Below, piece after piece: positions 1 through 64,000 of a stretch of DNA of 64,000 bases. The DNA lies in assembly GCF_001618685.1 (NCBI RefSeq), contig NZ_CP014342.1, forward strand, positions 1,178,001 to 1,242,000, given 5' to 3'. Every line of letters starts with the position of its first letter. Positions within the stretch are counted from its first letter, which is position 1. Under the pieces are notes generated by a model that did not search any database, had not been told where the DNA came from, and saw only the letters and a program-made list of their open reading frames with translations. This stretch comes from Geobacillus subterraneus (GTDB lineage: Bacteria > Bacillota > Bacilli > Bacillales > Anoxybacillaceae). The position numbers and the translations under genes were made by a program.

Positions 1-366
1 CATATGGTGGGCGGTGAGCACAAGACGGTGATAAAATTGTTCGCGCGCTGGCCCGGACAGGCCGATTTCATCCATGGCCGCCCGCATACAGGCAAGCCAC
101 GCTTCTGCCCGTTTCGGTGTAATTTCGAACCGAAGATGGCGCGCCCGCATCATCGGGTGGCCATGCTCGGCGGTATAAAGCGGAGGCCCGCCCAAATATT
201 GCGTTAAAAATTGTTTTTGCTTGCGGGCGATTTCCGTAAAATCGTCAGGGAAAAGAGGGCGCAAGTCCGGGTGTGCGGCCACGCGCCGGTAAAACGCTTC
301 GACAAGCTTCGCCACCGTTTCCTCTCCGCCGATCGCCTCATAAAGGGTTTGCCATTGTTCTGCCAT
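1..366 (-). CDS. yjbI: Truncated haemoglobin (YjbI family), C-terminus outside window
   Basis: Reading the minus strand from ATG at 366 gives 122 residues with no stop before the window edge. The protein begins MAEQWQTLYEAIGG and has the short 2-on-2 globin pattern: FYRRVAAHPDLRPLF, a QYLGGP turn, and HPMMRARH around the presumed proximal histidine. Bacillus YjbI is about 130 residues, so only the last few are missing. Group II truncated globins bind oxygen or NO at haem in the cytoplasm. It heads the yjb block on the same strand as the next two genes, although its own start lies about 100 bp beyond the next gene's stop. Start supported by AAAAGGAG upstream. Confidence 0.85.
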   Translation of the reverse strand, partial: MAEQWQTLYEAIGGEETVAKLVEAFYRRVAAHPDLRPLFPDDFTEIARKQKQFLTQYLGGPPLYTAEHGHPMMRARHLRFEITPKRAEAWLACMRAAMDEIGLSGPAREQFYHRLVLTAHHM

Positions 367-467
367 TGCGGATGCTCCTTTTGCTTGAAAATCATTCGTC
401 GTCGTTTGATTGCTATTTTATCAACAGCGGACATTTATCTCAAACAAAGTGACTTGAACACCGCGAT

Positions 468-1073
468 TTACGAGCGGTAGCTTCGCAGCACACGCTCAAC
501 GTATGCCTTCGTTTCCGCAAACGGCGGCACGCCGCCGTAGCGGTCGACGCGGCCTGGTCCGGCGTTGTAGGCAGCCAAGGCGAGAGCGGTGTCACCGCCA
601 TAGCGGTCAAGAAGCTGACGCAAATAGTTTACCCCGCCGTCGATGTTCTGCGCCGGATCAAGCGGATCGTCAACGCCGAGCATTTTCGCCGTGCTCGGCA
701 TGAGCTGCATCAACCCAAGCGCCCCGGCCCGGCTTTTGGCATCCGGGCGGAAGTTTGATTCGTGGCGAATGACGGCACGGACGAGCCGCGGATCGACATC
801 ATATTTTTCCGCCGCAGCGGCAATGAGGGCATCAATAGAAGACGGCGCGACGGAAGCTGCCGCCGCCTGACTGTCTAATTTAGCGGCGCCGTTGCCGGCA
901 GGGGCCGGATTCCGAAGCTCGTGGATCGTTGGTTCCGCTTGACTGCCAAGGTATTCGGCAAGGAGGCTGGAAAACAGCGATGGAACGGGCGATGGTAATA
1001 AGTTTGCGCGTCCAGGTGAGAACGTCTGCAACGCTTGCCATTCGACAAGCAATTTTAACGGTGAAACGGTCAT
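468..1073 (-). CDS. yjbJ: Lytic transglycosylase, SLT domain (YjbJ/CwlQ family)
   Basis: The 201-residue product has a variable first 80 residues and then a C-terminal SLT goose-lysozyme-like domain. Visible motifs are AVIRHESNF with the catalytic glutamate, [12 protein letters not shown] and [12 protein letters not shown]. Such enzymes cleave the MurNAc-GlcNAc bond of peptidoglycan, forming 1,6-anhydro ends; B. subtilis CwlQ (YjbJ) is also reported to have muramidase activity. No clear signal peptide is visible at [12 protein letters not shown], so export is unproven. The start overlaps the stop of the CYTH gene by 4 bases, so the two are probably co-transcribed. Confidence 0.85.
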
Positions 1074-1660
1074 CCTCTTTCCCCCATTTCATACTTGCGG
1101 GCGTAAAAGCGGGCGATTTTATTCGGCGCCGGGCGACGCGGGATGCCGAGCGTCCTGAGCAGGCGCAAAAACCGCTCCTCGCCCGCTTTGGCGTTGTCTG
1201 TCTCATATTCGAGTTCATAATCTTCGCTTTCTAAGTAACGGTTATGGTCAAGGCATAGCATGCCGCCTTCATATGGCCACTCGGCACGGTCCGTGACGAG
1301 GGAGCCGAAGCAACGGACAGCGCGCGGATCGACGTCCATTTCCTTAAGCAGCAACGCGACCGCCCCCCGCGGGGCCGCCCCGGCGAGCAACGCCTCCGCT
1401 TCAGACGGAGCGAGCGGTTCGTGTGTTTCTAAGAGCGATCCGTCCGCTTGCGTTTGTTTCAATGTCAAGGTGAATCGCCCCTCTTTCACCCGGATGCGCA
1501 ACGCGGCTGCCTGTTCTTTCAAGGCGAACGAAGGGGTGTCAAAGTAATGGTTTTCCTGGCGGCGGAAAGCGCCGTCATCGAGGCGGAAGGCGGAACGAAC
1601 CGCGTCAAACTCCGCTGCAGTCAACAAGTTTTTGAATTCAATTTCTACTTCTTGACGCAT
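1070..1660 (-). CDS. yjbK: CYTH-domain (triphosphate tunnel) protein, YjbK family
   Basis: The 196-residue product starts [11 protein letters not shown], carrying the ExExK signature of CYTH enzymes, followed by alternating charged strands ([25 protein letters not shown]) that would line a tunnel. Family members hydrolyse inorganic triphosphate or form cyclic nucleotides; the substrate of the YjbK group is not settled. The open frame extends upstream to 1894, but the signature and a GGAGAACT site place the start at 1660. The longer frame would also run across the divergent upstream gene. It overlaps the transglycosylase gene by 4 bases. Confidence 0.85.
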
Positions 1661-1794
1661 GATAGTTCTCCTTTGGGCAAGGCATCGTCTCTTTCTATTA
1701 TCAGTTGTTTTTCGGCGAATATCAATTATTTCGTCTGCATAGGGTGAATATGGTAAAATAAAGGGCGGATGGTTGATGCGGAAGGAGAGAAACC

Positions 1795-2172
1795 ATGAAT
1801 AACAAAGTGACCGTTGAACGGGCGGAGCGGAAAGACGGCCGGCTTTGGCTGCATGTTGACGATGTTCCGGTTCCGCTCGCGAACGTGACGCCAAAACGCC
1901 ATATGCTCGTCGATTCGGATGGACTGGCGTTTGTGTACATTTTGGAAACGGCTGACCGCTTTCTTTACGTCATCATCCCGAGGCAGTGGTGGCCGGAGTT
2001 GAAAGCGGCGTTTGCCAAGGAAGAGACGATCTGGCTTGAGAGCGGGGGGACGGCGGTCGAACTCGAACAGTTTGGCGAAGAATTAGCCTACTTGCTTGAA
2101 AATATTCGCGGCAACGCCAATTATGGCGAGACGCTTGAACGGTCGGTGCAAGAAGTGTTTTTTGCTGAATAA
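1795..2172 (+). CDS. yjbL: UPF0738 family protein (YjbL-like)
   Basis: This 125-residue acidic cytoplasmic protein is placed as yjbL is in B. subtilis, between yjbK and the small alarmone synthetase. Start ATG at 1795 is preceded by GGAAGGAGAGAAACC. Middle strands such as FVYILETADRFLYVIIP and a C-terminal helix ending VQEVFFAE are visible. No catalytic motif is recognised and the function is unknown. The assignment rests mainly on length and synteny. Confidence 0.75.
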   Translation: MNNKVTVERAERKDGRLWLHVDDVPVPLANVTPKRHMLVDSDGLAFVYILETADRFLYVIIPRQWWPELKAAFAKEETIWLESGGTAVELEQFGEELAYLLENIRGNANYGETLERSVQEVFFAE

Positions 2173-2297
2173 GCGAGCTGGGGCCTGCCTTTAAAAGGGG
2201 GAACAGGGGGAGCGGAGGCCGCTAAACCAGCCGGTGGATGCTCCAACGAGGGCGGCGGAGGCCGAAGCAGACTGAAAACACGCAGGCAGGTGATACG

Positions 2298-2936
2298 ATG
2301 GTGAAACATTGGGACTTGTTTTTAGCTCCGTATAAACAGGCGGTCGAAGAGCTGAAGGTGAAACTAAGGGGGATTCGCGCCCAGTTCGAGATGATCGAGA
2401 CGCATTCGCCGATCGAATTTGTCACCGGGCGGGTGAAGCCGATTGCCAGCATTTTGGATAAAGCGCAAAAGAAAAACATCCCGCTCGACCGCCTCGAGGA
2501 AGAGATGCAAGATATTGCGGGGCTGCGCATTATGTGCCAGTTTGTTGATGACATTAAAACCGTCGTCAAGCTGCTGCGCCAGCGCAACGATTTTACGATT
2601 GTTGAGGAGCGCGATTATGTCACGCAAAAAAAAGAGAGCGGCTATCGCTCATACCATATCGTGATTCGCTACCCGGTGCAGACGATCCACGGGGAGAAAA
2701 ACATTTTGGCCGAAATTCAAATTCGGACGTTGGCGATGAATTTTTGGGCAACGATTGAACACTCGCTGAACTATAAATATAGCGGCCGTTTTCCGGAAGA
2801 TATTAAAGCACGGCTGCAGCGTGCGGCGGAGGCCGCCTACCGCCTCGACGAGGAAATGTCGAAAATCCGCTTCGAGATTCAAGAAGCGCAAGCCGCTTTT
2901 TCACGAAAACAAGAAGCAAAAGGGGAAGGGCAATGA
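2298..2936 (+). CDS. yjbM: Small alarmone synthetase, GTP pyrophosphokinase (YjbM/SasB, RelQ-like)
   Basis: The 212-residue product matches the length of stand-alone (p)ppGpp synthetases, which transfer pyrophosphate from ATP to GDP or GTP. The RelA/SpoT synthetase core is visible: [18 protein letters not shown], the [15 protein letters not shown] region, [15 protein letters not shown] and [20 protein letters not shown]. There is no HD hydrolase domain and no TGS or ACT domain. The open frame reaches back to 2238, but the homology and the CAGGCAGGTGAT site support ATG at 2298. The stop overlaps the NAD kinase start (ATGA), implying translational coupling. Confidence 0.93.
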
Positions 2937-3751
2937 AACGAACGGACGCGCCGCTGGCGTTTGCCATTATCTCAAAAGGGGATGATACGTCGAACGCCCT
3001 CGCGCAAAAGATGAAAACGTATTTGCTTGATTTCGATTTGCGTTACGATGAAGAAGCGCCTGATTTGGTCGTTTCCGTCGGCGGGGATGGAACGCTTTTA
3101 TACGCGTTCCACCGCTATTGCCACCGGTTGGACAAGACGGCGTTCGTCGGCGTTCATACCGGCCATCTCGGCTTTTATGCTGACTGGGTGCCGGAAGAAA
3201 TTGAAAAGCTTGTCATCGCCATCGCCAAAACGCCGTACCAAGTCGTTGAGTACCCGCTGCTTGAGGTGACGATCCGCTATCTTAACGGCGGAAGCGAGGC
3301 GAAGTATTTGGCGCTCAATGAATGCACGGTAAAATGCGTCAGCGGCACGCTCGTCATGGATGTGGAGATCCGCGGCGACTTGTTTGAACGGTTTCGCGGC
3401 GACGGGCTGTGCATTTCGACGCCGACCGGCAGCACGGCATACAATAAGGCGCTCGGCGGAGCGATTTTGCATCCGTCGCTTGAAGCGATTCAAGTCACGG
3501 AGATGGCGTCGATCAACAACCGCGTCTTTCGGACGATCGGCTCGCCGCTCGTGCTGCCGGCGCACCATACGTGCCTGCTGAAGCCGGTCAATCATGTTGA
3601 TTTTCAAATTACGATCGACCATTTGTCGCTGTTGCATAAAGAGGTAAAATCGATTCAGTGTCGGGTCGCCGATGAAAAAGTGCGTTTCGCCCGCTTCCGC
3701 CCGTTTCCGTTTTGGCGGCGGGTGCGCGATTCGTTTATCGCCGATCGGTAG
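2933..3751 (+). CDS. nadF: NAD kinase
   Basis: The 272-residue cytoplasmic enzyme phosphorylates NAD to NADP using ATP or polyphosphate. Diagnostic motifs are [13 protein letters not shown] (GGDG, about residues 47-54), the NEC turn, and [16 protein letters not shown]. The length is typical of Gram-positive NAD kinases. Its ATG overlaps the alarmone synthetase stop by 4 bases, the same order as yjbM-yjbN in B. subtilis. An intergenic stretch of about 108 bp separates it from the pseudouridine synthase. Confidence 0.95.
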
Positions 3752-3859
3752 CGGGCGTTCAGCCCTCCTCGGGCGGCGTGCCGCTAGTGCGCTGCGGGCG
3801 GATGTGCCCGTTGCCGAACGATGAAAATTTGCAACGATGAATAGAGAGGTAGACGACCA

Positions 3860-4759
3860 TTGCCGCCATTTACGCTGACATTTTTAATCGATGAACAGCA
3901 TGATGGAAAACTGCTGCGCCAATTTTTGCAAGAGAACGGCATTTCGCGGACCGCGCTCACCGATATTAAATTTCACGGCGGGGCGCTCTATGTGGACGGC
4001 CGGCCGGTCACGGTCCGCCACGTGTTGCGCGCGGGCGAGATGCTCACGGTCGCCTTTCCGCCGGAGAGGGCAAGCGACTGGATGGCTCCCGAAGCGATGC
4101 CGCTACATATCGTTTATGAAGACGATTACGTCCTTGTCGTCAACAAACCCGCGGGGCTGGCGACGATTCCGTCGCGCCATCATCCGGGCGGGACGCTGGC
4201 CAACGGTTTATTGCATCATTACCGGCAGCAGCAGCTTGATTCGACCGTCCATATTGTGACAAGGCTCGACCGCGACACGTCCGGGCTCGTGCTCGTCGCC
4301 AAGCACCGCCACGTCCATCACTTGTTGTCGGCGCTGCAGCAGGAAGGAAAAGTAACACGTACGTACGAGGCGATTTGCCACGGCGTCATCGCTGAAGACG
4401 AAGGAACGATTGATGCGCCGATCGGCCGGCAAAACGACAGCATCATCGCCCGTGAAGTGCGCGAGGATGGAAAGCGGGCCATCACCCACTTCCGCGTGCT
4501 TGAGCGGCTTTCTGGCTATACATACGTTTCGCTTCGGCTTGGGACGGGGCGCACGCACCAAATCCGCGTCCATTTGGCTTATCTTGGCCATCCGCTCGCC
4601 GGCGATGAGCTGTACGGCGGACGCCGGGAGATGATCAGCCGCCAGGCGCTTCATAGCCGGCAGCTGTCGTTTTTTCATCCGTTTGCCCAGCGCCTATACA
4701 CGTTTGCCGCTCCGCTTCCCGATGATATGGCGCGCCTCATTAAGGCGATGCGCCCATAA
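3860..4759 (+). CDS. yjbO: RluA/RluD-family pseudouridine synthase (YjbO)
   Basis: The 299-residue protein has an N-terminal S4-like region (DIKFHGGALYVDGRPVTVRHVLRAGE) and a catalytic domain with the RluA-family signature HIVTRLDRDTSGLVLVAK containing the nucleophilic aspartate. GTGRTHQIRVHLAYLGHPL is also typical. It would isomerise uridines in ribosomal or transfer RNA. The start is TTG at 3860 behind an AGAGAGGTAG site, chosen because the N-terminal strand begins there. It sits between nadF and prpE as in B. subtilis. Confidence 0.9.
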   Translation: MPPFTLTFLIDEQHDGKLLRQFLQENGISRTALTDIKFHGGALYVDGRPVTVRHVLRAGEMLTVAFPPERASDWMAPEAMPLHIVYEDDYVLVVNKPAGLATIPSRHHPGGTLANGLLHHYRQQQLDSTVHIVTRLDRDTSGLVLVAKHRHVHHLLSALQQEGKVTRTYEAICHGVIAEDEGTIDAPIGRQNDSIIAREVREDGKRAITHFRVLERLSGYTYVSLRLGTGRTHQIRVHLAYLGHPLAGDELYGGRREMISRQALHSRQLSFFHPFAQRLYTFAAPLPDDMARLIKAMRP

Positions 4760-4767
4760 ACGGTTGA

Positions 4768-5273
4768 TCAAGAAAACGTGCGGAATTTTTCCGGTACGTG
4801 GGGCATCGACGATGGAACAGAAACTGTCTCCATTTCCGGGTAGCGCAGCGCGGTCAGCGCACCGCCAAACACACAGCCGGTGTCGATGTTGACGGTCTGG
4901 CCGACAAAGCGCGGCTTTTCCACCGGCGTATGGCCGTAAACGACCCATGCGTCGCCGCGATACCGTTTCGCCCAGTCGCGGCGCACGGGCGTCCCATCCG
5001 GATTCGTTTCGCCCGTGATGTCGCCGTAAAGGACAAACGTCTTCACTTTTTTGTCCATCCGGCCGATATAATCGTGGCGAATGCCGGCGTGGGCGATGAC
5101 GAGGCGGCCCTCATCCAAAACTGCATAGAGCGGCGCTCCTTCATACAGGCGAATGAACTTGCGGCGGATCATCTCCTGTTCGCTCGGAAGCAATGCATGG
5201 TACTCGGCGACCGTCGTCTCGAGACCGTGGGCGATTTGCACATTTCGGCCTAAAAAAAAGCGGTATAATTTAT
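4768..5273 (-). pseudogene. prpE: prpE, C-terminal part (disrupted by IS605-type element)
   Basis: This carries the C-terminal 168 codons of a PrpE-type calcineurin-like phosphatase (bis(5'-nucleosyl)-tetraphosphatase family). Motifs include [25 protein letters not shown] and [19 protein letters not shown], which hold metal-binding histidines. The open frame has an internal ATG at 5241, but the true coding sequence continues as [11 protein letters not shown] to 5273, where the mobile element begins. Joining 5273 to 6729 restores a 245-residue uninterrupted protein, close to the 244 residues of B. subtilis PrpE. Without the N-terminal metal ligands this half should be inactive. Confidence 0.93.
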
Positions 5274-6728
5274 CTTAATTAGGCGAGAAGACTCCCACTT
5301 CAACGAAGCGAAGCGGAGTAAGTGGGAGATGAATCGCCTTAACTATATTTTGCTGAAAATAGGATAGATTCAGTAAAATATAGTATCATATAGTTAGATG
5401 GGAGGTGAAAACATGTATTTTTGTATCAAACAACAGCTAAATGGTTTGACCAAAGAAGAATACTTGACTCTTCGAGAACTGTGCCATATTGCCAAGAACA
5501 TGTACAACGTCGGATTGTACAATGTCAGACAATACTATTTTGAACACAAGGAATTTCTTAATTATGAGAAAAACGATCATCTTGCAAAAACTAACGAAAA
5601 CTATAAGCTGTTAAACAGCAACATGGCACAGCAAATTTTAAAAAAGGTTAATGAAGCCTTTAAATCTTTCTTTGGTTTGATCAGTCTTGCCAAACAAGGA
5701 AAATATGACCACAAGGCTATCAGTATTCCAAAATATCTTAAAAAAGATGGCTTTCATTCACTGATCATTGGCCAGATTCGTATAGACGGCAACAAATTCA
5801 CGATACCGTATTCTCGCCTATTTAAAAAGACTCACAAGCCTATCACGATAACGATTCCGCCTGTGTTGCTGGACAAAAAGATTAAGCAGATTGAAATCAT
5901 TCCTAAGCATCATGCCAGGTTCTTTGAGATTCAGTACAAATATGAAATGCCTGAAGATCAAAGAGAATTAAATGACCAAAAAGCACTGGCCATTGATTTA
6001 GGATTAAACAATTTTGCCACTTGTGTCACATCAGACGGCAGATCATTCATCATTGATGGGCGGAGATGAAAAAGTATAAATCAATGGTTTAACAAAGAAA
6101 ATGCCAGACTTCAAAGCATAAAAGATAAGCAAAAAATCAAAGGCACCACTCGTAAACAGGCTTTGCTTGCTATGAATCGCAATAATAAAGTGAATGATTA
6201 TATCAACAAGACTTGCCGTTACATCATTAACTACTGTATTGAAAATCAAATTGGCAAACTTGTCATTGGCTATGCGGAAACATTACAACGCAATATTAAT
6301 CTAGGAAAAAAGACAAATCAAAACTTTGTCAATATTCCTCTCGGTAACATAAAAGAAAAATTAGAATATCTTTGTGAATTTTACGGCATTGAATTCTTGA
6401 AACAGGAAGAATCATATACGTCTCAAGCCAGCTTTTTTGACGGCGATGAGATTCCTGAATATAATGCCGACAATCCAAAAGAATATAAGTTCAGCGGCAA
6501 ACGTATTAAGCGCGGCTTGTATCGAACAAAGTCTGGCAAACTAATTAATGCTGATGTCAATGGCGCATTAAACATCTTAAAGAAAAGTAAAGCTGTAGAC
6601 CTGAGTGTCTTATGCTCTAGCGGCGAAGTGGACACGCCTCAAAGAATAAGGATTGCTTGAAGCAGTCAAACTTCTTTGGAAGCCTCCACTTCAAATTTTC
6701 GCTAGAAAATTAAGTGGGGGTAGTTCAC
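5274..6728 (+). mobile_element. IS605-family (IS1341-type, tnpB-only) insertion in prpE
   Basis: The boundaries are fixed by rebuilding prpE: removing 5274-6728 (1,455 bp) restores the reading frame exactly with no duplicated target, as expected for single-strand transposition. The base-exact left flank is TTTAT (5269-5273), a plausible target/TAM. The left end has a hairpin (CTCCCACTT pairing with AAGTGGGAG, about 5292-5328). The right end has another (CTCCACTT with AAGTGGGGG) and finishes GGTAGTTCAC. The same right-end decamer is found at 38777 in a second, unrelated tnpB remnant. No tnpA is present, so movement would need a transposase in trans. Confidence 0.9.
5413..6660 (+). pseudogene. 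tnpB: tnpB RNA-guided nuclease gene with in-frame stop
   Basis: Start ATG at 5413 follows GGGAGGTG. The frame is continuous except for a TGA at 6067-6069 in place of a sense codon (TTA to TGA would be enough), giving N-terminal (218 codons) and C-terminal parts in the same frame. RuvC-I aspartate is in ALAIDLGLNNFAT and RuvC-III aspartate in INADVNGALNIL. The usual zinc-ribbon CxxC pairs are absent, and the RuvC-II glutamate may be in KQEESYTSQASF rather than the usual VIE position. Low GC and different codon use set it apart from prpE. Confidence 0.88.
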
Positions 6729-6960
6729 TGCAATGGTTGCCGGGCACATAGTGGGCAAGCTTGCGGTCGACAAGGGTGCAGACGATGTCAATCATTTTTA
6801 GCGACTCAGGGCCGCGGTCAGTCAAGTCACCGACAAAACCGAGCTTCCGCCCGTCCGGATGGATTGGAATTCCCTCGTCCCATACGTAACCGAGTTTTTC
6901 TGTTAAAGCGGTAAATTCACGGCAGCAGCCGTGAATATCGCCGACGATGTCGATCTGCAT
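6729..6960 (-). pseudogene. prpE: prpE, N-terminal part (disrupted)
   Basis: From ATG at 6960 (AAAGGAGCGTACAAG upstream) this half encodes [29 protein letters not shown] and HYVPGNHC, the first three metallophosphatase metal-binding motifs. The coding sequence is interrupted after the first base of the codon following GNHC. In the present allele, translation would run 12 codons into the element and stop, giving an 89-residue fragment. The other half lies at 4768-5273. The cell is therefore probably prpE-negative unless the element excises. Confidence 0.93.
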
Positions 6961-7040
6961 CTTGTACGCTCCTTTCTGACCACGTATAAGTTATTAACAG
7001 CGTACCCGCCCGGCGGGGGAAACAGACATCGGCAGCCGGG

Positions 7041-7080
7041 CAAAAAAACAAAGCCGCTTACCGGCAGGCAGCAAGCGGCT
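7041..7080 (-). terminator. Rho-independent terminator after rodA-like gene
   Basis: On the minus strand AGCCGCTT pairs with AAGCGGCT around a GC-rich loop and is followed by TTTGTTTTTTT. It overlaps the stop codon of the upstream RodA-like gene. Confidence 0.8.
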
Positions 7081-8254
7081 ATTCGTCGCTGGCGAACATA
7101 AATTTCCTTGTCCGTGAATGGACGTTTAAGATGAGTCCAATCGCCAGCATATAAGTGGCCAGCGAGCTTCCCCCGTAGCTGACAAACGGCAGCGGCAGTC
7201 CGGTGATCGGCAAAAGCCCAATCGTCATGCCGATGTTTTGGAACACTTGGAACGTGATCATGCCGGCGACGCCGGCGCATAAATAGCTGCCGTACAAATC
7301 GTTGCTCTCGAGCGCAATATGGATCATGCGGTAGATAAGCAGGAAAAAGAGCGAAATGACGATGCTCGAGCCGACAAATCCGAACTGTTCGGCGATGACA
7401 CCGAAAATAAAGTCGGTATGCGCCTCAGGCAAGTATACTTGCAAATTGCCAAGCCCTTTCCCGTACAGTTCCCCCGACCCGATGGCCATAAGCGAACGGA
7501 TGAGCTGGAAGCCTTGCTCGTTTGAATATTCATACGGGGCAAGCCAGCCATAAAACCGATTTAGCTGATAATCTTCTTTAATGATATATTGATGAAAGAA
7601 ATCAGGAAAATAAAAGAAAATAAAGACGACCGTCGCCACGACCGCCACCCCGGAAAAGACGATGCCGAAAAGAATGCGCCAGCGGATGCCGGAAACGAGC
7701 ACCAAGGTAGCGGTGATGGCGGTAAATACCATCGACATTCCCAAGTCCGGCTGTTTGGCGAGCAAAAAGAGGGGCGGCAGGACCGCGAGAGCGATTTTGC
7801 CGAGCAGTTTAAAATCATCTTGAACCGTCGGTTCAGGGTATTTTTCCCGGTGGTTGACGATGATGCGGCTCAAAACGAGAATCATAAAAATTTTCATTAA
7901 CTCGGATGGCTGGAAGTTTCCGCCCGGGAGGCTGTACCAGCTGGTTGCCCCTTTGATCGTGACGGTTCCGGGAACGTTCAGCTCAAGCCCGAGCAACAGC
8001 AGCATGCCGAGTCCGTATAAATACCAGGCGATTTGAAACAGCCGATCGTAGTCGATAATCATCGTCAAGGCGATGACGACTGCGCCAACGGCGTACCATT
8101 GCAGCTGCTTGGAGGCGAAGTTGACGCTTTGCAGCTTCTCTGGCAGCATCGTTTCCGCACTGTGAATGGCGATGGCGCTGATGACGGCCATTAAGAATAA
8201 AAGAAACAACAAATGGTAATCGAGCTTCGATTGGGAAAAACGATCATGATCCAT
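7079..8254 (-). CDS. rodA: RodA/FtsW/SpoVE-family (SEDS) peptidoglycan polymerase
   Basis: The 391-residue polytopic membrane protein has about ten hydrophobic segments. SEDS signatures are GATSWYSLPGGNFQPSELMK, QPDLGMSMVF, the IGSGELYGKGLGN loop, EAHTDFIFGVIAEQFGF, and the C-terminal GLPLPFVSYGGSS. SEDS proteins polymerise lipid II with a partner class B PBP. The loop VYLPEAHTDFIF is closer to RodA than to FtsW, so RodA is preferred, but paralogues exist in this genus. The start at ATG 8254 follows GGAGAGGATCG; the open frame extends 48 codons further upstream without a good site. Confidence 0.85.
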   Translation of the reverse strand: MDHDRFSQSKLDYHLLFLLFLMAVISAIAIHSAETMLPEKLQSVNFASKQLQWYAVGAVVIALTMIIDYDRLFQIAWYLYGLGMLLLLGLELNVPGTVTIKGATSWYSLPGGNFQPSELMKIFMILVLSRIIVNHREKYPEPTVQDDFKLLGKIALAVLPPLFLLAKQPDLGMSMVFTAITATLVLVSGIRWRILFGIVFSGVAVVATVVFIFFYFPDFFHQYIIKEDYQLNRFYGWLAPYEYSNEQGFQLIRSLMAIGSGELYGKGLGNLQVYLPEAHTDFIFGVIAEQFGFVGSSIVISLFFLLIYRMIHIALESNDLYGSYLCAGVAGMITFQVFQNIGMTIGLLPITGLPLPFVSYGGSSLATYMLAIGLILNVHSRTRKFMFASDE

Positions 8255-8374
8255 GGAACGATCCTCTCCATTCAAATGTACCATATACCATATTAACGAA
8301 TTCGGCTTGTTTTGCAAAGTGGGAAAAACCGCCGCCGGCGTTAAGAAAGCGGGAGGCAAAAGGACGGCGGTGCA

Positions 8375-8403
8375 TTTACATTGTCTGCCGCATATCATAT
8401 AAT
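8375..8403 (+). promoter_or_regulatory. fabI sigma-A promoter
   Basis: TTTACA at 8375-8380 and TATAAT at 8398-8403 are separated by 17 bp, a near-consensus vegetative promoter about 50 bp upstream of fabI. Confidence 0.8.
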
Positions 8404-8407
8404 GGAA

Positions 8408-8424
8408 TTAACACCTGGTGCTAA
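8408..8424 (+). promoter_or_regulatory. FapR operator upstream of fabI
   Basis: TTAACACCTGGTGCTAA is a 17-bp near-perfect palindrome resembling the FapR box of Bacillus lipid genes. It lies immediately downstream of the -10 box, over the expected transcription start, where bound FapR would block initiation until malonyl-CoA accumulates. Confidence 0.85.
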
Positions 8425-8453
8425 TAATAAATAACAATTAGGAGGATGAGCGA

Positions 8454-9230
8454 ATGACATTATCATTGGAAGGACGTACATATGTCGTCATGGGAGTGGC
8501 AAACAAGCGGAGCATCGCTTGGGGCATCGCCCGCTCGCTCCACGCCGCCGGCGCCCGTCTCGTGTTTACATACGCCGGAGAGCGCTTTGAAAAGGAAGTG
8601 CGGACGCTTGTCGACACGCTTGAAGATGAACGTTCGCTTCTGTTGCCGTGCGATGTGGCAAACGACGAGGACATCGCTCAATGCTTTGCGCAAATTAAAG
8701 AACGGGTCGGCGTCATTCACGGTGTCGCCCACTGCATCGCCTATGCCAATAAGGACGACTTAAGCGGCGAATATATGAAAGTGAGCCGCGACGGCTTTTT
8801 GCTCGCCCATAACATCAGCGCCTATTCCCTCACCGCGGTGGCGCGCGAGGCGAAGGAGCTCATGACCGAGGGGGGGAGCATCGTCACTCTGACGTACTTA
8901 GGCGGCGAGCGCGTCGTGCAAAACTATAACATCATGGGTGTGGCGAAAGCGTCGCTCGATGCGAGCGTTAAATATTTGGCAAACGATTTAGGCAAATACG
9001 GCATTCGCGTCAACGCCATTTCTGCCGGACCGATCCGCACGCTGTCAGCGAAAGGGGTCGGCGACTTTAATACGATTTTAAAGCAAATCGAGGAGCGCGC
9101 CCCGCTCCGCCGGACGACGACCCAAGAAGAAGTCGGCGATGCAGCGCTGTTTTTGTTCAGTGACCTGTCGCGCGGCATCACCGGGGAAATCATCCACGTC
9201 GATTCCGGGTATCACATTTTAGGATATTAA
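8454..9230 (+). CDS. fabI: Enoyl-[ACP] reductase FabI
   Basis: This 258-residue NAD(P)H-dependent enzyme reduces trans-2-enoyl-ACP in the last step of fatty acid elongation. The FabI-type nucleotide motif is GVANKRSIAWGIARSL; the catalytic YxxxxxxK pair is in YNIMGVAKASLD; and NAISAGPIRTLSAKGV is a typical substrate-loop sequence. The length is typical. TTAGGAGGATGAGCGA precedes the ATG. Regulation by FapR is likely from the operator upstream. The order fabI then cotO matches yjbW-yjbX of B. subtilis. Confidence 0.95.
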   Translation: MTLSLEGRTYVVMGVANKRSIAWGIARSLHAAGARLVFTYAGERFEKEVRTLVDTLEDERSLLLPCDVANDEDIAQCFAQIKERVGVIHGVAHCIAYANKDDLSGEYMKVSRDGFLLAHNISAYSLTAVAREAKELMTEGGSIVTLTYLGGERVVQNYNIMGVAKASLDASVKYLANDLGKYGIRVNAISAGPIRTLSAKGVGDFNTILKQIEERAPLRRTTTQEEVGDAALFLFSDLSRGITGEIIHVDSGYHILGY

Positions 9231-9242
9231 AAATGAATGAGG

Positions 9243-9275
9243 CAGCCGTCCCGACCGATGGGACGGCTGTTTTTT
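9243..9275 (+). terminator. Terminator after fabI
   Basis: CAGCCGTCCC pairs with GGGACGGCTG and is followed by six T residues. Confidence 0.9.
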
Positions 9276-9349
9276 GTCCGTCGAGGGGCAATTATTGGAA
9301 TCAAAGGCATACATATATAAGGGAAGGCAAGCATGGAAGGAGGATTGGC

Positions 9350-9760
9350 GTGCGGAAACAAAAAGTGGTAGAAACCGAGCCGTTGCTTTACATTGTGCAG
9401 CCAAAGGCCATGCGGGCTGCGGCGCATATGCAAGAAACGTTTACATGGACGAACCGCCCCCAACAGAAAGAAACGACAGATGACACCGAACAGATTGAAG
9501 AGGGGGAGGAACAGAGGGCGTTTTTCATTAAAAAGGAGTTTCAGGCGATGACGCTTGATGAGCAGCTCGCTTTTTTAACGAGGCTGCCCGCCCATTTGCC
9601 GCCGCTTAAATGCCAGTTTGCCACGAAAGAACAAAGCTATGAAGGTGTGCTGAAACGATGCACGGCGACCGAGTTGACGGTCGCCGATGAACGAGGAAAC
9701 GAAACGGCCATCGGGCGCGCACAACTTCTTTCTGTGACGATGATCGGGTTTATGCAATAA
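9350..9760 (+). CDS. cotO: Spore coat protein CotO-like
   Basis: The 136-residue product starts at GTG 9350, preceded by GGAAGGAGGAT. The upstream in-frame extension runs through the fabI terminator and is rejected. The middle is acidic (TDDTEQIEEGEEQ) and the C-terminal half, from FFIKKEFQAMTLDEQLAFLTRLP, ends in a small beta domain (YEGVLKRCTATELTVADERG). CotO of Bacillus is a late coat-assembly protein, and the fabI-cotO neighbourhood supports the name. A CATACATATA stretch about 45 bp upstream resembles a sigma-K -10 box. The assignment is mostly by context. Confidence 0.7.
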   Translation: MRKQKVVETEPLLYIVQPKAMRAAAHMQETFTWTNRPQQKETTDDTEQIEEGEEQRAFFIKKEFQAMTLDEQLAFLTRLPAHLPPLKCQFATKEQSYEGVLKRCTATELTVADERGNETAIGRAQLLSVTMIGFMQ

Positions 9761-9933
9761 AGGCACTTCGAACAAGTCATTTCCCGATCAGGCGACCCTC
9801 TTCGTCCGGCTGCCATTGTTGAAGACGTGAAGAAGCCGGCGGGCATCAAAGGTTGCTGCTGCACATGCCCGCCGCGTCGACTTGCGTCGGCCGCGTTCCT
9901 GGGGCCGTCTGCCGGCCTGGAATGCCCGTTTTT

Positions 9934-10980
9934 CTACAACGAAGCGAGCCGTCTCTCGATTTCCCCCCATTTGGCCTGTTCGTATGCCATTGCCTCGGCC
10001 AGTTCCGTCTCGGCGAGGGGCACGTTCCGGATATATTTTTCCACTGCCAGCTCATGCAAATCGTACGGAAACAGCAGATCGATCAACAGCACTTCTTTTT
10101 CCTTTTTTGTCAGCGGACGCACTTCCTCATACGCTTCGAGCACGATATCGGCTTTTGTTTTCCCTTGCGGGTCTCTGTCAAACAAAAACGGAGCCATCAT
10201 TTTACGGACATCGCGAATCGGCAAGTCAAAGGCAGCTGTATCGAGGTCGATGATCCAGACGTTTCCGTCTTCTCCGCGCAGCGAGTTCCCTGTCCCATAG
10301 TCTTGGTGGCAAAGCGACGGCCGTTTCTTCAGCTGCTCCACCCATGCCTCGTAATGAGAATCGAGGAGCTGCTGCAACACTTCCTCTCCTTTTTCAATAA
10401 AGCGGTCGATTTCGGCTAAATACAAGCGGGAAAACGGATCGTCGCGATCCAACTCGGCGAGCTGTTTCCACGCCTCGAGCTGCCGGCAGCGCTTCATGTA
10501 ATGCTTTGGCCATTTGCCGAGTTTGCTGAACACCGGCACGCCCGGCGGCGGTTCGTAACCGGACGACTGCGCATGAAAATGGGCAAGGGCGCCGATCATG
10601 GCGGTTAAATCGTCGCGGATCGCCAAATCAAACGGCGTTCCTTCGATCCAGTCGTACAGCACAAACAAAAACGGTCCGTACTTTTTAAATAGGCGGTGGT
10701 CGCGTGTCTCAATGATGCGCGGGACATAAAGCCCCTTTTTCGCCAAAGCGTCTTGCGCGTAAATCGAGAAGAGCGCCTTTTTTTCCGGGCGGCGAATGCG
10801 CTTTAAGCATTTCGGTCCGCCATCGGTATGCACTTTCCAGACGAGCGCCATTTGCCCGCTTTGCACGACGTCAATCGCTTTGGCTTCTATGTCCCACTGC
10901 TTTAACAGCAGACGCGCCATATGGACGAGCCGTTCAGCGGCGGCTGACGGCGCGGTGGAATAGACGGTTTGATCAGCCAT
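9934..10980 (-). CDS. cotI: CotS-family spore coat protein, kinase-like fold (CotI/YtaA-like)
   Basis: The 348-residue protein has an APH/choline-kinase-like fold. An ATP-lobe lysine is plausible in CLKRIRRPEKKALF. The catalytic loop LCHQDYGTGNSL has the HxDxxxxN pattern, and WIIDLDTAAFD has the metal-binding DxD, so the active site looks intact. KLGKWPKHYMKRCRQLE is shared in form with the cotS product. It is transcribed divergently from cotSA-cotS, as expected for the B. subtilis cotI/cotS locus. It probably acts on the forming spore surface; its substrate is unknown. Confidence 0.85.
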   Translation of the reverse strand: MADQTVYSTAPSAAAERLVHMARLLLKQWDIEAKAIDVVQSGQMALVWKVHTDGGPKCLKRIRRPEKKALFSIYAQDALAKKGLYVPRIIETRDHRLFKKYGPFLFVLYDWIEGTPFDLAIRDDLTAMIGALAHFHAQSSGYEPPPGVPVFSKLGKWPKHYMKRCRQLEAWKQLAELDRDDPFSRLYLAEIDRFIEKGEEVLQQLLDSHYEAWVEQLKKRPSLCHQDYGTGNSLRGEDGNVWIIDLDTAAFDLPIRDVRKMMAPFLFDRDPQGKTKADIVLEAYEEVRPLTKKEKEVLLIDLLFPYDLHELAVEKYIRNVPLAETELAEAMAYEQAKWGEIERRLASL

Positions 10981-11211
10981 CGTCAGTCCCTGCTTTCCTC
11001 TTTTTTTCTACTGTATGGCGGGCGCCGGCTGCTGTCCATAGCCGTTTATCCCGAGACGAAAAAAACGGGTGAACGTCCAGCCTGTTCTCCACCTCGAAGG
11101 GCGTTTGACGGATGCCCGTTTGCTTCACGGGCATGCACAGTAGGGAAGGAGCACACGTATGATATAAAAACAAGCTTTTGCCTGAACTTTTCGAGAAGAT
11201 GGGGGAATGTC

Positions 11212-12351
11212 ATGAAAATCGCCATGATTGCAACGGAAAAACTGCCGGTGCCAGCCATCCGGGGAGGGGCGACACAAATTTATCTCGATGCAACAGCGGC
11301 GATCATGGCGCGAAAACACGACGTCACGGTGTTGTCGATTCGCGACCGTGAGCTGCCGGATGAGGAGAAGAACAAAAACGGGGTCGCCTATCGTCGCTTC
11401 GCCCAAGAGACATACGTACAAGAAGTAGCCGCCCATTTGCGCACGGAAGCGTATGACGTCATTCACGTATGCAACCGGCCGCGCTGGATTCGCCACATCC
11501 GCGAAGCTTCGCCAGACAGCGCCATTGTGTTGAGCGTCCATAATGAAATGTTCCGGGACGATAAAATTTCGTATGCCGAAGGGATCGATTGCATTAATAC
11601 GGTTAAACAAATTGTAACCGTGAGCGACTATATCGGGGCGACCATTTGCGACCGCTTCCCGCAGGCGGCTGGAAAAGTGGCGACTGTTTATTCAGGGGTC
11701 GATGGGAAGACGTTCCAGCCGAAATGGACGGCGCAAGGAGCGAAAATCAATGCGGCTGTCCGCCGCGAGCTCGGGCTCGAGGGGAAAAAAGTCGTGCTGT
11801 TTGTCGGGCGGTTGAGCAAAGTGAAAGGCGCCCATTTGCTTCTTGAGGCGCTGCCGTCAATCACCGAAAAGCATCCGGAAGCGGTGATCGTGTTTGTCGG
11901 CTCGAAATGGTTTGGCGCTAATGAGGTAAACAGCTATGTCCGTTACTTGTATACGCTCGGAGCGCTGTACGAAAACAATGCGATGTTTATTCAGTTCGTC
12001 AAACCAGAGCAAATTCCGCAGCTGTACACGATGGCTGATCTGTTCGTTTGTCCGTCCCAGTGGCAAGAGCCGCTGGCGCGCGTTCATTATGAAGCGATGG
12101 CGGCTGGGCTGCCGATCATTACGAGCAACCGCGGGGGGAACCCCGAGGTCGTTGAGAACGGCAAAAACGGCTACATCGTCAACGACTTCAGCAACCCCGA
12201 AGCGTACGCCGCACTCATCAACAAACTGCTTGACGAACCGGCTTTTGCCAGTCAAATGGGCAAATACGGGCGGCAGAAGGCGGAACGCGAATTCAGCTGG
12301 GAAGCGGTGGCCGCAAAGCTGTTGCGCGCTTACGGGGAAGAAAGGGGGTAA
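11212..12351 (+). CDS. cotSA: Spore coat glycosyltransferase CotSA (GT4)
   Basis: The 379-residue GT-B fold enzyme is close to the 377 residues of B. subtilis CotSA. It begins MKIAMIATEKLPVPAIRGGA with the glycine-rich acceptor loop. The donor domain has VLFVGRLSKVKGAHLLLEAL and the GT4 motif EPLARVHYEAMAAGLPIITS with the EX7E glutamates. ATG 11212 follows ATGGGGGAATGTC; the longer open frame to 10969 lacks a site and crosses the divergent promoter region. It ends 5 bp before cotS. It is expected to transfer a sugar onto the coat or a coat glycan. Confidence 0.9.
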   Translation: MKIAMIATEKLPVPAIRGGATQIYLDATAAIMARKHDVTVLSIRDRELPDEEKNKNGVAYRRFAQETYVQEVAAHLRTEAYDVIHVCNRPRWIRHIREASPDSAIVLSVHNEMFRDDKISYAEGIDCINTVKQIVTVSDYIGATICDRFPQAAGKVATVYSGVDGKTFQPKWTAQGAKINAAVRRELGLEGKKVVLFVGRLSKVKGAHLLLEALPSITEKHPEAVIVFVGSKWFGANEVNSYVRYLYTLGALYENNAMFIQFVKPEQIPQLYTMADLFVCPSQWQEPLARVHYEAMAAGLPIITSNRGGNPEVVENGKNGYIVNDFSNPEAYAALINKLLDEPAFASQMGKYGRQKAEREFSWEAVAAKLLRAYGEERG

Positions 12352-12356
12352 AGCGG

Positions 12357-13376
12357 TTGCAGTCACCATGGATTGCTGCCAAGGTGCTTGAGCTGTATCC
12401 GTACCAAGTTGAACAAATAGAGCTTCAATCGGTGCGGCCGAAGGAAACGGTCTGGACGGTTGCGACAGCTGAGGGAGAGAAGATGCTGCGGCAACGGGAG
12501 GCGGTGCCGGGGCGGATGCTGTTTTATGCCGAGGCGCATCGGCATTTGCAACAGCGGCAGTTTCCGATCGCCCCGTTATGCCGGACGAAAAACGGGGGGC
12601 TGTGCGTCGCCGGCGGAACGCAGGCGTACGCGCTATATGATGCCGTCAGCGGCAAGGAAGTGAGTTATTACGATGTCGAACAGCTTGAACATGTGTTTGA
12701 ATTTCTCGGTTTGTTCCACGTTGCCTCACAACAGTTTTCTCCAAGCCCGAAGGCGAAAAAGCGAAACCGGCTCGGAAAGTGGCCAAAGACGTATACGTGG
12801 AAACTGCAGGAGCTGTCCGGCTACAAGAAAATGGCGGCTTCGTTCGTTGATGATCCGTTTTCCATCTTGTTTTCCGAGACGGTCGGTGCGATGCTCGACG
12901 CGGGCGAGGAAGCGGTCGAGCAGCTAGACAGCGATGCCTACGCCGAATGGACAGCTGGTCCGAACCGATGGACAGGGTTTATTCATAAAGACATTTCCTT
13001 GTCACACCTCGTCGAAACGGAAGAGACGATGATGATGCGCTATCTGCCAGCGGTCGTCATCGACTTGCCGGTGCGCGACATTCAAGTGCTGCTCCACAAA
13101 GTAATGAAAAAGATGGCGGTGTGGGATGAAGAATTGGCCGCGCGGCTGATTCAGGCGTATCACCGCACCCACCCGCTCACCGACGAGCAGTACAGGCTGC
13201 TTGAGGCGGAGCTGTTGTTTCCGCACTTGTTTGCCTCCGTCGCCCGCAAGTATTATTTAGGGGCAAAAGACAATTGGTCAGATGAAAAATATATGTGGGA
13301 GCTGCAGACAGCCATTACGGTCGAGCGGACAAAACAAGATGCGCTTCGCCGTACGCCGCTGCCATCGCTACTGTAA
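12357..13376 (+). CDS. cotS: Spore coat protein CotS, degenerate kinase fold
   Basis: The 339-residue protein starts at TTG 12357 behind AAAGGGGGTAAAGCG. It has the CotS-family layout (RLGKWPKTYTWKLQELSGYKK in the middle), but the catalytic loop reads FIHKDISLSHLV, with histidine where a metal-binding asparagine is expected. The later AVVIDLPVRD lacks the DxD seen in the paralogues, so it looks like a pseudokinase, probably structural. It is translationally close to cotSA. CotS in B. subtilis is a sigma-K-dependent inner coat protein. Confidence 0.85.
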   Translation: MQSPWIAAKVLELYPYQVEQIELQSVRPKETVWTVATAEGEKMLRQREAVPGRMLFYAEAHRHLQQRQFPIAPLCRTKNGGLCVAGGTQAYALYDAVSGKEVSYYDVEQLEHVFEFLGLFHVASQQFSPSPKAKKRNRLGKWPKTYTWKLQELSGYKKMAASFVDDPFSILFSETVGAMLDAGEEAVEQLDSDAYAEWTAGPNRWTGFIHKDISLSHLVETEETMMMRYLPAVVIDLPVRDIQVLLHKVMKKMAVWDEELAARLIQAYHRTHPLTDEQYRLLEAELLFPHLFASVARKYYLGAKDNWSDEKYMWELQTAITVERTKQDALRRTPLPSLL

Positions 13377-13394
13377 AGAAGGAGGTGCCTAACG

Positions 13395-13955
13395 TTGGAT
13401 CACATTCCGAAACTCGACTTGCAGCCGTTTCGTTTTTCCCCGCCCGGACCGATGGGGTGGGGATGGATGGAAGACGGTGAGTTTTTCGATCAGCTATTGC
13501 TCGGCGTAGTGGAAGCGGAAGAAGAGGAAACGGACGCTGACGTGCCGCCCGTCCTTGTCGAGCTGGCCGGAGAAGGGGAATGGCAAGAAGCCGCTGTCCC
13601 GCTGCCGCCAATAGTGGAACACAAAAAAGAAACGCGTTCGTCCGCGCCGAAAAAAGAAAAACGTCTAAAACGGCGAGAGGAGGCAAGCCAAAGCGAACGT
13701 TCGAAACGGCGAGAGGAGGCAAGCCAAAGCGAACGTCCGAAACGGCAAGCGAAGGCAGCCCGGGACGAACAATCGGAACCGTCGGAGAAGCCGGCTGCCG
13801 TCAGCCGTCCAAAACAGCACGAACCGGCGGAACAAGAAAGAGAAAAGCCGTCCGAGCGACGGATGGCCGTCTCGTTCGCCATTTCTTCCGCCCGTATTCC
13901 CCAGCCGAAAGCGGTGGGAACGCATAAAAAAGGAAACGTATTTACGATCGGATAA
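13395..13955 (+). CDS. Low-complexity charged protein downstream of cotS (YtxO position)
   Basis: The 186-residue product starts at TTG 13395 behind AAGGAGGTGCC. After an N-terminal PPGPMGWGWMEDGEFFD segment it becomes almost entirely Lys/Arg/Glu/Ser. It contains a tandem 12-residue unit (RREEASQSERSK), encoded by a 36-bp repeat. The C-terminus VSFAISSARIPQPKAVG is less biased. B. subtilis has the small coat gene ytxO here, but sequence similarity is not evident to me. The high charge suggests an unstructured spore-surface scaffold; the function is unknown. Confidence 0.75.
   Translation: MDHIPKLDLQPFRFSPPGPMGWGWMEDGEFFDQLLLGVVEAEEEETDADVPPVLVELAGEGEWQEAAVPLPPIVEHKKETRSSAPKKEKRLKRREEASQSERSKRREEASQSERPKRQAKAARDEQSEPSEKPAAVSRPKQHEPAEQEREKPSERRMAVSFAISSARIPQPKAVGTHKKGNVFTIG
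13668..13739 (+). repeat. 36-bp tandem repeat, two copies plus partial third
   Basis: Two copies (13668-13703, 13704-13739) differ at one base (TTCG/TCCG at the end), with a diverged third copy starting AAACGGCAAGCG at 13740. The repeat is in frame and duplicates 12 residues. Confidence 0.9.
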
Positions 13956-13959
13956 GGAG

Positions 13960-13988
13960 AAGGATGCCGCATCACAGGCATCCTTTTG
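13960..13988. terminator. Convergent terminator between cotS operon and ytcCBA
   Basis: AAGGATGCC pairs with GGCATCCTTTT across an 8-base loop. It ends the plus-strand cotS operon. Confidence 0.7.
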
Positions 13989-14011
13989 TGATGACTCCGG
14001 CCGCCCGGCTG

Positions 14012-15175
14012 CTAGAGGCCGGCGGTTTGCCGCTGATGGGCGGCGAGCGCCTCGTTATAGACCGCTTCAAGGCGGCCGGCGACGTGTTCAAATTGGAAGT
14101 TCGCCTCCACCCTCTCCCGCGCTGTTTCAGCCATGCGCCGGGCGTGTGTTTGTTGTTCAAACAGATAGCTGATCGCTTCCGCGAACGCCTGCTCGTTCGC
14201 ATAATCATCAACGACAAGCCCAGTTTGGCCGTGACGGACGATTTCAGTGTTGCCGCCGCGGTTGGTCGTCACAACCGGAATGCCGGCGGCCATGGCCTCG
14301 TAATGGACGCGGGCGAGCGGCTCGTGCCATTGGGAGCTGCACACAAACACGTCAGCCATTAAAAGCAGTTTCGGAATATGGCGGTGCGGCACGTAGTTCG
14401 TGAAGATGACGTGGTCACTTAGCGGCGCGGCGAGCTGATGCAGCCAGTCGATGTATTCGCTTCGGCTGTTGTCGCTAAACCATTTTCCGCCGGCGATGAC
14501 AAGCACTGTCTCAGGATGGCGGGCCAACAAGGACGGCAAGGAGCGAATCAGCACATGCGGCCCTTTTGTTTTGCTAAGCCGGCCGATAAATAACACTACT
14601 TTTTTATCGTCGAGTCCATGCGCCCGGCGCTCGGCTTGGCGGATGCGCGCCCCCTCTTCCGTCCAAACCGGGACGTATTGCTGCAAGTCCACTCCGGAAT
14701 AAATGACATTGATTTTTTTTGGATCGACCGGATAGCGGCCTGTTACCGTCCGTTTAATATATTCGCTGACGGCAGTCAGCCGCGTGCATGCCGCCAGTGC
14801 CCGCTCAGCTTCTTCCGGCGTGATTTTCAGCGGTGAAAACATGTCGTTATGAAGGCTCAGCACAAAGGCGCTGTGCGGCGCCGCGGCCTGGTAACTAGCG
14901 AGCGGCGCAGGGCGATTGAACACATGGACGACGTCGAAACGGTTTGCGGCCAGCGCACGCGCCACATCAGCTTCATATGTCATCTTCGGAAAGCGGATGT
15001 AGCGGATGTTTCCAGTTGTCTCTTCATGCGGCAAGAGCGGATCGGCGACAGAGAAAATGGTCAGTTCGTGGCGGCGGGCAATGAGCGGAGCGATTCCGTC
15101 AATCATCACTTGAATCGCACCGCCCTTTATTGCCGGTGAAGGCAGTTTTTCTGTGCAAACGTAGGCGATGTTCAT
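14012..15175 (-). CDS. ytcC: Glycosyltransferase YtcC-like (GT4)
   Basis: The 387-residue protein starts MNIAYVCTEKLPSPAIKGGA at ATG 15175, overlapping the epimerase stop by 4 bases. It closely parallels CotSA (VLFIGRLSKTKGPHVLIRSLPS, EPLARVHYEAMAAGIPVVTT), suggesting duplication of one ancestral gene. The EX7E motif of retaining GT4 enzymes is intact. It is last in a three-gene operon with a UDP-sugar epimerase and a UDP-glucose dehydrogenase, as in B. subtilis ytcABC, so it probably uses a UDP-uronate or its epimer. Confidence 0.88.
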   Translation of the reverse strand: MNIAYVCTEKLPSPAIKGGAIQVMIDGIAPLIARRHELTIFSVADPLLPHEETTGNIRYIRFPKMTYEADVARALAANRFDVVHVFNRPAPLASYQAAAPHSAFVLSLHNDMFSPLKITPEEAERALAACTRLTAVSEYIKRTVTGRYPVDPKKINVIYSGVDLQQYVPVWTEEGARIRQAERRAHGLDDKKVVLFIGRLSKTKGPHVLIRSLPSLLARHPETVLVIAGGKWFSDNSRSEYIDWLHQLAAPLSDHVIFTNYVPHRHIPKLLLMADVFVCSSQWHEPLARVHYEAMAAGIPVVTTNRGGNTEIVRHGQTGLVVDDYANEQAFAEAISYLFEQQTHARRMAETARERVEANFQFEHVAGRLEAVYNEALAAHQRQTAGL

Positions 15176-16128
15176 GTCTGACCACCTTCGTATAATGAAC
15201 GGATGTATTCGATTTCTTTTTGCAGTCCATCGATAAGCGTGACCGTCGGTTCGTATGCGAGCAGCCGCTCTGCCTTCGTCAGGTCGGCCCATGTCTGTTT
15301 CGGCTCCCCGCGGGCGGCTGGCGTATAATGGATTGTCGCCTTTCTCCCGGTCAGCGCTTCAAGCAGGCGAATCACCTCATTGACGGATGCCCGTTCTTTT
15401 CCGCCGATGTTGATCGTTTCTCCGACTGCGCGGTCCTGCTCAAGCGCGGCTGCTGTCCCGTTGATACAGTCGGAAATATAGGTGAAGTCGCGCGACTGCG
15501 TGCCGTCGCCGAATACGGTGAGCGGCTGGCCGGCGAGCAGTTGGCGGATAAAGCGGTGGAACGACATATCGGGGCGCTGGCGCGGACCGTAAACGGTAAA
15601 ATAGCGCAAAATGACGACCGGCACAGCAAACTCGCGGAAATAGACGCGGCATAAATGCTCACCGGTAAGTTTCGTAATGCCGTATGGGGAGAGCGGAACC
15701 GGTTCGAGCGTTTCGGACAGCGGGCCGCTCCGCTCGCCGTAAACGGACGAGGTTGAAGCATAGATGAACCGTTTGAGCGGCAAGTCTTTGCACGCTTCAA
15801 GCAGCCGCTGCGTAACGGAAATGTTGTGCACCGCATAAGCGGCAAAGTCCGTTCCCCAGCTCGTTCGCACGCCGGGCATGCCGGCTAAATGGTATACGGC
15901 ATCCACATCTGTTAACAACGCGGGCAAGTCGGCGGTCAGCAGATCGGTCTCAACGAATGTAAACCGCGGATGGGCTTGCAACTGGGCGATGTTTTTTGCT
16001 TTCAGCGGCGCCGGTGTCGGGCCGAGAAAGCCGTCGACGCCGATGACTTGGTGCCGGTCGTTTTCGAGCAGTTTTTCACATAAATGGGAGCCGATAAACC
16101 CGGCCGCCCCGGTGACGAGGATGTTCAT
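15172..16128 (-). CDS. ytcB: NAD-dependent UDP-sugar epimerase (YtcB-like)
   Basis: The 318-residue extended SDR begins MNILVTGAAGFIGSHL with the Rossmann GxxGxxG. It has the STSSVYG strand and the catalytic YGITK (YxxxK). SFHRFIRQLLAGQPLTVFG and SRDFTYISD are typical of UDP-glucuronate/UDP-galactose epimerases. It overlaps genes on both sides by 4 bases. Placed after a UDP-glucose dehydrogenase, the likely substrate is UDP-glucuronate, giving UDP-galacturonate, but this is inference. Confidence 0.9.
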   Translation of the reverse strand: MNILVTGAAGFIGSHLCEKLLENDRHQVIGVDGFLGPTPAPLKAKNIAQLQAHPRFTFVETDLLTADLPALLTDVDAVYHLAGMPGVRTSWGTDFAAYAVHNISVTQRLLEACKDLPLKRFIYASTSSVYGERSGPLSETLEPVPLSPYGITKLTGEHLCRVYFREFAVPVVILRYFTVYGPRQRPDMSFHRFIRQLLAGQPLTVFGDGTQSRDFTYISDCINGTAAALEQDRAVGETINIGGKERASVNEVIRLLEALTGRKATIHYTPAARGEPKQTWADLTKAERLLAYEPTVTLIDGLQKEIEYIRSLYEGGQT

Positions 16129-17408
16129 GGACGCCCCACCCCCATGTAGCGCAAACCGCTCTGTTCGACAGCAAGGCGATCCAAACAATTTCGTCCGTCA
16201 AAGACGAGCGTCCCGTTCATCGCTGCTTTCACCTCTGACCAGTCAAGCGTGCAAAATTCGTCCCAGTCGGTGGCGATGACTAAGCCATCCGCTCCTTGGA
16301 TCGCTTCGTGCACCGACCGCACTTGTTTGACATTGGCAAGGGGGGATGTCAGCGTCGCCTTCGGGTCGTAGGCGGCGACCGTGCAGCCCGCTTCGCTTAA
16401 TCGACGGATGAGCGCTTCGGCGGGGGAAAAACGGGTATCGTCCGTGTTCGGCTTAAAGGCGATGCCAAGCACAGCGATTTTTTTGCCGTGCAGCGGGGCA
16501 AGCACTTGATTCAGTTTGTCGAGGCAAACGTCGAGCTGGGTGGCGTTGACCGACTGCACTGCTTGCAACAGGTGCGGCTCGACATGGCGCGAGCGCGCCG
16601 CATGTTCGAGCGCTTTCACATCTTTTGGAAAGCAGGAGCCGCCATAGCCGAGACCGGCTCGCAAAAAATGCGGGCCGATGCGCGGATCGAAGCCGATCCC
16701 GCGGGCGATGTCGTTGACATCGACGGCAAACGCGTCGCAAATGCGCGCCATTTCGTTGATAAAGGATATTTTGGTTGCTAAAAAGGCATTGGCGGCGTAT
16801 TTGATGAGTTCCGCTCCAGTGAGGCTCGTCGTGACGTAAGGAGCGTTGATGCCGGCGTACATTGCCTGCACGACAGCGAGCGACCGATCGTCGTCCGGCT
16901 CGAGGCCGACGACGATTTTGTCCGGGTGAAACATATCGTAAACGGCCGACCCTTCGCGCAAAAACTCCGGATTGGACACGATGCGAAATAAATGCGGCGC
17001 CATTCCTTTCCGGATGAGCTCAGTACGCATCCATTCATTCGTTCCCGGCGGGACAGTGCTTTTCGTGATGATCGTTTTGTATGATTCGACCGTTGCGGCT
17101 AGGCGTTCGAGCACCGCTTCGATATAGCGCAAGTCGGCGCTGCCGTCCGGCCGCGGCGGAGTGCCGACGCAAATGACAATGACGGCCGCCCGTTTAATAT
17201 AATCCCAGCGGCCGCTAAATGTTAAATAGTTGCAGTTTTTAGTGACCAACTCTTCTAACCCCGGTTCATAAAACGGGATTTCCCCGTTGTTGAGCAGGCG
17301 AATTTTCCGTTCATCTTGATCGATGCAATGCACCTCATGCCCAAGTTCAGCAAGGACGGCTGCAGTGGTCAGTCCGACGTAGCCAGCGCCGATGATGCAG
17401 ATGTTCAT
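16125..17408 (-). CDS. ytcA: UDP-glucose 6-dehydrogenase (YtcA/TuaD family)
   Basis: The 427-residue enzyme oxidises UDP-glucose to UDP-glucuronate with two NAD. Motifs are MNICIIGAGYVGLTTAAVLAE, VGTPPRPDGSADL, STVPPGTNEW, NPEFLREGSAVYD, and the catalytic cysteine in GYGGSCFPKDVKAL. The C-terminal VLGIAFKPNTDDTRFSPA is complete. It is first in the ytcA-ytcB-ytcC operon. The divergent ytdA gene would make its substrate. Confidence 0.95.
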   Translation of the reverse strand: MNICIIGAGYVGLTTAAVLAELGHEVHCIDQDERKIRLLNNGEIPFYEPGLEELVTKNCNYLTFSGRWDYIKRAAVIVICVGTPPRPDGSADLRYIEAVLERLAATVESYKTIITKSTVPPGTNEWMRTELIRKGMAPHLFRIVSNPEFLREGSAVYDMFHPDKIVVGLEPDDDRSLAVVQAMYAGINAPYVTTSLTGAELIKYAANAFLATKISFINEMARICDAFAVDVNDIARGIGFDPRIGPHFLRAGLGYGGSCFPKDVKALEHAARSRHVEPHLLQAVQSVNATQLDVCLDKLNQVLAPLHGKKIAVLGIAFKPNTDDTRFSPAEALIRRLSEAGCTVAAYDPKATLTSPLANVKQVRSVHEAIQGADGLVIATDWDEFCTLDWSEVKAAMNGTLVFDGRNCLDRLAVEQSGLRYMGVGRP

Positions 17409-17587
17409 GCTAATAGGCCTCCTTCGCGAAATCTCCGGCTTTTATAGCGTATTAACGGACAAGCTTTGTTTGCTACATGACAAGCGCCTAAAACGCCGGA
17501 AATCAGACGGCCTATTTTCGGGGGACAACCTTCCCTGCCATTCGGAACCGAATACGATAAAGATATAGAAGACAAGGGGGGGAAGCG

Positions 17588-18394
17588 ATGGTCAAAAAAG
17601 CGATCATCCCCGCGGCCGGGTATGGGACAAGAGGCTTGCCGGTGACGAAAGTCATTCCGAAAGAGATGTTTCCTATCGGCGCTAAGCCGGCGATTCAATA
17701 TATTGTGGAGGAGGCGTTTGCCTCGGGAATTGAGGAGCTGCTCATTATTGTCTCGCGGGCGAAAAGCTTAATCGTCGACTACTTTGACCGCTCTTTAGAG
17801 CTCGAGGCGTTTTTAGAACGGCGGAATAAGACACATTTGTTGAAGGAGGAGTTCATCCCTTCCGGACAAATTTATTATACGCGCCAGCCGTATGCGCGGG
17901 GATTAGGGGATGCCGTCCGGCTTGGCAAGTCGTTTGTCGGCGGCGAGCCGTTTGCCGTGCTGTTGCCTGACGATATCGTGTTGCATGAAGGGACTCCGGC
18001 TATTCGGCAGCTCATTGAGCAGTACGAACGATGTGGGCAAAGCGTTGTCGGTTTAAATCAAGTAGGGAGAAACGAATTGCATAAATACGGCGTCATCCGC
18101 GGTGAACCGCTCACCGATGGCGCGTATAGCATCACCGATATGGTGGAAAAGCCAAAAACGAACCCGCCGTCCGACTTGGCCGTCATCGGCCGCTACGTGT
18201 TCACGCCGGCCATTTTTTCCTATTTAGAGGCGCTGCCAACCCTCGGAGACGAAGAAATTCAGCTGACCGAGGCCATCCGCCGTCTGGCGGCCGCGGAAGG
18301 ATGCCAAGGGAAACTGATCGCCGGAACACGGTTTGATATCGGTACAGCTGACGGCTATATGGCGTTGCTTTCGGCCGTTTGGAAAGAAAATTAA
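17588..18394 (+). CDS. ytdA: UTP-glucose-1-phosphate uridylyltransferase (YtdA/GtaB family)
   Basis: The 268-residue enzyme makes UDP-glucose from UTP and glucose-1-phosphate. It starts MVKKAIIPAAGYGTRGLPVT at ATG 17588 behind AAGGGGGGAAGCG. KVIPKEMFPIGAKPAIQYIVEE, LPDDIVLHEGTPA and DMVEKPKTNPPSD are GalU/GtaB signatures. It is 20-30 residues shorter than housekeeping GtaB. It is divergent from ytcA, so the two probably share a sporulation-controlled promoter region at 17409-17587. Confidence 0.92.
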   Translation: MVKKAIIPAAGYGTRGLPVTKVIPKEMFPIGAKPAIQYIVEEAFASGIEELLIIVSRAKSLIVDYFDRSLELEAFLERRNKTHLLKEEFIPSGQIYYTRQPYARGLGDAVRLGKSFVGGEPFAVLLPDDIVLHEGTPAIRQLIEQYERCGQSVVGLNQVGRNELHKYGVIRGEPLTDGAYSITDMVEKPKTNPPSDLAVIGRYVFTPAIFSYLEALPTLGDEEIQLTEAIRRLAAAEGCQGKLIAGTRFDIGTADGYMALLSAVWKEN

Positions 18395-18443
18395 ACGCTC
18401 CTCCGCCTACGCGCATAGTTGGAAATGAGGGCGGTTCGGAATG

Positions 18444-18476
18444 AAAAAACCAGGTGCAAACTACCTGGTTTTTTTT
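18444..18476. terminator. Bidirectional terminator
   Basis: AAAAAACCAGGT pairs with ACCTGGTTTTTTTT, with A and T runs suiting both strands. It overlaps the last codons of the minus-strand glycosyltransferase. Confidence 0.85.
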
Positions 18477-19543
18477 CTCAGCCAATCGTACAGCCGTTCT
18501 TGCTCTTTAATTTGTTTGGCGACGTCAAACCGCTGCTCAATCACTTTGCGCGCCCGCTTTGTAAACAGCGGAATCTGCTCTGGGTGTTCAAGAAAAAAGC
18601 GGATGCCGTTCGCCAGCTCTTTGTCGTCTTTCTCCGGGGCGAGGTAGCCCGTGCGCCCGTGTTCGATCAGTTCAGGGATGCCGGCATGATTCGTCGAGAT
18701 GACTGGCAGCCCGCTCGCCATCGCCTCTTTCAGCACGTTCGGGATGCCTTCGATGTCCCCGTCAGAGGCCGTCTCGCTCGCTAGGCAAAACAGATGGGCG
18801 CGGTTCATTTCTTGAGCGATGGCGGCCGCATCCATGGCGCCAAGCAATTCGACAAATGGGGTCAGCCCGAGCTCATTGATGAGCCGGCGAATGTTTTCCT
18901 CATCTTTCCCGCTCCCGATAATGCGGAGGCGGCAGCGGGGATGTTTCGCATGCACGTGCTTGAAGGCGCGCACGAGCGTTAAAAAGCCTTTTTTCTCGAC
19001 GAGCCGGCCAATCGAAAGAATGACGATGTCCCCATTTTCCGGGATCGTTCGTTCCTGATAAGGAAATAAATCGAGTTCAATGCCGCCGTAGAGGACATGG
19101 ATTTTTTCTTGAGGAAACCCTAAAGTGATCAGTTCATCGGCTAAGTAACGGCAGACGGGAAGAAAGAGCGCCCCGTGCTGTTTGAGCAGGCTATACCGCT
19201 TTTGGTTGCGCCGCAGGCTGTTCCCTTTTGCGGAGCCGTCACGGCCGCGGATGCTGACGACAAGCGGAATGCGATGGGCGATGCAAAGCGGGAGAATTTC
19301 AATGGCGTGTTTGCCGTGATGAGCATGAATGGCCACGATATTTTGTTCTTTGACGAAACGGTCGAAATTGTTGATATCGTTGAGGTGATAATAATTAACG
19401 AGAGGAAACGGGTGGCTGCCATCATCAGCGAACGACCCGATCATGATCGACCGGTATTTTTTTAGATGAACCATTTGGTTGTAAATAAAGCGCTGGTTAA
19501 TTTTCATTTTTTCATGGATAAAGTGGGCGATCGTTTGTTTCAT
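18461..19543 (-). CDS. Glycosyltransferase, GT4, probably spore-surface
   Basis: The 360-residue enzyme has a GT-B fold. The N-terminal part (FIHEKMKINQRFIYNQM, HAHHGKHAIEILPL) would bind acceptor. The donor half has ILSIGRLVEKKGFLTLVRAFK and EGIPNVLKEAMASGLPVIST with the EX7E glutamates. The ATG at 19543 overlaps the stop of the upstream kinase-like gene by 4 bases, so the two are co-translated and likely act together. The acceptor is unknown; the setting between ytdA and coat genes suggests the spore glycan. Confidence 0.85.
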   Translation of the reverse strand: MKQTIAHFIHEKMKINQRFIYNQMVHLKKYRSIMIGSFADDGSHPFPLVNYYHLNDINNFDRFVKEQNIVAIHAHHGKHAIEILPLCIAHRIPLVVSIRGRDGSAKGNSLRRNQKRYSLLKQHGALFLPVCRYLADELITLGFPQEKIHVLYGGIELDLFPYQERTIPENGDIVILSIGRLVEKKGFLTLVRAFKHVHAKHPRCRLRIIGSGKDEENIRRLINELGLTPFVELLGAMDAAAIAQEMNRAHLFCLASETASDGDIEGIPNVLKEAMASGLPVISTNHAGIPELIEHGRTGYLAPEKDDKELANGIRFFLEHPEQIPLFTKRARKVIEQRFDVAKQIKEQERLYDWLRKKTR

Positions 19544-20544
19544 GTTCTCGATCCCTCGCTTTTTAGTAAATCGGACAAAAAAGCGAATTTTTTCGTTTCC
19601 TGTTCGGCGAGACGGGTGAGCAAGTCCAAAGACGATGGGTTGCTTGCCGCCCGTTTTGGCTTTTCAAGGCTCACCGCTTCGTTGTAAAACACGTGCGGAA
19701 ACATGGCATCGGCCAAGTAGACGCTTTTATACGGAACGTACGGCAGGCAGATGGAAAAGTAAAGTTCAAACAACGGTTGAAGCCGTTTGATGACATTGTT
19801 TTTCGGGTTTTTCGTCAAAGAAATGAGCAAAAAACGAAAATCGTCAAGCGGAAGGCCGTAATAGGCGCGGTCAAAGTCGATCATCACCACATTGTTGTTT
19901 TCCGCCAATAAAAGATTGTTGCTGTTATAATCCCCGTGGCAAATGGCTTTTCGCTCCGCCGCCTCACGGCAAAAGCCGGCCAGGTTGCTTTTTTCAAGCA
20001 GCGCATAGCTCTGGTCAGCAAGTCGCGTCATCTGTTTCATTATATGAGAAAGAGCCGTCCCATTCGCAGCTGTTTTCGCCAGCTCTTGCAATTGTGCCAC
20101 TTTTTGACGGTGTGCGCACAGCACCTCTTTCGGCTCCGGAAAGGAAGGAGAGCCGGTGCCGATCCACTCGGTAAACAGGCTGTCGGCATGGAAGCGGGCC
20201 AATCCCTCGATTCGTTGCTGGAAAGATGGCCTTGTTTCGCTTAAGGGGACATAATCCATTAAATAGTAATAACTGTTTTTTCGGTGAACGTAATATTGTT
20301 TTGTTTTAGTCTGGAAAATTTCCGGGACGTGAAATCCTGTGTCGTATAGCTTGGAATGAAGCAAGATCGGAAAATTGGTTTTCTCTTCATTTAGCCGCTT
20401 GAGCACGTACCGCTGGCCCGTTTTTTTGTTTTGTACAAGCCATACTTTTTCTTCCTTCAGTTCACCGATGACGTCGGTCTCGGTTTCCGATAGGCCGTAA
20501 TGGTTTAACACGTCAAATAGCAGGCGAGATCGTTTCGAAGCCAA
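19540..20544 (-). CDS. CotS-family kinase-like protein
   Basis: The 334-residue protein is the third CotS/APH-fold paralogue in this region. It has ICHGDYNSNNLLLAENN (HxDxxxxN) and VVMIDFDRAYYG (DxD), so catalytic residues look intact. YVLKRLNEEK supplies a plausible ATP-binding lysine. The AGGAGGAACTGACC site supports the ATG at 20544. It couples by a 4-base overlap to a glycosyltransferase, the same pairing as cotSA-cotS. Phosphorylation of a sugar or protein on the spore surface is an inference. Confidence 0.82.
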   Translation of the reverse strand: MASKRSRLLFDVLNHYGLSETETDVIGELKEEKVWLVQNKKTGQRYVLKRLNEEKTNFPILLHSKLYDTGFHVPEIFQTKTKQYYVHRKNSYYYLMDYVPLSETRPSFQQRIEGLARFHADSLFTEWIGTGSPSFPEPKEVLCAHRQKVAQLQELAKTAANGTALSHIMKQMTRLADQSYALLEKSNLAGFCREAAERKAICHGDYNSNNLLLAENNNVVMIDFDRAYYGLPLDDFRFLLISLTKNPKNNVIKRLQPLFELYFSICLPYVPYKSVYLADAMFPHVFYNEAVSLEKPKRAASNPSSLDLLTRLAEQETKKFAFLSDLLKSEGSRT

Positions 20545-20703
20545 GGTCAGTTCCTCCTAGCATCATTGTCGATTAGTAAAAGTGTATGTAAGAGAAAAAG
20601 AGTTGGTATAGACAAGCGCACCAGCTAACGAGAAAACGGCGCCGTCAAAAACTAAAGCGCCGGCTGCGCTGTTTGGGCGCCAGCCGGCGACGCTATGTTC
20701 CTG

Positions 20704-21006
20704 TTATTCCTCCTCGTCATCCACATTGGTTGATGAAGCCGGCCGCATGGAAGCAGGGAGATCGATTGCCGTGATCGCCGTCGCATTGAGGGAAAGCGGG
20801 CGCCCCCCATCTTCGTAAAAACGGTCAACCAACAGCGAAACGGTGTTCGTCCGCGGCTCGAAATCGAGAAAAAGCGCGTTGTAATATGTCTCGTTGGCGG
20901 TGTGTACGTTCACTTCTGTGTTCGGCGGAAGTGCCGTCAGCTGTTCATAAAGAGCGCGGGGAAGGCGGGGGCGGGTCGGCCGCTGATCGAAAAATACATG
21001 ATACAT
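20704..21006 (-). CDS. Small hypothetical protein, probable spore protein
   Basis: The 100-residue product starts MYHVFFDQRPTRPRLP at ATG 21006 with AAGGAGGCGACACA upstream. An SM-like run of short strands follows (TEVNVHTANETYYNALFLDFEPRTN, TVSLLVDRFYEDGG), and the tail NVDDEEE is acidic. The open frame could start far upstream at 21462 but would run through the divergent yjcA-like start. Not recognised as a named family; the neighbours suggest expression in sporulation. Confidence 0.7.
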   Translation of the reverse strand: MYHVFFDQRPTRPRLPRALYEQLTALPPNTEVNVHTANETYYNALFLDFEPRTNTVSLLVDRFYEDGGRPLSLNATAITAIDLPASMRPASSTNVDDEEE

Positions 21007-21186
21007 TGTGTCGCCTCCTTTCTTTCTTATCTCTTGTGTTAAAAACCTATACTCCATCATATGATTGGCGTAGGAGAGCGTTTGGGTAAACGTCCGCACG
21101 AAGGCGAATTCGCCCGCCGCTAGATGAAGCAAAGAGGAAAAGAGACCTCCTTTTGCGGCCATGGGGAGCGGAAAGGGGAGAGGAAT

Positions 21187-21537
21187 GTGGATGATCCGTT
21201 TTCGTTTGTTCTTCTTTGTCTGGCCAGCTTCCGCCTGACGAGGCTCATCGCATATGATGCGATCATGAACTGGCTGCGCCGGCCTTTTCACGAGTGGGTC
21301 GAAGAGGAGCTTCCAGACGGAAGAAGGGAAGTAGTTCTCGTTTTGAAGGGAAGCGGGCTGCGGCGCTGGTTCGGCGAATTGTTGAGCTGCTACTGGTGCA
21401 CCGGGATATGGTGTGCGGCGTTTTGTTACGCCGGCATGATGCTTTGGCCGACCGTCTTTCAACCGTTCATCGTGCTGCTTGCCATTGCCGGCGGTGCGGC
21501 GCTCATTGAGACGATTGTCAGCAGATGGCTGTCATAG
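21187..21537 (+). CDS. yjcA: DUF1360 sporulation membrane protein (YjcA-like)
   Basis: The 116-residue protein starts at GTG 21187 behind AAAGGGGAGAGG. It has two to three hydrophobic segments (FSFVLLCLASFRLTRLIAYD, WLCAAF-type and FIVLLAIAGGAALIETIV) and the DUF1360 pattern SCYWCTGIWCAAF, with three cysteines. B. subtilis YjcA (about 119 residues) is annotated as a sporulation protein. A longer in-frame start at 21124 has no good site. Function unknown. Confidence 0.8.
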   Translation: MDDPFSFVLLCLASFRLTRLIAYDAIMNWLRRPFHEWVEEELPDGRREVVLVLKGSGLRRWFGELLSCYWCTGIWCAAFCYAGMMLWPTVFQPFIVLLAIAGGAALIETIVSRWLS

Positions 21538-21722
21538 AGAGGCATGGCTAGTGATCGGCCAATGCGGATGGCCCATCGATGCTGCTGGCCAATCGCTGCT
21601 TTGCAAGGCCCGGCGTCGCTTAGGCTGTCGTTAGCCGTCGGAATGAGAACACCGGCCTAAGAGCAGGCCGGCGAAGAAAAGAAAGCGCGCGGTTGGGCGT
21701 GCGAAACGATGGAAAGGACCGG

Positions 21723-22487
21723 TTACCATTGGATGGCGATATGGTTGGCCGCGGGAACGCCTTTTGGCAATTCGGCGCAATACACAAAGCCGTCGACCGT
21801 CAACGACCGGGCGCTGCCCGACGGGCGGACGGCGATTTCAAATTGGGAGAAGCGCCGCTCTTCACCGGGTTCAAGCGGGGAGCCATGGAGCGGGGCGATC
21901 CAATATTCGCCGTTTTGCCGCACTTTTTCCCGCCAGTTTTCTTGGGTGAACGTCCAGCTTTCTCCGCTGCTTGCGGCAAGCAGTTCTTGTTCAGCACGGG
22001 CGCTTTGCGGCAGCACAATTTTTCCGCTCAGCACCGCTGTTTTGGGCGGGGAGAGACGGAGACAGACAATGAGATGGTGAAGCGGCGTTGTTCCGCTGTT
22101 GCGAATGATGAAATCGCCGATTACGGTCATCTCTTCCTCGTCAAGATGCGACGGAATGACGACAGAATAGTGGAACAGCGCCAACACAGAGGCGGTCGGC
22201 TCGGCGGTTGTTTGTTTTCCTTCGGAGCGATGATGTTCCGCCTCTTCTAGGGCGATTTCGGATAACAACAATTGGCGTTCCAAGGCAGCGATTTTTTTCT
22301 TATATGTTTCAACGTTGACGGTTTCTGCTTCGCGGAACTTTTCTTTCCAATAGGCGCTGCGCATTTTTTCCTTGGCCAGCTCGGCTTCTAGTTGCTGCAA
22401 CTGTTGCTTGCATGAGGCAGCTTCCGACCGGTAGTGGATGATTTGCTGCTGCAGGCGGAGGTGTCGGTCATCGTTCGTGTTTTTCAC
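21723..22487 (-). CDS. Coiled-coil plus beta-domain hypothetical protein
   Basis: The 254-residue protein starts at GTG 22487 with GGAAAGCAA nearby. Residues 1-85 form a strong coiled coil (LRLQQQIIHYRSEAASCKQQ and ALERQLLLSEIALEEAE). The remaining 170 residues look like an immunoglobulin-type beta domain (VIGDFIIRNSGTTPLHHLIV, LEPGEERRFSQFEIAV). No signal peptide or cysteine motif is seen. I do not recognise the family; the context suggests a spore-coat or exosporium component. Confidence 0.75.
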   Translation of the reverse strand: MKNTNDDRHLRLQQQIIHYRSEAASCKQQLQQLEAELAKEKMRSAYWKEKFREAETVNVETYKKKIAALERQLLLSEIALEEAEHHRSEGKQTTAEPTASVLALFHYSVVIPSHLDEEEMTVIGDFIIRNSGTTPLHHLIVCLRLSPPKTAVLSGKIVLPQSARAEQELLAASSGESWTFTQENWREKVRQNGEYWIAPLHGSPLEPGEERRFSQFEIAVRPSGSARSLTVDGFVYCAELPKGVPAANHIAIQW

Positions 22488-22543
22488 TTGCTTTCCACCC
22501 CTTCCATTTTTATCTTATGTACGCACAGCGGGCAAATGCCATA

Positions 22544-22574
22544 TAAAAAAGGCTGTTGTTGGGAACAACAGCCT
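22544..22574 (-). terminator. Terminator of the Cys-rich spore protein gene
   Basis: AGGCTGTTGTT pairs with AACAACAGCCT, with a T run on the minus strand after the stem. Confidence 0.85.
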
Positions 22575-22589
22575 GAACGGTGCCGGACG

Positions 22590-23309
22590 TTACATGGCCG
22601 GGAATACGTCTGGGCATTGCGGCGGGAATTTGTTCGTCGGGCAAAGCACGGCTTCAGCAAGTTCTTCCCGCGGCTGGCAGAAACGGGCTTCGACTTCGAT
22701 TTTGACATCGGCTTCCATTTGGACTTCAAGGCACAAGGTGATGGAAACGTCGAGCTGGGCAAAGTTGTCCGTGCAAACGAGGCTCGTGTCGCATTCGAAG
22801 AAAGAAATATGGCAGTTGAGTTGCGTGCCTTCTGGAGCGCATAAGATGAATGTTTGCGCCGTGGCAAACGGAATCGGTGACGACTGGCAAATGACCGTGC
22901 CGGTCGGGCTGACGATTTGCACGACGACGTGCCCTTTGACGAGCGCTTTGACTTTTTGCAGCGTGACGATCTCACCAGAAGGAAGCGTGACGTTTACAGG
23001 CTGCCGGCCGTTTGGTTGCGTAATTTCCTGGCAAATCAACGCGTCCTGGTCAACGACTGGATCGATCGGGTTTCCTGCAGCATCGGTTAAGAAGCAGCGG
23101 ATCGTCAAAGCTTGCGGGTCCATCGCTTGCGCCGTCAAGAATTCACACATTGTTCCTGTCCGCTGGCAATTGGTCGTTGGAAAAATCATTTCCAAATCGT
23201 CGCCGCTGAAGCTGCGCAACGGTACATCAATTTGGCGCGTCACCCAGTCGTAAACTTTGCGGGTTCTGATGCATACTTTTTCTTTATCGCGACGATGATA
23301 ATGGCCCAT
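22590..23309 (-). CDS. Cysteine-rich probable spore coat/exosporium protein
   Basis: The 239-residue protein has 14 cysteines spread along it, begins MGHYHRRDKEKVCIRTRKVYDW and ends CPTNKFPPQCPDVFPAM. Between the cysteines the sequence is beta-strand-like, including repeated patterns such as VNVTLPSGEIVTLQ and QLDVSITLCLEVQME. The cysteine content and lack of export signal resemble crosslinked spore-surface proteins of Bacillus, but I cannot place it in a family. ATG 23309 follows GGAGGAACG. A terminator lies directly downstream. Confidence 0.72.
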   Translation of the reverse strand: MGHYHRRDKEKVCIRTRKVYDWVTRQIDVPLRSFSGDDLEMIFPTTNCQRTGTMCEFLTAQAMDPQALTIRCFLTDAAGNPIDPVVDQDALICQEITQPNGRQPVNVTLPSGEIVTLQKVKALVKGHVVVQIVSPTGTVICQSSPIPFATAQTFILCAPEGTQLNCHISFFECDTSLVCTDNFAQLDVSITLCLEVQMEADVKIEVEARFCQPREELAEAVLCPTNKFPPQCPDVFPAM

Positions 23310-23463
23310 TTTCTTCGTTCCTCCTATCGTTCATTTGTTCCCCAACGCCTGATGGTTTGGGACTACTGTATACTATGAACGACATGGGTAAATGTGTTGG
23401 GACAGATGCGGATTTTTTGCCGACGGACGCATGCCGGAGACGAAACAAAGGGGGAGATGACGA

Positions 23464-23799
23464 ATGAAAGAAAAACAAGGGACGATCCATACGGAAAAAA
23501 GAGGAATGGATGAACGGCGGCTGATGGAACGGATCACCGAGCTGGAGCGCCGGCTGAAAGAGGTGGAAGCGGAAAATATTGTTTTGCGGGAACTGGCCTA
23601 CCAAAGCGAACAGCGTTACGAACAAATCAAACAGCTCATGAAAGAAAACGACGAACTGCGCCGTCAATTGCAACAGCTGCCGCAGCCGGAAGCGTCGGGC
23701 GATGTTGACAAGGAAGAACGGCCGGACAGTTGGTTTTTCCATACGCTTAGGCAAGAAAACGCGATTGCGCCCCGTCCGGAGCGAGGCAGCAAAAAATGA
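23464..23799 (+). CDS. Small coiled-coil protein
   Basis: The 111-residue product is an almost continuous heptad-repeat helix from residue 15 to 75 (MERITELERRLKEVEAENIV, QRYEQIKQLMKENDELRRQL), then a polar tail containing DSWFFHTLRQENA. GGGGGAGATGACGA supports ATG 23464. It is divergent from the cysteine-rich gene and its stop (TGA) overlaps a possible downstream ATG. The family is not recognised; a structural role in the spore is possible. Confidence 0.7.
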   Translation: MKEKQGTIHTEKRGMDERRLMERITELERRLKEVEAENIVLRELAYQSEQRYEQIKQLMKENDELRRQLQQLPQPEASGDVDKEERPDSWFFHTLRQENAIAPRPERGSKK

Positions 23800-23870
23800 G
23801 AAGCACCCTTGGCCTATACGGCCATACAATAGCAATAGCCATACATTTTTCTATACGGGGGGATGAAGCC

Positions 23871-23984
23871 ATGATGAAACCAACTCCGCCGAAACCGACG
23901 ACGTGGGCGCTTTCCTCGACAACCCAGCCGGTGCGGCGCCCACGAGGCTGCGGCTGCGGCCGGCCGCCGGTCGTAAAGAAATAG
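23871..23984 (+). CDS. 37-residue Pro/Cys-rich peptide
   Basis: ATG 23871 is preceded by GGGGGGATGAAGCC. The peptide starts MMKPTPPKPTTWALSS and ends RGCGCGRPPVVKK. The good ribosome binding site and sporulation neighbours favour a real small gene, perhaps a coat peptide, but it could be chance. Confidence 0.45.
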   Translation: MMKPTPPKPTTWALSSTTQPVRRPRGCGCGRPPVVKK

Positions 23985-24065
23985 CAAGAGGCCGTGAGAG
24001 ACGCCTATACTCCGTTTCCTTTCCTTGCATAGTCTAACAGTGCAACTAGGCGAAAGGAAGGGGGG

Positions 24066-24296
24066 ATGGGGATGTCGGATCGAAAAAAAGCAAAAGTCAT
24101 TCACGTTGATAAGCTGATCATTCACGCCGATGACGTCGTGATTGTGCCGCGCGGACGCATTCGTGATCCATGGCTGTTCCCGCATCGTGCTGATGCCGAG
24201 ATCGAAGCCATTGAAGATGTGCGGGATGGAGCAGGGCGCGATGAGGGAGGACACGATCGGGACGAAGGGGAACGGAGGCCGTTCTCATGGATTTAG
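24066..24296 (+). CDS. Small acidic hypothetical protein
   Basis: The 76-residue product begins MGMSDRKKAKVIHVDKLIIHADDVVIVPRGRIRDPW. Its last third is rich in Asp, Glu, Gly and His. GAAAGGAAGGGGGG supports ATG 24066 or the in-frame ATG at 24072. The first 40 residues look like a conserved small beta domain. Family not recognised; it lies among sporulation genes and may be co-transcribed with the following holin-like gene. Confidence 0.6.
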   Translation: MGMSDRKKAKVIHVDKLIIHADDVVIVPRGRIRDPWLFPHRADAEIEAIEDVRDGAGRDEGGHDRDEGERRPFSWI

Positions 24297-24323
24297 TCAT
24301 GAGGCAAATGGGGGATATGAACA

Positions 24324-24527
24324 GTGGAGCGTTTTAAAAATTACGGGCTTTGGCTTGGAATTGGGTCGTTTGTCGTATTGGCCCTTGAGACGTTCGGCGT
24401 CGATATCGACCTTGGCAAATACGAGCAGCTGTATCACGCGCTGTTAAGCGTTTTAGTGATGGCCGGCATTTTAAACAATCCATCGCTTGGCCGCGGTTAT
24501 TCTGACAAAGTCGACAAACAGTCATAA
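24324..24527 (+). CDS. Holin-like small membrane protein
   Basis: The 67-residue product starts at GTG 24324 behind ATGGGGGATATGAACA. It has two hydrophobic helices (YGLWLGIGSFVVLALETFGV and ALLSVLVMAGILN) followed by NNPSLGRGYSDK, a tail resembling the NNPTT-GxxDS end of small phage holins. No endolysin or other phage gene is adjacent. It could instead be a spore membrane protein. Confidence 0.6.
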   Translation: MERFKNYGLWLGIGSFVVLALETFGVDIDLGKYEQLYHALLSVLVMAGILNNPSLGRGYSDKVDKQS

Positions 24528-24685
24528 ACGGCAAGGGCGCCTGTGGCAACGGCGCCCTTTTTGCGCCCGAAAAACCGGAAGTGCGGCGGACTGTTTTACA
24601 GTAAATGACAATTATAATTTGCCGGGGAAAAACCATTCTAATCATTGTCACCACCAATTCAACCACTTAAGGGAGGACATGAATC

Positions 24686-24892
24686 ATGACTGTTGCTACA
24701 CAAGTGAAACAAACGTTAGCTGGATTAAAAACCGCCCAAGCGAGCTTCGAAACGTTTGCGCTGCAAACGGAAAACCAAGCCGCGAAACAGCTTTATCAGC
24801 AAGCTGCTCAACAAACGCAAGCGGTCATCGATTTAGTCAACTCGCGCGTGCAAGAAATCCAAAACGAAGAGCCACAATATAAACAGCAGTAA
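24686..24892 (+). CDS. DUF1657 protein, first gene of spoVA2mob-type operon
   Basis: The 68-residue helical protein begins MTVATQVKQTLAGLKTAQAS and ends EIQNEEPQYKQQ. GGGAGGACATGAATC lies upstream. DUF1657 proteins occur in sporulation operons with spoVAC, spoVAD and spoVAEb; their role is unknown. A second, clearly related copy lies at 27338 (MTVASQVKQTLASLKG), and a third DUF1657-like segment is fused to the DUF421 protein of the same operon. Confidence 0.85.
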   Translation: MTVATQVKQTLAGLKTAQASFETFALQTENQAAKQLYQQAAQQTQAVIDLVNSRVQEIQNEEPQYKQQ

Positions 24893-24987
24893 CATTTGCG
24901 GAGGCAGATGTTGCGGTTCGGGCGGAAAGGTTGGCGGCACGCCAACCTTTTCCCCGCCTGACGGAAATACATAAAACGAATGGGTTG

Positions 24988-25464
24988 ATGACGATGAAAC
25001 AATGGTGGTTGGCGGCGATGGCTGCCTTCATGGTGGTCAGCGGCTGCGCGAAAGAGGAAACAGAACAAAAACAATCGCTGCAAGGGGCGGATTTGATGCG
25101 AGCCCAAACGTCTGGGACGGCCAAAGGGGCTCGGCTCGACCAAGGACCGGCCGAGCGGGCCGCCGCCTATTTACGACAGCGCCGGGACATCCGCGATGTG
25201 GTGGTGGTCAACAGTGGAGACCGGCTGCTCGTCGCGTATCAAATTCCCCATATGCAGCGATGGAACCGAAAGAAGATCGAAAAAGACGTTGAAGACCGAC
25301 TGCGCGATATGTTTCCCGGTTACCAAGTTGTTTCCTCAAGCGATTTAAAAATCTTTTGGAAAACGCAGCAATTAAAAACAAAGATGGTCAACAAACGCTG
25401 GGATCAGCGGGAGGTCAACCGGGAAATCGGGCGCATTGAAAAGCTGAGCAAAGAGCAGACATAA
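24988..25464 (+). CDS. YhcN/YlaJ-family sporulation lipoprotein
   Basis: The product (about 158 residues from ATG 24988, or 156 from ATG 24994) has a short signal peptide with the lipobox VVSGC, so it should be lipid-anchored at Cys and face outward. The remainder is the charged YhcN/YlaJ domain, with VVVVNSGDRLLVAYQIP and EDRLRDMFPGYQVVSSSD. The spacing and weak site leave the exact start open. It follows DUF1657 and precedes spoVAC by 11 bp. It is expected in the spore inner membrane. Confidence 0.82.
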   Translation: MTMKQWWLAAMAAFMVVSGCAKEETEQKQSLQGADLMRAQTSGTAKGARLDQGPAERAAAYLRQRRDIRDVVVVNSGDRLLVAYQIPHMQRWNRKKIEKDVEDRLRDMFPGYQVVSSSDLKIFWKTQQLKTKMVNKRWDQREVNREIGRIEKLSKEQT

Positions 25465-25475
25465 GAGGTGTCATT

Positions 25476-25955
25476 ATGGCGAATGAAAAGCGGAAAAAGT
25501 TAACTCCGGTTCAACAAGAGTATCACTTATTTGAAAAAGAACGGGAAACAAAGCGCCCGATCGTTCGCAACTGCGCCTGCGCCTTTCTCGTCGGCGGGAC
25601 CATTTGTGCGATCGGACAGGCGATCTCTTATTTTTATATGTATTTCTTTGACTTCACCGAGCAGACGGTAGGGAACCCGACGGTGGCGACCATGGTTTTT
25701 TTGTCAATGATTTTAACCGGCCTTGGCGTCTATGACCGAATCGCTCAGTTCGCCGGAGCGGGGAGCGCTGTGCCGGTGACGGGGTTTGGCAACGCCGTCA
25801 TTTCCGCGGCGATTGAACACCGAACAGAAGGATTCGTGCTCGGCGTGGGTTCCAACATGTTCAAGCTCGCCGGCTCGGTCATTTTGTTCGGTACGTTTGC
25901 GGCATTTGTCATCGCCCTCATCAAAACGATTGCCATACAGTGGGGGGGATTGTAA
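25476..25955 (+). CDS. spoVAC: Stage V sporulation protein AC
   Basis: The 159-residue membrane protein has four hydrophobic segments (CACAFLVGGTICAIGQAI, VATMVFLSMILTGLGVYD, and two C-terminal ones). GAGSAVPVTGFGNAVISAAIEHRTEG is the SpoVAC/AEb signature. In B. subtilis SpoVAC forms part of the channel that moves dipicolinic acid through the spore membrane and is mechanosensitive. Its stop overlaps the spoVAD ATG by one base. This copy belongs to the spoVA2mob-like set rather than the canonical spoVA operon. Confidence 0.93.
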   Translation: MANEKRKKLTPVQQEYHLFEKERETKRPIVRNCACAFLVGGTICAIGQAISYFYMYFFDFTEQTVGNPTVATMVFLSMILTGLGVYDRIAQFAGAGSAVPVTGFGNAVISAAIEHRTEGFVLGVGSNMFKLAGSVILFGTFAAFVIALIKTIAIQWGGL

Positions 25956-26968
25956 TGCTGAAAGGGCATCGCACTTGGGTATTTGCGAACAAACCGGCCA
26001 TTGTTGCGACCGCCGCCGTCGGCGGGCCGTTTGAGGCCAACGGCCGCCTCGCCGACGATTTCGATCTTCTTCACGAAGATTTATGGCTTGGCGAGGAGTC
26101 GTATGAGAAAGCGCACCGCGTTTTGCTTGAGGAAGCGGCATTTCAAGCGATGGAAAAGGCCGGTTTGGAGAAGGAACAGGTGCAGTTTTTCATCGCCGGC
26201 GACTTAATTAATCAAATGACGCCGACTAGCTTCGCCGCCCGGACGCTCGGCGCCCCGTATCTCGGCATTTTCGGCGCTTGCTCCACATCAATGGAAGGGC
26301 TGGCGCTCAGCGCTTTTATTACAAACTATGGCGGGGCAGACTATATATTGACCGGGGCATCGAGCCATAACACCGCCGTCGAAAAACAGTTCCGCTATCC
26401 GACAGAGTACGGCGGACAAAAGCCGCCGACGGCGCAGTGGACCGTCACTGGCGCCGGGGTCGCCATCGTCAGCCCAAAAGGGGACGGGCCGCGCGTGACG
26501 GCAGCGACGATCGGCCGGGTCGTCGATATGGGAATGGCCGATCCGTTTAATATGGGCGGTGCGATGGCACCGGCGGCGGTCGATACGATTGAAGCGCATT
26601 TACGCGATATGCAAATCGATGCATCGCACTATGACTTGATTGTCACCGGCGACTTAGGGAGAATCGGGCGTCAAGTTTCCCTAGATTTGTTGCGTCAGCA
26701 CGGCATTGAGATTGATGAGGAGCGTTACCAAGATTGCGGGCTCCTTATTTACCGCGATGGGCAGCCCGTGCTGTCCGGGGCGAGCGGGGCGGCTTGTTCC
26801 GCTGTGGTCATTTACGGCCATTTGCTCAAACGGATGCGGCGCGGCGAGCTGAAGCGCATTTTAGCTGTAGCGACCGGTGCGTTATTGTCGCCATTGTCGT
26901 TCCAGCAAAATGAAACGATTCCGTGCATCGCCCATGCGGTGGCGATCGAGTATGGAGGTGAGGCGTAG
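25955..26968 (+). CDS. spoVAD: Stage V sporulation protein AD
   Basis: The 337-residue thiolase-fold protein binds dipicolinic acid in known SpoVAD. It begins [20 protein letters not shown]. Recognisable regions are [39 protein letters not shown] and [17 protein letters not shown]. The start lies within the TAATG junction with spoVAC, and the stop abuts the next gene's GTG by one base. It is a soluble protein expected at the outer face of the inner spore membrane. Confidence 0.94.
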
Positions 26969-26969
26969 C

Positions 26970-27326
26970 GTGCTAGCCATGTTTTTTTGGGCGTTTGTCG
27001 TCGGCGGGTTGATTTGCGTCATTGGCCAGATTTTGCTGGATGTTTTTAAGCTCACCCCCGCCCATACGCTGACGATTCTCGTTGTCACTGGAGCGATTTT
27101 GGATGGATTTGATTTGTACGAACCGCTCATCGACTTCGCCGGCGCCGGGGCAACGATTCCGATTACAAGTTTTGGAAACTCGCTCGTCCACGGGGCGATG
27201 CAGGAAGCGGAAAAACACGGCATCGTCGGCGTGTTGACCGGCATGTTTGAAGTGACAAGCGCCGGCATTTCCGCTGCCATCGTCTTCGGATTTCTCGGCG
27301 CGCTTTTGTTCCGCCCGAAAGGATAG
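26970..27326 (+). CDS. spoVAEb: Stage V sporulation protein AEb
   Basis: The 118-residue membrane protein starts at GTG 26970 (TATGGAGGTGAGGC upstream); the in-frame extension to 26877 lies within spoVAD and is rejected. [20 protein letters not shown] mirrors the SpoVAC signature, showing the common origin of AC and AEb. It ends [10 protein letters not shown]. Together with SpoVAC and SpoVAD it would form a DPA channel complex. Confidence 0.92.
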
Positions 27327-27337
27327 GAGGGACGTTC

Positions 27338-27544
27338 ATGACCGTTGCTTCGCAAGTGAAACAAACGTTAGCGAGCCTAAAAGGCATTCACGCTGGGCTG
27401 CAACAGTTGGCGCTCACATCGCAAGACGAAACAGCGCAGCGGACGTTTCATGAGGCGATGCTCGCCACCGAGGAGATCATCGCCGAACTGAAAGACCGGG
27501 TCGGCCGACTCGAATTCGAGGAGCCGCAATATCATGGAAAGTAA
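27338..27544 (+). CDS. DUF1657 protein, second copy
   Basis: The 68-residue helical protein begins MTVASQVKQTLASLKGIHAG and ends RLEFEEPQYHGK, with the same length and the same conserved ends as the copy at 24686. GATAGGAGGGACGTTC supports the start. It lies between spoVAEb and the DUF421 gene, as in spoVA2mob operons. Function unknown. Confidence 0.88.
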   Translation: MTVASQVKQTLASLKGIHAGLQQLALTSQDETAQRTFHEAMLATEEIIAELKDRVGRLEFEEPQYHGK

Positions 27545-27556
27545 GGAGCATGATCC

Positions 27557-28417
27557 ATGCCTGTATGGTTAGAAGCCGCCATTCGTTCCGTTTGTATTTT
27601 GATCGGACTGTTTATCATTACTCGCATTCTCGGCAAGAAGCCATTGGCGAAGCTGTCATTTTTCGAATATATTGTTGGCATTACGGTCGGTGACATTGCC
27701 GGAACAATGTCTGTCGATTTAGGGATTTCCCTCGAGGAAGGGGTCACAAGCATTTTAATTTGGTCGCTCATCCCGGTGCTGGCCGCCCGCATTTCGCTGC
27801 GCAACAAAAAGTTCCGCGATTTCGTCGAGGGCAATTCGACCGTCTTGATCAAAAACGGCAAAATTTTGGAGGAGAACTTAAAGCGAGAGAAATACACAGT
27901 TGACGAGCTGCTTGAGCAGTTGCGCAAAAAAGATGTGTTTCGTGTCGCGGATGTCGAGTTTGCCTTGCTTGAGCCGAATGGCGATCTGAACGTCTTGTTG
28001 AAGCGGGAAAAGCAGCCGCTTACGGTTGGCGATATGTTTCCGAACCCGCCGCGGGAAAAAGAGCCGCAAACCGTCATTATGGATGGCATGATTTTGGACG
28101 AGCCGCTTGCGACGATGGGGCTTGGCCGCGGCTGGCTGAAAGAACAGCTTGATAAGCAAGGAGTAGCGGTCGAAAACGTCTTCCTCGCCCAAGTCGATTC
28201 ATATGGACAGCTGACGATTGATTTGTACGATGACAAAATTCAAGTGGCCGAGCCGCAGGAGAAAAAGCTGTTGTTGGCTGCAATGAAGAAAGTGCAAGCC
28301 GACTTTGAGCTATACGCGTTGCAAACCGATTCGGAAGAGGCGAAGGCGCTGTACGAAACCAATGCGGCGAAAATGACGGAACTCATCCAAAAAGTCGAGC
28401 CGCTATTGCGAAACTAA
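27557..28417 (+). CDS. DUF421 (YetF-like) membrane protein with C-terminal DUF1657-like segment
   Basis: The 286-residue protein has two to three N-terminal transmembrane helices (SVCILIGLFIITRILG, FFEYIVGITVGDIAGTM, SILIWSLIPVLAARI) and then the soluble YetF domain (FRDFVEGNSTVLIKNGKILE, RVADVEFALLEPNGDLNVLL). Residues about 236-283 (MKKVQADFELYALQT then EEAKALYETNAAK) match the pattern of the DUF1657 genes in this operon, so this looks like a fusion. The AAGGAGCATGATCC site supports ATG 27557. Role in spores is inferred from the operon. Confidence 0.85.
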   Translation: MPVWLEAAIRSVCILIGLFIITRILGKKPLAKLSFFEYIVGITVGDIAGTMSVDLGISLEEGVTSILIWSLIPVLAARISLRNKKFRDFVEGNSTVLIKNGKILEENLKREKYTVDELLEQLRKKDVFRVADVEFALLEPNGDLNVLLKREKQPLTVGDMFPNPPREKEPQTVIMDGMILDEPLATMGLGRGWLKEQLDKQGVAVENVFLAQVDSYGQLTIDLYDDKIQVAEPQEKKLLLAAMKKVQADFELYALQTDSEEAKALYETNAAKMTELIQKVEPLLRN

Positions 28418-28436
28418 TGTTGAGGAGGATCCGATC

Positions 28437-28607
28437 ATGGAGAAGAAACGGACAAAAACAACGGATGAAGAAATTCAGATTCAGCTGAAAACGGACGGCC
28501 GCCCTGAACGGACGCGGACGACCGATGAAGAAATTTCGATTGAATTTATGTTCGATAACGGCCGTGTGACGCCCCAGCCGCAAGATTACGACGAAATCGA
28601 ATATTAA
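28437..28607 (+). CDS. 56-residue protein with internal duplication
   Basis: This short gene has ATG 28437 behind TTGAGGAGGATCCGATC and encodes 56 residues. It contains two near copies of a unit: RTKTTDEEIQIQLKTDGRPE and RTRTTDEEISIEFMFDNGR. It ends QPQDYDEIEY. The start is 20 bp after DUF421 and the gene is followed by a terminator, so it is the last gene of the spoVA2mob-like operon. I do not recognise the family. Confidence 0.7.
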   Translation: MEKKRTKTTDEEIQIQLKTDGRPERTRTTDEEISIEFMFDNGRVTPQPQDYDEIEY

Positions 28608-28622
28608 GCGTCTGATGATCGG

Positions 28623-28657
28623 GAAAGGTGTCCCCCAACATACCGGGACACCTTTTC
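28623..28657 (+). terminator. Terminator of the spoVA2mob-like operon
   Basis: AAAGGTGTCCC pairs with GGGACACCTTTT. Confidence 0.85.
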
Positions 28658-28737
28658 CTGTTGTTTCCTCTCCACCAAAACAATGGTTCGAAAATGATTA
28701 CAGCGCCTTGTTTTTCCATGCCGCCGGGAGAAGGGAA

Positions 28738-29058
28738 TTAAACGGGCAATAATTGCAAAAACGCGCGCACCTCTTCCGGTGTTTTCGCGTTGGCGCTATG
28801 CAGATGAGCGATTTTTTCCCCGTTTTGGAACACAAGCAAGCTCGGAATGCCGAGCACTTGATATTTCTCGCCAAGCTCCGGAAATTGGTCGCGGTCGATC
28901 TCAAACCAATCGTATTGCCCGTAATCGCGAATGATGTCATCGATAAACATGTTCAAGCGCACACAGTCAGGGCACCAAGTCGTGTAAAATTTGACGACAG
29001 CCGGCTTGCTGCCGGAGATGGCCGCTGTAAACTGGTCATTCGTTTCAATGGGTTTCAT
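28738..29058 (-). CDS. Thioredoxin-like protein (CPDC motif)
   Basis: The 106-residue thioredoxin-fold protein has the redox motif WCPDC in VVKFYTTWCPDCVRLN and the cis-proline strand VLGIPSLLVFQNGEKIAH. It is cytoplasmic, with no signal peptide. ATG 29058 follows GGAGGAAACACGC; an ATG at 29073 overlaps that site and is less likely. Its partner is unknown; such proteins are often general disulphide reductases. Confidence 0.88.
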   Translation of the reverse strand: MKPIETNDQFTAAISGSKPAVVKFYTTWCPDCVRLNMFIDDIIRDYGQYDWFEIDRDQFPELGEKYQVLGIPSLLVFQNGEKIAHLHSANAKTPEEVRAFLQLLPV

Positions 29059-29186
29059 GCGTGTTTCCTCCATTCCATATTGTCGTTCATCTTTACTTTA
29101 CCATATGGTGCGGCAAAAAAAGAACGGCAACGCCTTCACCTTCGGACACCGGTGTTGCATACAACAGAAAGAAAGGGGGGGAAAGT

Positions 29187-29423
29187 GTGAGCAAAGAGCT
29201 GGAAAAGGCGCTTGAAGCATGGGTTGCCTCAAGAAAAGAAGGACATGAACAATTCATTCGTCTGTTCGAACAGTGGGGGAACGATTTCAACAAACAGCTG
29301 CAGGAAATCGAAAAACTAAACAATGGATTTTTAAAAAGCGTACAAGGCAACTTACATTACGTTGAGCAATGGTTTACAAAAAAAGAAAAAGAGTTTGCTG
29401 AGCTGTTTCGCCTATTTGGCTGA
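29187..29423 (+). CDS. Small helical protein
   Basis: The 78-residue product starts at GTG 29187 behind AAAGGGGGGGAAA. It is predicted all-helical and rich in Glu, Lys and Phe (FIRLFEQWGNDFNKQLQEIE, HYVEQWFTKKEKEFAELF). Family not recognised. It lies upstream of two small sporulation genes on the same strand. Confidence 0.65.
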   Translation: MSKELEKALEAWVASRKEGHEQFIRLFEQWGNDFNKQLQEIEKLNNGFLKSVQGNLHYVEQWFTKKEKEFAELFRLFG

Positions 29424-29500
29424 CAAAATGGCACGTGCGCCCATACGCCGCCTTGAGGTGATGAATACGATACAGTAAACGGAGAAGGAGGTGCACGAGA

Positions 29501-29632
29501 ATGGGCTTCTGCGGCTACGGATTTCCGCACTACGGCTACGGCTATGGCGGATTTGGCTATGGCGGTGGCTTTGTGCTGATTGTCGTTTTGTTCATCTTGT
29601 TGATTATTGTCGGCGCAGCATTTGTCGGCTAA
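29501..29632 (+). CDS. yjcZ: YjcZ-family sporulation protein (Gly/Tyr-rich)
   Basis: The 43-residue peptide begins [18 protein letters not shown] and ends in one transmembrane helix ([20 protein letters not shown]). AAGGAGGTGCACGAGA precedes the ATG. YjcZ-family peptides are made in sporulating Bacillus and are abundant in spores; the function is unclear. A terminator follows. Confidence 0.85.
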
Positions 29633-29647
29633 CGAAAAACGAATCCG

Positions 29648-29690
29648 ATACGGGCCGTTTCGGCGCCTCGAACGGCTCGTATTTTTCTTT
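29648..29690 (+). terminator. Terminator after yjcZ-like gene
   Basis: ATACGGGCCGTT pairs with AACGGCTCGTAT (one mismatch) and is followed by TTTTTC. Confidence 0.8.
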
Positions 29691-29753
29691 TCCCTTATGA
29701 TGCACCTTCTTGCAGAACAATCATACGATATACAGGGAGAAGGAGGCAGGAAG

Positions 29754-30011
29754 ATGGATCAACAATTTTTTAAAAACATTGAAAAGAAAACGGGCGTCAA
29801 TATGAAAGACATTTTTGAGCTTGCCAACTCGCTGCAAAATGCGAATTTCAACGATGAAAAAACGGTGCGCCAAGTGGTGAAGCGGGTCGCGCAAATCGCC
29901 AATCGGAAGGTGCCGAAAGAACTCGAAGACCAAATCGTCAAAACGATCGTCCAGAGCGGCAAACAAATTGATTTTAATACGATTGCCAATATGATGAACA
30001 ATAAAAAATAA
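29754..30011 (+). CDS. spoVIF: Stage VI sporulation protein F
   Basis: The 85-residue product begins MDQQFFKNIEKKTGVNMKDI and continues with ELANSLQNANF, VAQIANRKVPKELED and TIANMMNNKK, matching the B. subtilis SpoVIF (YjcC) pattern. SpoVIF supports GerE-dependent coat gene expression late in sporulation. GAAGGAGGCAGGAAG lies upstream. A terminator follows directly. Confidence 0.9.
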   Translation: MDQQFFKNIEKKTGVNMKDIFELANSLQNANFNDEKTVRQVVKRVAQIANRKVPKELEDQIVKTIVQSGKQIDFNTIANMMNNKK

Positions 30012-30014
30012 GCC

Positions 30015-30043
30015 AAAGGGAGCTGCGCGCGCAAGCTCCCTTT
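30015..30043. terminator. Terminator between spoVIF and yjcF
   Basis: AAAGGGAGCT and AGCTCCCTTTT flank a GC-rich loop; it serves the convergent genes. Confidence 0.8.
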
Positions 30044-30051
30044 TATTCGGC

Positions 30052-30486
30052 TTATTCGAGCGATTTCACCATCGTGACGTGGGGGATGCCGGCATCCATA
30101 AACACGCCGGACACCACCTCATAGCCGAGTTTTTTGTAAAACGGTTCGGCGTGGGTTTGGGCGTTCAGCTTCACTTTTTTCGCCCCTTTTGTTTTTGCAA
30201 GCCGCTCAATGGCTTCCATCACCATCCGCCCGGCACCGCAGCCGCGGTAGGACGGCAGCACGCAAATGCGTTCGATTTTGCCGACCCCTTCATCGATGAA
30301 GCGAAGCCGGCCGGCCGCGACCGGTTTTTCGCCATCATACAAGACGAGATGGGATGATTCTTGCTCAAACGCATCGATTTCTTCTTCTTCCGGCACGTTT
30401 TGCTCCTCGATAAAGACGAGCCGGCGGACGTGCAAAGCGTCCTCATATAAGGATCGGTCGTTTGTTGTTCCAATGGCGATGTTCAT
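30052..30486 (-). CDS. yjcF: GNAT-family N-acetyltransferase (YjcF-like)
   Basis: The 144-residue GNAT protein starts MNIAIGTTNDRSLYEDALHV at ATG 30486; the upstream extension overlaps yjcG. The acetyl-CoA loop is RICVLPSYRGCGAGRMVMEA, and FYKKLGYEVVSGVF is the usual C-terminal strand-turn. FIEEQNVPEEEEID is a characteristic YjcF-type segment. It lies directly after yjcG as in B. subtilis; the acceptor is unknown. Confidence 0.88.
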   Translation of the reverse strand: MNIAIGTTNDRSLYEDALHVRRLVFIEEQNVPEEEEIDAFEQESSHLVLYDGEKPVAAGRLRFIDEGVGKIERICVLPSYRGCGAGRMVMEAIERLAKTKGAKKVKLNAQTHAEPFYKKLGYEVVSGVFMDAGIPHVTMVKSLE

Positions 30487-30487
30487 G

Positions 30488-31009
30488 TTATACCGTTTCC
30501 TCTCCTCCAACGACAAAGGTTTCATAGACGGTCCATGATCCGTTCTCGAGCTGGTACAGAAGATGGAACCGGTCGATCGTCTCTTCAAAATGCACGTTTT
30601 GCAGCTTCAGCTGGCTGTAGACGTCGGCATATTCCGCGCCCGGCAAATCGCGGCCGATCGTAATGTGCGGCACGAACACAAATTCCGGTTTTGCGGTGAA
30701 CAAGCCGCTGTGCAGCTGCTCATGAAGGCGATCAAGCACGTCATTTGGCTCCACTTTCAAATAAATGATGTTGCTTGTCGGGTAAAACGAGCTGAATTTC
30801 GTCACTTTGATCGGAATTGGAGGTGTTTCCGCTGCGATGCGGCGCAGCTCCTTCGTCATCTCTTTCAATTGTCCCTCATCCGCTTCAAACGGATATTTCA
30901 ACGTAATATGCGGCGGGATGAGGGCGTAATGGCTGTCATACCGTTTCCGGTACGAGTTGGCAAAATCTTGAATGCGCTTCGACGGAAATAATACAATGCC
31001 GTACTTCAT
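30488..31009 (-). CDS. yjcG: 2H phosphoesterase-family protein (YjcG)
   Basis: The 173-residue protein has the two HxT motifs of the 2H superfamily, HITLKYPF near residue 42 and HITIGRDLPGAEY near residue 118. It starts MKYGIVLFPSKRIQDFANSY at ATG 31009, which follows AAGGAGGGAAATCGGG. The longer frame to 31201 overlaps yjcH. 2H enzymes hydrolyse 2',3'-cyclic phosphates or related bonds; the substrate of YjcG is not established. It ends one base before the yjcF start. Confidence 0.88.
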   Translation of the reverse strand: MKYGIVLFPSKRIQDFANSYRKRYDSHYALIPPHITLKYPFEADEGQLKEMTKELRRIAAETPPIPIKVTKFSSFYPTSNIIYLKVEPNDVLDRLHEQLHSGLFTAKPEFVFVPHITIGRDLPGAEYADVYSQLKLQNVHFEETIDRFHLLYQLENGSWTVYETFVVGGEETV

Positions 31010-31046
31010 CCCGATTTCCCTCCTTGGATGGTTGGTTTTCCATTGT

Positions 31047-31775
31047 TTACAGCGACAAAATAGCAGATACAGCCCTTGGCACATCAGGCTGCCAATACGT
31101 CCACGCATGGCCGCCAGCAAACTCATGGTACGTATAGGTGAACCGTTTTTCCATAAACAAGTCCCGCGCCATTCGATTTGGTGTAATAAAGTCGCGTACA
31201 TGGCCGTCCGTTGTTTTCACGGCTGTTTCTTCCGTGCCGACGGAATGGTAAATCGAAAGAAGCGACGGATCGCGGAACGCGCGGATGCACGCCAGCACCG
31301 AGTCATCGATATAAGGGGACTGCATGGCGATGTTTCCAAATGTATGCGGATACAACAGACCGGCTAACAGCGAGACCGTTCCGCCGAGCGAATCGCCGAT
31401 CAACGCCCGGCCTTTGCCGATTTGGTAGGTCGGCAGCTCGTCGTCCAAAAACGGAACGAGTTCATGGGCTAAAAAGCGAATGTACGCTTCGCGCTTTTGG
31501 CCCGCCGGGTGATATTTCTCGTAGCGGTCGTTCACATTCCGATACGGGATGCCGACAACGATCGTCCGGTCGATCGTTCCTTCCTCCATTAGCGTTTCGA
31601 TGACGTGCTTCATTTTTCCGTACATAAAATAATCTTTGCCGTCTTGAGCGATTAGTAAAGAATATTTGTGAAGCGGAGAAAAATTGCTTGGCAAATAGAC
31701 GAGCAGTTCGATTTTCTCTTGAAGTTCTCCGCTGTACAGCGCGTAATCACGCATCGTTCCTGTTGCGGCTGCCAT
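31047..31775 (-). CDS. yjcH: Putative esterase, alpha/beta hydrolase (YjcH)
   Basis: The 242-residue protein has the nucleophile elbow ALIGDSLGGTVSLLAGL (GxSxG form GDSLG) and a late histidine in HEFAGGHAWTYWQPD, like enterochelin-esterase-type hydrolases. ATG 31775 follows GGAGGATGGTC. It is upstream of yjcG with a gap of about 37 bp. Substrate unknown. Confidence 0.87.
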   Translation of the reverse strand: MAAATGTMRDYALYSGELQEKIELLVYLPSNFSPLHKYSLLIAQDGKDYFMYGKMKHVIETLMEEGTIDRTIVVGIPYRNVNDRYEKYHPAGQKREAYIRFLAHELVPFLDDELPTYQIGKGRALIGDSLGGTVSLLAGLLYPHTFGNIAMQSPYIDDSVLACIRAFRDPSLLSIYHSVGTEETAVKTTDGHVRDFITPNRMARDLFMEKRFTYTYHEFAGGHAWTYWQPDVPRAVSAILSL

Positions 31776-31963
31776 GACCATCCTCCATGAAAACGGTAAG
31801 TTCACCTGTTATTGTAACATATTTTGGCGAAAAGATGTTAATGAAGGGCTCGAATTTTTCGTGAATTTGCCGAACATTGCCAGCGTCAAAAAAAGGACTT
31901 GCCAAAACGGCCGGAATGGGTTACATTTTTTTATAAATTAACAAAATTGAATACACGTCCTGT

Positions 31964-32073
31964 TCTTATCGAGAGAAGCGGAGGGAACTGGCCCTGTGAA
32001 GCTTCAGCAACCAGCCGTTTGGCGGCCAGGTGCTAAATCCAGCGAATTGAGCGCTCAATTCGGCAGATAAGAA
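31964..32073 (+). promoter_or_regulatory. SAM-I (S-box) riboswitch
   Basis: The segment has the S-box order: TCTTATCGAGAGAAGCGGAG, then GGGAACTGGCCC, AGCTTCAGCAACC, GCCAGGTGCTAAATCC and the closing AGATAAGA. It sits about 200 bp upstream of metI. Binding S-adenosylmethionine should favour the terminator that follows. Confidence 0.95.
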
Positions 32074-32094
32074 GAAGCATGACCATGGGTATGG

Positions 32095-32125
32095 AAAAGT
32101 CTTCTTCTTCGAAGACTTTTTTTAT
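32095..32125 (+). terminator. Riboswitch-controlled terminator
   Basis: AAAAGTCTTC pairs with GAAGACTTTT and is followed by T residues, directly after the S-box. Confidence 0.9.
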
Positions 32126-32275
32126 TTTCCTTTGTTTAGGCGGCCGCTTCGCCGACATGTGAGGCGGGCCAAAGCCGAGGTGCTCGGTTGCCGAGACAGG
32201 CAGCAGCGCTTCGGGCGCCATGGCCGTCGGCCGTTTGACCACGAGGGAATTTTTCAGCAGAAGGAGAGAGATGAG

Positions 32276-33379
32276 ATGGAGAAACTGGAAACGTTGTTAG
32301 CGCAAATGGGAAACCGGAGCGAAACGGCGACAGGAACGGTCAACCCGCCCGTCTATTTTTCAACTGCCTACCGCCACGCCGGCATTGGGCAGTCAACCGG
32401 GTTTGACTACATCCGCACCGGCAATCCAACGCGCAAAATCGTCGAAGAGGCGATCGCCAAGCTGGAAGGCGGTGACCAAGGCTATGCGTTCAGTTCCGGC
32501 ATGGCCGCCATTCAGACGGTGCTCGCCTTGTTTGAGAGCGGAGATGAGTTTCTCGTATCGGCCGACCTTTACGGCGGCACGTACCGCCTGTTTGAGCGCG
32601 GCTGGCGCAAATACGGCCTCGGCTTTCATTACGTCGATTTTGCTGATCTCGCTGCCGTGGAAGAGAAAATCACGGAAAAAACGAAAGCCATCTTTTTGGA
32701 GACGCCGACAAATCCGTTGATGCACGAGGCGGATATTTCGGCGGTCGCCAAGCTGGCCAAACAGCATGGGCTATTGTTGATTGTCGATAACACGTTTTAC
32801 ACCCCGGTGCTTCAACGCCCGATCGAACAAGGGGCTGATATTGTCATTCATAGCGCGACGAAATATTTAGGCGGCCATAACGACGTCTTAGCTGGTCTGG
32901 TTGTCGCCAAGGGCGAGGAACTTTGTCAACGCTTGGCCGAGTACCATAACGCCATCGGCGCTGTTTTGTCGCCGTTTGATTCCTGGCTGCTGATCCGCGG
33001 GATGAAAACGTTGGCGCTAAGGATGCGCCAACATGAAGAAAACGCCAAACAAATCAGCGCCTTTTTGCGCGAACATGAAGATGTCACCGACGTCTTGTAC
33101 CCGGGAAGAGGAGGGATGTTGTCGTTCCGGATTTCTGATGAAAAATGGGTGAACGGCTTCTTGCAAAGCTTGCGCCTCATTACGTTCGCGGAAAGCTTAG
33201 GCGGGGTTGAAAGCTTTATTACGTATCCGGCGACACAGACGCACGCTGACATTCCAGAAGACATCCGCATCCGAAACGGCGTCTGCAACCGGCTACTCCG
33301 CTTCTCGGTCGGCATTGAACACGCCGACGATTTAATCGCCGACTTGGCGCAGGCGTTCAAAAACATGAAAGAGGTGTGA
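32276..33379 (+). CDS. metI: Cystathionine gamma-synthase / O-acetylhomoserine thiolyase (MetI)
   Basis: The 367-residue PLP enzyme joins cysteine or sulphide to an acyl-homoserine. Key parts are the YIRTGNPTRKIVEEAIAKLE substrate loop, FSSGMAAIQTVLALF, TPTNPLMHEADI, and the PLP lysine in DIVIHSATKYLGGHNDVLAG. ATG 32276 follows AAGGAGAGAGATGAG; the longer frame begins within the terminator. It is followed by metC after 3 bp. It should be repressed by SAM through the upstream riboswitch. Confidence 0.93.
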   Translation: MEKLETLLAQMGNRSETATGTVNPPVYFSTAYRHAGIGQSTGFDYIRTGNPTRKIVEEAIAKLEGGDQGYAFSSGMAAIQTVLALFESGDEFLVSADLYGGTYRLFERGWRKYGLGFHYVDFADLAAVEEKITEKTKAIFLETPTNPLMHEADISAVAKLAKQHGLLLIVDNTFYTPVLQRPIEQGADIVIHSATKYLGGHNDVLAGLVVAKGEELCQRLAEYHNAIGAVLSPFDSWLLIRGMKTLALRMRQHEENAKQISAFLREHEDVTDVLYPGRGGMLSFRISDEKWVNGFLQSLRLITFAESLGGVESFITYPATQTHADIPEDIRIRNGVCNRLLRFSVGIEHADDLIADLAQAFKNMKEV

Positions 33380-33382
33380 GCG

Positions 33383-34561
33383 ATGGAACGGGAATGGTCG
33401 TTTTCAACGAAACTGCTCCATAACGAATGGAAAGTCGACCGCGCAACTGGGGCGGTGAGCGTGCCGATCCAGCACGCGTCCACGTTCCATCAGTTCGATT
33501 TCGACTCGTTTGGCAAATACGACTACAGCCGCTCCGGCAACCCGACGCGCGAAGCGCTTGAGGAAACGATTGCCGCACTAGAAGGCGGCGTGCGCGGGTT
33601 CGCGTTCGCCTCCGGCATGGCCGCCATCTCCACGGCCTTTTTGCTCCTGTCCAAAGGCGACCATGTGCTTGTGACGGAAGACGTCTACGGCGGCACATAC
33701 CGGATGATTACCGAAGTGTTGAGCCGCTTCGGCATCGAGCATACGTTCGTTGATATGACCGACCTCGAGGCGGTGGCGGAAAACATCCGTCCGAACACGA
33801 AAGTCATTTATATGGAAACCCCGTCCAACCCGCTGTTAAAAGTGACCGACATTCGCGCTGTCGTCGAGCTGGCGAAAGCGCATGGCTGTTTGACGTTTTT
33901 AGATAACACGTTTATGACCCCGGCGCTGCAGCGCCCGTTAGATCTCGGCGTTGACCTTGTCCTCCACAGCGCGACGAAGTTTTTAGCCGGCCATAGCGAC
34001 GTCGTCGCCGGACTGGCGGTCGTAAAAGACGAGGAGCTCGGCAAACAGCTGTACAAATTGCAAAACGCCTTTGGCGCCGTCCTCGGCGTCCAAGACGCCT
34101 GGCTCGTGCTGCGCGGCATAAAAACGCTCCACGTCCGGCTGAAACAGTCGTCCGAATCAGCGGCCGCCATCGCCGCCTATTTGGCGGGCCATCCAAAGGT
34201 GGAGGCAGTGTACTACCCAGGATTGGCGCACCACCCGGGCCATGCGACCCAGCACAATCAGGCGGTGGGGTTCGGTGCTGTGCTGTCGTTCCGCCTAGCG
34301 GATGAAGAAGCAGCCCGGACGTTCGTCCGCCACGTCCGCCTGCCGGTGTTCGCCGTCAGCCTTGGCGCCGTCGAGTCGATTTTGTCGTACCCGGCGAAAA
34401 TGTCGCACGCCGCCATGCCGAAAGACGAGCGGCTTCAGCGCGGCATTACCGACGGCTTGCTGCGGCTGAGCGTCGGGCTTGAGGATGTCAACGATTTGAT
34501 CGCCGATTTTGAGCAGGCGCTGTCGTTTGTCAATGAGCGTCCGTCGATTTCGGCGCGATAA
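33383..34561 (+). CDS. metC: Cystathionine beta-lyase (MetC)
   Basis: The 392-residue PLP enzyme cleaves cystathionine to homocysteine. Like MetI it has YSRSGNPTREALEETIAALE, FASGMAAISTAFLLL, TPSNPLLKVTDI and the lysine in DLVLHSATKFLAGHSDVVAG. The pair metI-metC matches B. subtilis yjcI-yjcJ, which assigns the two roles. It lies 3 bp after metI and ends at a terminator. Confidence 0.92.
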   Translation: MEREWSFSTKLLHNEWKVDRATGAVSVPIQHASTFHQFDFDSFGKYDYSRSGNPTREALEETIAALEGGVRGFAFASGMAAISTAFLLLSKGDHVLVTEDVYGGTYRMITEVLSRFGIEHTFVDMTDLEAVAENIRPNTKVIYMETPSNPLLKVTDIRAVVELAKAHGCLTFLDNTFMTPALQRPLDLGVDLVLHSATKFLAGHSDVVAGLAVVKDEELGKQLYKLQNAFGAVLGVQDAWLVLRGIKTLHVRLKQSSESAAAIAAYLAGHPKVEAVYYPGLAHHPGHATQHNQAVGFGAVLSFRLADEEAARTFVRHVRLPVFAVSLGAVESILSYPAKMSHAAMPKDERLQRGITDGLLRLSVGLEDVNDLIADFEQALSFVNERPSISAR

Positions 34562-34575
34562 AGAAGCGAAAAACA

Positions 34576-34610
34576 AAAAACGGCTATGCTGTCGCGGCAA
34601 AGCCGTTTTC
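34576..34610 (+). terminator. Terminator after metC
   Basis: AAAACGGCT pairs with AGCCGTTTT. Confidence 0.8.
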
Positions 34611-34620
34611 CAACCGCCCG

Positions 34621-34657
34621 ATAAGGTATGCACCGTTTCAGCGGATGCATACCTTAT
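34621..34657. repeat. 12-bp inverted repeat without T run
   Basis: ATAAGGTATGCA and TGCATACCTTAT flank 13 bases downstream of the minus-strand DUF2642-type gene. The stem is perfect but no T tract follows on either strand. Confidence 0.6.
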
Positions 34658-34668
34658 CTCGTTTGCTG

Positions 34669-34878
34669 TTACAGTTCGCGAATAAAGTTAACAGCTGCAA
34701 GCGGGATCAGAACGGTTCGCGTTTCCCGCTCATATCCGCCTGCCTCGGCCAAGAGCTCAATGGTTCCGTCCTCTACATCGGTCAATTGTCCTTCAAGCAA
34801 GTTGTTATCGGTCGCGACTTGGATCGTTTCGCCGATCAGGCGGCGGAGCTGCTCTTCCAATGTGGCCGCAAAGTCCAT
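34669..34878 (-). CDS. Small SM-like/DUF2642-type protein
   Basis: The 69-residue product has five short beta strands (GETIQVATDNNLLEGQLTDV, TRTVLIPLAAVNFIREL), like the C-terminal domain of the gene upstream. AAGGAGGGAGGAAACG precedes the ATG at 34878. The two genes probably arose by duplication and form a unit. A spore-surface role is suspected from similar Bacillus proteins; not proven. Confidence 0.72.
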   Translation of the reverse strand: MDFAATLEEQLRRLIGETIQVATDNNLLEGQLTDVEDGTIELLAEAGGYERETRTVLIPLAAVNFIREL

Positions 34879-34894
34879 CGTTTCCTCCCTCCTT

Positions 34895-35335
34895 TCAGTC
34901 TAGACGGGCGACGGCTTGAATGCTGGCAAACGGAACATAGACGAAGCGACCAAGCGCATCTTCGAGCACAACATAATCGTTTCGGACGGCGATGACAGTG
35001 CCGGCCACCGGTCCGAAATTAACCGTAATTTCTACCGTTTCACCGATCAAGTCTTCAAGCTCATCGCGAATATCCCCCACCGGTGGTGCGCCGGTGCGCA
35101 GCGCAGCCAAAATCGCCTGCAACAACTCGCGCTCATCTTCTAAGATGGCGCGCTGCTCTCGCTCCTCCTCAAGCATTCTGCGCAAAATCCGTTCCGCATC
35201 GCCCCCGTGATCAGCAATGTCTTCTAACAACGAAGTAATCTGTTCGACAGCCGAATCATCGAGATCTAGTTTTTCGAGCCATTTGCGAATTTTTTTCAAC
35301 TCTTTCGCCGCCTGGCGTAAATGTTTATGGCCCAA
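34895..35335 (-). CDS. Coiled-coil protein with C-terminal DUF2642-type domain
   Basis: The 146-residue protein has an N-terminal helical part (ELKKIRKWLEKLDLDDSAVE, EREQRAILEDERELLQAILA) and a C-terminal strand-rich domain (LIGETVEITVNFGPVAGTVI, RFVYVPFASIQAV) matching the small gene downstream. GAGAAAGGAGGAAAACAG lies upstream of ATG 35335. Function unknown; the helical part may oligomerise it. Confidence 0.72.
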   Translation of the reverse strand: MGHKHLRQAAKELKKIRKWLEKLDLDDSAVEQITSLLEDIADHGGDAERILRRMLEEEREQRAILEDERELLQAILAALRTGAPPVGDIRDELEDLIGETVEITVNFGPVAGTVIAVRNDYVVLEDALGRFVYVPFASIQAVARLD

Positions 35336-35603
35336 TCTGTTTTCCTCCTTTCTCTGATTCCGGTTCGTTAACTACGTATATGCATCGCTCTTCCATTCGA
35401 CACGGGTGCGTATCCGCGGAAAAAAGAACGATTTTTTTTTGCCGCAGGAATGGGGAAAACGGTCGAATTTTGTTAGGAAGGACGGGGGGATAAACAGGAA
35501 AAAAGATAGAGAGACAAGGAACATTCTACTGTTTTTCGAGAAAATCAACGATCGTCTCTCACCGTTAAGAAGAAAACTCGATATATAGTAGGTGAGGTGA
35601 TTG

Positions 35604-36302
35604 ATGATGACGCCAAAGCGAAAACATGACTTCATCAGCGTCGTCATTCCATGCTACAACGCTTCCCGCTACATTCAAGACTGCCTCGACGGACTCGCCA
35701 AGCAAACATACCAACAGTTTGAGGCGATTATTGTTGATGACGGTTCCGAGGACCGAAGCGAAGAAACGGTAAAACAATGGATGAAACAACGTTCACCGTT
35801 TTTCCCGATCGTGTATAGCAAGCTGCCCCGCAACACCGGCTTTGCCGGGGCGTTAACGGTCGGCTATTTTTTAAGCGCCGGCGAGTACATCGCCGTCCAT
35901 GACGCCGACGATATCTCTCACCCCGAGCGGTTGGAAAAACAACTTTCCTTTTTGCGCCAGCACCCAAACATCGCTTTGGTCGGCACAAACTACGCCGCCT
36001 TTCCCGACGGTCATTTCGAGCGTCAGACGCCCGCCAACTGGCTGGCGTACGGGCGCGACATCCGCCGTGTATACGCCGAAGGCAAACATTGCATTTGCCA
36101 CGGAACGATTATGTTCCGCGGCGAAGTCTTCGATCGGCTCGGCGGGCCGACAAGACGCATTCACGGCGCGGAAGATTACGAGTTTATTGTCAAGTTTTTA
36201 AACGTGAAGCTCGAAATCGACAACTTGCCTGAGATCCTTTACTATTACCGCAGCCATCCGAAACAGCGCTCACGCCAGTTTTACCAGAAAGGAGGGGGTT
36301 GA
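35604..36302 (+). CDS. Glycosyltransferase family 2
   Basis: The 232-residue GT-A enzyme has FISVVIPCYNASRYIQDCLD, the nucleotide-binding EAIIVDDGSEDRSEE, and the metal-binding DxD in IAVHDADDISHPERL; GAEDYEFIVKFL may supply the catalytic base. ATG 35604 follows TAGGTGAGGTGATTG. It starts a three-gene run with overlapping ends. The sugar product is unknown; the neighbouring pyruvyltransferase suggests a pyruvylated glycan. Confidence 0.85.
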   Translation: MMTPKRKHDFISVVIPCYNASRYIQDCLDGLAKQTYQQFEAIIVDDGSEDRSEETVKQWMKQRSPFFPIVYSKLPRNTGFAGALTVGYFLSAGEYIAVHDADDISHPERLEKQLSFLRQHPNIALVGTNYAAFPDGHFERQTPANWLAYGRDIRRVYAEGKHCICHGTIMFRGEVFDRLGGPTRRIHGAEDYEFIVKFLNVKLEIDNLPEILYYYRSHPKQRSRQFYQKGGG

Positions 36303-37423
36303 TGATGCGCGTCTTGATGGTGCTAGACGGCCTTGATTTCGGGGGAACGGAAACACACACCTTAAGTTTGGCGAAGGAAATGGCGGCCCGCGGCATTCAC
36401 ATCGCCGTCGCCGCCCGCAGCGGGGCGCTCGTCCACCGTTTCAGGGCCGTTGGCTGTCCGTTTTATCCTATCGATTTTCCAGCGGCGATCGACATAGACG
36501 AGCAACGGAAAGAACGGCTCGTCGAGCAGCTTGAAGCGGTGATTCAGAAGGAAAACATCTCGATCGTTCACGCTCACCAAACCCCATCCGGCATCCTCGC
36601 TGCCCTTGCAGCGCATCGCCGTGGCATTCCGGTTGTCTTTACCGCCCATGGCACGTACTATCCGCCGTCCGAATTGGAAACGATGCTCCGCTTAGCGTCA
36701 GCCGCCATCGCGGTCAGCCCGCCCGTCGAGCGGCATATTCGCCCGCTAGCGGCAAGGCGGTTTCTCATTCCAAACGGCATTGACACGAACGAGTTCGCCC
36801 CGCTCGGCCGCAAGGGACGGCAGGCGCTCGGCATCCCGGATGACGCCCTTGTCATCGTCTACAGCAGCCGGCTCGCCTGGGCAAAGGCAAGCATTTGCTT
36901 TATGCTTTTAAAAGCGTGCAAAGATATAAAACGGCTGTTTCCAAACGTGCATGCCGTCGTTGTCGGAGACGGGCCGCGCTTTTCGGACGTCGAGAACTTG
37001 GTCCATCTCATCCACCAAACGTGCCGCGAGACGTTTATCCACCTCGTCGGCGAACAAAGCGACATGGCGCTATATTACTCGCTCGCCGATCTCGTCGTCG
37101 GCACCGGGCGAGTCGCCTTAGAAGCCATGGCGTGCGGCAAGCCGGTGCTCGCCGCCGGCAATCACGGCTACTTCGGCCTCGTCGAGCCGAACTCGTATGA
37201 TGACGCGTGGGAATGCTACTTCGGCGACCACGGCTCACGCCAAGGCTGCAGCCGCTACATCCTTTCTCAAGATATAAAACGGCTCCTGCAATCCCCACTA
37301 TATCGCGAACAACTCGGCCAGGCCGGACGGGAGTGGGTCATGCGCCAGTTCCATATTCAAACGTGCGTCGATCAAGTGCTGAACGTGTATGAATCATTGT
37401 TGAAAGGGGAAACGAAACGATGA
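36302..37423 (+). CDS. Glycosyltransferase family 4
   Basis: The 373-residue GT-B enzyme starts within the TGATGATG junction with the GT2 gene, behind AAAGGAGGGGGTT. The N-terminal loop is VLDGLDFGGTETHTLSLAKE. The donor half includes VYSSRLAWAKASICFMLLKA and a later TGRVALEAMACGKPVLAAGN, where the usual first EX7E glutamate is replaced, so the catalytic pattern is not textbook. It overlaps the next gene by 4 bases. Confidence 0.83.
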   Translation: MMRVLMVLDGLDFGGTETHTLSLAKEMAARGIHIAVAARSGALVHRFRAVGCPFYPIDFPAAIDIDEQRKERLVEQLEAVIQKENISIVHAHQTPSGILAALAAHRRGIPVVFTAHGTYYPPSELETMLRLASAAIAVSPPVERHIRPLAARRFLIPNGIDTNEFAPLGRKGRQALGIPDDALVIVYSSRLAWAKASICFMLLKACKDIKRLFPNVHAVVVGDGPRFSDVENLVHLIHQTCRETFIHLVGEQSDMALYYSLADLVVGTGRVALEAMACGKPVLAAGNHGYFGLVEPNSYDDAWECYFGDHGSRQGCSRYILSQDIKRLLQSPLYREQLGQAGREWVMRQFHIQTCVDQVLNVYESLLKGETKR

Positions 37424-38475
37424 AAAAGGTGCTGTACATCGGCTGGCTCGGATTTCAAAACATCGGCGATGAACTGTTATGGAACGTCTTCGCCGCCTCA
37501 GCCCGCCAATACGCTCCGGACGTTCGGATCATTCCGTCAACGCCCAAGGTCAATTGGAAAGACACCGCTCCGTACGATGCCGTTGTGCTTGGCGGCGGCT
37601 CGCTCTTGCTTCCGGGCTATATGGCCGTTTTGCGCCAAGCGCATGAAGCGGGAAAACAAATATGGATATGGGGAAGCGGCATCGACTGGATCGGCCAAGC
37701 GGAAACGGACGCCTTGCGCGCAGGCGCCAGGCCAGCGCTTGACCGTCATTTTTCCGCCAACGACGCCGAGCTGTTCCGCACCGTCCTCGCTTCAGCCGCC
37801 TTCGCCGGCATCCGCGGCCCGCTCAGCGAAGCGGTCTTAGATGCGTTAGGCGCCCGTTCGCCAAACGTCCGCGTCATCGGCGACCCCGGGCTGCTTCTGT
37901 CGCCTGCCATGCCTGCCGAGCAGCCAAGGACAGAAAAAACGATCGGCATCAACTGGGGGACGACATACAACCGTTTATTCGGACAAAATGAAACGCTCGT
38001 CGAAGACGCCCTCGCCCGCGCGGCCAAAACGTGGATTGACGCCGGCTATCGGATTTACTTGTACATCGTTTGGCCAAATGATCGCCCTGCCTGCGAGCGG
38101 CTGTACAAGAAAATCAACTGCCCGGAGCGCGTCACCTTCGACCGCACGTTATACAACGAACAGCAGCTCATCGAACGGCTCCGCCCATTGACAGCCACCG
38201 TCAACTTTAAACTCCACGCCAACCTATTGTCCCTGGCCGCCCGCGTTCCGGCCGTCATGCTCGGCTACCGGTTGAAAGTCTTCGATTTCGCCGCCTCCCT
38301 CAGCCTCGAACAGTACGTCATTTCCACCGCCAGCCCGCAGCTTGATACCGAATTGGTCAAAACGGTGGCCCGCGCTGAGAAGCAGCGTAGCCGCATCATT
38401 GAGCAATACGAAGCCGCCCGCCGCCACTACACCCCGCTCCTGCTCGAACCGTTCCGACACGGGCTGTTTCTTTAG
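37420..38475 (+). CDS. Polysaccharide pyruvyltransferase-family protein
   Basis: The 351-residue protein has MKKVLYIGWLGFQNIGDELL, VVLGGGSLLLPGY, GIRGPLSEAVLDALG and VIGDPGLLL, the pattern of CsaB-type ketal pyruvyltransferases, which use phosphoenolpyruvate. FKLHANLLSLAARVPAVMLG matches the conserved C-terminal histidine region. The ATG overlaps the GT4 stop. Together the three genes look able to build and pyruvylate a glycan, perhaps on the cell wall or spore. Confidence 0.85.
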   Translation: MKKVLYIGWLGFQNIGDELLWNVFAASARQYAPDVRIIPSTPKVNWKDTAPYDAVVLGGGSLLLPGYMAVLRQAHEAGKQIWIWGSGIDWIGQAETDALRAGARPALDRHFSANDAELFRTVLASAAFAGIRGPLSEAVLDALGARSPNVRVIGDPGLLLSPAMPAEQPRTEKTIGINWGTTYNRLFGQNETLVEDALARAAKTWIDAGYRIYLYIVWPNDRPACERLYKKINCPERVTFDRTLYNEQQLIERLRPLTATVNFKLHANLLSLAARVPAVMLGYRLKVFDFAASLSLEQYVISTASPQLDTELVKTVARAEKQRSRIIEQYEAARRHYTPLLLEPFRHGLFL

Positions 38476-38499
38476 GGGGAAGGCGTCTTCCCCTTTTTT
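38474..38499 (+). terminator. Terminator after pyruvyltransferase
   Basis: GGGGGAAG pairs with CTTCCCC and is followed by TTTTTT. Confidence 0.85.
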
Positions 38500-38532
38500 C
38501 ACCATGAACAGCGATTTTTTAAAAAAAAGTTG

Positions 38533-38561
38533 TTGACAACGTGTATGCTCGTCTATATAAT
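38533..38561 (+). promoter_or_regulatory. Consensus sigma-A promoter of tRNA-Val
   Basis: TTGACA (38533-38538) and TATAAT (38556-38561) with a 17-bp spacer, 33 bp before the tRNA. Confidence 0.9.
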
Positions 38562-38594
38562 TAAAAATGTGTTCGATAGCGGACAACAAAATAT

Positions 38595-38667
38595 GATTCC
38601 GTAGCTCAGCTGGGAGAGCGCCACCTTGACAGGGTGGAGGTCGCTGGTTCGAGCCCAGTCGGAATCA
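38595..38667 (+). tRNA. tRNA-Val (anticodon GAC)
   Basis: A 73-base cloverleaf: acceptor GATTCCG pairs with CGGAATC, D arm GCTC..GAGC, anticodon stem CCACC/GGTGG with GAC at 38628-38630, and T arm CTGGTTCGAGCCCAG. The bases after the discriminator are TCA, so CCA must be added enzymatically. A promoter lies upstream and a terminator downstream. Confidence 0.95.
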
Positions 38668-38674
38668 TCAAGTG

Positions 38675-38710
38675 AAATCCCTTGAGCCACAAGGCTTCAA
38701 GGGATTTTTT
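38675..38710 (+). terminator. tRNA-Val terminator
   Basis: AAATCCCTT pairs with AAGGGATTTTTT. Confidence 0.9.
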
Positions 38711-38776
38711 ATTTCTGTTGTCATTCGTTATTTTTGGTGTTTTTGGTGACTTGGTGTGATTTTTGGAGTGATTGAT

Positions 38777-38960
38777 GTGAACTACCCTCCACTTACCACC
38801 CTTTCGGGTTGCTTGAAGTGGGGGCTTCTCGGGTAATCCTGTCTCATGACAGAAAATCGACCGAGCTAACCCTCCTGTTCCAGGAGTTTGTATTTTCATG
38901 CTAATTCTAACAAGCGCAATCCTTCTTTTTTGATATTAATTGCTGAATTATAATCACGGT
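38777..38960 (-). mobile_element. tnpB: Second tnpB (IS605-type) element: right end and RuvC-III part
   Basis: On the minus strand this gives the tail of a TnpB: codons for DYNSAINIKKEGLRLLELA ending at TGA 38896-38898, then a right end with a hairpin (AAGCCCCCACTTCAAG region) finishing GGTAGTTCAC at 38777, identical to the end of the first element. The RuvC-III pattern RDxNxAxNI is complete only when joined to sequence beyond the IS21 element. This tnpB belongs to a zinc-ribbon type, unlike the first copy. Confidence 0.85.
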
Positions 38961-39099
38961 TGTTTAGTGCAAAATGAAAGTACAGAGTTCTGCAACAAAA
39001 AAGTGCAGAGCTTCATGGCATAAAAAAAGGCTTGCCAGCTCCTAAAATTCCCTCTACTGTTAAGGTTGTGAAGAACAAAACAGTGGAGGTAAAGAAAGG

Positions 39100-41354
<2,255 letters not shown>

Positions 41355-41422
41355 ATTCATTGAGCCGGCAAGCCTATGTATTTTTTCTTGCAATTCTCTG
41401 CACTTTTTGCTTGCAAAAAACA

Positions 41423-41533
41423 CACGGTCTAATACTAAGCCACAAATACATTTATATACACGTTCGGACAATGACATTTCTTTTTCGTTTCCACAACGGG
41501 AACATTTTTTTGTCGAGGGAAACCATTTACCTA
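41423..41533 (-). mobile_element. tnpB: Second tnpB element: zinc-ribbon part
   Basis: The minus strand encodes GKWFPSTKKCSRCGNEKEMS, then YKCICGLVLDR, the TnpB zinc ribbon with two CxxC pairs. It is the direct continuation of the fragment at 38777-38960. Its upstream side is cut at 41534 by the end of another insertion sequence, and the rest of tnpB is not found in the window. Confidence 0.85.
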
Positions 41534-42781
41534 CTGTAGATGAGCATTTTTCATTACAATAATTTCCATGGTTAGAGAGACAAACAGGGAACCCCTTAGG
41601 CGACATGGAGCTGTTTTTTGATCACATCAATGGGAATCTCTTGCTTCGCGGCGTTATAAATGAACTCGACGACGCTGTGGCCTTTCCGCGATCGAAGAAG
41701 CTCCAATCCGGTGGAGAGGTCTTGCTGGGATTCCGCTATGCTGTACACGCAGGCCAAGAGCACCACCGCCCAATACCGTTTCACCGCCCGAATGTGGCGG
41801 ACGCGGTATCCATCCAGCTTCAGTTGATCTTTCGCCTGTCGGAAAAAGCATTCGATTGTCCAACGCTGGGCATAGTAACGCAAGATGTCTTCATCGCCTA
41901 GCTCCCGGTCGGTGCTCAAGACGCAATGGAGATGTTCCGGTGTCATCGGCTGATCCGCCTTCCAAGCCAGCAGCACCACCGCGTCATCGAGGCCATGGAT
42001 CGCCCCCTCATAGCGATACACGCGGTAACGCTCCTTCCCCACCGTGACGAGGCGGGTGTCTTGGGGCTCGATATAGCGGGCGAACTGCTTCGCTTGGATC
42101 GCAATGCCTTTCGGATAAAGAATCCGGTTCGTCTTGAGCATCGCGATGACATGAAATCCCTTGCTCAAGCAGGCTTCGATGAGCTTTTTGGACGGGTACC
42201 ACGAATCCATGAGCACATACACCGGCCGATCCGGTTCCACCTTGAGTGAGGAAAGCATCTCGATCGCCAGGTCGATTTTGCTCCTTCCCGCCTTCTTGTC
42301 ATACAGGCGGAACGCAAATGGGAACGCCTGCGTGAAGGTGTGCACCATCAGCCAAACGAGCGAATGCCCCCAGACCGATTGATGATCTTTGTGAGAGAAA
42401 TGCCAACCACACCCTTGAATGGCGTGTGCAGCCCGTGACGAAGGCTTCGTTTTTTGGCAAATGGTATCATCAATCGAAACAAAAAGGGGTTGATTCTCCC
42501 GTTTGGCGATTCGCTTGATGCGATGAAGGATCCATTGCTGGAGTTTGCGAAGCAACGTCTCTTCATCCCAAGGGCTTTTCGTGAAAAAATGGCTGAGCGT
42601 TGTTCGATGATTGGGATGAAAACTCCAGTGATGGAGATCCGTCAGCGTTCCCGAGAATCCCTTGGTGGTCAAGGCATCGACGATATGAACGAGATGCTTC
42701 AGAACCGGCTTCGAGAAATGCAATGCCAACCCCAATGCGAAGTGTGAGTAAAATATTTGTGGGTGACATTCAGGAATGATT
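41534..42781 (-). mobile_element. IS701/IS4-like insertion sequence (outer end uncertain)
   Basis: The end inside tnpB is CTGTAGATGAGCA at 41534, shared with both ends of the MITE at 51540. The transposase covers most of the element. The other end has no matching terminal repeat before 42782, so it is probably truncated or replaced next to the ISLre2 element. The outer limit is approximate. Confidence 0.7.
41596..42756 (-). CDS. DDE transposase, IS701/IS4-type
   Basis: The product has about 386 residues from IFYSHFALGLALHFSKPVLK. The first aspartate is in PLFVSIDDTICQKT, the second in VYVLMDSWYPSKKL, and the YREK signature (Y-2-R-3-E-6-K) is in YAQRWTIECFFRQAKDQL. The start is unclear: no ATG is found in frame near 42756 (the codon there is ATA), and the open frame continues to 42948 through a hairpin and the ISLre2 leader. 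The real start may have been lost with the missing end, which would leave this copy inactive. Confidence 0.75.
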   Translation of the reverse strand: MFYSHFALGLALHFSKPVLKHLVHIVDALTTKGFSGTLTDLHHWSFHPNHRTTLSHFFTKSPWDEETLLRKLQQWILHRIKRIAKRENQPLFVSIDDTICQKTKPSSRAAHAIQGCGWHFSHKDHQSVWGHSLVWLMVHTFTQAFPFAFRLYDKKAGRSKIDLAIEMLSSLKVEPDRPVYVLMDSWYPSKKLIEACLSKGFHVIAMLKTNRILYPKGIAIQAKQFARYIEPQDTRLVTVGKERYRVYRYEGAIHGLDDAVVLLAWKADQPMTPEHLHCVLSTDRELGDEDILRYYAQRWTIECFFRQAKDQLKLDGYRVRHIRAVKRYWAVVLLACVYSIAESQQDLSTGLELLRSRKGHSVVEFIYNAAKQEIPIDVIKKQLHVA

Positions 42782-42825
42782 CCCCGACGAGGGTTGCGAA
42801 CTTTTGTTCGCGACGCTCGTCGGGG
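42782..42825. repeat. 44-bp near-perfect palindrome
   Basis: CCCCGACGAG..GTTGCGAAC pairs with GTTCGCGAC..CTCGTCGGGG (18 of 20 positions) around a TTTT loop. It lies between the IS701/IS4-like transposase and the ISLre2 left end. It may be a transposon-borne transcription barrier or cruciform. Confidence 0.85.
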
Positions 42826-42870
42826 CCACCAAGCGAAGCGCGGTAGAAAAAAGCAAATGTCATGCAAAAA

Positions 42871-42931
42871 GGACTCTCTCCCTGCTATGATGGTGATGAC
42901 CAACATCCATAAAACAGGAGGGAGAGAGTCC
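42871..42931 (+). promoter_or_regulatory. Inverted repeat hiding the transposase ribosome binding site
   Basis: GGACTCTCTCCCTG (42871-42884) can pair with CAGGAGGGAGAGAGTCC (42915-42931), which contains the Shine-Dalgarno sequence and ends one base before the ATG. Transcripts entering from outside would fold and block translation. Confidence 0.75.
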
Positions 42932-44296
42932 ATGAAACATCTTACCACAGAATGGCCTTTATTAAAAGAGCTGGAGGAACAATTAGTCAGAACTCTTCAA
43001 AAGGTGTTCGCTGTCTTGTTGGCGGCCCTTTTGGAGGAGATTGATCAACAACTGGCGGAAGCGCGGGACAAGCGCCGGTATCAGCTGAAAGACAAACGGC
43101 CGACCACGATCCAAACGCTGTTTGGAGAAGTGACGTTTCGACGGAACTACTACTATGATCGGCAGGCGGGGGCGTATACCTTCTTGCTGGATGCCGAACT
43201 GGGCTTTGATGGAGCGCAGTCGATCAGCCCTTGCCTCGAGGAAACGGCGGTCGAGTTGGCCGTAGAGTGCTCTTCCTACCGCAAAGCAGCCCGTACGTTG
43301 GAGTCGATCGTGGGGTATGCGGTCCTAAGCCACGAGGCGATTCGCCAACTGGTGCTGGAGGCCCCTGTCTCGCTGCACCACCCTGTTTCCCAACGGCACG
43401 GCCGAGTGCTGTTTGTGGAGGCGGATGGGCTGTTCATTTCCCGCCAGGGGAAAGGGAAACGGGCGAAAGAAGAGAAAATCCTGGCGGTTCACGAGGGATG
43501 GAAACGAAACGGTTCGCAGCTCGAGCTCGTGAACCGGCGCCACTACCTCCATGAAGGGGCGGGAGACGTGTGGGAACGGTTTGAAGAGTGGCTGATGAAC
43601 GAATATGCCTATGACCCGTGCCGGGACCTTTTGATCATCAACGGCGACGCGGCGTCGTGGATCACGGCCTGCCGGGAGTATTTTGGGAAGCGGGCGTGCT
43701 TTCAGCTGGATCGATTTCATGTGGCGCGGGAGCTGCGTCAGTGTCTGTCCGGCCATCCGCGTTGGCGGGAGGTGCGGAAGAAGCTGGCGAAACAAGACGA
43801 AGAAGGACTTTTGGTCGAGCTGAACAGCGCGGTCGGCACGTTGGAGGACGAAGGCAAAGAACAACAGCTGGCCGCCTTGATTCGCCGGATCGAGTCGATG
43901 CCGGGATGCATCCGGGACTATCGGGAGTGGCTGTCGGAGCAAGGGGTGGAGACGACCGGCATGCGTCCGATGGGCCACGCCGAGAGCGTGATGAGCCGGT
44001 TTGCGCATCGGGTGAAATCCCGCCGCAGCTGGAAAGACCAAGGGCTTCGGGCGTTTCTGAGAGCGACGGCAGCCCGAATCGACGGGATCGGGTGGAGAAA
44101 GGGACGGTGGGAGGAGCAAGAGCCCCAGTCGGCCGTCTCGGCCTCAACAAAGTCCAAGCGGATCGAACAGGCCAAACGGAAGGCCGGACGGTTATGGGCA
44201 GATGTGGTGCGTCAGAATCTACCGTGTCTGCAGCGGTCATCCGGGACGCCGATCCATCAAGCGTTGTCGGCGCTTCGGGATTTTGGTTGGGTGTAA
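42932..44296 (+). CDS. ISLre2-family (UPF0236) transposase
   Basis: The 454-residue protein starts MKHLTTEWPLLKELEEQLVR. It has TIQTLFGEVTFRRNYYYDRQ, the RVLFVEADGLFISRQGKGKR acidic strand, LLIINGDAASWITACREYFG, FQLDRFHVARELRQCLSG and a late GHAESVMSRFAHRVKSRRSW with a conserved glutamate, all typical of this family. The longer frame from 42776 crosses the palindrome and is rejected. The gene looks intact. Confidence 0.88.
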   Translation: MKHLTTEWPLLKELEEQLVRTLQKVFAVLLAALLEEIDQQLAEARDKRRYQLKDKRPTTIQTLFGEVTFRRNYYYDRQAGAYTFLLDAELGFDGAQSISPCLEETAVELAVECSSYRKAARTLESIVGYAVLSHEAIRQLVLEAPVSLHHPVSQRHGRVLFVEADGLFISRQGKGKRAKEEKILAVHEGWKRNGSQLELVNRRHYLHEGAGDVWERFEEWLMNEYAYDPCRDLLIINGDAASWITACREYFGKRACFQLDRFHVARELRQCLSGHPRWREVRKKLAKQDEEGLLVELNSAVGTLEDEGKEQQLAALIRRIESMPGCIRDYREWLSEQGVETTGMRPMGHAESVMSRFAHRVKSRRSWKDQGLRAFLRATAARIDGIGWRKGRWEEQEPQSAVSASTKSKRIEQAKRKAGRLWADVVRQNLPCLQRSSGTPIHQALSALRDFGWV

Positions 44297-44536
44297 AAAA
44301 ATGGAATACAATATCATCACTTCAAGATGAGGGATGAGAGTCCGAAAGCGCTTACGATATCAATTCCTGAAAATGGTTCGCTAACTAGTGATTGACAACA
44401 CCCGTAGTGAACCGAAAAAATGTTCTCCACAAAGTCTTGACTGACTCTTTAGACTAACATCAATGGTCTCCTTCGTTCGTGTGTGATACAATGACGGAGA
44501 AAATGGATGATAAAGCAAACGCAGGGAGCGAGTGAC

Positions 44537-44710
44537 ATGAACATTGGTTTTGGCGAAATTGCACTCATTGTTTTCTTTGCGCTTTTAATTTTCGGGCCGA
44601 AAAAATTGCCTGAGCTTGGAAAGGCCGCTGGAAAAACACTGCGCGAATTTAAGAAGGCTACAAATGGGATTATTGACGACGAAGAACAAAAAACCCAAAA
44701 ACACGATTAG
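44537..44710 (+). CDS. tatA: Sec-independent translocase subunit TatA
   Basis: The 57-residue protein has an N-terminal helix (IALIVFFALLIF), the FGP hinge and the amphipathic helix KLPELGKAAGKTLREFKKAT, followed by an acidic tail. ATG 44537 follows GGGAGCGAGTGAC. TatA forms the pore of the twin-arginine pathway. No tatC is nearby, so this is an orphan copy. It lies in the AT-richer island right after the ISLre2 element. Confidence 0.92.
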   Translation: MNIGFGEIALIVFFALLIFGPKKLPELGKAAGKTLREFKKATNGIIDDEEQKTQKHD

Positions 44711-44811
44711 TTAGAGTAAGCACTATTAACGTGTGATAATAAGATACACATCAGCGGTCTGTTAGGCAATTGTTATATGGGCATCTATCCATATTAGAGT
44801 ATTAGAATTAG

Positions 44812-44855
44812 AAAGGGTGTCCCAAAAGCAGTCACTTTTGGGACATCCTTTCTTT
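44812..44855. terminator. Convergent terminator
   Basis: AAAGGGTGTCCCAAAAG pairs with CTTTTGGGACATCCTTT (one mismatch), between tatA and the CNNM gene. Confidence 0.85.
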
Positions 44856-44876
44856 CATTTCTTAACTGCTATTTTG

Positions 44877-46202
44877 TTATTGCTTCCTGTACGGTAAGTG
44901 AAGGTTTTTTGCACGTTTCGTGATTTCGACCAATTGGACATGGCGCCCTTCCATTTTTAATACCTTAAATTCATAATCGCCGTAGGAAAGAGTGTCGCCT
45001 TGTTGAATATCAAATTTTTCTGTTAAAATCCAACCACCAATCGTATCAACATCCGTATCATCGATATCCGTTCCAAGCAAGTCATTTATATCTTCAATCA
45101 ATACTTTTCCATCAACAATGGTGGTATGTTCATTCACTTTGCGAATCATCGGAACTTCGTCAATATCAAACTCATCTTGAATCTCACCGACAATTTCCTC
45201 TAATATATCCTCAACTGTTACAAGTCCAGCCGTTCCGCCGTATTCATCTACTAAAATCGCCATATGAACTCGTTCACGCTGCATTTTGACGAGCAAGTCA
45301 TGAATAGGGATGGATTCGATTACTTGTATGATTGGGCGGATATAATCATCTAACTTCTTTTCAGTGGCCTTTGGATTTTGAATACAATCCGTTAATATTT
45401 CTTTTATGTTTACCATACCAACGATATGGTCTTTATCTCCGTCTATAACAGGATAGCGCGTATATTTTTCTTGCTTTATCGTTTCAAAATGTTCCGCAAT
45501 GGAACGGTTTTTATCTAGTGCGACAATTTCTGTACGCGGTACCATGATTTCTTTGGCAATCCGATTGTCAAACTCAAAAATATTGTTTACGTATTTATAT
45601 TCCGACTGATTAATTTCTCCACTTTTATAACTTTCAGATAAAATCAAGCGCAATTCTTCCTCTGAATGGGCCACTTCATGTTCGGATGCTGGTTTTAACC
45701 CAAATAATCCGGTAATGACGCGAGCAGAGCCGTTTAATGCCCAAATAAACGGATACATTATTTTGTAGAAAAAGATTAAAGGTCTTGAACATAACAGTGT
45801 AATGGTTTCTGCTTTTTGAATTGCCAATGTTTTCGGAGCCAGCTCTCCAACGACCACATGCAAAAAGGTAATCGTTGCAAATGCAATCGCAAAAGAAAGG
45901 AAAGACGCCACAGACTCATTTAAATTCATTCGTTCAAATACAGGGTGAAGCAAATGCTCCACCGTTGGTTCACCAAGCCAACCAAGCCCTAATGCGGTAA
46001 TGGTGATACCAAGCTGGCAAGCTGATAAATATTCATCCAAATTAGAGATGACTCTTTTGGCAGCCCTAGCGTTTCGATTTCCTTCAGCTATCAGTTGATC
46101 AATGCGTGTACTGCGTACTTTAACAATGGCAAATTCGGATGCAACAAAGAATGCCGTTAAAGCAATTAAAACACCAACCATCAGTAAATTAACTATCTCC
46201 AA
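44877..46202 (-). CDS. CNNM/CorC (HlyC-type) membrane transporter
   Basis: The 441-residue protein has an N-terminal DUF21 domain with three to four helices ([40 protein letters not shown]), then two CBS domains ([20 protein letters not shown] region, [20 protein letters not shown]) and a C-terminal CorC_HlyC domain ([20 protein letters not shown]). These proteins are implicated in magnesium or other divalent cation export. The gene is AT-richer than the flanking chromosome. It starts at ATG 46202. Confidence 0.9.
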
Positions 46203-46278
46203 TTAAGCTCTCTAGCTGTATGCAAACAGCTAGAGAATCCACCTCCTGTTAATTTGGCTATACCTTTAATTTATTACG

Positions 46279-46968
46279 TTACTCTTCTTCATTATTCCCT
46301 TGGAAGAAAATCATAACAAACTTGATTAACTCTAACACAGAAATTAATGCCGCAGCTACATAGGTTAATGCAGCAGCATTTAAAACTTTATTCACTCCCC
46401 GTACTTCATCATTGAGAATAAATCCTTCAGCAAGAAGAAGCTTTTTGGCGCGAGAACTCGCATTAAATTCTACCGGTAACGTAATTACTTGGAATGCCAC
46501 GGCTGCTGAAAAGAGAATAATGCCAAGCCCAATGAGTGAAGCTTGATGCAACAAAAACCCGCCTAACAATAGAAATGGAGCAATTCCAGAAGAAAAATTC
46601 ACCACTGGAAACATACGATGCCGCAAAACTAATGCGCCGTATGACTGTTGATGCTGGATTGCATGGCCAACCTCATGGGCAGCTACTGATATAGCCGCGA
46701 TAGAACGTCCATAATAAACAGGTTCAGACAATCGAACAGTGCGTGACAATGGATCATAATGATCTGTCAATGTACCAGGCACTAGTTCAACGGGAACATG
46801 ATATAAACCATTGGAATCTAAAATCTTTCGTGCTACCTCAGCTCCAGTAAGAGACGAATTAGCACGGACTTCCGTCCATTGATTAAATGTACCTTTTACT
46901 TTAAATTGTGCCCAAAGTGACAGTCCGAATGCTAAAAAGATGAGAATGTCCATTGGATGAAATAACAT
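46279..46968 (-). CDS. yugP: Membrane zinc metallopeptidase (YugP family)
   Basis: The 229-residue membrane protein has the zinc motif SVAAHEVGHAIQHQQ (HExxH) near residue 96 and SRAKKLLLAEGFI, also conserved in the family. Hydrophobic helices flank the active site (LIFLAFGLSLWAQF, IAPFLLLGGFLL, LIGLGIILFSAAVAFQVI). The third ligand is probably in the YVPVEL or later region. It is grouped with spo0M and the CNNM gene on one strand. Confidence 0.9.
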   Translation of the reverse strand: MLFHPMDILIFLAFGLSLWAQFKVKGTFNQWTEVRANSSLTGAEVARKILDSNGLYHVPVELVPGTLTDHYDPLSRTVRLSEPVYYGRSIAAISVAAHEVGHAIQHQQSYGALVLRHRMFPVVNFSSGIAPFLLLGGFLLHQASLIGLGIILFSAAVAFQVITLPVEFNASSRAKKLLLAEGFILNDEVRGVNKVLNAAALTYVAAALISVLELIKFVMIFFQGNNEEE

Positions 46969-46987
46969 TGCATTCTCCCCCTGCTAC

Positions 46988-47947
46988 TTAAAATTCTTCA
47001 TCTTCTCCACCAAAGAAGTCCACAAAAAATCCTTCTTCCTCTTCTTCAGCTTCCTCCTCAAAACCAAAGGCTTCCTCGATGGCATCATCCACGAGCTCTT
47101 CCACTAACATTCCGGCAAACATTCCTGCAGCAAAGCCGCCAATCGCTCCCATCATGCCATGTCCTTGTCCATGAGAATGAGGAATGCGGGAATAGTGAGC
47201 CATGTAGGATGATGCTGTATATTGATACGGCTGCTCGATCATTTCTTGAATCATTTCGCGAAGTTTGTCAGCTAGTATGCTTACATCGGTTAATTCTGTA
47301 TGTGCGAAAAAGATTTCCCGTTTTAACTCTTTTTCCTGCAAACCAAAGGCTCCTGCATATACATCTACTTCAAGAAGCAGGCGAACTCCCTCTTCTTCTA
47401 AAAATGCAAAAAACTCAACTTCTTGAACAACTTCTCTAAATTGTTCCGTTGGAAACAGTTCGAATTCTTGGCCATACGGTTTTAGTGATCCTGAAGTTGC
47501 CTTTTCCCGGAAGCCTAGCTTTTCAAAAGCAATGAAGATTTTTTCTAAAGGCAATGGTGGAAGAATTTGTACTGCATCTTCATCCAAATGATCTACACCG
47601 CCTGCAATATCAAGACGGGTAACAAACGTGTAATGAATACCGTGTCTTGACACTGGAAGAGTTTTTGGCAATTCATATGCAAAAGGCAATACTTTTTTCT
47701 CGCCAGCCTGAATGACAAAGGCAGAAGCTACTGGAATCGTTGCCACTGTTTTTGTTTGCGATTGCCCGTTTTGGTTTAATGTTAAACGAAGTTCTACATC
47801 AATTTTGTTGATATGCTGTTCTACTGTTCCTCCTTCAATGAAAAATTCACCGCTAATGGTCTCTCCCAATCGTACTTGGGAATGATGCAGCATAAGGTTG
47901 ATATTCGCAGAACCAATCCCCAGCTTCGATAAAAATTTTCTAAACAT
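46988..47947 (-). CDS. spo0M: Sporulation-control protein Spo0M
   Basis: The 319-residue protein has the arrestin-like beta sandwich of Spo0M: MFRKFLSKLGIGSANINLML, VRLGETISGEFFIEGG, KKVLPFAYELPKTLPVSRHG. The C-terminus is strongly acidic (EEAEEEEEGFFVDFFGGEDE). ATG 47947 follows AGGAGAGATGAAAGA. Spo0M influences stage 0 sporulation in B. subtilis. It overlaps no neighbour but lies 20 bp from the MerR gene. Confidence 0.9.
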   Translation of the reverse strand: MFRKFLSKLGIGSANINLMLHHSQVRLGETISGEFFIEGGTVEQHINKIDVELRLTLNQNGQSQTKTVATIPVASAFVIQAGEKKVLPFAYELPKTLPVSRHGIHYTFVTRLDIAGGVDHLDEDAVQILPPLPLEKIFIAFEKLGFREKATSGSLKPYGQEFELFPTEQFREVVQEVEFFAFLEEEGVRLLLEVDVYAGAFGLQEKELKREIFFAHTELTDVSILADKLREMIQEMIEQPYQYTASSYMAHYSRIPHSHGQGHGMMGAIGGFAAGMFAGMLVEELVDDAIEEAFGFEEEAEEEEEGFFVDFFGGEDEEF

Positions 47948-47966
47948 TCTTTCATCTCTCCTAACA

Positions 47967-48392
47967 TTAAATAAAAGGATTTTCTCCAAGCAATATCGCT
48001 AATGTTTGTAGCAAAGTATAACCTTGTTGGGCCAGTGGTTTTGTCATCAGCTTGATCTGTTGTTCATTTAATTGTTTAAGTAACGGTTTTAATTCCAACA
48101 GTTCTTCTTGAATATGTTTCATTTCTTCTTGAAGGTGCTCAATTTTATCTACAATTTCATCCGCAGCATCTGGTTGACTTTGGATAATCTGCAATCGCTC
48201 TTTGATTTCCTCCAGAGTTAAATGCTGTTTTTTTAATGCATCAATTAACTGTAAACGTTCGAAACTTTCTTCGGGATAATAGCGATAATTTGTTTCGGAG
48301 CGAACAGGTTCTAGCAACCCTAATTGTGTATAATAATCAATGGTTCGTTTCGAAACGCCAGCTAATTCTGCAAGTTCACCAATTTTAAACAA
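47967..48392 (-). CDS. MerR-family transcriptional regulator
   Basis: The 141-residue protein has the MerR winged HTH at the N-terminus (MFKIGELAELAGVSKRTIDY, YYTQLGLLEPVRSETNYRYY) and then a long dimerisation coiled coil. There are no conserved metal-binding cysteines, so the inducer is not a thiol-binding metal. It is first in the merR-spo0M-yugP-CNNM row and probably regulates it. ATG 48392. Confidence 0.88.
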   Translation of the reverse strand: MFKIGELAELAGVSKRTIDYYTQLGLLEPVRSETNYRYYPEESFERLQLIDALKKQHLTLEEIKERLQIIQSQPDAADEIVDKIEHLQEEMKHIQEELLELKPLLKQLNEQQIKLMTKPLAQQGYTLLQTLAILLGENPFI

Positions 48393-48550
48393 CTTCCCAA
48401 TGAACTCACTCCCTAATATTTTTCGTAATGCTAATTAGATTATATTCTTAAAAAACTGTACAGTCAAACGTTATACTGTTGATTTTTGTTTCAAATTCGT
48501 TTCAATCACTACATACGAATATATTTTGATTTTGGATTCATGAATAAAAT

Positions 48551-48578
48551 AAAAAACCTAAAGAAAAAACTTTAGGTT
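48551..48578 (-). terminator. Terminator of the ytaF remnant
   Basis: AACCTAAAG and CTTTAGGTT flank a short loop, with a T run on the minus strand. Confidence 0.75.
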
Positions 48579-48587
48579 CAATAAAAA

Positions 48588-48830
48588 CTAACTCAACATT
48601 TTGAGACATCCTAAGCAAATGAGAATGGCTCCGGGAATAAATGTCTCCTTTTTCATTATTTTAGTTCGTGATAATTTCCGACCGATTATTAAACCTAAGC
48701 GAATAAATAAAATATTCATCAAACCTACCTAAGTAGTTGTTATAAGTGGTGTCCCCCATAAATGAGGCACTTATTCCTGCGCCAAAGATATCCGTCTCAT
48801 TGACAAGATTATACCGTTTAATCAATGTCT
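48588..48830 (-). pseudogene. ytaF/mntP-like membrane protein remnant
   Basis: On the minus strand a last frame from 48719 to a TAG at 48588 reads MNILFIRLGLIIGRKLSRTK then ETFIPGAILICLGCLKMLS, the C-terminal helix of YtaF/MntP-type proteins. A different frame just upstream (about 48750-48810) reads DIFGAGISASFMG, the conserved acidic-glycine helix of the same family. Frameshifts and a stop separate them, and the N-terminal half is missing. The edges are approximate. Confidence 0.65.
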
Positions 48831-48888
48831 TTTAACAAGTATGATCTTTATCTTTGAGATCGTATTTGTTAAATTACATAAACATAAA

Positions 48889-48914
48889 AAACACTTACAT
48901 GGCGTAAGTGTTTA
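48889..48914. terminator. Hairpin, possible terminator
   Basis: AAACACTTAC pairs with GTAAGTGTTTA about 40 bp left of the IS982 element. Confidence 0.55.
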
Positions 48915-48949
48915 GCTGATTAATTCAATTCTTTCAATTTCTTTTTCAT

Positions 48950-49952
48950 AACCCGTGGTGCTAGATAAAATCAGACAAGCATAAAAAATAGCCCTTGCAT
49001 GAGGATCTCCTTAAAATGAAAGTGCGACCAAACATTTAAAAGGAGAATTCACTGCAAGAGCACTTTCATTTTACAACAGATCGAGCCAAACTTCAAAAAC
49101 AATATGAAGCGATTTTGTTCTTTGTATCGGCTCAACTATCGAGTATCCAGATTCCTCTTCAACGTCGAAATCGTCATTTGTTGAAACAGGAAGACGAAGT
49201 CATCATCACCGTCCATGTCCTTGGAAAGTTGTTGGGCTTCACTTCCGAACGGGCTTGGCACCGGTTTGTGATTGGGAATTTGTTTCCCAAGGCCTTGTTC
49301 CCTGAGCGCTCTCGGTACAACCGTCGCTGCCGAGCGCTTAGCTTTGCGATCAAGTGGATTCGGCGCCAGCTGGCCAAGCGCGGGCAACACCATGCGTATG
49401 CGGTCGTGGACAGCTTGCCGATCGAGCTGTGTCATTCATCCCGAATGTATCGCGTCAAACGGTTTCGTGGAATCGCCGATATTGGCTATTGTGCTTCCAA
49501 AAAGACCGCTTTCTATGGGTTGAAACTTCATCTGCAGGTCACCGACCAAGGGCTTCCGATGGGATATGTCGTCACCGAAGCGTCTTGTCACGACCGGGTG
49601 GCCGCTGAAACCGTCATGACGCAAATTCCACATCCGTATAACCTAGGTGACAAAGGGTATATCAGCCAAACGCTGCAAAAGAAGCTGTACGAAGAACACC
49701 AAGTCGCTTTTTGGACGCCCGTTCGAAAAAATCAGCGAATTCGCCAATCGGACGCATGGAAACAGTGGATGAAGCGAAAACGTAAAGTGGTTGAAATCGT
49801 GTTTTCGATTTTAGTCGATTCGTATCGGATCACCGAGATTCGAGCTAACTCGGTTTCTGGATTTGAAACGGCGCTGGATGGTATTTTACTGGCTTACTCG
49901 CTTGTTGTTCTTGGGCTAGTTGAGCGTTAAGACTCAACTAGCACCACGGGTT
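48950..49952 (+). mobile_element. IS982-family insertion sequence
   Basis: The terminal repeats AACCCGTGGTGCTAG (48950) and CTAGCACCACGGGTT (ending 49952) are perfect over 15 bp and enclose about 1.0 kb with a single transposase. No target duplication is visible in the flanks (TTTTTCAT and TTTAATAA). The GC is higher than that of the surrounding island. Confidence 0.9.
49052..49930 (+). CDS. IS982-family transposase, probable CTG start
   Basis: In frame, homologous-looking sequence starts at CTG 49052 (LQEHFHFTTDRAKLQKQYEA), six bases after AGGAG, giving 292 residues, the usual IS982 length. The first standard start codon is TTG at 49115, giving 271 residues but without a ribosome binding site. 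DDE residues are visible in HAYAVVDSLPIELCH, YNLGDKGYISQTLQKK and VVEIVFSILVDSYRITE. The CTG may be a mutated ATG. Confidence 0.82.
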   Translation: MQEHFHFTTDRAKLQKQYEAILFFVSAQLSSIQIPLQRRNRHLLKQEDEVIITVHVLGKLLGFTSERAWHRFVIGNLFPKALFPERSRYNRRCRALSFAIKWIRRQLAKRGQHHAYAVVDSLPIELCHSSRMYRVKRFRGIADIGYCASKKTAFYGLKLHLQVTDQGLPMGYVVTEASCHDRVAAETVMTQIPHPYNLGDKGYISQTLQKKLYEEHQVAFWTPVRKNQRIRQSDAWKQWMKRKRKVVEIVFSILVDSYRITEIRANSVSGFETALDGILLAYSLVVLGLVER

Positions 49953-50041
49953 TTTAATAATATTATCATAGTTGGTGTTTATCTGCCATTACAGAGAAAA
50001 TACAGTTAAAAGAGTGATATGTCATTTGGTACTTAAAATGA

Positions 50042-50155
50042 GGAAATGCGGATAAAATTCAATGGATTAAACTAAAATGGTCTGCACATGTTGGCGGTGC
50101 AGATGAGTTTGACGGAGAAACGAAAGAATACGAAGTTGAATTGAAATTGAAGTAA
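50042..50155 (+). pseudogene. C-terminal gene fragment, family unknown
   Basis: The 37-codon open stretch reads GNADKIQWIKLKWSAHVGGA and then DEFDGETKEYEVELKLK with a stop at 50153. It has no start and is preceded by TGA. A terminator follows at once, as at a real gene end. It is probably the tail of a gene removed by insertion events. Confidence 0.5.
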
Positions 50156-50158
50156 TGA

Positions 50159-50188
50159 AGCCTACTCACTTTGAGTAGGCTCCTTTTT
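50159..50188 (+). terminator. Terminator after gene fragment
   Basis: AGCCTACTCA pairs with TGAGTAGGCT, with CCTTTTTT following. Confidence 0.85.
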
Positions 50189-50270
50189 TATCCATATCTC
50201 CTCAAGCGGTCTCTTCAGTTCTGTACAGATCGCATAGGCCAGATGGAACGAAATGTTGGAAAGAGAAAAG
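50174..50270 (-). pseudogene. Fragment of an Xre-type HTH regulator
   Basis: The minus strand reads FSLSNISFHLAYAICTELKR then PLEEIWIKKE, the last helix and tail typical of Cro/CI regulators (A.aIa..L...ieEiw). The N-terminal helices are absent. The sequence upstream changes character at a terminator hairpin near 50270, so this is a remnant. Confidence 0.55.
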
Positions 50271-50290
50271 GCGGATGACTCCGCCTTTTT
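50268..50290 (+). terminator. Terminator-like hairpin
   Basis: AAAGGCGGA pairs with TCCGCCTTTTTT. Confidence 0.75.
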
Positions 50291-50439
50291 TGCACGGGAT
50301 AGCAGCCGAAAATAATTTTGCACAAATTTTGCACGGGATGAACGAGCATGTCCATTCATCCTTGAAATATCAATGGTTTTATGATGCGGTTATTATCCCT
50401 CCTGGACGCCACTTACATACGAAAAGTGCGCGAAACAGC

Positions 50440-50755
50440 GCTAAAGAAAACTCTCTATCGGAAGCACGGACTGTCGTGCGACGATCGAGAGTTTTTTTTG
50501 TAAAGAACATAAGGACAGCCTGCCAAGGCTGGAGAAATCGAGAGAACTTAGTGAGGCGGGTAAGGGAAACGGCAGCGGAAATGTGAGGGCGTCATCTGTA
50601 TACAACCCAGCGACTCAGCAGGATAGAGCAACGAGCGGGACATCTTTGAATGGGCTTCGAGTTGCCCCGACGCATCAGGCTTCTTGGAGTTAGCTGGCAG
50701 AGGAAGGGGCACCGGCCCTAAGCTTGAAGTTGCTGAAACATCAAAAAACGCATAA
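50440..50755 (+). ncRNA. Structured GC-rich non-coding stretch, unidentified
   Basis: No convincing gene lies here, but many helices can form: ACTCTC..CGAGAGT enclosing GCACG..CGTGC (50450-50503) followed by a T run, CAGCC..AGGCTG, and GCAAC..GTTGC around GGGACATC..GGGC. The GC content is well above that of the AT-rich surroundings. It may be a transposon-associated guide-RNA (HEARO/omega-RNA-like) remnant or another structured RNA. The identity is only a guess. Confidence 0.3.
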
Positions 50756-50758
50756 AAG

Positions 50759-50795
50759 AAAGCCTCTGTTGCCTATATGGGCGAAGAGGCTTTTT
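50759..50795. terminator. Terminator downstream of hicB
   Basis: AAGCCTCT and AGAGGCTTTTT flank a loop containing TGCCTATATGGGCG. It can serve the plus-strand stretch on its left. Confidence 0.75.
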
Positions 50796-50819
50796 CAGCA
50801 TTATTATATTTTATTTAAT

Positions 50820-51230
50820 TTATCGATCACTTGCACCAAGATGCTTTTTTAACGCTTCTTGAAGAATCTGCGAGTAATTCACATCATATTGTTTCGCAAG
50901 GTCATCGAGCCATTTTGGGATCGTCAACGTCTTTTTAACGGCTCTGTTTTCCATTTCATATCTAAAAGGTGGCATCCATACCTCAATGAACGCGATGGCT
51001 TGATTGGTTTGTGTTTGAATTTCCGATACTTTCGAAGGCTGAGGGATTTCTTCATTTTCCTGCTCTAAGCCATACAGATGTAATGCCACTGCTTCTTTTG
51101 CCATTTGAAATGCTTCTTCTTCTGTATCTCCGCAAGTAAAGCAGCCAGGAAGATCCGGAAACTCAACAGATATTCCATCGCTTCCATAATCGAAAATAGC
51201 TGGATAGATATAGCGGTCTTTTTTGTGCAT
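50820..51230 (-). CDS. hicB: HicB-family antitoxin
   Basis: The 136-residue protein has the degenerate RNase H-like HicB domain (YPAIFDYGSDGISVEFPDLP, GCFTCGDTEEEAFQMAKEAV) and a C-terminal ribbon-helix-helix DNA-binding part (LTIPKWLDDLAKQYDVNYSQ). It should neutralise HicA and repress the operon. It follows hicA by 27 bp on the minus strand. Intact. Confidence 0.93.
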   Translation of the reverse strand: MHKKDRYIYPAIFDYGSDGISVEFPDLPGCFTCGDTEEEAFQMAKEAVALHLYGLEQENEEIPQPSKVSEIQTQTNQAIAFIEVWMPPFRYEMENRAVKKTLTIPKWLDDLAKQYDVNYSQILQEALKKHLGASDR

Positions 51231-51257
51231 ATATGTGAACCTCCTTTTAGGCGAGGC

Positions 51258-51449
51258 TTATAATAGCCCCGCCTGTTTGAGTATACTTTTGACTGTTTTG
51301 ATTGGTAAGTTTTTCTTTGGATGAGGGATGGTTACAAGTCCAGGTTTACTGGGATGTTTAAACTGATGGTGACTGCCGCTTGTTCTTACTATGTACCATC
51401 CGTCTTGTTGTATGATTTTGATTAATTCCTTTGAAGAGTAATTCTTCAT
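51258..51449 (-). CDS. hicA: HicA-family mRNA interferase toxin
   Basis: The 63-residue protein has the double-stranded RNA-binding-like HicA fold: SSKELIKIIQQDGWYIVRTS, then GSHHQFKHPSKPGLVTIPHP with the catalytic histidine in GSHHQF, ending LKQAGLL. AGGAGGGAGGGAA precedes the ATG at 51449. HicA cleaves mRNA independently of ribosomes. Toxin-first order with hicB downstream. Confidence 0.93.
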   Translation of the reverse strand: MKNYSSKELIKIIQQDGWYIVRTSGSHHQFKHPSKPGLVTIPHPKKNLPIKTVKSILKQAGLL

Positions 51450-51466
51450 TTCCCTCCCTCCTTGGG

Positions 51467-51498
51467 TTTATTATAACACGTATTATAACACGTATCAA
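51467..51498 (-). promoter_or_regulatory. hicAB promoter with direct-repeat operator
   Basis: On the minus strand two copies of TACGTGTTATAAT lie in tandem about 20-50 bases upstream of hicA; each contains TATAAT. The repeat is a good candidate for the site where HicB represses. Confidence 0.6.
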
Positions 51499-51539
51499 TA
51501 CTTTTTTATTGTTTTTTGTCGTGTAAATGCCACTAATAA

Positions 51540-51685
51540 CTGTAGATGAGCAAATTGGCTAACATAAATTTACAACCAAACAAAAAAGGAGACATGAACC
51601 CGACTCCTTGAGTAAAGTAGATGTGCTCAAAACCCATTCACCCAAGGACATGGAGATTATTGTAATGAAAAATGCTCATCTACAG
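51540..51685. mobile_element. 146-bp MITE related to the IS701/IS4-like element
   Basis: CTGTAGATGAGCA at 51540 and TGCTCATCTACAG ending at 51685 are perfect 13-bp terminal repeats flanked by TAA on both sides. The last 38 bases closely match the end of the element at 41534. The interior has no transposase. Confidence 0.8.
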
Positions 51686-51925
51686 TAACTTTATTTTATT
51701 ATAAGATCACGCTTATTTGGGACACAGAAAAAAACACCTATGCTGTCTGTTTTCTGAACTCAATAGGAGGCAGGCAGTTTCGTTTGGGTCTGAATTCGAA
51801 TTCCCCGTTTACCGCAACCGCAGAAGCTTTTTGTCTTGCAAATGAAAACAAATTGAAACGTTCATGGCGGCGAAAGTTTGTTAAAATGTATAGGATAGAA
51901 ATAAAATCATAAAACGCGCCATACA

Positions 51926-54703
51926 ATGAACATGCATGGCAAATACGTGAATCAGGTGATGGATATGGGGTTCGAACAGCAACTTGTTCATAAAACGTTT
52001 TATGAAACGTTAATCGATGGAGGAGAGCGCGACCTTGTCGGCACGTTCGGGGATATGTTCTTCGCCGCGTACCGGGATGGGGCTGATTTGTCGTCCATTC
52101 GTTTTGCTCAAGGGGAAGTGTATTTCCATCGCCGCGACTATGAGACTGCCATTTTCAAATGGGAAAACGTCCATAACGGGTTGCGCCCATGGGCGCAAAA
52201 AAACATCGCGGACAGCTACTATGAGCTTGGACAGCTTCAGCTCGCCGAAGAGCTGTACCGCTCGATTGAAGCGGAAAGTGAAACGCTCCAGGCAGAAATC
52301 ATCTTGCGCCTATTTTCGCTCTACCGCGAGTTAGGTGAAAGAGAAAAAGCGGATGAAATGATTAAGCGCGGGGTGGCGCTTTACCCGGATTACCCGAATA
52401 TGACCGAATGGGCCCACGCCTTTTTCGAGGAACAAGGCGATTGGGGAAGTGCCATCGAGCTCGCCTTAGGAGAAGCGGTGCGGACGTCAGCGCGCCGCTG
52501 GGCGGACATTTTAACGGGCTATGTGGAACAAGGGCACGCGCGGATGATGGCGCCCGCGCGGTTTTCACGGTGTTTGGCGCTGTTGTACGAAACCGATCGG
52601 GTAAAATTTGAGCGGTTAGTGCAGGCGTTGTGGAACGGCTATCAAGATAGTGATGTGTATTTTCCGTGGCTGGCGGAATGGAACCGTCTTTACGATGAGC
52701 TGGCGATTGGCCGTGATTATGAGTGGAAGCGAATCCCCGCCCTTTTGGCTGGGGCGTATGACGGGTTAGTGAGAGGGCCGTATCGGTTGAAAGAGCTCGT
52801 TGAGGTCGTGCCGCCGCTCTTAAAAAGCTGGGTGAATTTGGCCGACGGACGCGGGATGGCGACGGCCGCCGCCGCCTTGTTGGCATGGAGTGAGAAATTC
52901 CCGGAAGGCTTTGATGACGAAACGGTGAAAAACGCCGCGAAACAGCTTGTTTGTGCGAATCGGCAATCAGGGGAAGCGGGCGTGGCGCTATTTGAAGAAA
53001 TGGCCGACTGGGCCGAGGCGCAGCGCGCAGGTTCTCATTTCCGCTTCCGCTGGCTCGTGCGGCAGCTTTCCGATCTGCGGACGCACCGCGTTCTTGTCGC
53101 TGGGGCGTCGCGAAACGAGCGCCTGGCGTTTTTGCGCACGGTGGTCGGCGAAGCGGCGTTAGTGGCGCCGTCCGCTCCGGTGCTCGTTTGGAAAAACGGC
53201 GGCGAGATCGAAGTGGCGAAAATCAGCGATGAACAGTTTACCGTTTTTGCAAGCATCGATGAGTTTCAACAAGCATCAGGGGGACGGGGAAGCCGCTTTC
53301 CTGACGATGCGGTCATCGAGTGCACAGCGCCGCTTTCGCTCGTGCCGCAAGAGGTAGCTTTGCTGGATATCGGGCCGCTTGGCGGACGCGCCTCTTCTGA
53401 TCATGAGGCGCTTGTGTCGTTCCCGCTCGCCGATAGCATTCTTTTCCTTCTGAACGGCGATGATCCGCTTTCCAGTGTCGATGAACAACTTGTGCTGCAG
53501 CTTTGCGAGCGGGCGCCGCACACGCCGATTCACTTTTTGCTTCCTCCGGGCGACGGGATGATCGATGAGCAGGAGGAGTTGCGGATCGCCCGAGAAGTTG
53601 AAGCGCACATTCGCACCATCGTTCCCGGGGCGAACGTGATCGTCTATTCACCGCACGCGCCAAGCCGCAAGCAGCAGCAGGCGCTCGTTGACCTGCTTGG
53701 CGAAGTGCGCCATCACCGGTCTTCCGTCCGTCGGGAAGAAGCGATATTGGCGACGATTCGCCAATTCATTGCCCATTTGTTCCGGCAGCGGGCTGAGGCG
53801 GAAAGCCGGTTGGCGGAGTCGGTCGTGTGGAGAAAGGAAATGGCGGCCAAGCTGAACGGAGCGATTCACCAGCTCGGCGATCAGCAAGAAGAAAAGACGG
53901 TGAAAATCGTGAAAGCGTTCCGCGCGGTTTTGGAAGAGACGCGGACGGCCTTGGCAACGGCGATTCCCGACATGTTGCGCAAGTCGGCCGACTTTGTGCG
54001 CGAAGACAGCGACTTTGCCCGCCTTCACCTTGAACTGAATGATCAAGTGAACAAACAGCTTCGCGCTTATATCGATGAAGAGGTATTGCCGAAACTGCAC
54101 CGCGCCTTGGAAGATTGGATTGCTGCGGCAAAAGAGGAATTTGACGAATGTCAGGCGTTTTTATATGAAATGGGTGAAGGGTTTAACGCCATGTTTGGCG
54201 AGGAGCGGCTGAAGCTTGAATGTGATTTCCGCATCCTTTCCGATTGGCAGCGTGATATCGACCGGCTTGCAGGCGGGGCGCAAATTGATAAGCTGAACAT
54301 TTTCCTCCGCCGGACGCCGGGGCAGCTGCTGTTGAAAGGAGCGGGCAAACTGCTTGGCGCCTTTACGCAAAATAAGGCGATGTTGGCGCAAAAGTATAAG
54401 CAATTGATCGAAACGCAAGATTACGCCGATGTGGCGGAAACGGTTGCCGAGCAGTTGTTGCTGCCGTTTGAATGGTTTGCCAAATCGCTTGAGCGCGACA
54501 TCGCCCAGTTTTTCCAAGCACCGTCGGCCGTGTTAAACGAAACGTTGGAACGGCTGGAGCTCGAAATTGCCGCTCAAGAAGGGGAGTTAAAACAGATGCG
54601 CACAAATCCGGAGGCGTACCGCGACCCGCTTGTTCTCTTTGGCATCCGTTTGCGGCAGTGCGAGCATCTGGCGCAGGCCGCTTCTGCGGCGGTTCGGGTA
54701 TAG
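51926..54703 (+). CDS. Large TPR protein with degenerate dynamin-like GTPase core
   Basis: The 925-residue protein starts with TPR-like helices to about 190 (FAQGEVYFHRRDYETAIFKW, KNIADSYYELGQLQLAEELY). The middle has a Rossmann-like core: VLVAGASRNERLAFLRTVVG sits where a P-loop would be but lacks GK(S/T), VALLDIGPLGG resembles a G3 strand, and ADSILFLLNGDDPLSSVDEQ resembles the strand after it in dynamin-like proteins. The C-terminal 330 residues are long helices as in a dynamin stalk. The start is uncertain: ATG 51926 has a weak site. Confidence 0.75.
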   Translation: MNMHGKYVNQVMDMGFEQQLVHKTFYETLIDGGERDLVGTFGDMFFAAYRDGADLSSIRFAQGEVYFHRRDYETAIFKWENVHNGLRPWAQKNIADSYYELGQLQLAEELYRSIEAESETLQAEIILRLFSLYRELGEREKADEMIKRGVALYPDYPNMTEWAHAFFEEQGDWGSAIELALGEAVRTSARRWADILTGYVEQGHARMMAPARFSRCLALLYETDRVKFERLVQALWNGYQDSDVYFPWLAEWNRLYDELAIGRDYEWKRIPALLAGAYDGLVRGPYRLKELVEVVPPLLKSWVNLADGRGMATAAAALLAWSEKFPEGFDDETVKNAAKQLVCANRQSGEAGVALFEEMADWAEAQRAGSHFRFRWLVRQLSDLRTHRVLVAGASRNERLAFLRTVVGEAALVAPSAPVLVWKNGGEIEVAKISDEQFTVFASIDEFQQASGGRGSRFPDDAVIECTAPLSLVPQEVALLDIGPLGGRASSDHEALVSFPLADSILFLLNGDDPLSSVDEQLVLQLCERAPHTPIHFLLPPGDGMIDEQEELRIAREVEAHIRTIVPGANVIVYSPHAPSRKQQQALVDLLGEVRHHRSSVRREEAILATIRQFIAHLFRQRAEAESRLAESVVWRKEMAAKLNGAIHQLGDQQEEKTVKIVKAFRAVLEETRTALATAIPDMLRKSADFVREDSDFARLHLELNDQVNKQLRAYIDEEVLPKLHRALEDWIAAAKEEFDECQAFLYEMGEGFNAMFGEERLKLECDFRILSDWQRDIDRLAGGAQIDKLNIFLRRTPGQLLLKGAGKLLGAFTQNKAMLAQKYKQLIETQDYADVAETVAEQLLLPFEWFAKSLERDIAQFFQAPSAVLNETLERLELEIAAQEGELKQMRTNPEAYRDPLVLFGIRLRQCEHLAQAASAAVRV

Positions 54704-54733
54704 AAAAAATCGGCCGGACATCGGCCGATTTTT
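54704..54733 (+). terminator. Terminator after TPR/dynamin-like gene
   Basis: AAAAATCGGCCG pairs with CGGCCGATTTTT. Confidence 0.92.
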
Positions 54734-54974
54734 CTTCCTTTCAGACAGGTGAAGCAAGAACGGAGGACAACGACCACCGATGGAAGGGCATCGTTTTGCT
54801 TTAGGCGAAGACGAGCAAGAACGGTTGCGGTTTTCTTATCGTGCCGCGAATGCCGCTGGCTCTTGCTATACGTAGACGTTGATACGAAGGGATGGGGGAT
54901 GCTTCCATCGCTTTTTTTCTTGCATTCTTTTTTTCTAAAGAGTAGACTTTGATTGTAAAAACATAATATGTTTA

Positions 54975-55060
54975 CGGGAGCTTGTGGAATCAGGCTGAGA
55001 GTACGGCTAATCCGCCGTTGACCGTTTGAACCTGTTGGATAATGCCAGCGCAGGGAAAGA
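54975..55060 (+). promoter_or_regulatory. TPP (THI-box) riboswitch
   Basis: The conserved THI-box order is present: CGGGAGCTTG, CAGGCTGAGAGTACGGC, then GACCGTTTGAACCTG, GGATAATGCCAGCGCAGGGA. Thiamine pyrophosphate binding should terminate transcription at the hairpin that follows, switching off the LuxE-LuxC-ABC-SDR operon. Confidence 0.95.
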
Positions 55061-55068
55061 GAGTATAC

Positions 55069-55105
55069 ATAAGCACTTTGCCTGCGTGCAAAGTGCTTTT
55101 TGGCA
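55069..55105 (+). terminator. Riboswitch-controlled terminator
   Basis: AAGCACTTTGC pairs with GCAAAGTGCTTTTT nine bases after the TPP aptamer. Confidence 0.9.
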
Positions 55106-55145
55106 TGGATCGAAAGGCGCGATCGAGCGGAAAGGGTGGGGAAAG

Positions 55146-56231
55146 ATGACACAACAAGAAATGATCGAAAGCTTGCTTCAGTTGATCAATAAAGAAACGT
55201 CCACAGAGGAAGAATTCAATGAGCATGCGCTCATGTTATTTGCCTATCAATATGAAAACAATGTTCCGTATCGTACATATTGCATGCAAAAAGGAAAAAC
55301 GGCAAGAACGGTGAAAACATGGCGGGACATTCCGGCTGTGCCGATTAACGCCTTTAAAGAATTAACGTTAAGTTGTGTTCCTCCCGAACAGGCTGAACGC
55401 GTGTTTATGACGAGCGGCACGACGCAAGGAGTGCGCGGGAAACATTACCACCCGGCGTTAAGCGTGTACGATCAGTCAATGATCGTCAATTTTCAAAAGC
55501 GGTTCATGAAAGAGCGCAACAAAATCAAAATGGGTATTCTTTTTCCGACAGAAGACGAGCTGCCGAACTCTTCGCTCGCCCATTATTTAGCGCTCGCTGT
55601 CAATGTGTTTGGCACGGAAGACAGCCGGTATTTTGTCAACCGGGATGGCCTTGACATCGACCGGCTTCTTGCTGAGCTGGAACAGGCGGAACAGTCAGGT
55701 GAGCCGTACGCCCTGCTAGGCGCTTCGTTTAGCTTCGTTCATTTGTTTGAGGAGCTCGCCAAACGCGGCAAAACGTTCCGCTTGCCGGAAGGGAGCCGGA
55801 TTCTTGATACGGGCGGCTTTAAAAATCAGTCGCGGGAAATGGACTTGGACGAGTTTTACGACACGCTGTCTTCGTTCCTTGGCGTCCCGCGCCGCGAGTG
55901 CATCAACATGTATGGGATGACCGAGCTGAGCACGCAATTTTATGATGACGGAAATGAGACCGTTCCGTCGGTGAAATCGGGACCGCATTGGATTCGCACA
56001 AGGGTGATCCACCCGTTAACCGGAGAAGAGATGCCGAAAGGAGAACGCGGCGTCCTCGTTCATTGCGACCTCGGCAACTTTAACTCGGTAACGACGATTT
56101 TGACGGAAGATACGGGCGTGGAAACAGACGGCGGGTTCTTATTGCTCGGCCGGGTGCAAGGGGCGGAAGCGAAAGGCTGTTCGATCGCGGTCGAAGAATT
56201 CATCCGCGCGGCAAAGGGGACATCCGAATGA
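55146..56231 (+). CDS. LuxE-family acyl-protein synthetase
   Basis: The 361-residue protein has the adenylate-forming motifs VFMTSGTTQGVRGKHY and INMYGMTELSTQFY, DTGGFKNQSREM and, 17 residues from the end, KGCSIAVEEF with the cysteine (about 345) that accepts the acyl group in LuxE. LuxE activates a carboxylic acid as acyl-AMP and carries it as a thioester for reduction by LuxC. ATG 55146 follows AAAGGGTGGGGAAAG. It overlaps the luxC-like gene by 4 bases. No luxA or luxB is present. Confidence 0.9.
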   Translation: MTQQEMIESLLQLINKETSTEEEFNEHALMLFAYQYENNVPYRTYCMQKGKTARTVKTWRDIPAVPINAFKELTLSCVPPEQAERVFMTSGTTQGVRGKHYHPALSVYDQSMIVNFQKRFMKERNKIKMGILFPTEDELPNSSLAHYLALAVNVFGTEDSRYFVNRDGLDIDRLLAELEQAEQSGEPYALLGASFSFVHLFEELAKRGKTFRLPEGSRILDTGGFKNQSREMDLDEFYDTLSSFLGVPRRECINMYGMTELSTQFYDDGNETVPSVKSGPHWIRTRVIHPLTGEEMPKGERGVLVHCDLGNFNSVTTILTEDTGVETDGGFLLLGRVQGAEAKGCSIAVEEFIRAAKGTSE

Positions 56232-57679
56232 GAGAATATGCCGGCTATCTCCCCTACATCGGGGATGAACCGATTGAAACACGTGTGTTAACGTTTGAAA
56301 AAAACGGAGAAAGAGTCGAAGTGGAAGTTCCTCTTTTAACGGTCGAGCAGCTGAACAAAGTGATGGGAAAAGTGAAACAAGCCAGCGCCCAGTTTCTCAA
56401 ATCGCTTTCGGTGACGGAGATCATCGACTTGCTTGACCGAGTGATGGCACAGCTGTTGGACCGCCGCCATCCGTACCGGCAAAAGGCGGAACAAGTGCTG
56501 CCGATTGTGACGGGCTATGATGAAGAAATGGTCCGTTTAGGGTTGACCTCGTATTTCAAAACGTTCCGCAAGCCGCAGCTGCAGCGGTTTCTTGTGGAGG
56601 ACTTGGAAAATCCGTTGCTTCTTGACGATTTTCAACCGCGGGCCAAAGGCGGCTTTTCCAAAGCAGTCGGCCCGGATGTCATCGTTCACGTTTGGGCGGG
56701 AAACGTGCCGGCGCTGCCGTTATGGAGCCTTATTTCCGGGTTGTTGGTGAAGTCGGGGAACATCGGGAAAGTGTCGAGCGCCGAGCCGTTATTTGCCGGT
56801 TGGTTTGCCCGCTTGTTAGTGGAGGTGGAGCCAAAATTGGCCGATTGCCTCGCTGTTGTTTGGTGGAAAGGCGGGGATATCGAGAGGGAGCGCGCCGTGT
56901 TTGGGCAAGCTGACGTTGTTGTCGGCTATGGAAGCAACGCGTCGCTCGAAGAGATGCAGCGCCGCCTTCCGGTGACGGTCCGATTCTTGCCGTTTGGGCA
57001 TAAAGTGAGTTTCGGCCTCGTTTCCCGTTCCTGTCTTGATGCGCGCAAGGCGTGGCAGGCCGCCCACCAAGCGGCGCTCGATATCGTGCGCTATGACCAG
57101 CAAGGGTGTTATTCGCCCCATCTGTTTTACGTGCAAACCGGCGGAAGCGTGTCGCCAAAAGAGTTTGCCCGCTATGTCGCCCACGAGCTGAACTGTTTTG
57201 CGAAACGGTTTCCGCGGCGTCCTCTTTCCCTTGAGGAAATGGCGGCGCAAGCAAGTTGGCGGCAGCGCGAAGAATTGGGCGTGCTGGCGAACAAGGAAAA
57301 GGAAGTGCTCGGAAACGAAGCAGGAGACTGGACAGTTGTTTACGAACCGGAACGCCGGGAGTTTGCCGCGAGTTGCCTAAACCGGGCAGTGAAAATCGTC
57401 GCCTTTGATGACATTTCACAAGTGATTGCAGAAATCGCCCCGTATCGGGCATTGTTGCAGACGGCGGGGGTGGCTGCCTCGCCAAAAGAGCTGTTCGAAT
57501 GGGCGGAGCAGTTAGGAAAGGCGGGTGTCACCCGCATTACAGCGCTCGGGCATATGACGTCCCCTGAAGCGGGCTGGCATCATGATGGGCGCTTTAATTT
57601 GCGCGATCTTGTGCAAATGGTCGACATTGAATCAGCGGCTGAAGCATATGCGGAACAGTTCGCTCCTTATGTCGATTAA
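56228..57679 (+). CDS. LuxC-family acyl reductase
   Basis: The 483-residue aldehyde-dehydrogenase-fold protein has VIVHVWAGNVPALPLWSLIS, VVVGYGSNASLEEM and the catalytic YDQQGCYSPHLFYVQ (Cys about 294). LuxC reduces acyl groups from LuxE or acyl-CoA to aldehydes with NADPH. The length equals that of fatty acid reductases, and the active site looks complete. It is coupled to luxE by overlap and followed after 14 bp by the ABC ATPase, so a dedicated acid-to-aldehyde step is tied to transport. Confidence 0.92.
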   Translation: MREYAGYLPYIGDEPIETRVLTFEKNGERVEVEVPLLTVEQLNKVMGKVKQASAQFLKSLSVTEIIDLLDRVMAQLLDRRHPYRQKAEQVLPIVTGYDEEMVRLGLTSYFKTFRKPQLQRFLVEDLENPLLLDDFQPRAKGGFSKAVGPDVIVHVWAGNVPALPLWSLISGLLVKSGNIGKVSSAEPLFAGWFARLLVEVEPKLADCLAVVWWKGGDIERERAVFGQADVVVGYGSNASLEEMQRRLPVTVRFLPFGHKVSFGLVSRSCLDARKAWQAAHQAALDIVRYDQQGCYSPHLFYVQTGGSVSPKEFARYVAHELNCFAKRFPRRPLSLEEMAAQASWRQREELGVLANKEKEVLGNEAGDWTVVYEPERREFAASCLNRAVKIVAFDDISQVIAEIAPYRALLQTAGVAASPKELFEWAEQLGKAGVTRITALGHMTSPEAGWHHDGRFNLRDLVQMVDIESAAEAYAEQFAPYVD

Positions 57680-57693
57680 GGAGGAAAATAGGG

Positions 57694-58440
57694 ATGAGCT
57701 TTTTGCAGCTAGACCGTGTGACGTATCGTTACCAAGGGTTGACACCGGTGATCGACGGGGTCAGTTGGACGATCAATGAAGGGGAATTCCATTGCCTCGT
57801 CGGGAAAAGCGGCTGCGGCAAGACGACGTTGTTAAAGCTTGCGGCCGGCCTGTTGCAACCGGATGAAGGGGCCGTTTATTTGCGAGGCGAAAAAGTGACG
57901 AAACCTTCCTCTTCGATCGGCTATGTTTTTCAAGCGCCGACGTTGCTTGAATGGAAGCGGGTCATCGATAATGTTTTGCTGCCGATCTCGCTCAAACGAA
58001 AACCGGCGAAGGAAGATTACGAGTTGGCGCACGATTTGCTCGAGCGGGTCGGGTTGTCCGCCTACCGCGACCATTACCCGGCTCAACTGTCCGGCGGCCA
58101 GCAAAGCCGGGTGGCCATGGCCAGAGCCCTCATTCAACGGCCGGCGCTTTTGTTTTTGGACGAGCCGTTTGCGGCATTGGACGCCATTACGCGCGAAGAA
58201 TTGCAAGCTGACTTGTTGACGCTTTGCCGGCTGCAAAACACAAGCGTCTTGTTCATTACCCACGATATTGCTGAGGCCGTATATTTAGCGGATCGCATCG
58301 CTGTCATGGCCGCCGGGAAGATTGTCTATGCGCTCGACGTCGACCTTCCGAAACCGCGAACGTTAGAAATGCGCTATGAGCCGCGATTTAACGAGCTTAG
58401 TTTTCACGTGCGGCAGGCGATGGAGGGGGTGAAGCGATGA
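57694..58440 (+). CDS. ABC transporter ATPase (ThiZ/SsuB type)
   Basis: The 248-residue ATPase has Walker A LVGKSGCGKTTLLKLAAG, the signature QLSGGQQSRVAMARAL, Walker B LLFLDEPFAALD and the switch histidine in ITHDIAEAVYLAD. GGAGGAAAATAGGG precedes the ATG. It overlaps the permease start by 4 bases. It resembles ATPases of THI5/sulphonate-type importers. Confidence 0.94.
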   Translation: MSFLQLDRVTYRYQGLTPVIDGVSWTINEGEFHCLVGKSGCGKTTLLKLAAGLLQPDEGAVYLRGEKVTKPSSSIGYVFQAPTLLEWKRVIDNVLLPISLKRKPAKEDYELAHDLLERVGLSAYRDHYPAQLSGGQQSRVAMARALIQRPALLFLDEPFAALDAITREELQADLLTLCRLQNTSVLFITHDIAEAVYLADRIAVMAAGKIVYALDVDLPKPRTLEMRYEPRFNELSFHVRQAMEGVKR

Positions 58441-59192
58441 ATCGGGCGCCCGTTTATTCGCTAGTCTTGTTTGTTGCGCTTCTTCTCGGATGGGAGCTGG
58501 CCGCTAGGCAAATGTCGGAGCTCGTCCTGCCGGCGCCGTCGGTCGTCGCCGCGACACTTTTTGATGGCATAAGGACCGGCTATTTTTGGCCGCACATCGT
58601 TCGGACAAGCTTGGAAGTGTTGCTTGGCCTTGGCTTAGGAAGCGGCCTTGGCCTCATCGTCGGCATTCTCATGGGGGAAATTGAATTTTTGCGCAACTTG
58701 TTCTTCCCGTACGTCGTCGCCAGCCAGGCCGTGCCGAAACTCGCCTTGGCGCCGTTGTTTATTCTTTGGTTTGGTTTCGGCATGACGTCGAAAGTGGTCA
58801 TTACGGCCTTGATTTGTTTTTTCCCTTTGCTTGAAAATACGGTGACGGCGATTCAATATACGGATCGGAACAAACTCGAACTGTTTCGCGTGTTAGGCGC
58901 GACGCGCTGGCAAACGCTCATTCATTTGAAACTTCCCGCCGGGCTGCCGCATATTTTCGCCGGTTTTCGCGTGGCCGTCGTCTTGGCGGTCGTCGGGGCG
59001 GTCGTCGGCGAATTTATCGGCGCCAGCGAAGGGCTGGGAGCGATGATTATTGCTTCCCAAGGAATGATGGACACCCCGCTTATGTTTTCCGTCTTGCTTT
59101 TATTGACGCTGTTGGGCATGGCACTCTACCAAATCGTTCATTTCTTTGAAAAACGATTAGCAAAACCATATGAAAAGGAGACAAGAAAATGA
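58437..59192 (+). CDS. ABC transporter permease (ThiX/SsuC type)
   Basis: The 251-residue permease has about six helices and the inner-membrane loop ELFRVLGATRWQTLIHLKLP (EAA-like) that contacts the ATPase. VASQAVPKLALAPLFILWFG is typical of the nitrate/sulphonate/thiamine-precursor group. Its stop overlaps the binding-protein ATG by 4 bases. It imports an unknown small substrate bound by the next gene product. Confidence 0.93.
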   Translation: MNRAPVYSLVLFVALLLGWELAARQMSELVLPAPSVVAATLFDGIRTGYFWPHIVRTSLEVLLGLGLGSGLGLIVGILMGEIEFLRNLFFPYVVASQAVPKLALAPLFILWFGFGMTSKVVITALICFFPLLENTVTAIQYTDRNKLELFRVLGATRWQTLIHLKLPAGLPHIFAGFRVAVVLAVVGAVVGEFIGASEGLGAMIIASQGMMDTPLMFSVLLLLTLLGMALYQIVHFFEKRLAKPYEKETRK

Positions 59193-60223
59193 GACGAAAA
59201 ACGATGGTCACCGTATGGCTGCTAGCCATCGCTTTGTTCTTAGCCGCTTGCGGTGCGGCCGGGCAGAAACAGGAGGAGGCGGGCCGAACGACGGGAAAGG
59301 CGAAAGAAGAAAAAACAGAACAGCTGCGTGTGGCCCTTTGGAGCCAGCCGATCACCGAGCAAACGAACTTGCTGGCGGAAAAAGAAAAAGGCTTTTTTAA
59401 AGAAAAAGGCTTGAACGTGACGCTCATTCCTGGCGCCGGCGGCGGCGATGCGATCAAAAACATTCTTTCCGGACAAGCCGATATCGCTTTTACGGATCCC
59501 GGTTCACTGTTTTTTGCGTTAGATAAAGGAGCGAAATTAAAAGTCATTTACAATATTTATCCGCAAAACGTCTTCAACGTCGTCTCGTTAAAAGACAAAC
59601 AAATCACGAAACCGGAAGACTTGAAAGGAAAGAAAATCGGCGTGTACAGCTTATCGAGCGGAACGCGGCAAAACTTATTAGTGCTGTTGCATCAAGCCGG
59701 GCTTTCGGAAAACGATGTGACGATTGTCGAAACCGGTTTGTTAAACTTTGCCCCGCTTATGCAAGGGCAAGTTGATGCGACAGCGGCGACCGATACCGGG
59801 CTTGTGATGGCGAAGGAAAAAGGATTAGGGGACGTCAACGTCATTGAAGTGAAAAACTATCTCAATATCCCGAGCGACGTCTTTGTCGTTACCGAGAAGA
59901 CGTACAACGAGAAAAAAGAGTTGTTGCAAAAGTTTTTAGAAGCGTATCGAAACAGCGCCCAATGGATGATCGACCACCCGGAGGAAGCGGCGTCGTTAGC
60001 CGTCAAATACGCCATCGATGGCAAGGACGAGCAACGCAACTTACAAATCATCCAGTTGCGAAATGCGTCGAGCGTTTCGCCATTGACGGAAGAAAAAGGG
60101 TTAGGGGCGCTTGATGTAAACGTGCTGCAACAAGCTGCGAACACGTACAAAACGTTAGGCTTAATCAAAAACGACATCCACATGGCGGAAGTTGTCACGA
60201 ATGAGTTGCTTCCAAAACAATAA
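59189..60223 (+). CDS. Substrate-binding lipoprotein, NMT1/THI5 type (ThiY-like)
   Basis: The 344-residue lipoprotein has a signal peptide and lipobox LAACG (cysteine about residue 23), then a THI5/NMT1 periplasmic-binding fold (EKGFFKEKGLNVTLIPGAGG, ILSGQADIAFTDPGSLFFAL, LKGKKIGVYSLSSGTRQNLL). ThiY-type proteins bind formylaminopyrimidine, a thiamine breakdown product; the ligand here is not known. Together with the TPP riboswitch this points to thiamine-precursor uptake. Confidence 0.9.
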   Translation: MRRKTMVTVWLLAIALFLAACGAAGQKQEEAGRTTGKAKEEKTEQLRVALWSQPITEQTNLLAEKEKGFFKEKGLNVTLIPGAGGGDAIKNILSGQADIAFTDPGSLFFALDKGAKLKVIYNIYPQNVFNVVSLKDKQITKPEDLKGKKIGVYSLSSGTRQNLLVLLHQAGLSENDVTIVETGLLNFAPLMQGQVDATAATDTGLVMAKEKGLGDVNVIEVKNYLNIPSDVFVVTEKTYNEKKELLQKFLEAYRNSAQWMIDHPEEAASLAVKYAIDGKDEQRNLQIIQLRNASSVSPLTEEKGLGALDVNVLQQAANTYKTLGLIKNDIHMAEVVTNELLPKQ

Positions 60224-60235
60224 CGGAGGACGAAA

Positions 60236-61006
60236 ATGGGGATGTTCTCAGGAAAAGTGATCGTTGTGACCGGTGCGAGCCGGGGCATCGGTGCGGCCAT
60301 CGCCCGCGCGTTTGCCCGTGAACATGGGACGGTCGTCGTCAACTATTTGCAAAATCAGCAGGCGGCGGAACAAGTGGCCGCCGCCTGCATTGAACTTGGC
60401 GGTGATGCTTGGGCCGTCCAGGCCGATGTCACCTCGGAATCGGCGGTCAAGCAGTTGATCGAGCAAGTGATGATGGAAACAGGGAAAATTGATGTCGTCG
60501 TCAACAACGCGTTCGCGCCGTATGTATTCGACCCCGACGAGCGCAAACTGGCGTGGGAGCTTGTCTGGGAAGATTATCAAGCGCAACTGGACGGGGCGCT
60601 GCGCTCGACGCATTATATGTGCCAGGCAGTGATTCCGATCATGAAAAAGCAAGGCGGGGGGAGTATTATTAATATTGTGACAGACTTAGTCGCCCGCCCG
60701 GTCGTTCCGTATCATGACTACACGACGGCGAAAGCGGCGCTCGTCGGCTACAGCCGCAACTTAGCGGCGGAGCTCGGTCCGTTTGGCATCCGCGTCAATT
60801 GTGTCGCTCCCGGCTTAGTTTACCCGACGGACGCCAGCCGGCGGACAAAGGAAGAAGTGAAGGAAATGCTGATCGCTCAAACACCGCTGCGGCGAATCGC
60901 CACTCCTGAAGATGTCGCCGGGCCGGTTCTCTTTTTAGCGTCTGATTGGAGCCGCTTTATGACCGGACAAACGTTGTTTGTCGACGGCGGACTCGTCATG
61001 CGCTAG
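60236..61006 (+). CDS. Short-chain dehydrogenase/reductase (FabG-like)
   Basis: The 256-residue SDR has the cofactor motif VVTGASRGIGAAIARAF and YTTAK as the YxxxK pair (YHDYTTAKAALVGYSRN). Two departures from the classical pattern are visible: NNAF instead of NNAG, and INIVTDLV, where the catalytic serine position reads threonine or aspartate. GGAGGACGAAA precedes ATG 60236. Last in the operon, it could interconvert the aldehyde from LuxC with an alcohol. A terminator follows. Confidence 0.9.
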   Translation: MGMFSGKVIVVTGASRGIGAAIARAFAREHGTVVVNYLQNQQAAEQVAAACIELGGDAWAVQADVTSESAVKQLIEQVMMETGKIDVVVNNAFAPYVFDPDERKLAWELVWEDYQAQLDGALRSTHYMCQAVIPIMKKQGGGSIINIVTDLVARPVVPYHDYTTAKAALVGYSRNLAAELGPFGIRVNCVAPGLVYPTDASRRTKEEVKEMLIAQTPLRRIATPEDVAGPVLFLASDWSRFMTGQTLFVDGGLVMR

Positions 61007-61035
61007 CGAGGCATTTGAAATTAGCCTGGTTTTCT

Positions 61036-61079
61036 AAGCTGCCCTCAAGAACGGATCATAAAGGGCAGCTTCTTTTTTC
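61036..61079 (+). terminator. Terminator of the TPP-regulated operon
   Basis: AAGCTGCCCT pairs with AGGGCAGCTT and is followed by CTTTTTT. Confidence 0.85.
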
Positions 61080-61209
61080 TGTCATTTTATATAGAACATG
61101 GCGGTTCGTTATGGTATGATATGATTAGATATTGTTAGAATGTTTAGAATATTTCCTGCCCCACAAACACATGCCCGCTGAATTTCTTCTTAGAAAAGAG
61201 GGACGAGCT

Positions 61210-61530
61210 ATGACCGCTTCATTATGGTTTCTTTTGTTTGTGTTGTTGATGTGCGGCGTGTTGTTGCGCCACATCACCATTTTGGCAGTCAGGAATGAAC
61301 GGAAGAAAAATGCATTCGTTTCCCAATACATCTTTGTTGCGCTCGTCACATTATGGTTTACCCCTCTTTATGTGAGCGTGAAGTTGGCGGTTTTCCTTGG
61401 CGTCGGTCAATACGGGCTTGTGCTCTGGCTCATTCTCTTCCTCATCGGGGTCGTTTACGTCATGAAACGGACGGAAAAGGAAAGAAAGGCGCTGCAAGAG
61501 GAATATCACCGCCGGGCAGGCTCGGCATGA
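61210..61530 (+). CDS. Small membrane protein
   Basis: The 106-residue protein has three hydrophobic helices (LWFLLFVLLMCGVLL, YIFVALVTLWFTPLYVSV, GLVLWLILFLIGVVYVM) and a charged tail (RTEKERKALQEEYHRRAG). ATG 61210 follows AGAGGGACGAGCT; the open frame to 61132 has no site. Family not recognised. A strong terminator follows. Confidence 0.72.
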   Translation: MTASLWFLLFVLLMCGVLLRHITILAVRNERKKNAFVSQYIFVALVTLWFTPLYVSVKLAVFLGVGQYGLVLWLILFLIGVVYVMKRTEKERKALQEEYHRRAGSA

Positions 61531-61559
61531 ACCGAGCGCCCGGCCGTTCGAAAGAAAGG

Positions 61560-61608
61560 AAGGCTGTTTCCGAAAAGCGGGTCAAATCGCTCGGAAACAG
61601 CCTTTTTT
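61560..61608. terminator. Convergent terminator
   Basis: AAGGCTGTTTCCGA pairs with TCGGAAACAGCC followed by TTTTTT, between the membrane protein and the aminopeptidase. Confidence 0.9.
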
Positions 61609-61615
61609 GAACGGA

Positions 61616-62866
61616 TCAGACAGACGATTTCAGTTCAAACGCCCAGTTGCCGCGGCGAAAAATCGGTTCGCGTTTGCCGTCTTTCGTCACGCCGTCGATG
61701 TTCAGTTCGGCCGAGCCGATCATAAAGTCGACGTGGACGAGGCTGTCGTTGACGCCGCGGCGGTCAAGCTCTTCTTTGGACAGCGCCGCGCCGTTTTCGA
61801 TGTTCGTCGGGTACGCTTTGCCAAGCGCAAAATGGCAGGCGGCGTTTTCATCAAACAGCGTGTTGTAAAAAATGAGATTGGACAGCGATACGGGCGACTG
61901 GTGCGGCACGAGGGCGACTTCGCCGAGGCGGCGCGCCCCGTCATCGGTATCAAGCAAATGTTTGAGCGTCTCATATCCTTCTTCGGCGCTGAAATCGATG
62001 ACTTGACCGTCTTTAAAGGTGAGCGTGAAGCCGTCGATGATGTTGCCGTTGTAATTGAGCGGCTTCGTGTTGCGGACCGTGCCGTTGACGCCGTCTTTAT
62101 GCGGCATCGTAAACACTTCCTCGGTCGGCATGTTCGGGTTGAAGCGCACTCCGGTTTGGCTGGTCGCCGCGCCGCCGTGCCAAACGTGCCCGTCGACGAG
62201 CTCGACCGTGATGTTGGTGCCCGGCGCTTCGTAAACGAGCTGTTTGTATTGCTTGTTGTTTAAGTAATCGACGATGCGGGCGAGCCGATCGTTATGTTCG
62301 CGCCAAGCGGCGATCGGATCGTCTTGGTCGACGCGGACGATGTGGAAAATCGCTTCCCATAATTTGTCGATGGCTTCTTCATCACGCAGATCGCCAAATA
62401 CTTTTCGCGCCCATGCGGCCGTCGGGACGGAAATGAGCGACCAGCAGTTCCGGTCGGCCATGATGGCGCTCCGGTAGTTGGCGAGCGCTTGGGCGGCCGT
62501 TTTATTGGCGGTGGCGATCCGCTTCGGATCAACATCTTTCAATAAGTCCGGGTTCGGGGCGTAAATCGACAAAAAGGCCGCTCCTTGTTCGACGAGCTCT
62601 TCCATCCCTTTTGCCCGCCACATTGGATATTCGGAAAACGCTTCCTCCGGGGCATGGTGAAACTTGATATATGTAAGCGCCTCATCGTTCCATTCGACAT
62701 ACACGTGTTTTGCCCCGGTTTCATACGCCGTTTTGGCGATTTTCCGAACGAGCGGCGCCGCCTCGAGCGGAGCGTTGACGAACAGCGTCTGCCCGGGCTG
62801 AATGTTCACCCCGACTTTCACCGCCAGTTCGGCGTATTTGTCCAATTCCTTCTCCCAACGGTTCAT
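61616..62866 (-). CDS. Aminopeptidase, M29 family (AmpS/aminopeptidase T)
   Basis: The 416-residue enzyme starts MNRWEKELDKYAELAVKVGV at ATG 62866 with AAGGAGTGAGGAAG upstream; the longer frame is rejected. M29 metal ligands are in the C-terminal half: AEEGYETLKHLLDTDDGARR, GEVALVPHQSPVS, NAACHFALGKAYP and VHVDFMIGSAELNIDG. M29 aminopeptidases remove N-terminal residues and are common in thermophilic Geobacillus. Monocistronic. Confidence 0.93.
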   Translation of the reverse strand: MNRWEKELDKYAELAVKVGVNIQPGQTLFVNAPLEAAPLVRKIAKTAYETGAKHVYVEWNDEALTYIKFHHAPEEAFSEYPMWRAKGMEELVEQGAAFLSIYAPNPDLLKDVDPKRIATANKTAAQALANYRSAIMADRNCWSLISVPTAAWARKVFGDLRDEEAIDKLWEAIFHIVRVDQDDPIAAWREHNDRLARIVDYLNNKQYKQLVYEAPGTNITVELVDGHVWHGGAATSQTGVRFNPNMPTEEVFTMPHKDGVNGTVRNTKPLNYNGNIIDGFTLTFKDGQVIDFSAEEGYETLKHLLDTDDGARRLGEVALVPHQSPVSLSNLIFYNTLFDENAACHFALGKAYPTNIENGAALSKEELDRRGVNDSLVHVDFMIGSAELNIDGVTKDGKREPIFRRGNWAFELKSSV

Positions 62867-63080
62867 CTTCCTCACTCCTTTTTTGGACTGACTCATCTCC
62901 ACTTTATTATAATTCCCGCCGCCTCGCAACTTAGGGAGCTTTACATGTGGATGCTGTCCGGACGAGAGCGAAACGTTCCGATGTAGGACGCGCCTCATGT
63001 TGGAATAACAGGATGGGTTGACACATATGTAAAGAGTAAAGAAGGTTCCATGGTGAAGAGCAACAAACTTCGTTGTCACC

Positions 63081-63117
63081 GGCACTATCGTCGCAGCCTG
63101 ATGATAGTGCCATTTTT
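63081..63117 (+). terminator. Leader hairpin upstream of the symporter
   Basis: GGCACTATC pairs with GATAGTGCC followed by ATTTTT. A preceding stem (GGTGA..TCACC, about 63050-63080) could compete. The position within a 5' leader suggests attenuation, but no known aptamer is recognised in 62867-63080. Confidence 0.5.
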
Positions 63118-63215
63118 ATGAAAAGGGGGTGGGATGGCGGAGCAAAAAGAGAGGGACGGACTGACAGATCAGGTGTGCGCCTGTGCAAAACCATACCAAA
63201 CAGGGAGGAACAGCG

Positions 63216-64000
63216 ATGAATGGCATCATCTTGGCGGAACTCGTGCTGTATTGTCTTGTGATGGCAGCGCTTGGCTATTGGTATGGGAAAAAGGAGATGA
63301 GCCATTCCGACTTTTTGCTTGGCGGAAAAAAACTTCCCGGTTGGGCGCTCGCGTTTTCCGAGCGGGCGACAGGCGAATCGGCATGGCTGCTGCTTGGCTA
63401 CACGGGTTTTGTGTTTGCAAGCGGCCTTTCTGCCATTTGGGTGGCCGTCGGCATTGTCATCGGCATTGTGTGCGCCTGGCTTTTTTTGGCTGACCGGTTT
63501 CGCCAAGAGGCGGAGCGGTACGGTGCGCTGACCTTGCCCGGCTATTTAGCGAAACGGTTCGGCGCGCATGGGCAAACGATTTTATGGCTTGCGACCGTCC
63601 TTATTTTTAGCTTTATGATGTTTTATTTCAGCGCGCAAATTGCCGGAGCGGGCAAGACATTGTTTACCGTTTTCCATATCGACCCAGCGCTTGGCATGGT
63701 CATCAGCGTGGCGATTGTCATTATCTTGTCATACACCGGCGGGTTCGTCAGTGTCGTTTGGACGGATATGATTCAAAGTGTGCTCATGCTGGCGACGCTC
63801 GTGATTTTGCCCATTGTGGCGTTCGTGGAAATTTATAGTGGTGGCTTGTCGATCAGTGAAGCGCTCCATCACGCAAAACCGGGCCTCGATTCATGGACGG
63901 GGGGAGTCACTGGATTTGCGCTCGGGCTATTGCTGTTTAACAATTTTGCCTGGTTTTTCGGCTATCTTGGCGGACAGCCGCAACTGAGCGTCCGCTTCAT
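63216..64000 (+). CDS. Sodium/solute symporter (SSF family), C-terminus outside window
   Basis: From ATG 63216 (AGGGAGGAACAGCG upstream) the frame is open to the window end, 261 codons. It starts MNGIILAELVLYCLVMAALG and has SSF family traits: SDFLLGGKKLPGWALAFSER, YTGGFVSVVWTDMIQSVLML and FGYLGGQPQLSVRF. PutP/OpuE-type proline transport is likely, since SERATGESAWLLLG and the TD..Q helix are typical, but the substrate is inferred. Confidence 0.9.
   Translation, partial: MNGIILAELVLYCLVMAALGYWYGKKEMSHSDFLLGGKKLPGWALAFSERATGESAWLLLGYTGFVFASGLSAIWVAVGIVIGIVCAWLFLADRFRQEAERYGALTLPGYLAKRFGAHGQTILWLATVLIFSFMMFYFSAQIAGAGKTLFTVFHIDPALGMVISVAIVIILSYTGGFVSVVWTDMIQSVLMLATLVILPIVAFVEIYSGGLSISEALHHAKPGLDSWTGGVTGFALGLLLFNNFAWFFGYLGGQPQLSVRF

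Follow-up and report, generated by a model that had tools for sequence, protein, structure and literature searches.

FAMP salvage by ThiXYZ, YlmB and TenA (PMC10470507) is among the closest described counterparts of the operon analyzed here. In this pathway, a THI5-like protein imports an altered thiamine pyrimidine, which is then converted to HMP. TPP control of thiXYZ is stated in PMC2211319. In the literature covered, consisting largely of partial texts, salvage routes begin with amine, formamide or alcohol derivatives of the vitamin or with cHET, a thiazole acid (PMC5899164), and thiamine fragments are noted to occur as acids too. Two further systems are related, namely, the fatty acid reductase LuxC-LuxE of bacterial luciferase systems (PDB 7xc6) and the TPP-riboswitch transporter operons reported in the accessible parts of PMC3766115 and PMC2211319.

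The operon of Geobacillus subterraneus shares a THI5-like importer with FAMP salvage, but its six genes include neither an amidohydrolase nor TenA and contain an acid-activating and reducing trio instead. A gene that by eye resembles TenA lies elsewhere in this genome behind another TPP riboswitch. With the luciferase-associated reductase the operon has in common both protein families, both cysteine positions and the adjacency of the two genes; it differs in that luxD and luxAB are missing among the six genes, an SDR is part of the unit, and a TPP riboswitch precedes it. It resembles the riboswitch-led transporter operons in combining a riboswitch with an importer, and the main texts of both reports contain no word starting with "lux." We found no description of the operon in the open-licence literature, as far as its texts were accessible; an earlier mention in subscription papers or regulon databases may exist. 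The name oarX, which we take to denote a TPP-regulated oxidoreductase gene, was likewise absent from the few open-licence papers on thiamin that were covered.

The operon and its predicted control by TPP

The window analyzed is a stretch of 64,000 nucleotides, and all features described below are on its forward strand. A TPP riboswitch aptamer (RF00059) was detected at positions 54964 to 55073 by Rfam cmscan, with 64.1 bits against a cut-off of 54.3 and an E value of 3.6e-12 in the whole genome. It is followed by an intrinsic terminator (55072 to 55101) consisting of a hairpin at 55072 to 55097, with a 10-bp stem and an energy of -14.2 kcal/mol, and a short T run. A possible antiterminator (55049 to 55086) would form by pairing of 55049 to 55059, on the 3' side of the aptamer, with 55076 to 55086, in the 5' arm and loop of the terminator; the energy of this duplex is -14.5 kcal/mol. 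The antiterminator is the minimum-energy fold of the piece from 55045 to 55110 (-20.6) and of that piece only, whereas the whole leader folds into the terminator form, with an energy equalled or bettered by 18 of 200 shuffles. The leader hairpin was not listed by a generic terminator scan, whose total of 10 is on a par with the shuffled mean of 10.5. A similar terminator hairpin was observed in 14 of the 15 other Bacillota leaders tested and in none of 24 proteobacterial leaders, a comparison from which L050, L056, L079, and L081 were left out. Riboswitch, terminator and possible antiterminator together predict that expression of the operon is repressed by TPP.

The six tightly packed genes encode a LuxE-family acyl-protein synthetase (55146 to 56231; 361 aa; PF04443, 87.6 bits against a cut-off of 24.9), a LuxC-family acyl (thioester) reductase (56228 to 57679; 483 aa; PF05893, 325 bits against 21), an ABC importer ATPase (57694 to 58440; 248 aa; PF00005, 117.7 bits), its permease (58437 to 59192; 251 aa; PF00528, 117.4 bits), an NMT1/THI5-like substrate-binding lipoprotein (59189 to 60223; 344 aa; PF09084) and an SDR oxidoreductase (60236 to 61006; 256 aa; PF13561, 212 bits). 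The mechanically called LuxE reading frame opens at TTG 55026, within the aptamer, and we set the start at ATG 55146 because relatives begin there. These coordinates bear out the original prediction of a full TPP aptamer and terminator ahead of six packed genes, with an overlap of 4, a gap of 14, two further overlaps of 4 and a gap of 12, and with no luciferase among them. A probable operon terminator, read directly from the sequence, lies at 61036 to 61079 (inverted repeat 61036 to 61045 and 61062 to 61071, followed by a T-rich tail); its 16-nt loop is beyond the limits of the generic scan.

In the PDB, LuxE matched the LuxE chain 7xc6_E (E value of 1.1e-21), and LuxC matched 7xc6_A with an E value of 3.3e-24. 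The C-terminal acyl cysteine of LuxE and the QQGC cysteine of LuxC had been described as intact, and both proved to be invariant: Cys345 in 17 of 17 aligned LuxE sequences and Cys294 in 14 of 14 aligned LuxC sequences. We take these two residues to be the catalytic cysteines. Fatty acids are the substrates mainly associated with relatives of LuxE and LuxC. We rejected an identity as a long-chain fatty acid reductase, as LuxE reached 86.9 bits against the equivalog cut-off of 550 of NF052244 (long-chain-fatty-acid protein ligase) and LuxC 113.7 bits against the cut-off of 750 of NF052251 (long-chain fatty acyl-CoA reductase). The SDR exceeds the equivalog cut-off of NF006393 (305 against 292 bits), although the name of this family, 3-oxoacyl-ACP reductase PRK08642, is an annotation.

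The importer combines a PF09084 binding protein, a PF00528 permease and a PF00005 ATPase behind a TPP riboswitch and is thus of the ThiXYZ type with a THI5-like binding protein, as originally proposed. Among the 25 matches listed, the ATPase is below the cut-off of every NCBIfam family. By fold, the binding protein comes closest to ThiY, which binds formyl-aminopyrimidine, and to a thiamin-bound protein, with ThiY as the best by Z score (31.8; rmsd of 3.0 over 294; 18% identity), and structural alignments with ThiY gave 18 to 19% identity. The top Foldseek match was 4nmy, and the best sequence match of the binding-protein profile was 3qsl, an uncharacterized protein. This fold is common to binders of sulfonate, taurine and PQQ.

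Recurrence in Bacillota and Proteobacteria

The original prediction suggested a search for the gene set behind TPP riboswitches in other Firmicutes, where we found it, as well as in Proteobacteria; with 43 loci, its co-occurrence is not confined to one genome. In 37 of the 43 loci, all six genes recur in unchanged order, with the importer genes between LuxC and the SDR inside one unit, and another four loci are cut by contig ends. In 37 of the 42 other genomes, a TPP match lies 59 to 163 nt upstream of LuxE, and three more units (L014, L030, and L044) have thiW or thiD interposed, so that the unit is TPP-led in 40 of 42 genomes. The G. subterraneus genome (3.47 Mb) contains three TPP matches, yet one precedes LuxE in 37 of the 42 others, which indicates clustering beyond chance. 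Of the 37 direct matches, 22 scored at least the Rfam cut-off, 14 were at 46.7 to 53.9 bits and one, truncated at a contig edge (L018), had 28.7 bits. Matches were assigned to loci by coordinate, and regular-expression motif searches served only to check their places; these agreed for 35 of the 37 sites (11 + 24), and the TPP 5' motif is present in the remaining two (L012 and L039). Furthermore, 15 additional loci that we read were all TPP-led, three of them with scores below the Rfam cut-off (L052, 49.0; L095, 54.1; L097, 48.6). In two Defluviicoccus metagenome-assembled genomes, the core has no TPP match ahead, and a look at its surroundings found no thi genes.

Six TPP-led LuxE-LuxC-SDR units lack the ABC importer (L050, L051, L053, L056, L081, and L098), and three of these (L053, L081, and L098) have no transporter gene in the unit. 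The alternative in-unit permease belongs to the NCS2/Xan_ur_permease family and exceeds the NF037981 cut-off ("purine/pyrimidine permease"). The top score of the NCS2 permeases was to the xanthine permease PbuX, below the PbuX cut-off, so that they may carry a purine-like or other compound. The core of the unit is thus LuxE-LuxC-SDR, with the SDR kept at the end of the cassette across the loci examined, and the in-unit transporter varies between ABC importer, NCS2/SLC23 nucleobase-type permease, and none. Cassettes of the NCS2 type are found on a 10-kb Lactiplantibacillus plasmid and a Niallia megaplasmid; the L051 cassette is the same as that of L050.

Bacillota LuxE matches of 250 to 290 bits, from 12 of 16 matching genomes, were set aside as non-members. 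The neighborhoods of seven of them (L082 to L088) contain no TPP match over the cut-off, and the other five were judged on score alone; by eye, the neighbors in L082 to L088 resemble cytochrome-assembly or radical-SAM genes. The LuxE of a Priestia plasmid (L058; 26.9%) was also set aside, and a phage search gave a single match (21.5%).

Thiamine gene linkage and enzyme content of the hosts

The link between the module and thiamine is strong. In L030 and L044, thiD lies between the riboswitch and luxE; in L014, thiM-thiD-thiE-thiW are immediately upstream; and in L081, thiD-thiM-thiE run divergently, and the SDR is followed by a ThiN gene. There is thus a thiM near the unit in L014 and L081, and thiW is inside the unit in L014 and L056. 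The thiW family is named merely as a thiamine-precursor S component; we take it to be a predicted thiazole transporter.

ThiD was over the cut-off in all 43 hosts. ThiM was found in 23 of 43, and none of the 14 Bacillota hosts counted lacked it; in the other 20 of the 43, which are eight isolates and 12 metagenome-derived genomes, no ThiM reached the cut-off. Thiamine pyrophosphokinase was present in 14 of 43 hosts and in none of the 29 proteobacterial hosts, and ThiK was over the cut-off in none of 46 genomes, with weak ThiK-like matches in 19. Thiamine is therefore not phosphorylatable in the proteobacterial hosts by the enzymes tested, an argument that assumes no further, unrecognized kinase. 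ThiC was present in 36 of 43 hosts, so HMP starvation is no general trait of carriers, and a strong ThiG match in 40 of 43 indicates that thiazole is probably made there. G. subterraneus itself contains ThiC, ThiG, ThiM, and ThiD, and its need for the operon is therefore not obvious.

Proposed function and alternative substrates

Taken together, we lean narrowly towards a vitamin B1 salvage pathway that is so far undescribed and has spread horizontally. It would recover a carboxylated thiamine pyrimidine by LuxE/LuxC-type activation and reduction, its transporter would be exchangeable, and it would also exist in a portable form on plasmids. The chances appear about even that the operon salvages a thiamine fragment in carboxylated form under repression by TPP, with the acid of HMP, 4-amino-2-methylpyrimidine-5-carboxylate, as the most likely substrate. 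At low TPP, the terminator would not form and the operon would be read; the ABC importer, or elsewhere an NCS2 permease or no transporter of the unit, would take up the acid. LuxE would activate it with ATP and carry the thioester on Cys345, LuxC would reduce the thioester to the aldehyde via Cys294 and NAD(P)H, and the SDR would convert the aldehyde to HMP, which ThiD would phosphorylate and ThiE couple to the thiazole. Their families suggest that LuxE, LuxC, and the SDR carry out this acid activation and two-step reduction. We place the acid in the pyrimidine half of thiamine with moderate confidence, based on the ThiD, ThiM, and kinase content of the hosts, the resemblance of the binding protein to ThiY and the nucleobase type of the alternative permease. 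The original interpretation has gained from the predicted TPP control, the recurrence, the thi linkage, the cysteines and the binding-protein folds; its carboxylated substrate and HMP product are what we infer, and HMP, the example it had given, fits the context best, with thiazole-acetic acid and thiamine-acetic acid as less likely substrates. Several observations speak against this explanation, namely, the positions of thiW and thiM, as expected for a thiazole acid, the resemblance of the NCS2 permeases to PbuX, the wide ligand range of the binding-protein fold, the ThiC of most hosts and of G. subterraneus itself, the two Defluviicoccus genomes, and the preference for fatty acids known from LuxE and LuxC relatives. 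The kinase argument is weakened by the ThiK-like matches and by the metagenomic origin of 12 of the 20 hosts without ThiM.

An unlikely alternative is that the acid is 4-methylthiazole-5-acetic acid, reduced to hydroxyethylthiazole (HET) for phosphorylation by ThiM. The in-unit thiW, the nearby thiM and the ThiM of all Bacillota hosts counted would agree with this, but the hosts lacking ThiM, the probable thiazole makers, the operons headed by thiD instead of thiM (L030 and L044), and the nucleobase-type permease argue against it. We also considered cHET, whose carboxyl group is lost, not reduced, during salvage, and dropped it since reduction of its 2-carboxyl brings no chemical benefit.

It is quite improbable that the acid is thiamine-acetic acid, the whole vitamin with an oxidized side chain, and that thiamine is the product: the proteobacterial hosts lack the kinases discussed above, and the thiD linkage and the nucleobase-type permease fit poorly. 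We see equally little likelihood that the operon acts on another carboxylate for thiamine biosynthesis, or repairs an intracellular acid arising from HMP aldehyde while the importer carries HMP or another precursor. The units without an in-unit transporter, which indicate that import is not an obligatory part, favor this explanation, whereas the importer genes between LuxC and the SDR in 37 of 43 loci weigh against it. That ordinary fatty aldehydes or alcohols are made behind an incidental TPP switch, as the family names including that of the SDR could suggest, is highly improbable in view of the LuxE and LuxC scores against the long-chain equivalogs and the TPP and thi-gene linkage in two phyla.

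If the pyrimidine-acid salvage is correct, a reductive route leading back from side-chain acids would extend the vitamin B1 cycle in the environment by a further branch, and LuxE/LuxC would gain a small heteroaromatic substrate and a vitamin-salvage role outside fatty acid metabolism. It would also account for a gene set that is annotated as fatty-acid enzymes in public plasmid records, where the labels are "long-chain fatty acid--CoA ligase," "acyl-CoA reductase," and "3-oxoacyl-ACP reductase."

Operon leader and enzymes

The genome of Geobacillus subterraneus (one contig, 3.47 Mb) includes the window as bases 1178001-1242000 and contains a TPP riboswitch at window positions 54964-55073 that directly precedes genes for LuxE, LuxC, an ABC ATPase, a permease, an NMT1/THI5-type binding lipoprotein and an SDR, in this order according to Pfam. 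The original prediction of a TPP riboswitch and terminator before six packed genes was thus borne out, with identical intergenic spacings and the terminator hairpin at 55072-55097. A candidate antiterminator would pair 55049-55059, on the 3' side of the aptamer, with 55076-55086, which comprises the 5' arm and loop of the terminator. The leader piece 55045-55110 folds as the antiterminator; folded in full, the leader takes the terminator form at its energy minimum, which 18 of 200 shuffles equalled or bettered. Switching at this leader is therefore a prediction based on the riboswitch family more than on energies. The leader hairpin did not stand out in a generic terminator scan. Of 15 Bacillota leaders, 14 carry a similar hairpin, the exception being that of L014 (Neobacillus), measured ahead of thiW; none of 24 proteobacterial leaders has one. 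This comparison covered 24 of the 29 proteobacterial loci, and the L050 and L056 (plasmid) and L079 and L081 (genome draws below) leaders lay outside it. Consequently, Proteobacteria probably use an expression platform of another kind, presumably a translational one.

LuxE family members form first an acyl-AMP and then a thioester, which LuxC family members convert to an aldehyde, and an SDR can yield the alcohol. Since activation is driven by ATP, the direction is from acid to alcohol. The LuxE acyl cysteine and the LuxC QQGC cysteine, both described as intact from the outset, were unchanged in all aligned sequences (Cys345 in 17/17 and Cys294 in 14/14, respectively), including NCS2-type and transporter-less forms. 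Both proteins score far under the equivalog cut-offs set for long-chain LuxE and LuxC, and in structure searches at E 0.001 their only solved relatives were the two partners of 7xc6. When 64 LuxE sequences were placed in a tree, 56 operon-type rows were split from 8 others with a support of 92/96, at a position that carries a long-branch warning. We consider it likely that the LuxE-LuxC-SDR trio reduces an acid. No description of this operon was seen among the papers listed in searches of an open-licence library.

Distribution on chromosomes and plasmids

A LuxE scan of GTDB genomes yielded 43 loci. In line with the original prediction, the gene set recurs behind TPP riboswitches in other Firmicutes; the Bacillota loci belong to Geobacillus, Domibacillus, Bacillus and Neobacillus, and the G. 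subterraneus operon proteins share 92-96% identity with those of the near relative Geobacillus thermodenitrificans (L004). It also occurs in Proteobacteria, the remaining loci being mostly from Betaproteobacteria (Achromobacter, Bordetella, Curvibacter, Acidovorax, Comamonas and others), plus two Defluviicoccus MAGs. All six genes were found in identical order at 37 of 43 loci; four others (L006, L018, L043 and L045) are interrupted by contig ends and preserve the order over the available part, and the Defluviicoccus loci contain LuxE-LuxC-SDR alone. With the fragment L045 excluded, a TPP match was located 59-163 nt upstream of LuxE in 37 of 42 genomes, a placement matched by coordinates only, with which a motif check in the loci themselves agrees for 35 of 37. 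Of these matches, 22 reached the Rfam cut-off of 54.3 bits, 14 scored 46.7-53.9 bits and one, truncated at a contig edge (L018), 28.7 bits. In three further genomes (L014, L030 and L044) the riboswitch lies one gene farther upstream.

In even draws, the operon type was present in only 4 of 398 Bacillota genomes (G. subterraneus included) and, at a stricter limit, in 6 of 398 Pseudomonadota (counting the centre genome and one other known beforehand); it is thus rare and scattered. Loci from the two draws had either six genes (L079, with the binding protein match split over two frames, L080, L095, L096 and L097) or the core only (L081 and L098). All seven are TPP-led, with L095 (54.1 bits) and L097 (48.6 bits) below the cut-off.

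In a plasmid collection, 45 records matched the window LuxE and 27 matched the Niallia LuxE at E <= 1e-40, namely, Pantoea (13), Azospirillum (9), and Priestia, Niallia, Pseudomonas, Lactiplantibacillus and Levilactobacillus (1 each). Nine plasmid loci were inspected, and L058, from Priestia, was set aside as a non-member for its unrelated LuxE (26.9%). The other eight all had an upstream TPP riboswitch, seven exceeding the cut-off and L052 reaching 49.0 bits; the L050 and L051 cassettes are identical (same protein accessions) and were counted as one observation. The L050 cassette (locus positions 1390-6321), on a 10-kb L. plantarum plasmid, consists of a TPP riboswitch, an NCS2/SLC23 permease, LuxE, LuxC and SDR, and also occurs on a Levilactobacillus brevis plasmid. 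This complete, TPP-led cassette would make a portable vitamin trait. On a Niallia taxi megaplasmid (L056), two tandem TPP riboswitches (locus positions 5697-5993) precede thiW, an NCS2 permease, LuxE, LuxC and SDR. L053 (Pantoea) is a TPP-led LuxE-LuxC-SDR unit without a transporter, with a peptide-type ABC operon upstream of the riboswitch. L055 (Pseudomonas silvicola megaplasmid) resembles L053; its matches fall in several pieces and frames, and the copy looks decayed. Arsenic resistance genes are located downstream of its LuxE-LuxC-SDR.

Thiamine linkage and probable substrate

We are nearly certain that the module is linked to thiamine. L030 and L044 show the order TPP, thiD, luxE, and in L014 a TPP-thiM-thiD-thiE unit (thiE identified by similarity to the G. 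subterraneus gene) is followed by TPP-thiW and the luxE operon. At L081 the operon is divergent from thiD-thiM-thiE, with a separate TPP riboswitch on either side, and the SDR is followed by an AIRS-ThiN fusion gene (PF10120, 133.8 bits). ThiC matches were absent from the single-contig genome of L081 (G166) and from Bacillus sp. MRMR6 (G010), and their ThiG-like matches were partial (up to 33.5 and 31.5 bits, respectively); both strains therefore probably rely on salvage of both thiamine halves. Near the operon of Bacillus sp. MRMR6, thiM remnants consist of a 39-residue match and a stretch with several stops.

Among 43 host genomes, G. subterraneus included, ThiD was above the cut-off in all, ThiC in 36 and strong ThiG (>240 bits) in 40, or 42 if two weak partial matches are counted. 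Of three candidate products, HMP alone could be used in all hosts with the enzymes that were searched for, a sufficiency argument drawn from operon-bearing genomes. This favors the pyrimidine half, and we propose with moderate confidence that the substrate is the pyrimidine acid, ahead of the two other acids. As evidence against the pyrimidine half, thiW lies within the unit in L014 and L056. Thiazole-acetic acid appears unlikely: ThiM was found in 23 of 43 hosts (14/14 Bacillota and 9/29 Proteobacteria), eight of the twenty without it being isolates. Thiamine-acetic acid is still less probable, with thiamine pyrophosphokinase in 14 of 43 hosts, every one Bacillota, and ThiK above the cut-off in none of 46 genomes (weak matches in 19; one of 14 controls exceeded it in the same search).

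Other LuxE loci and riboswitches

Around the LuxE-LuxC-SDR cores of the Defluviicoccus MAGs (L032 and L038), neither TPP riboswitches nor thi genes were detected, and these cores possibly act on another acid. The ORF immediately downstream in L038 was judged by eye to be an alpha/beta hydrolase. The LuxE relative of L058 is accompanied by a carrier protein, a fatty acyl-AMP ligase and a cysteine desulfurase. Bacillota genomes (L082-L088) also contain a second family of LuxE, scoring 250-290 bits against the profile, and none of these loci has a TPP riboswitch that reaches the cut-off; its neighbors, judged by eye, resemble cytochrome c assembly (ResB/CcsA-like), multihaem cytochrome or radical-SAM genes, and some cases lie within very long open frames. 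The window also contains a SAM riboswitch at 31963-32073 (92.4 bits).
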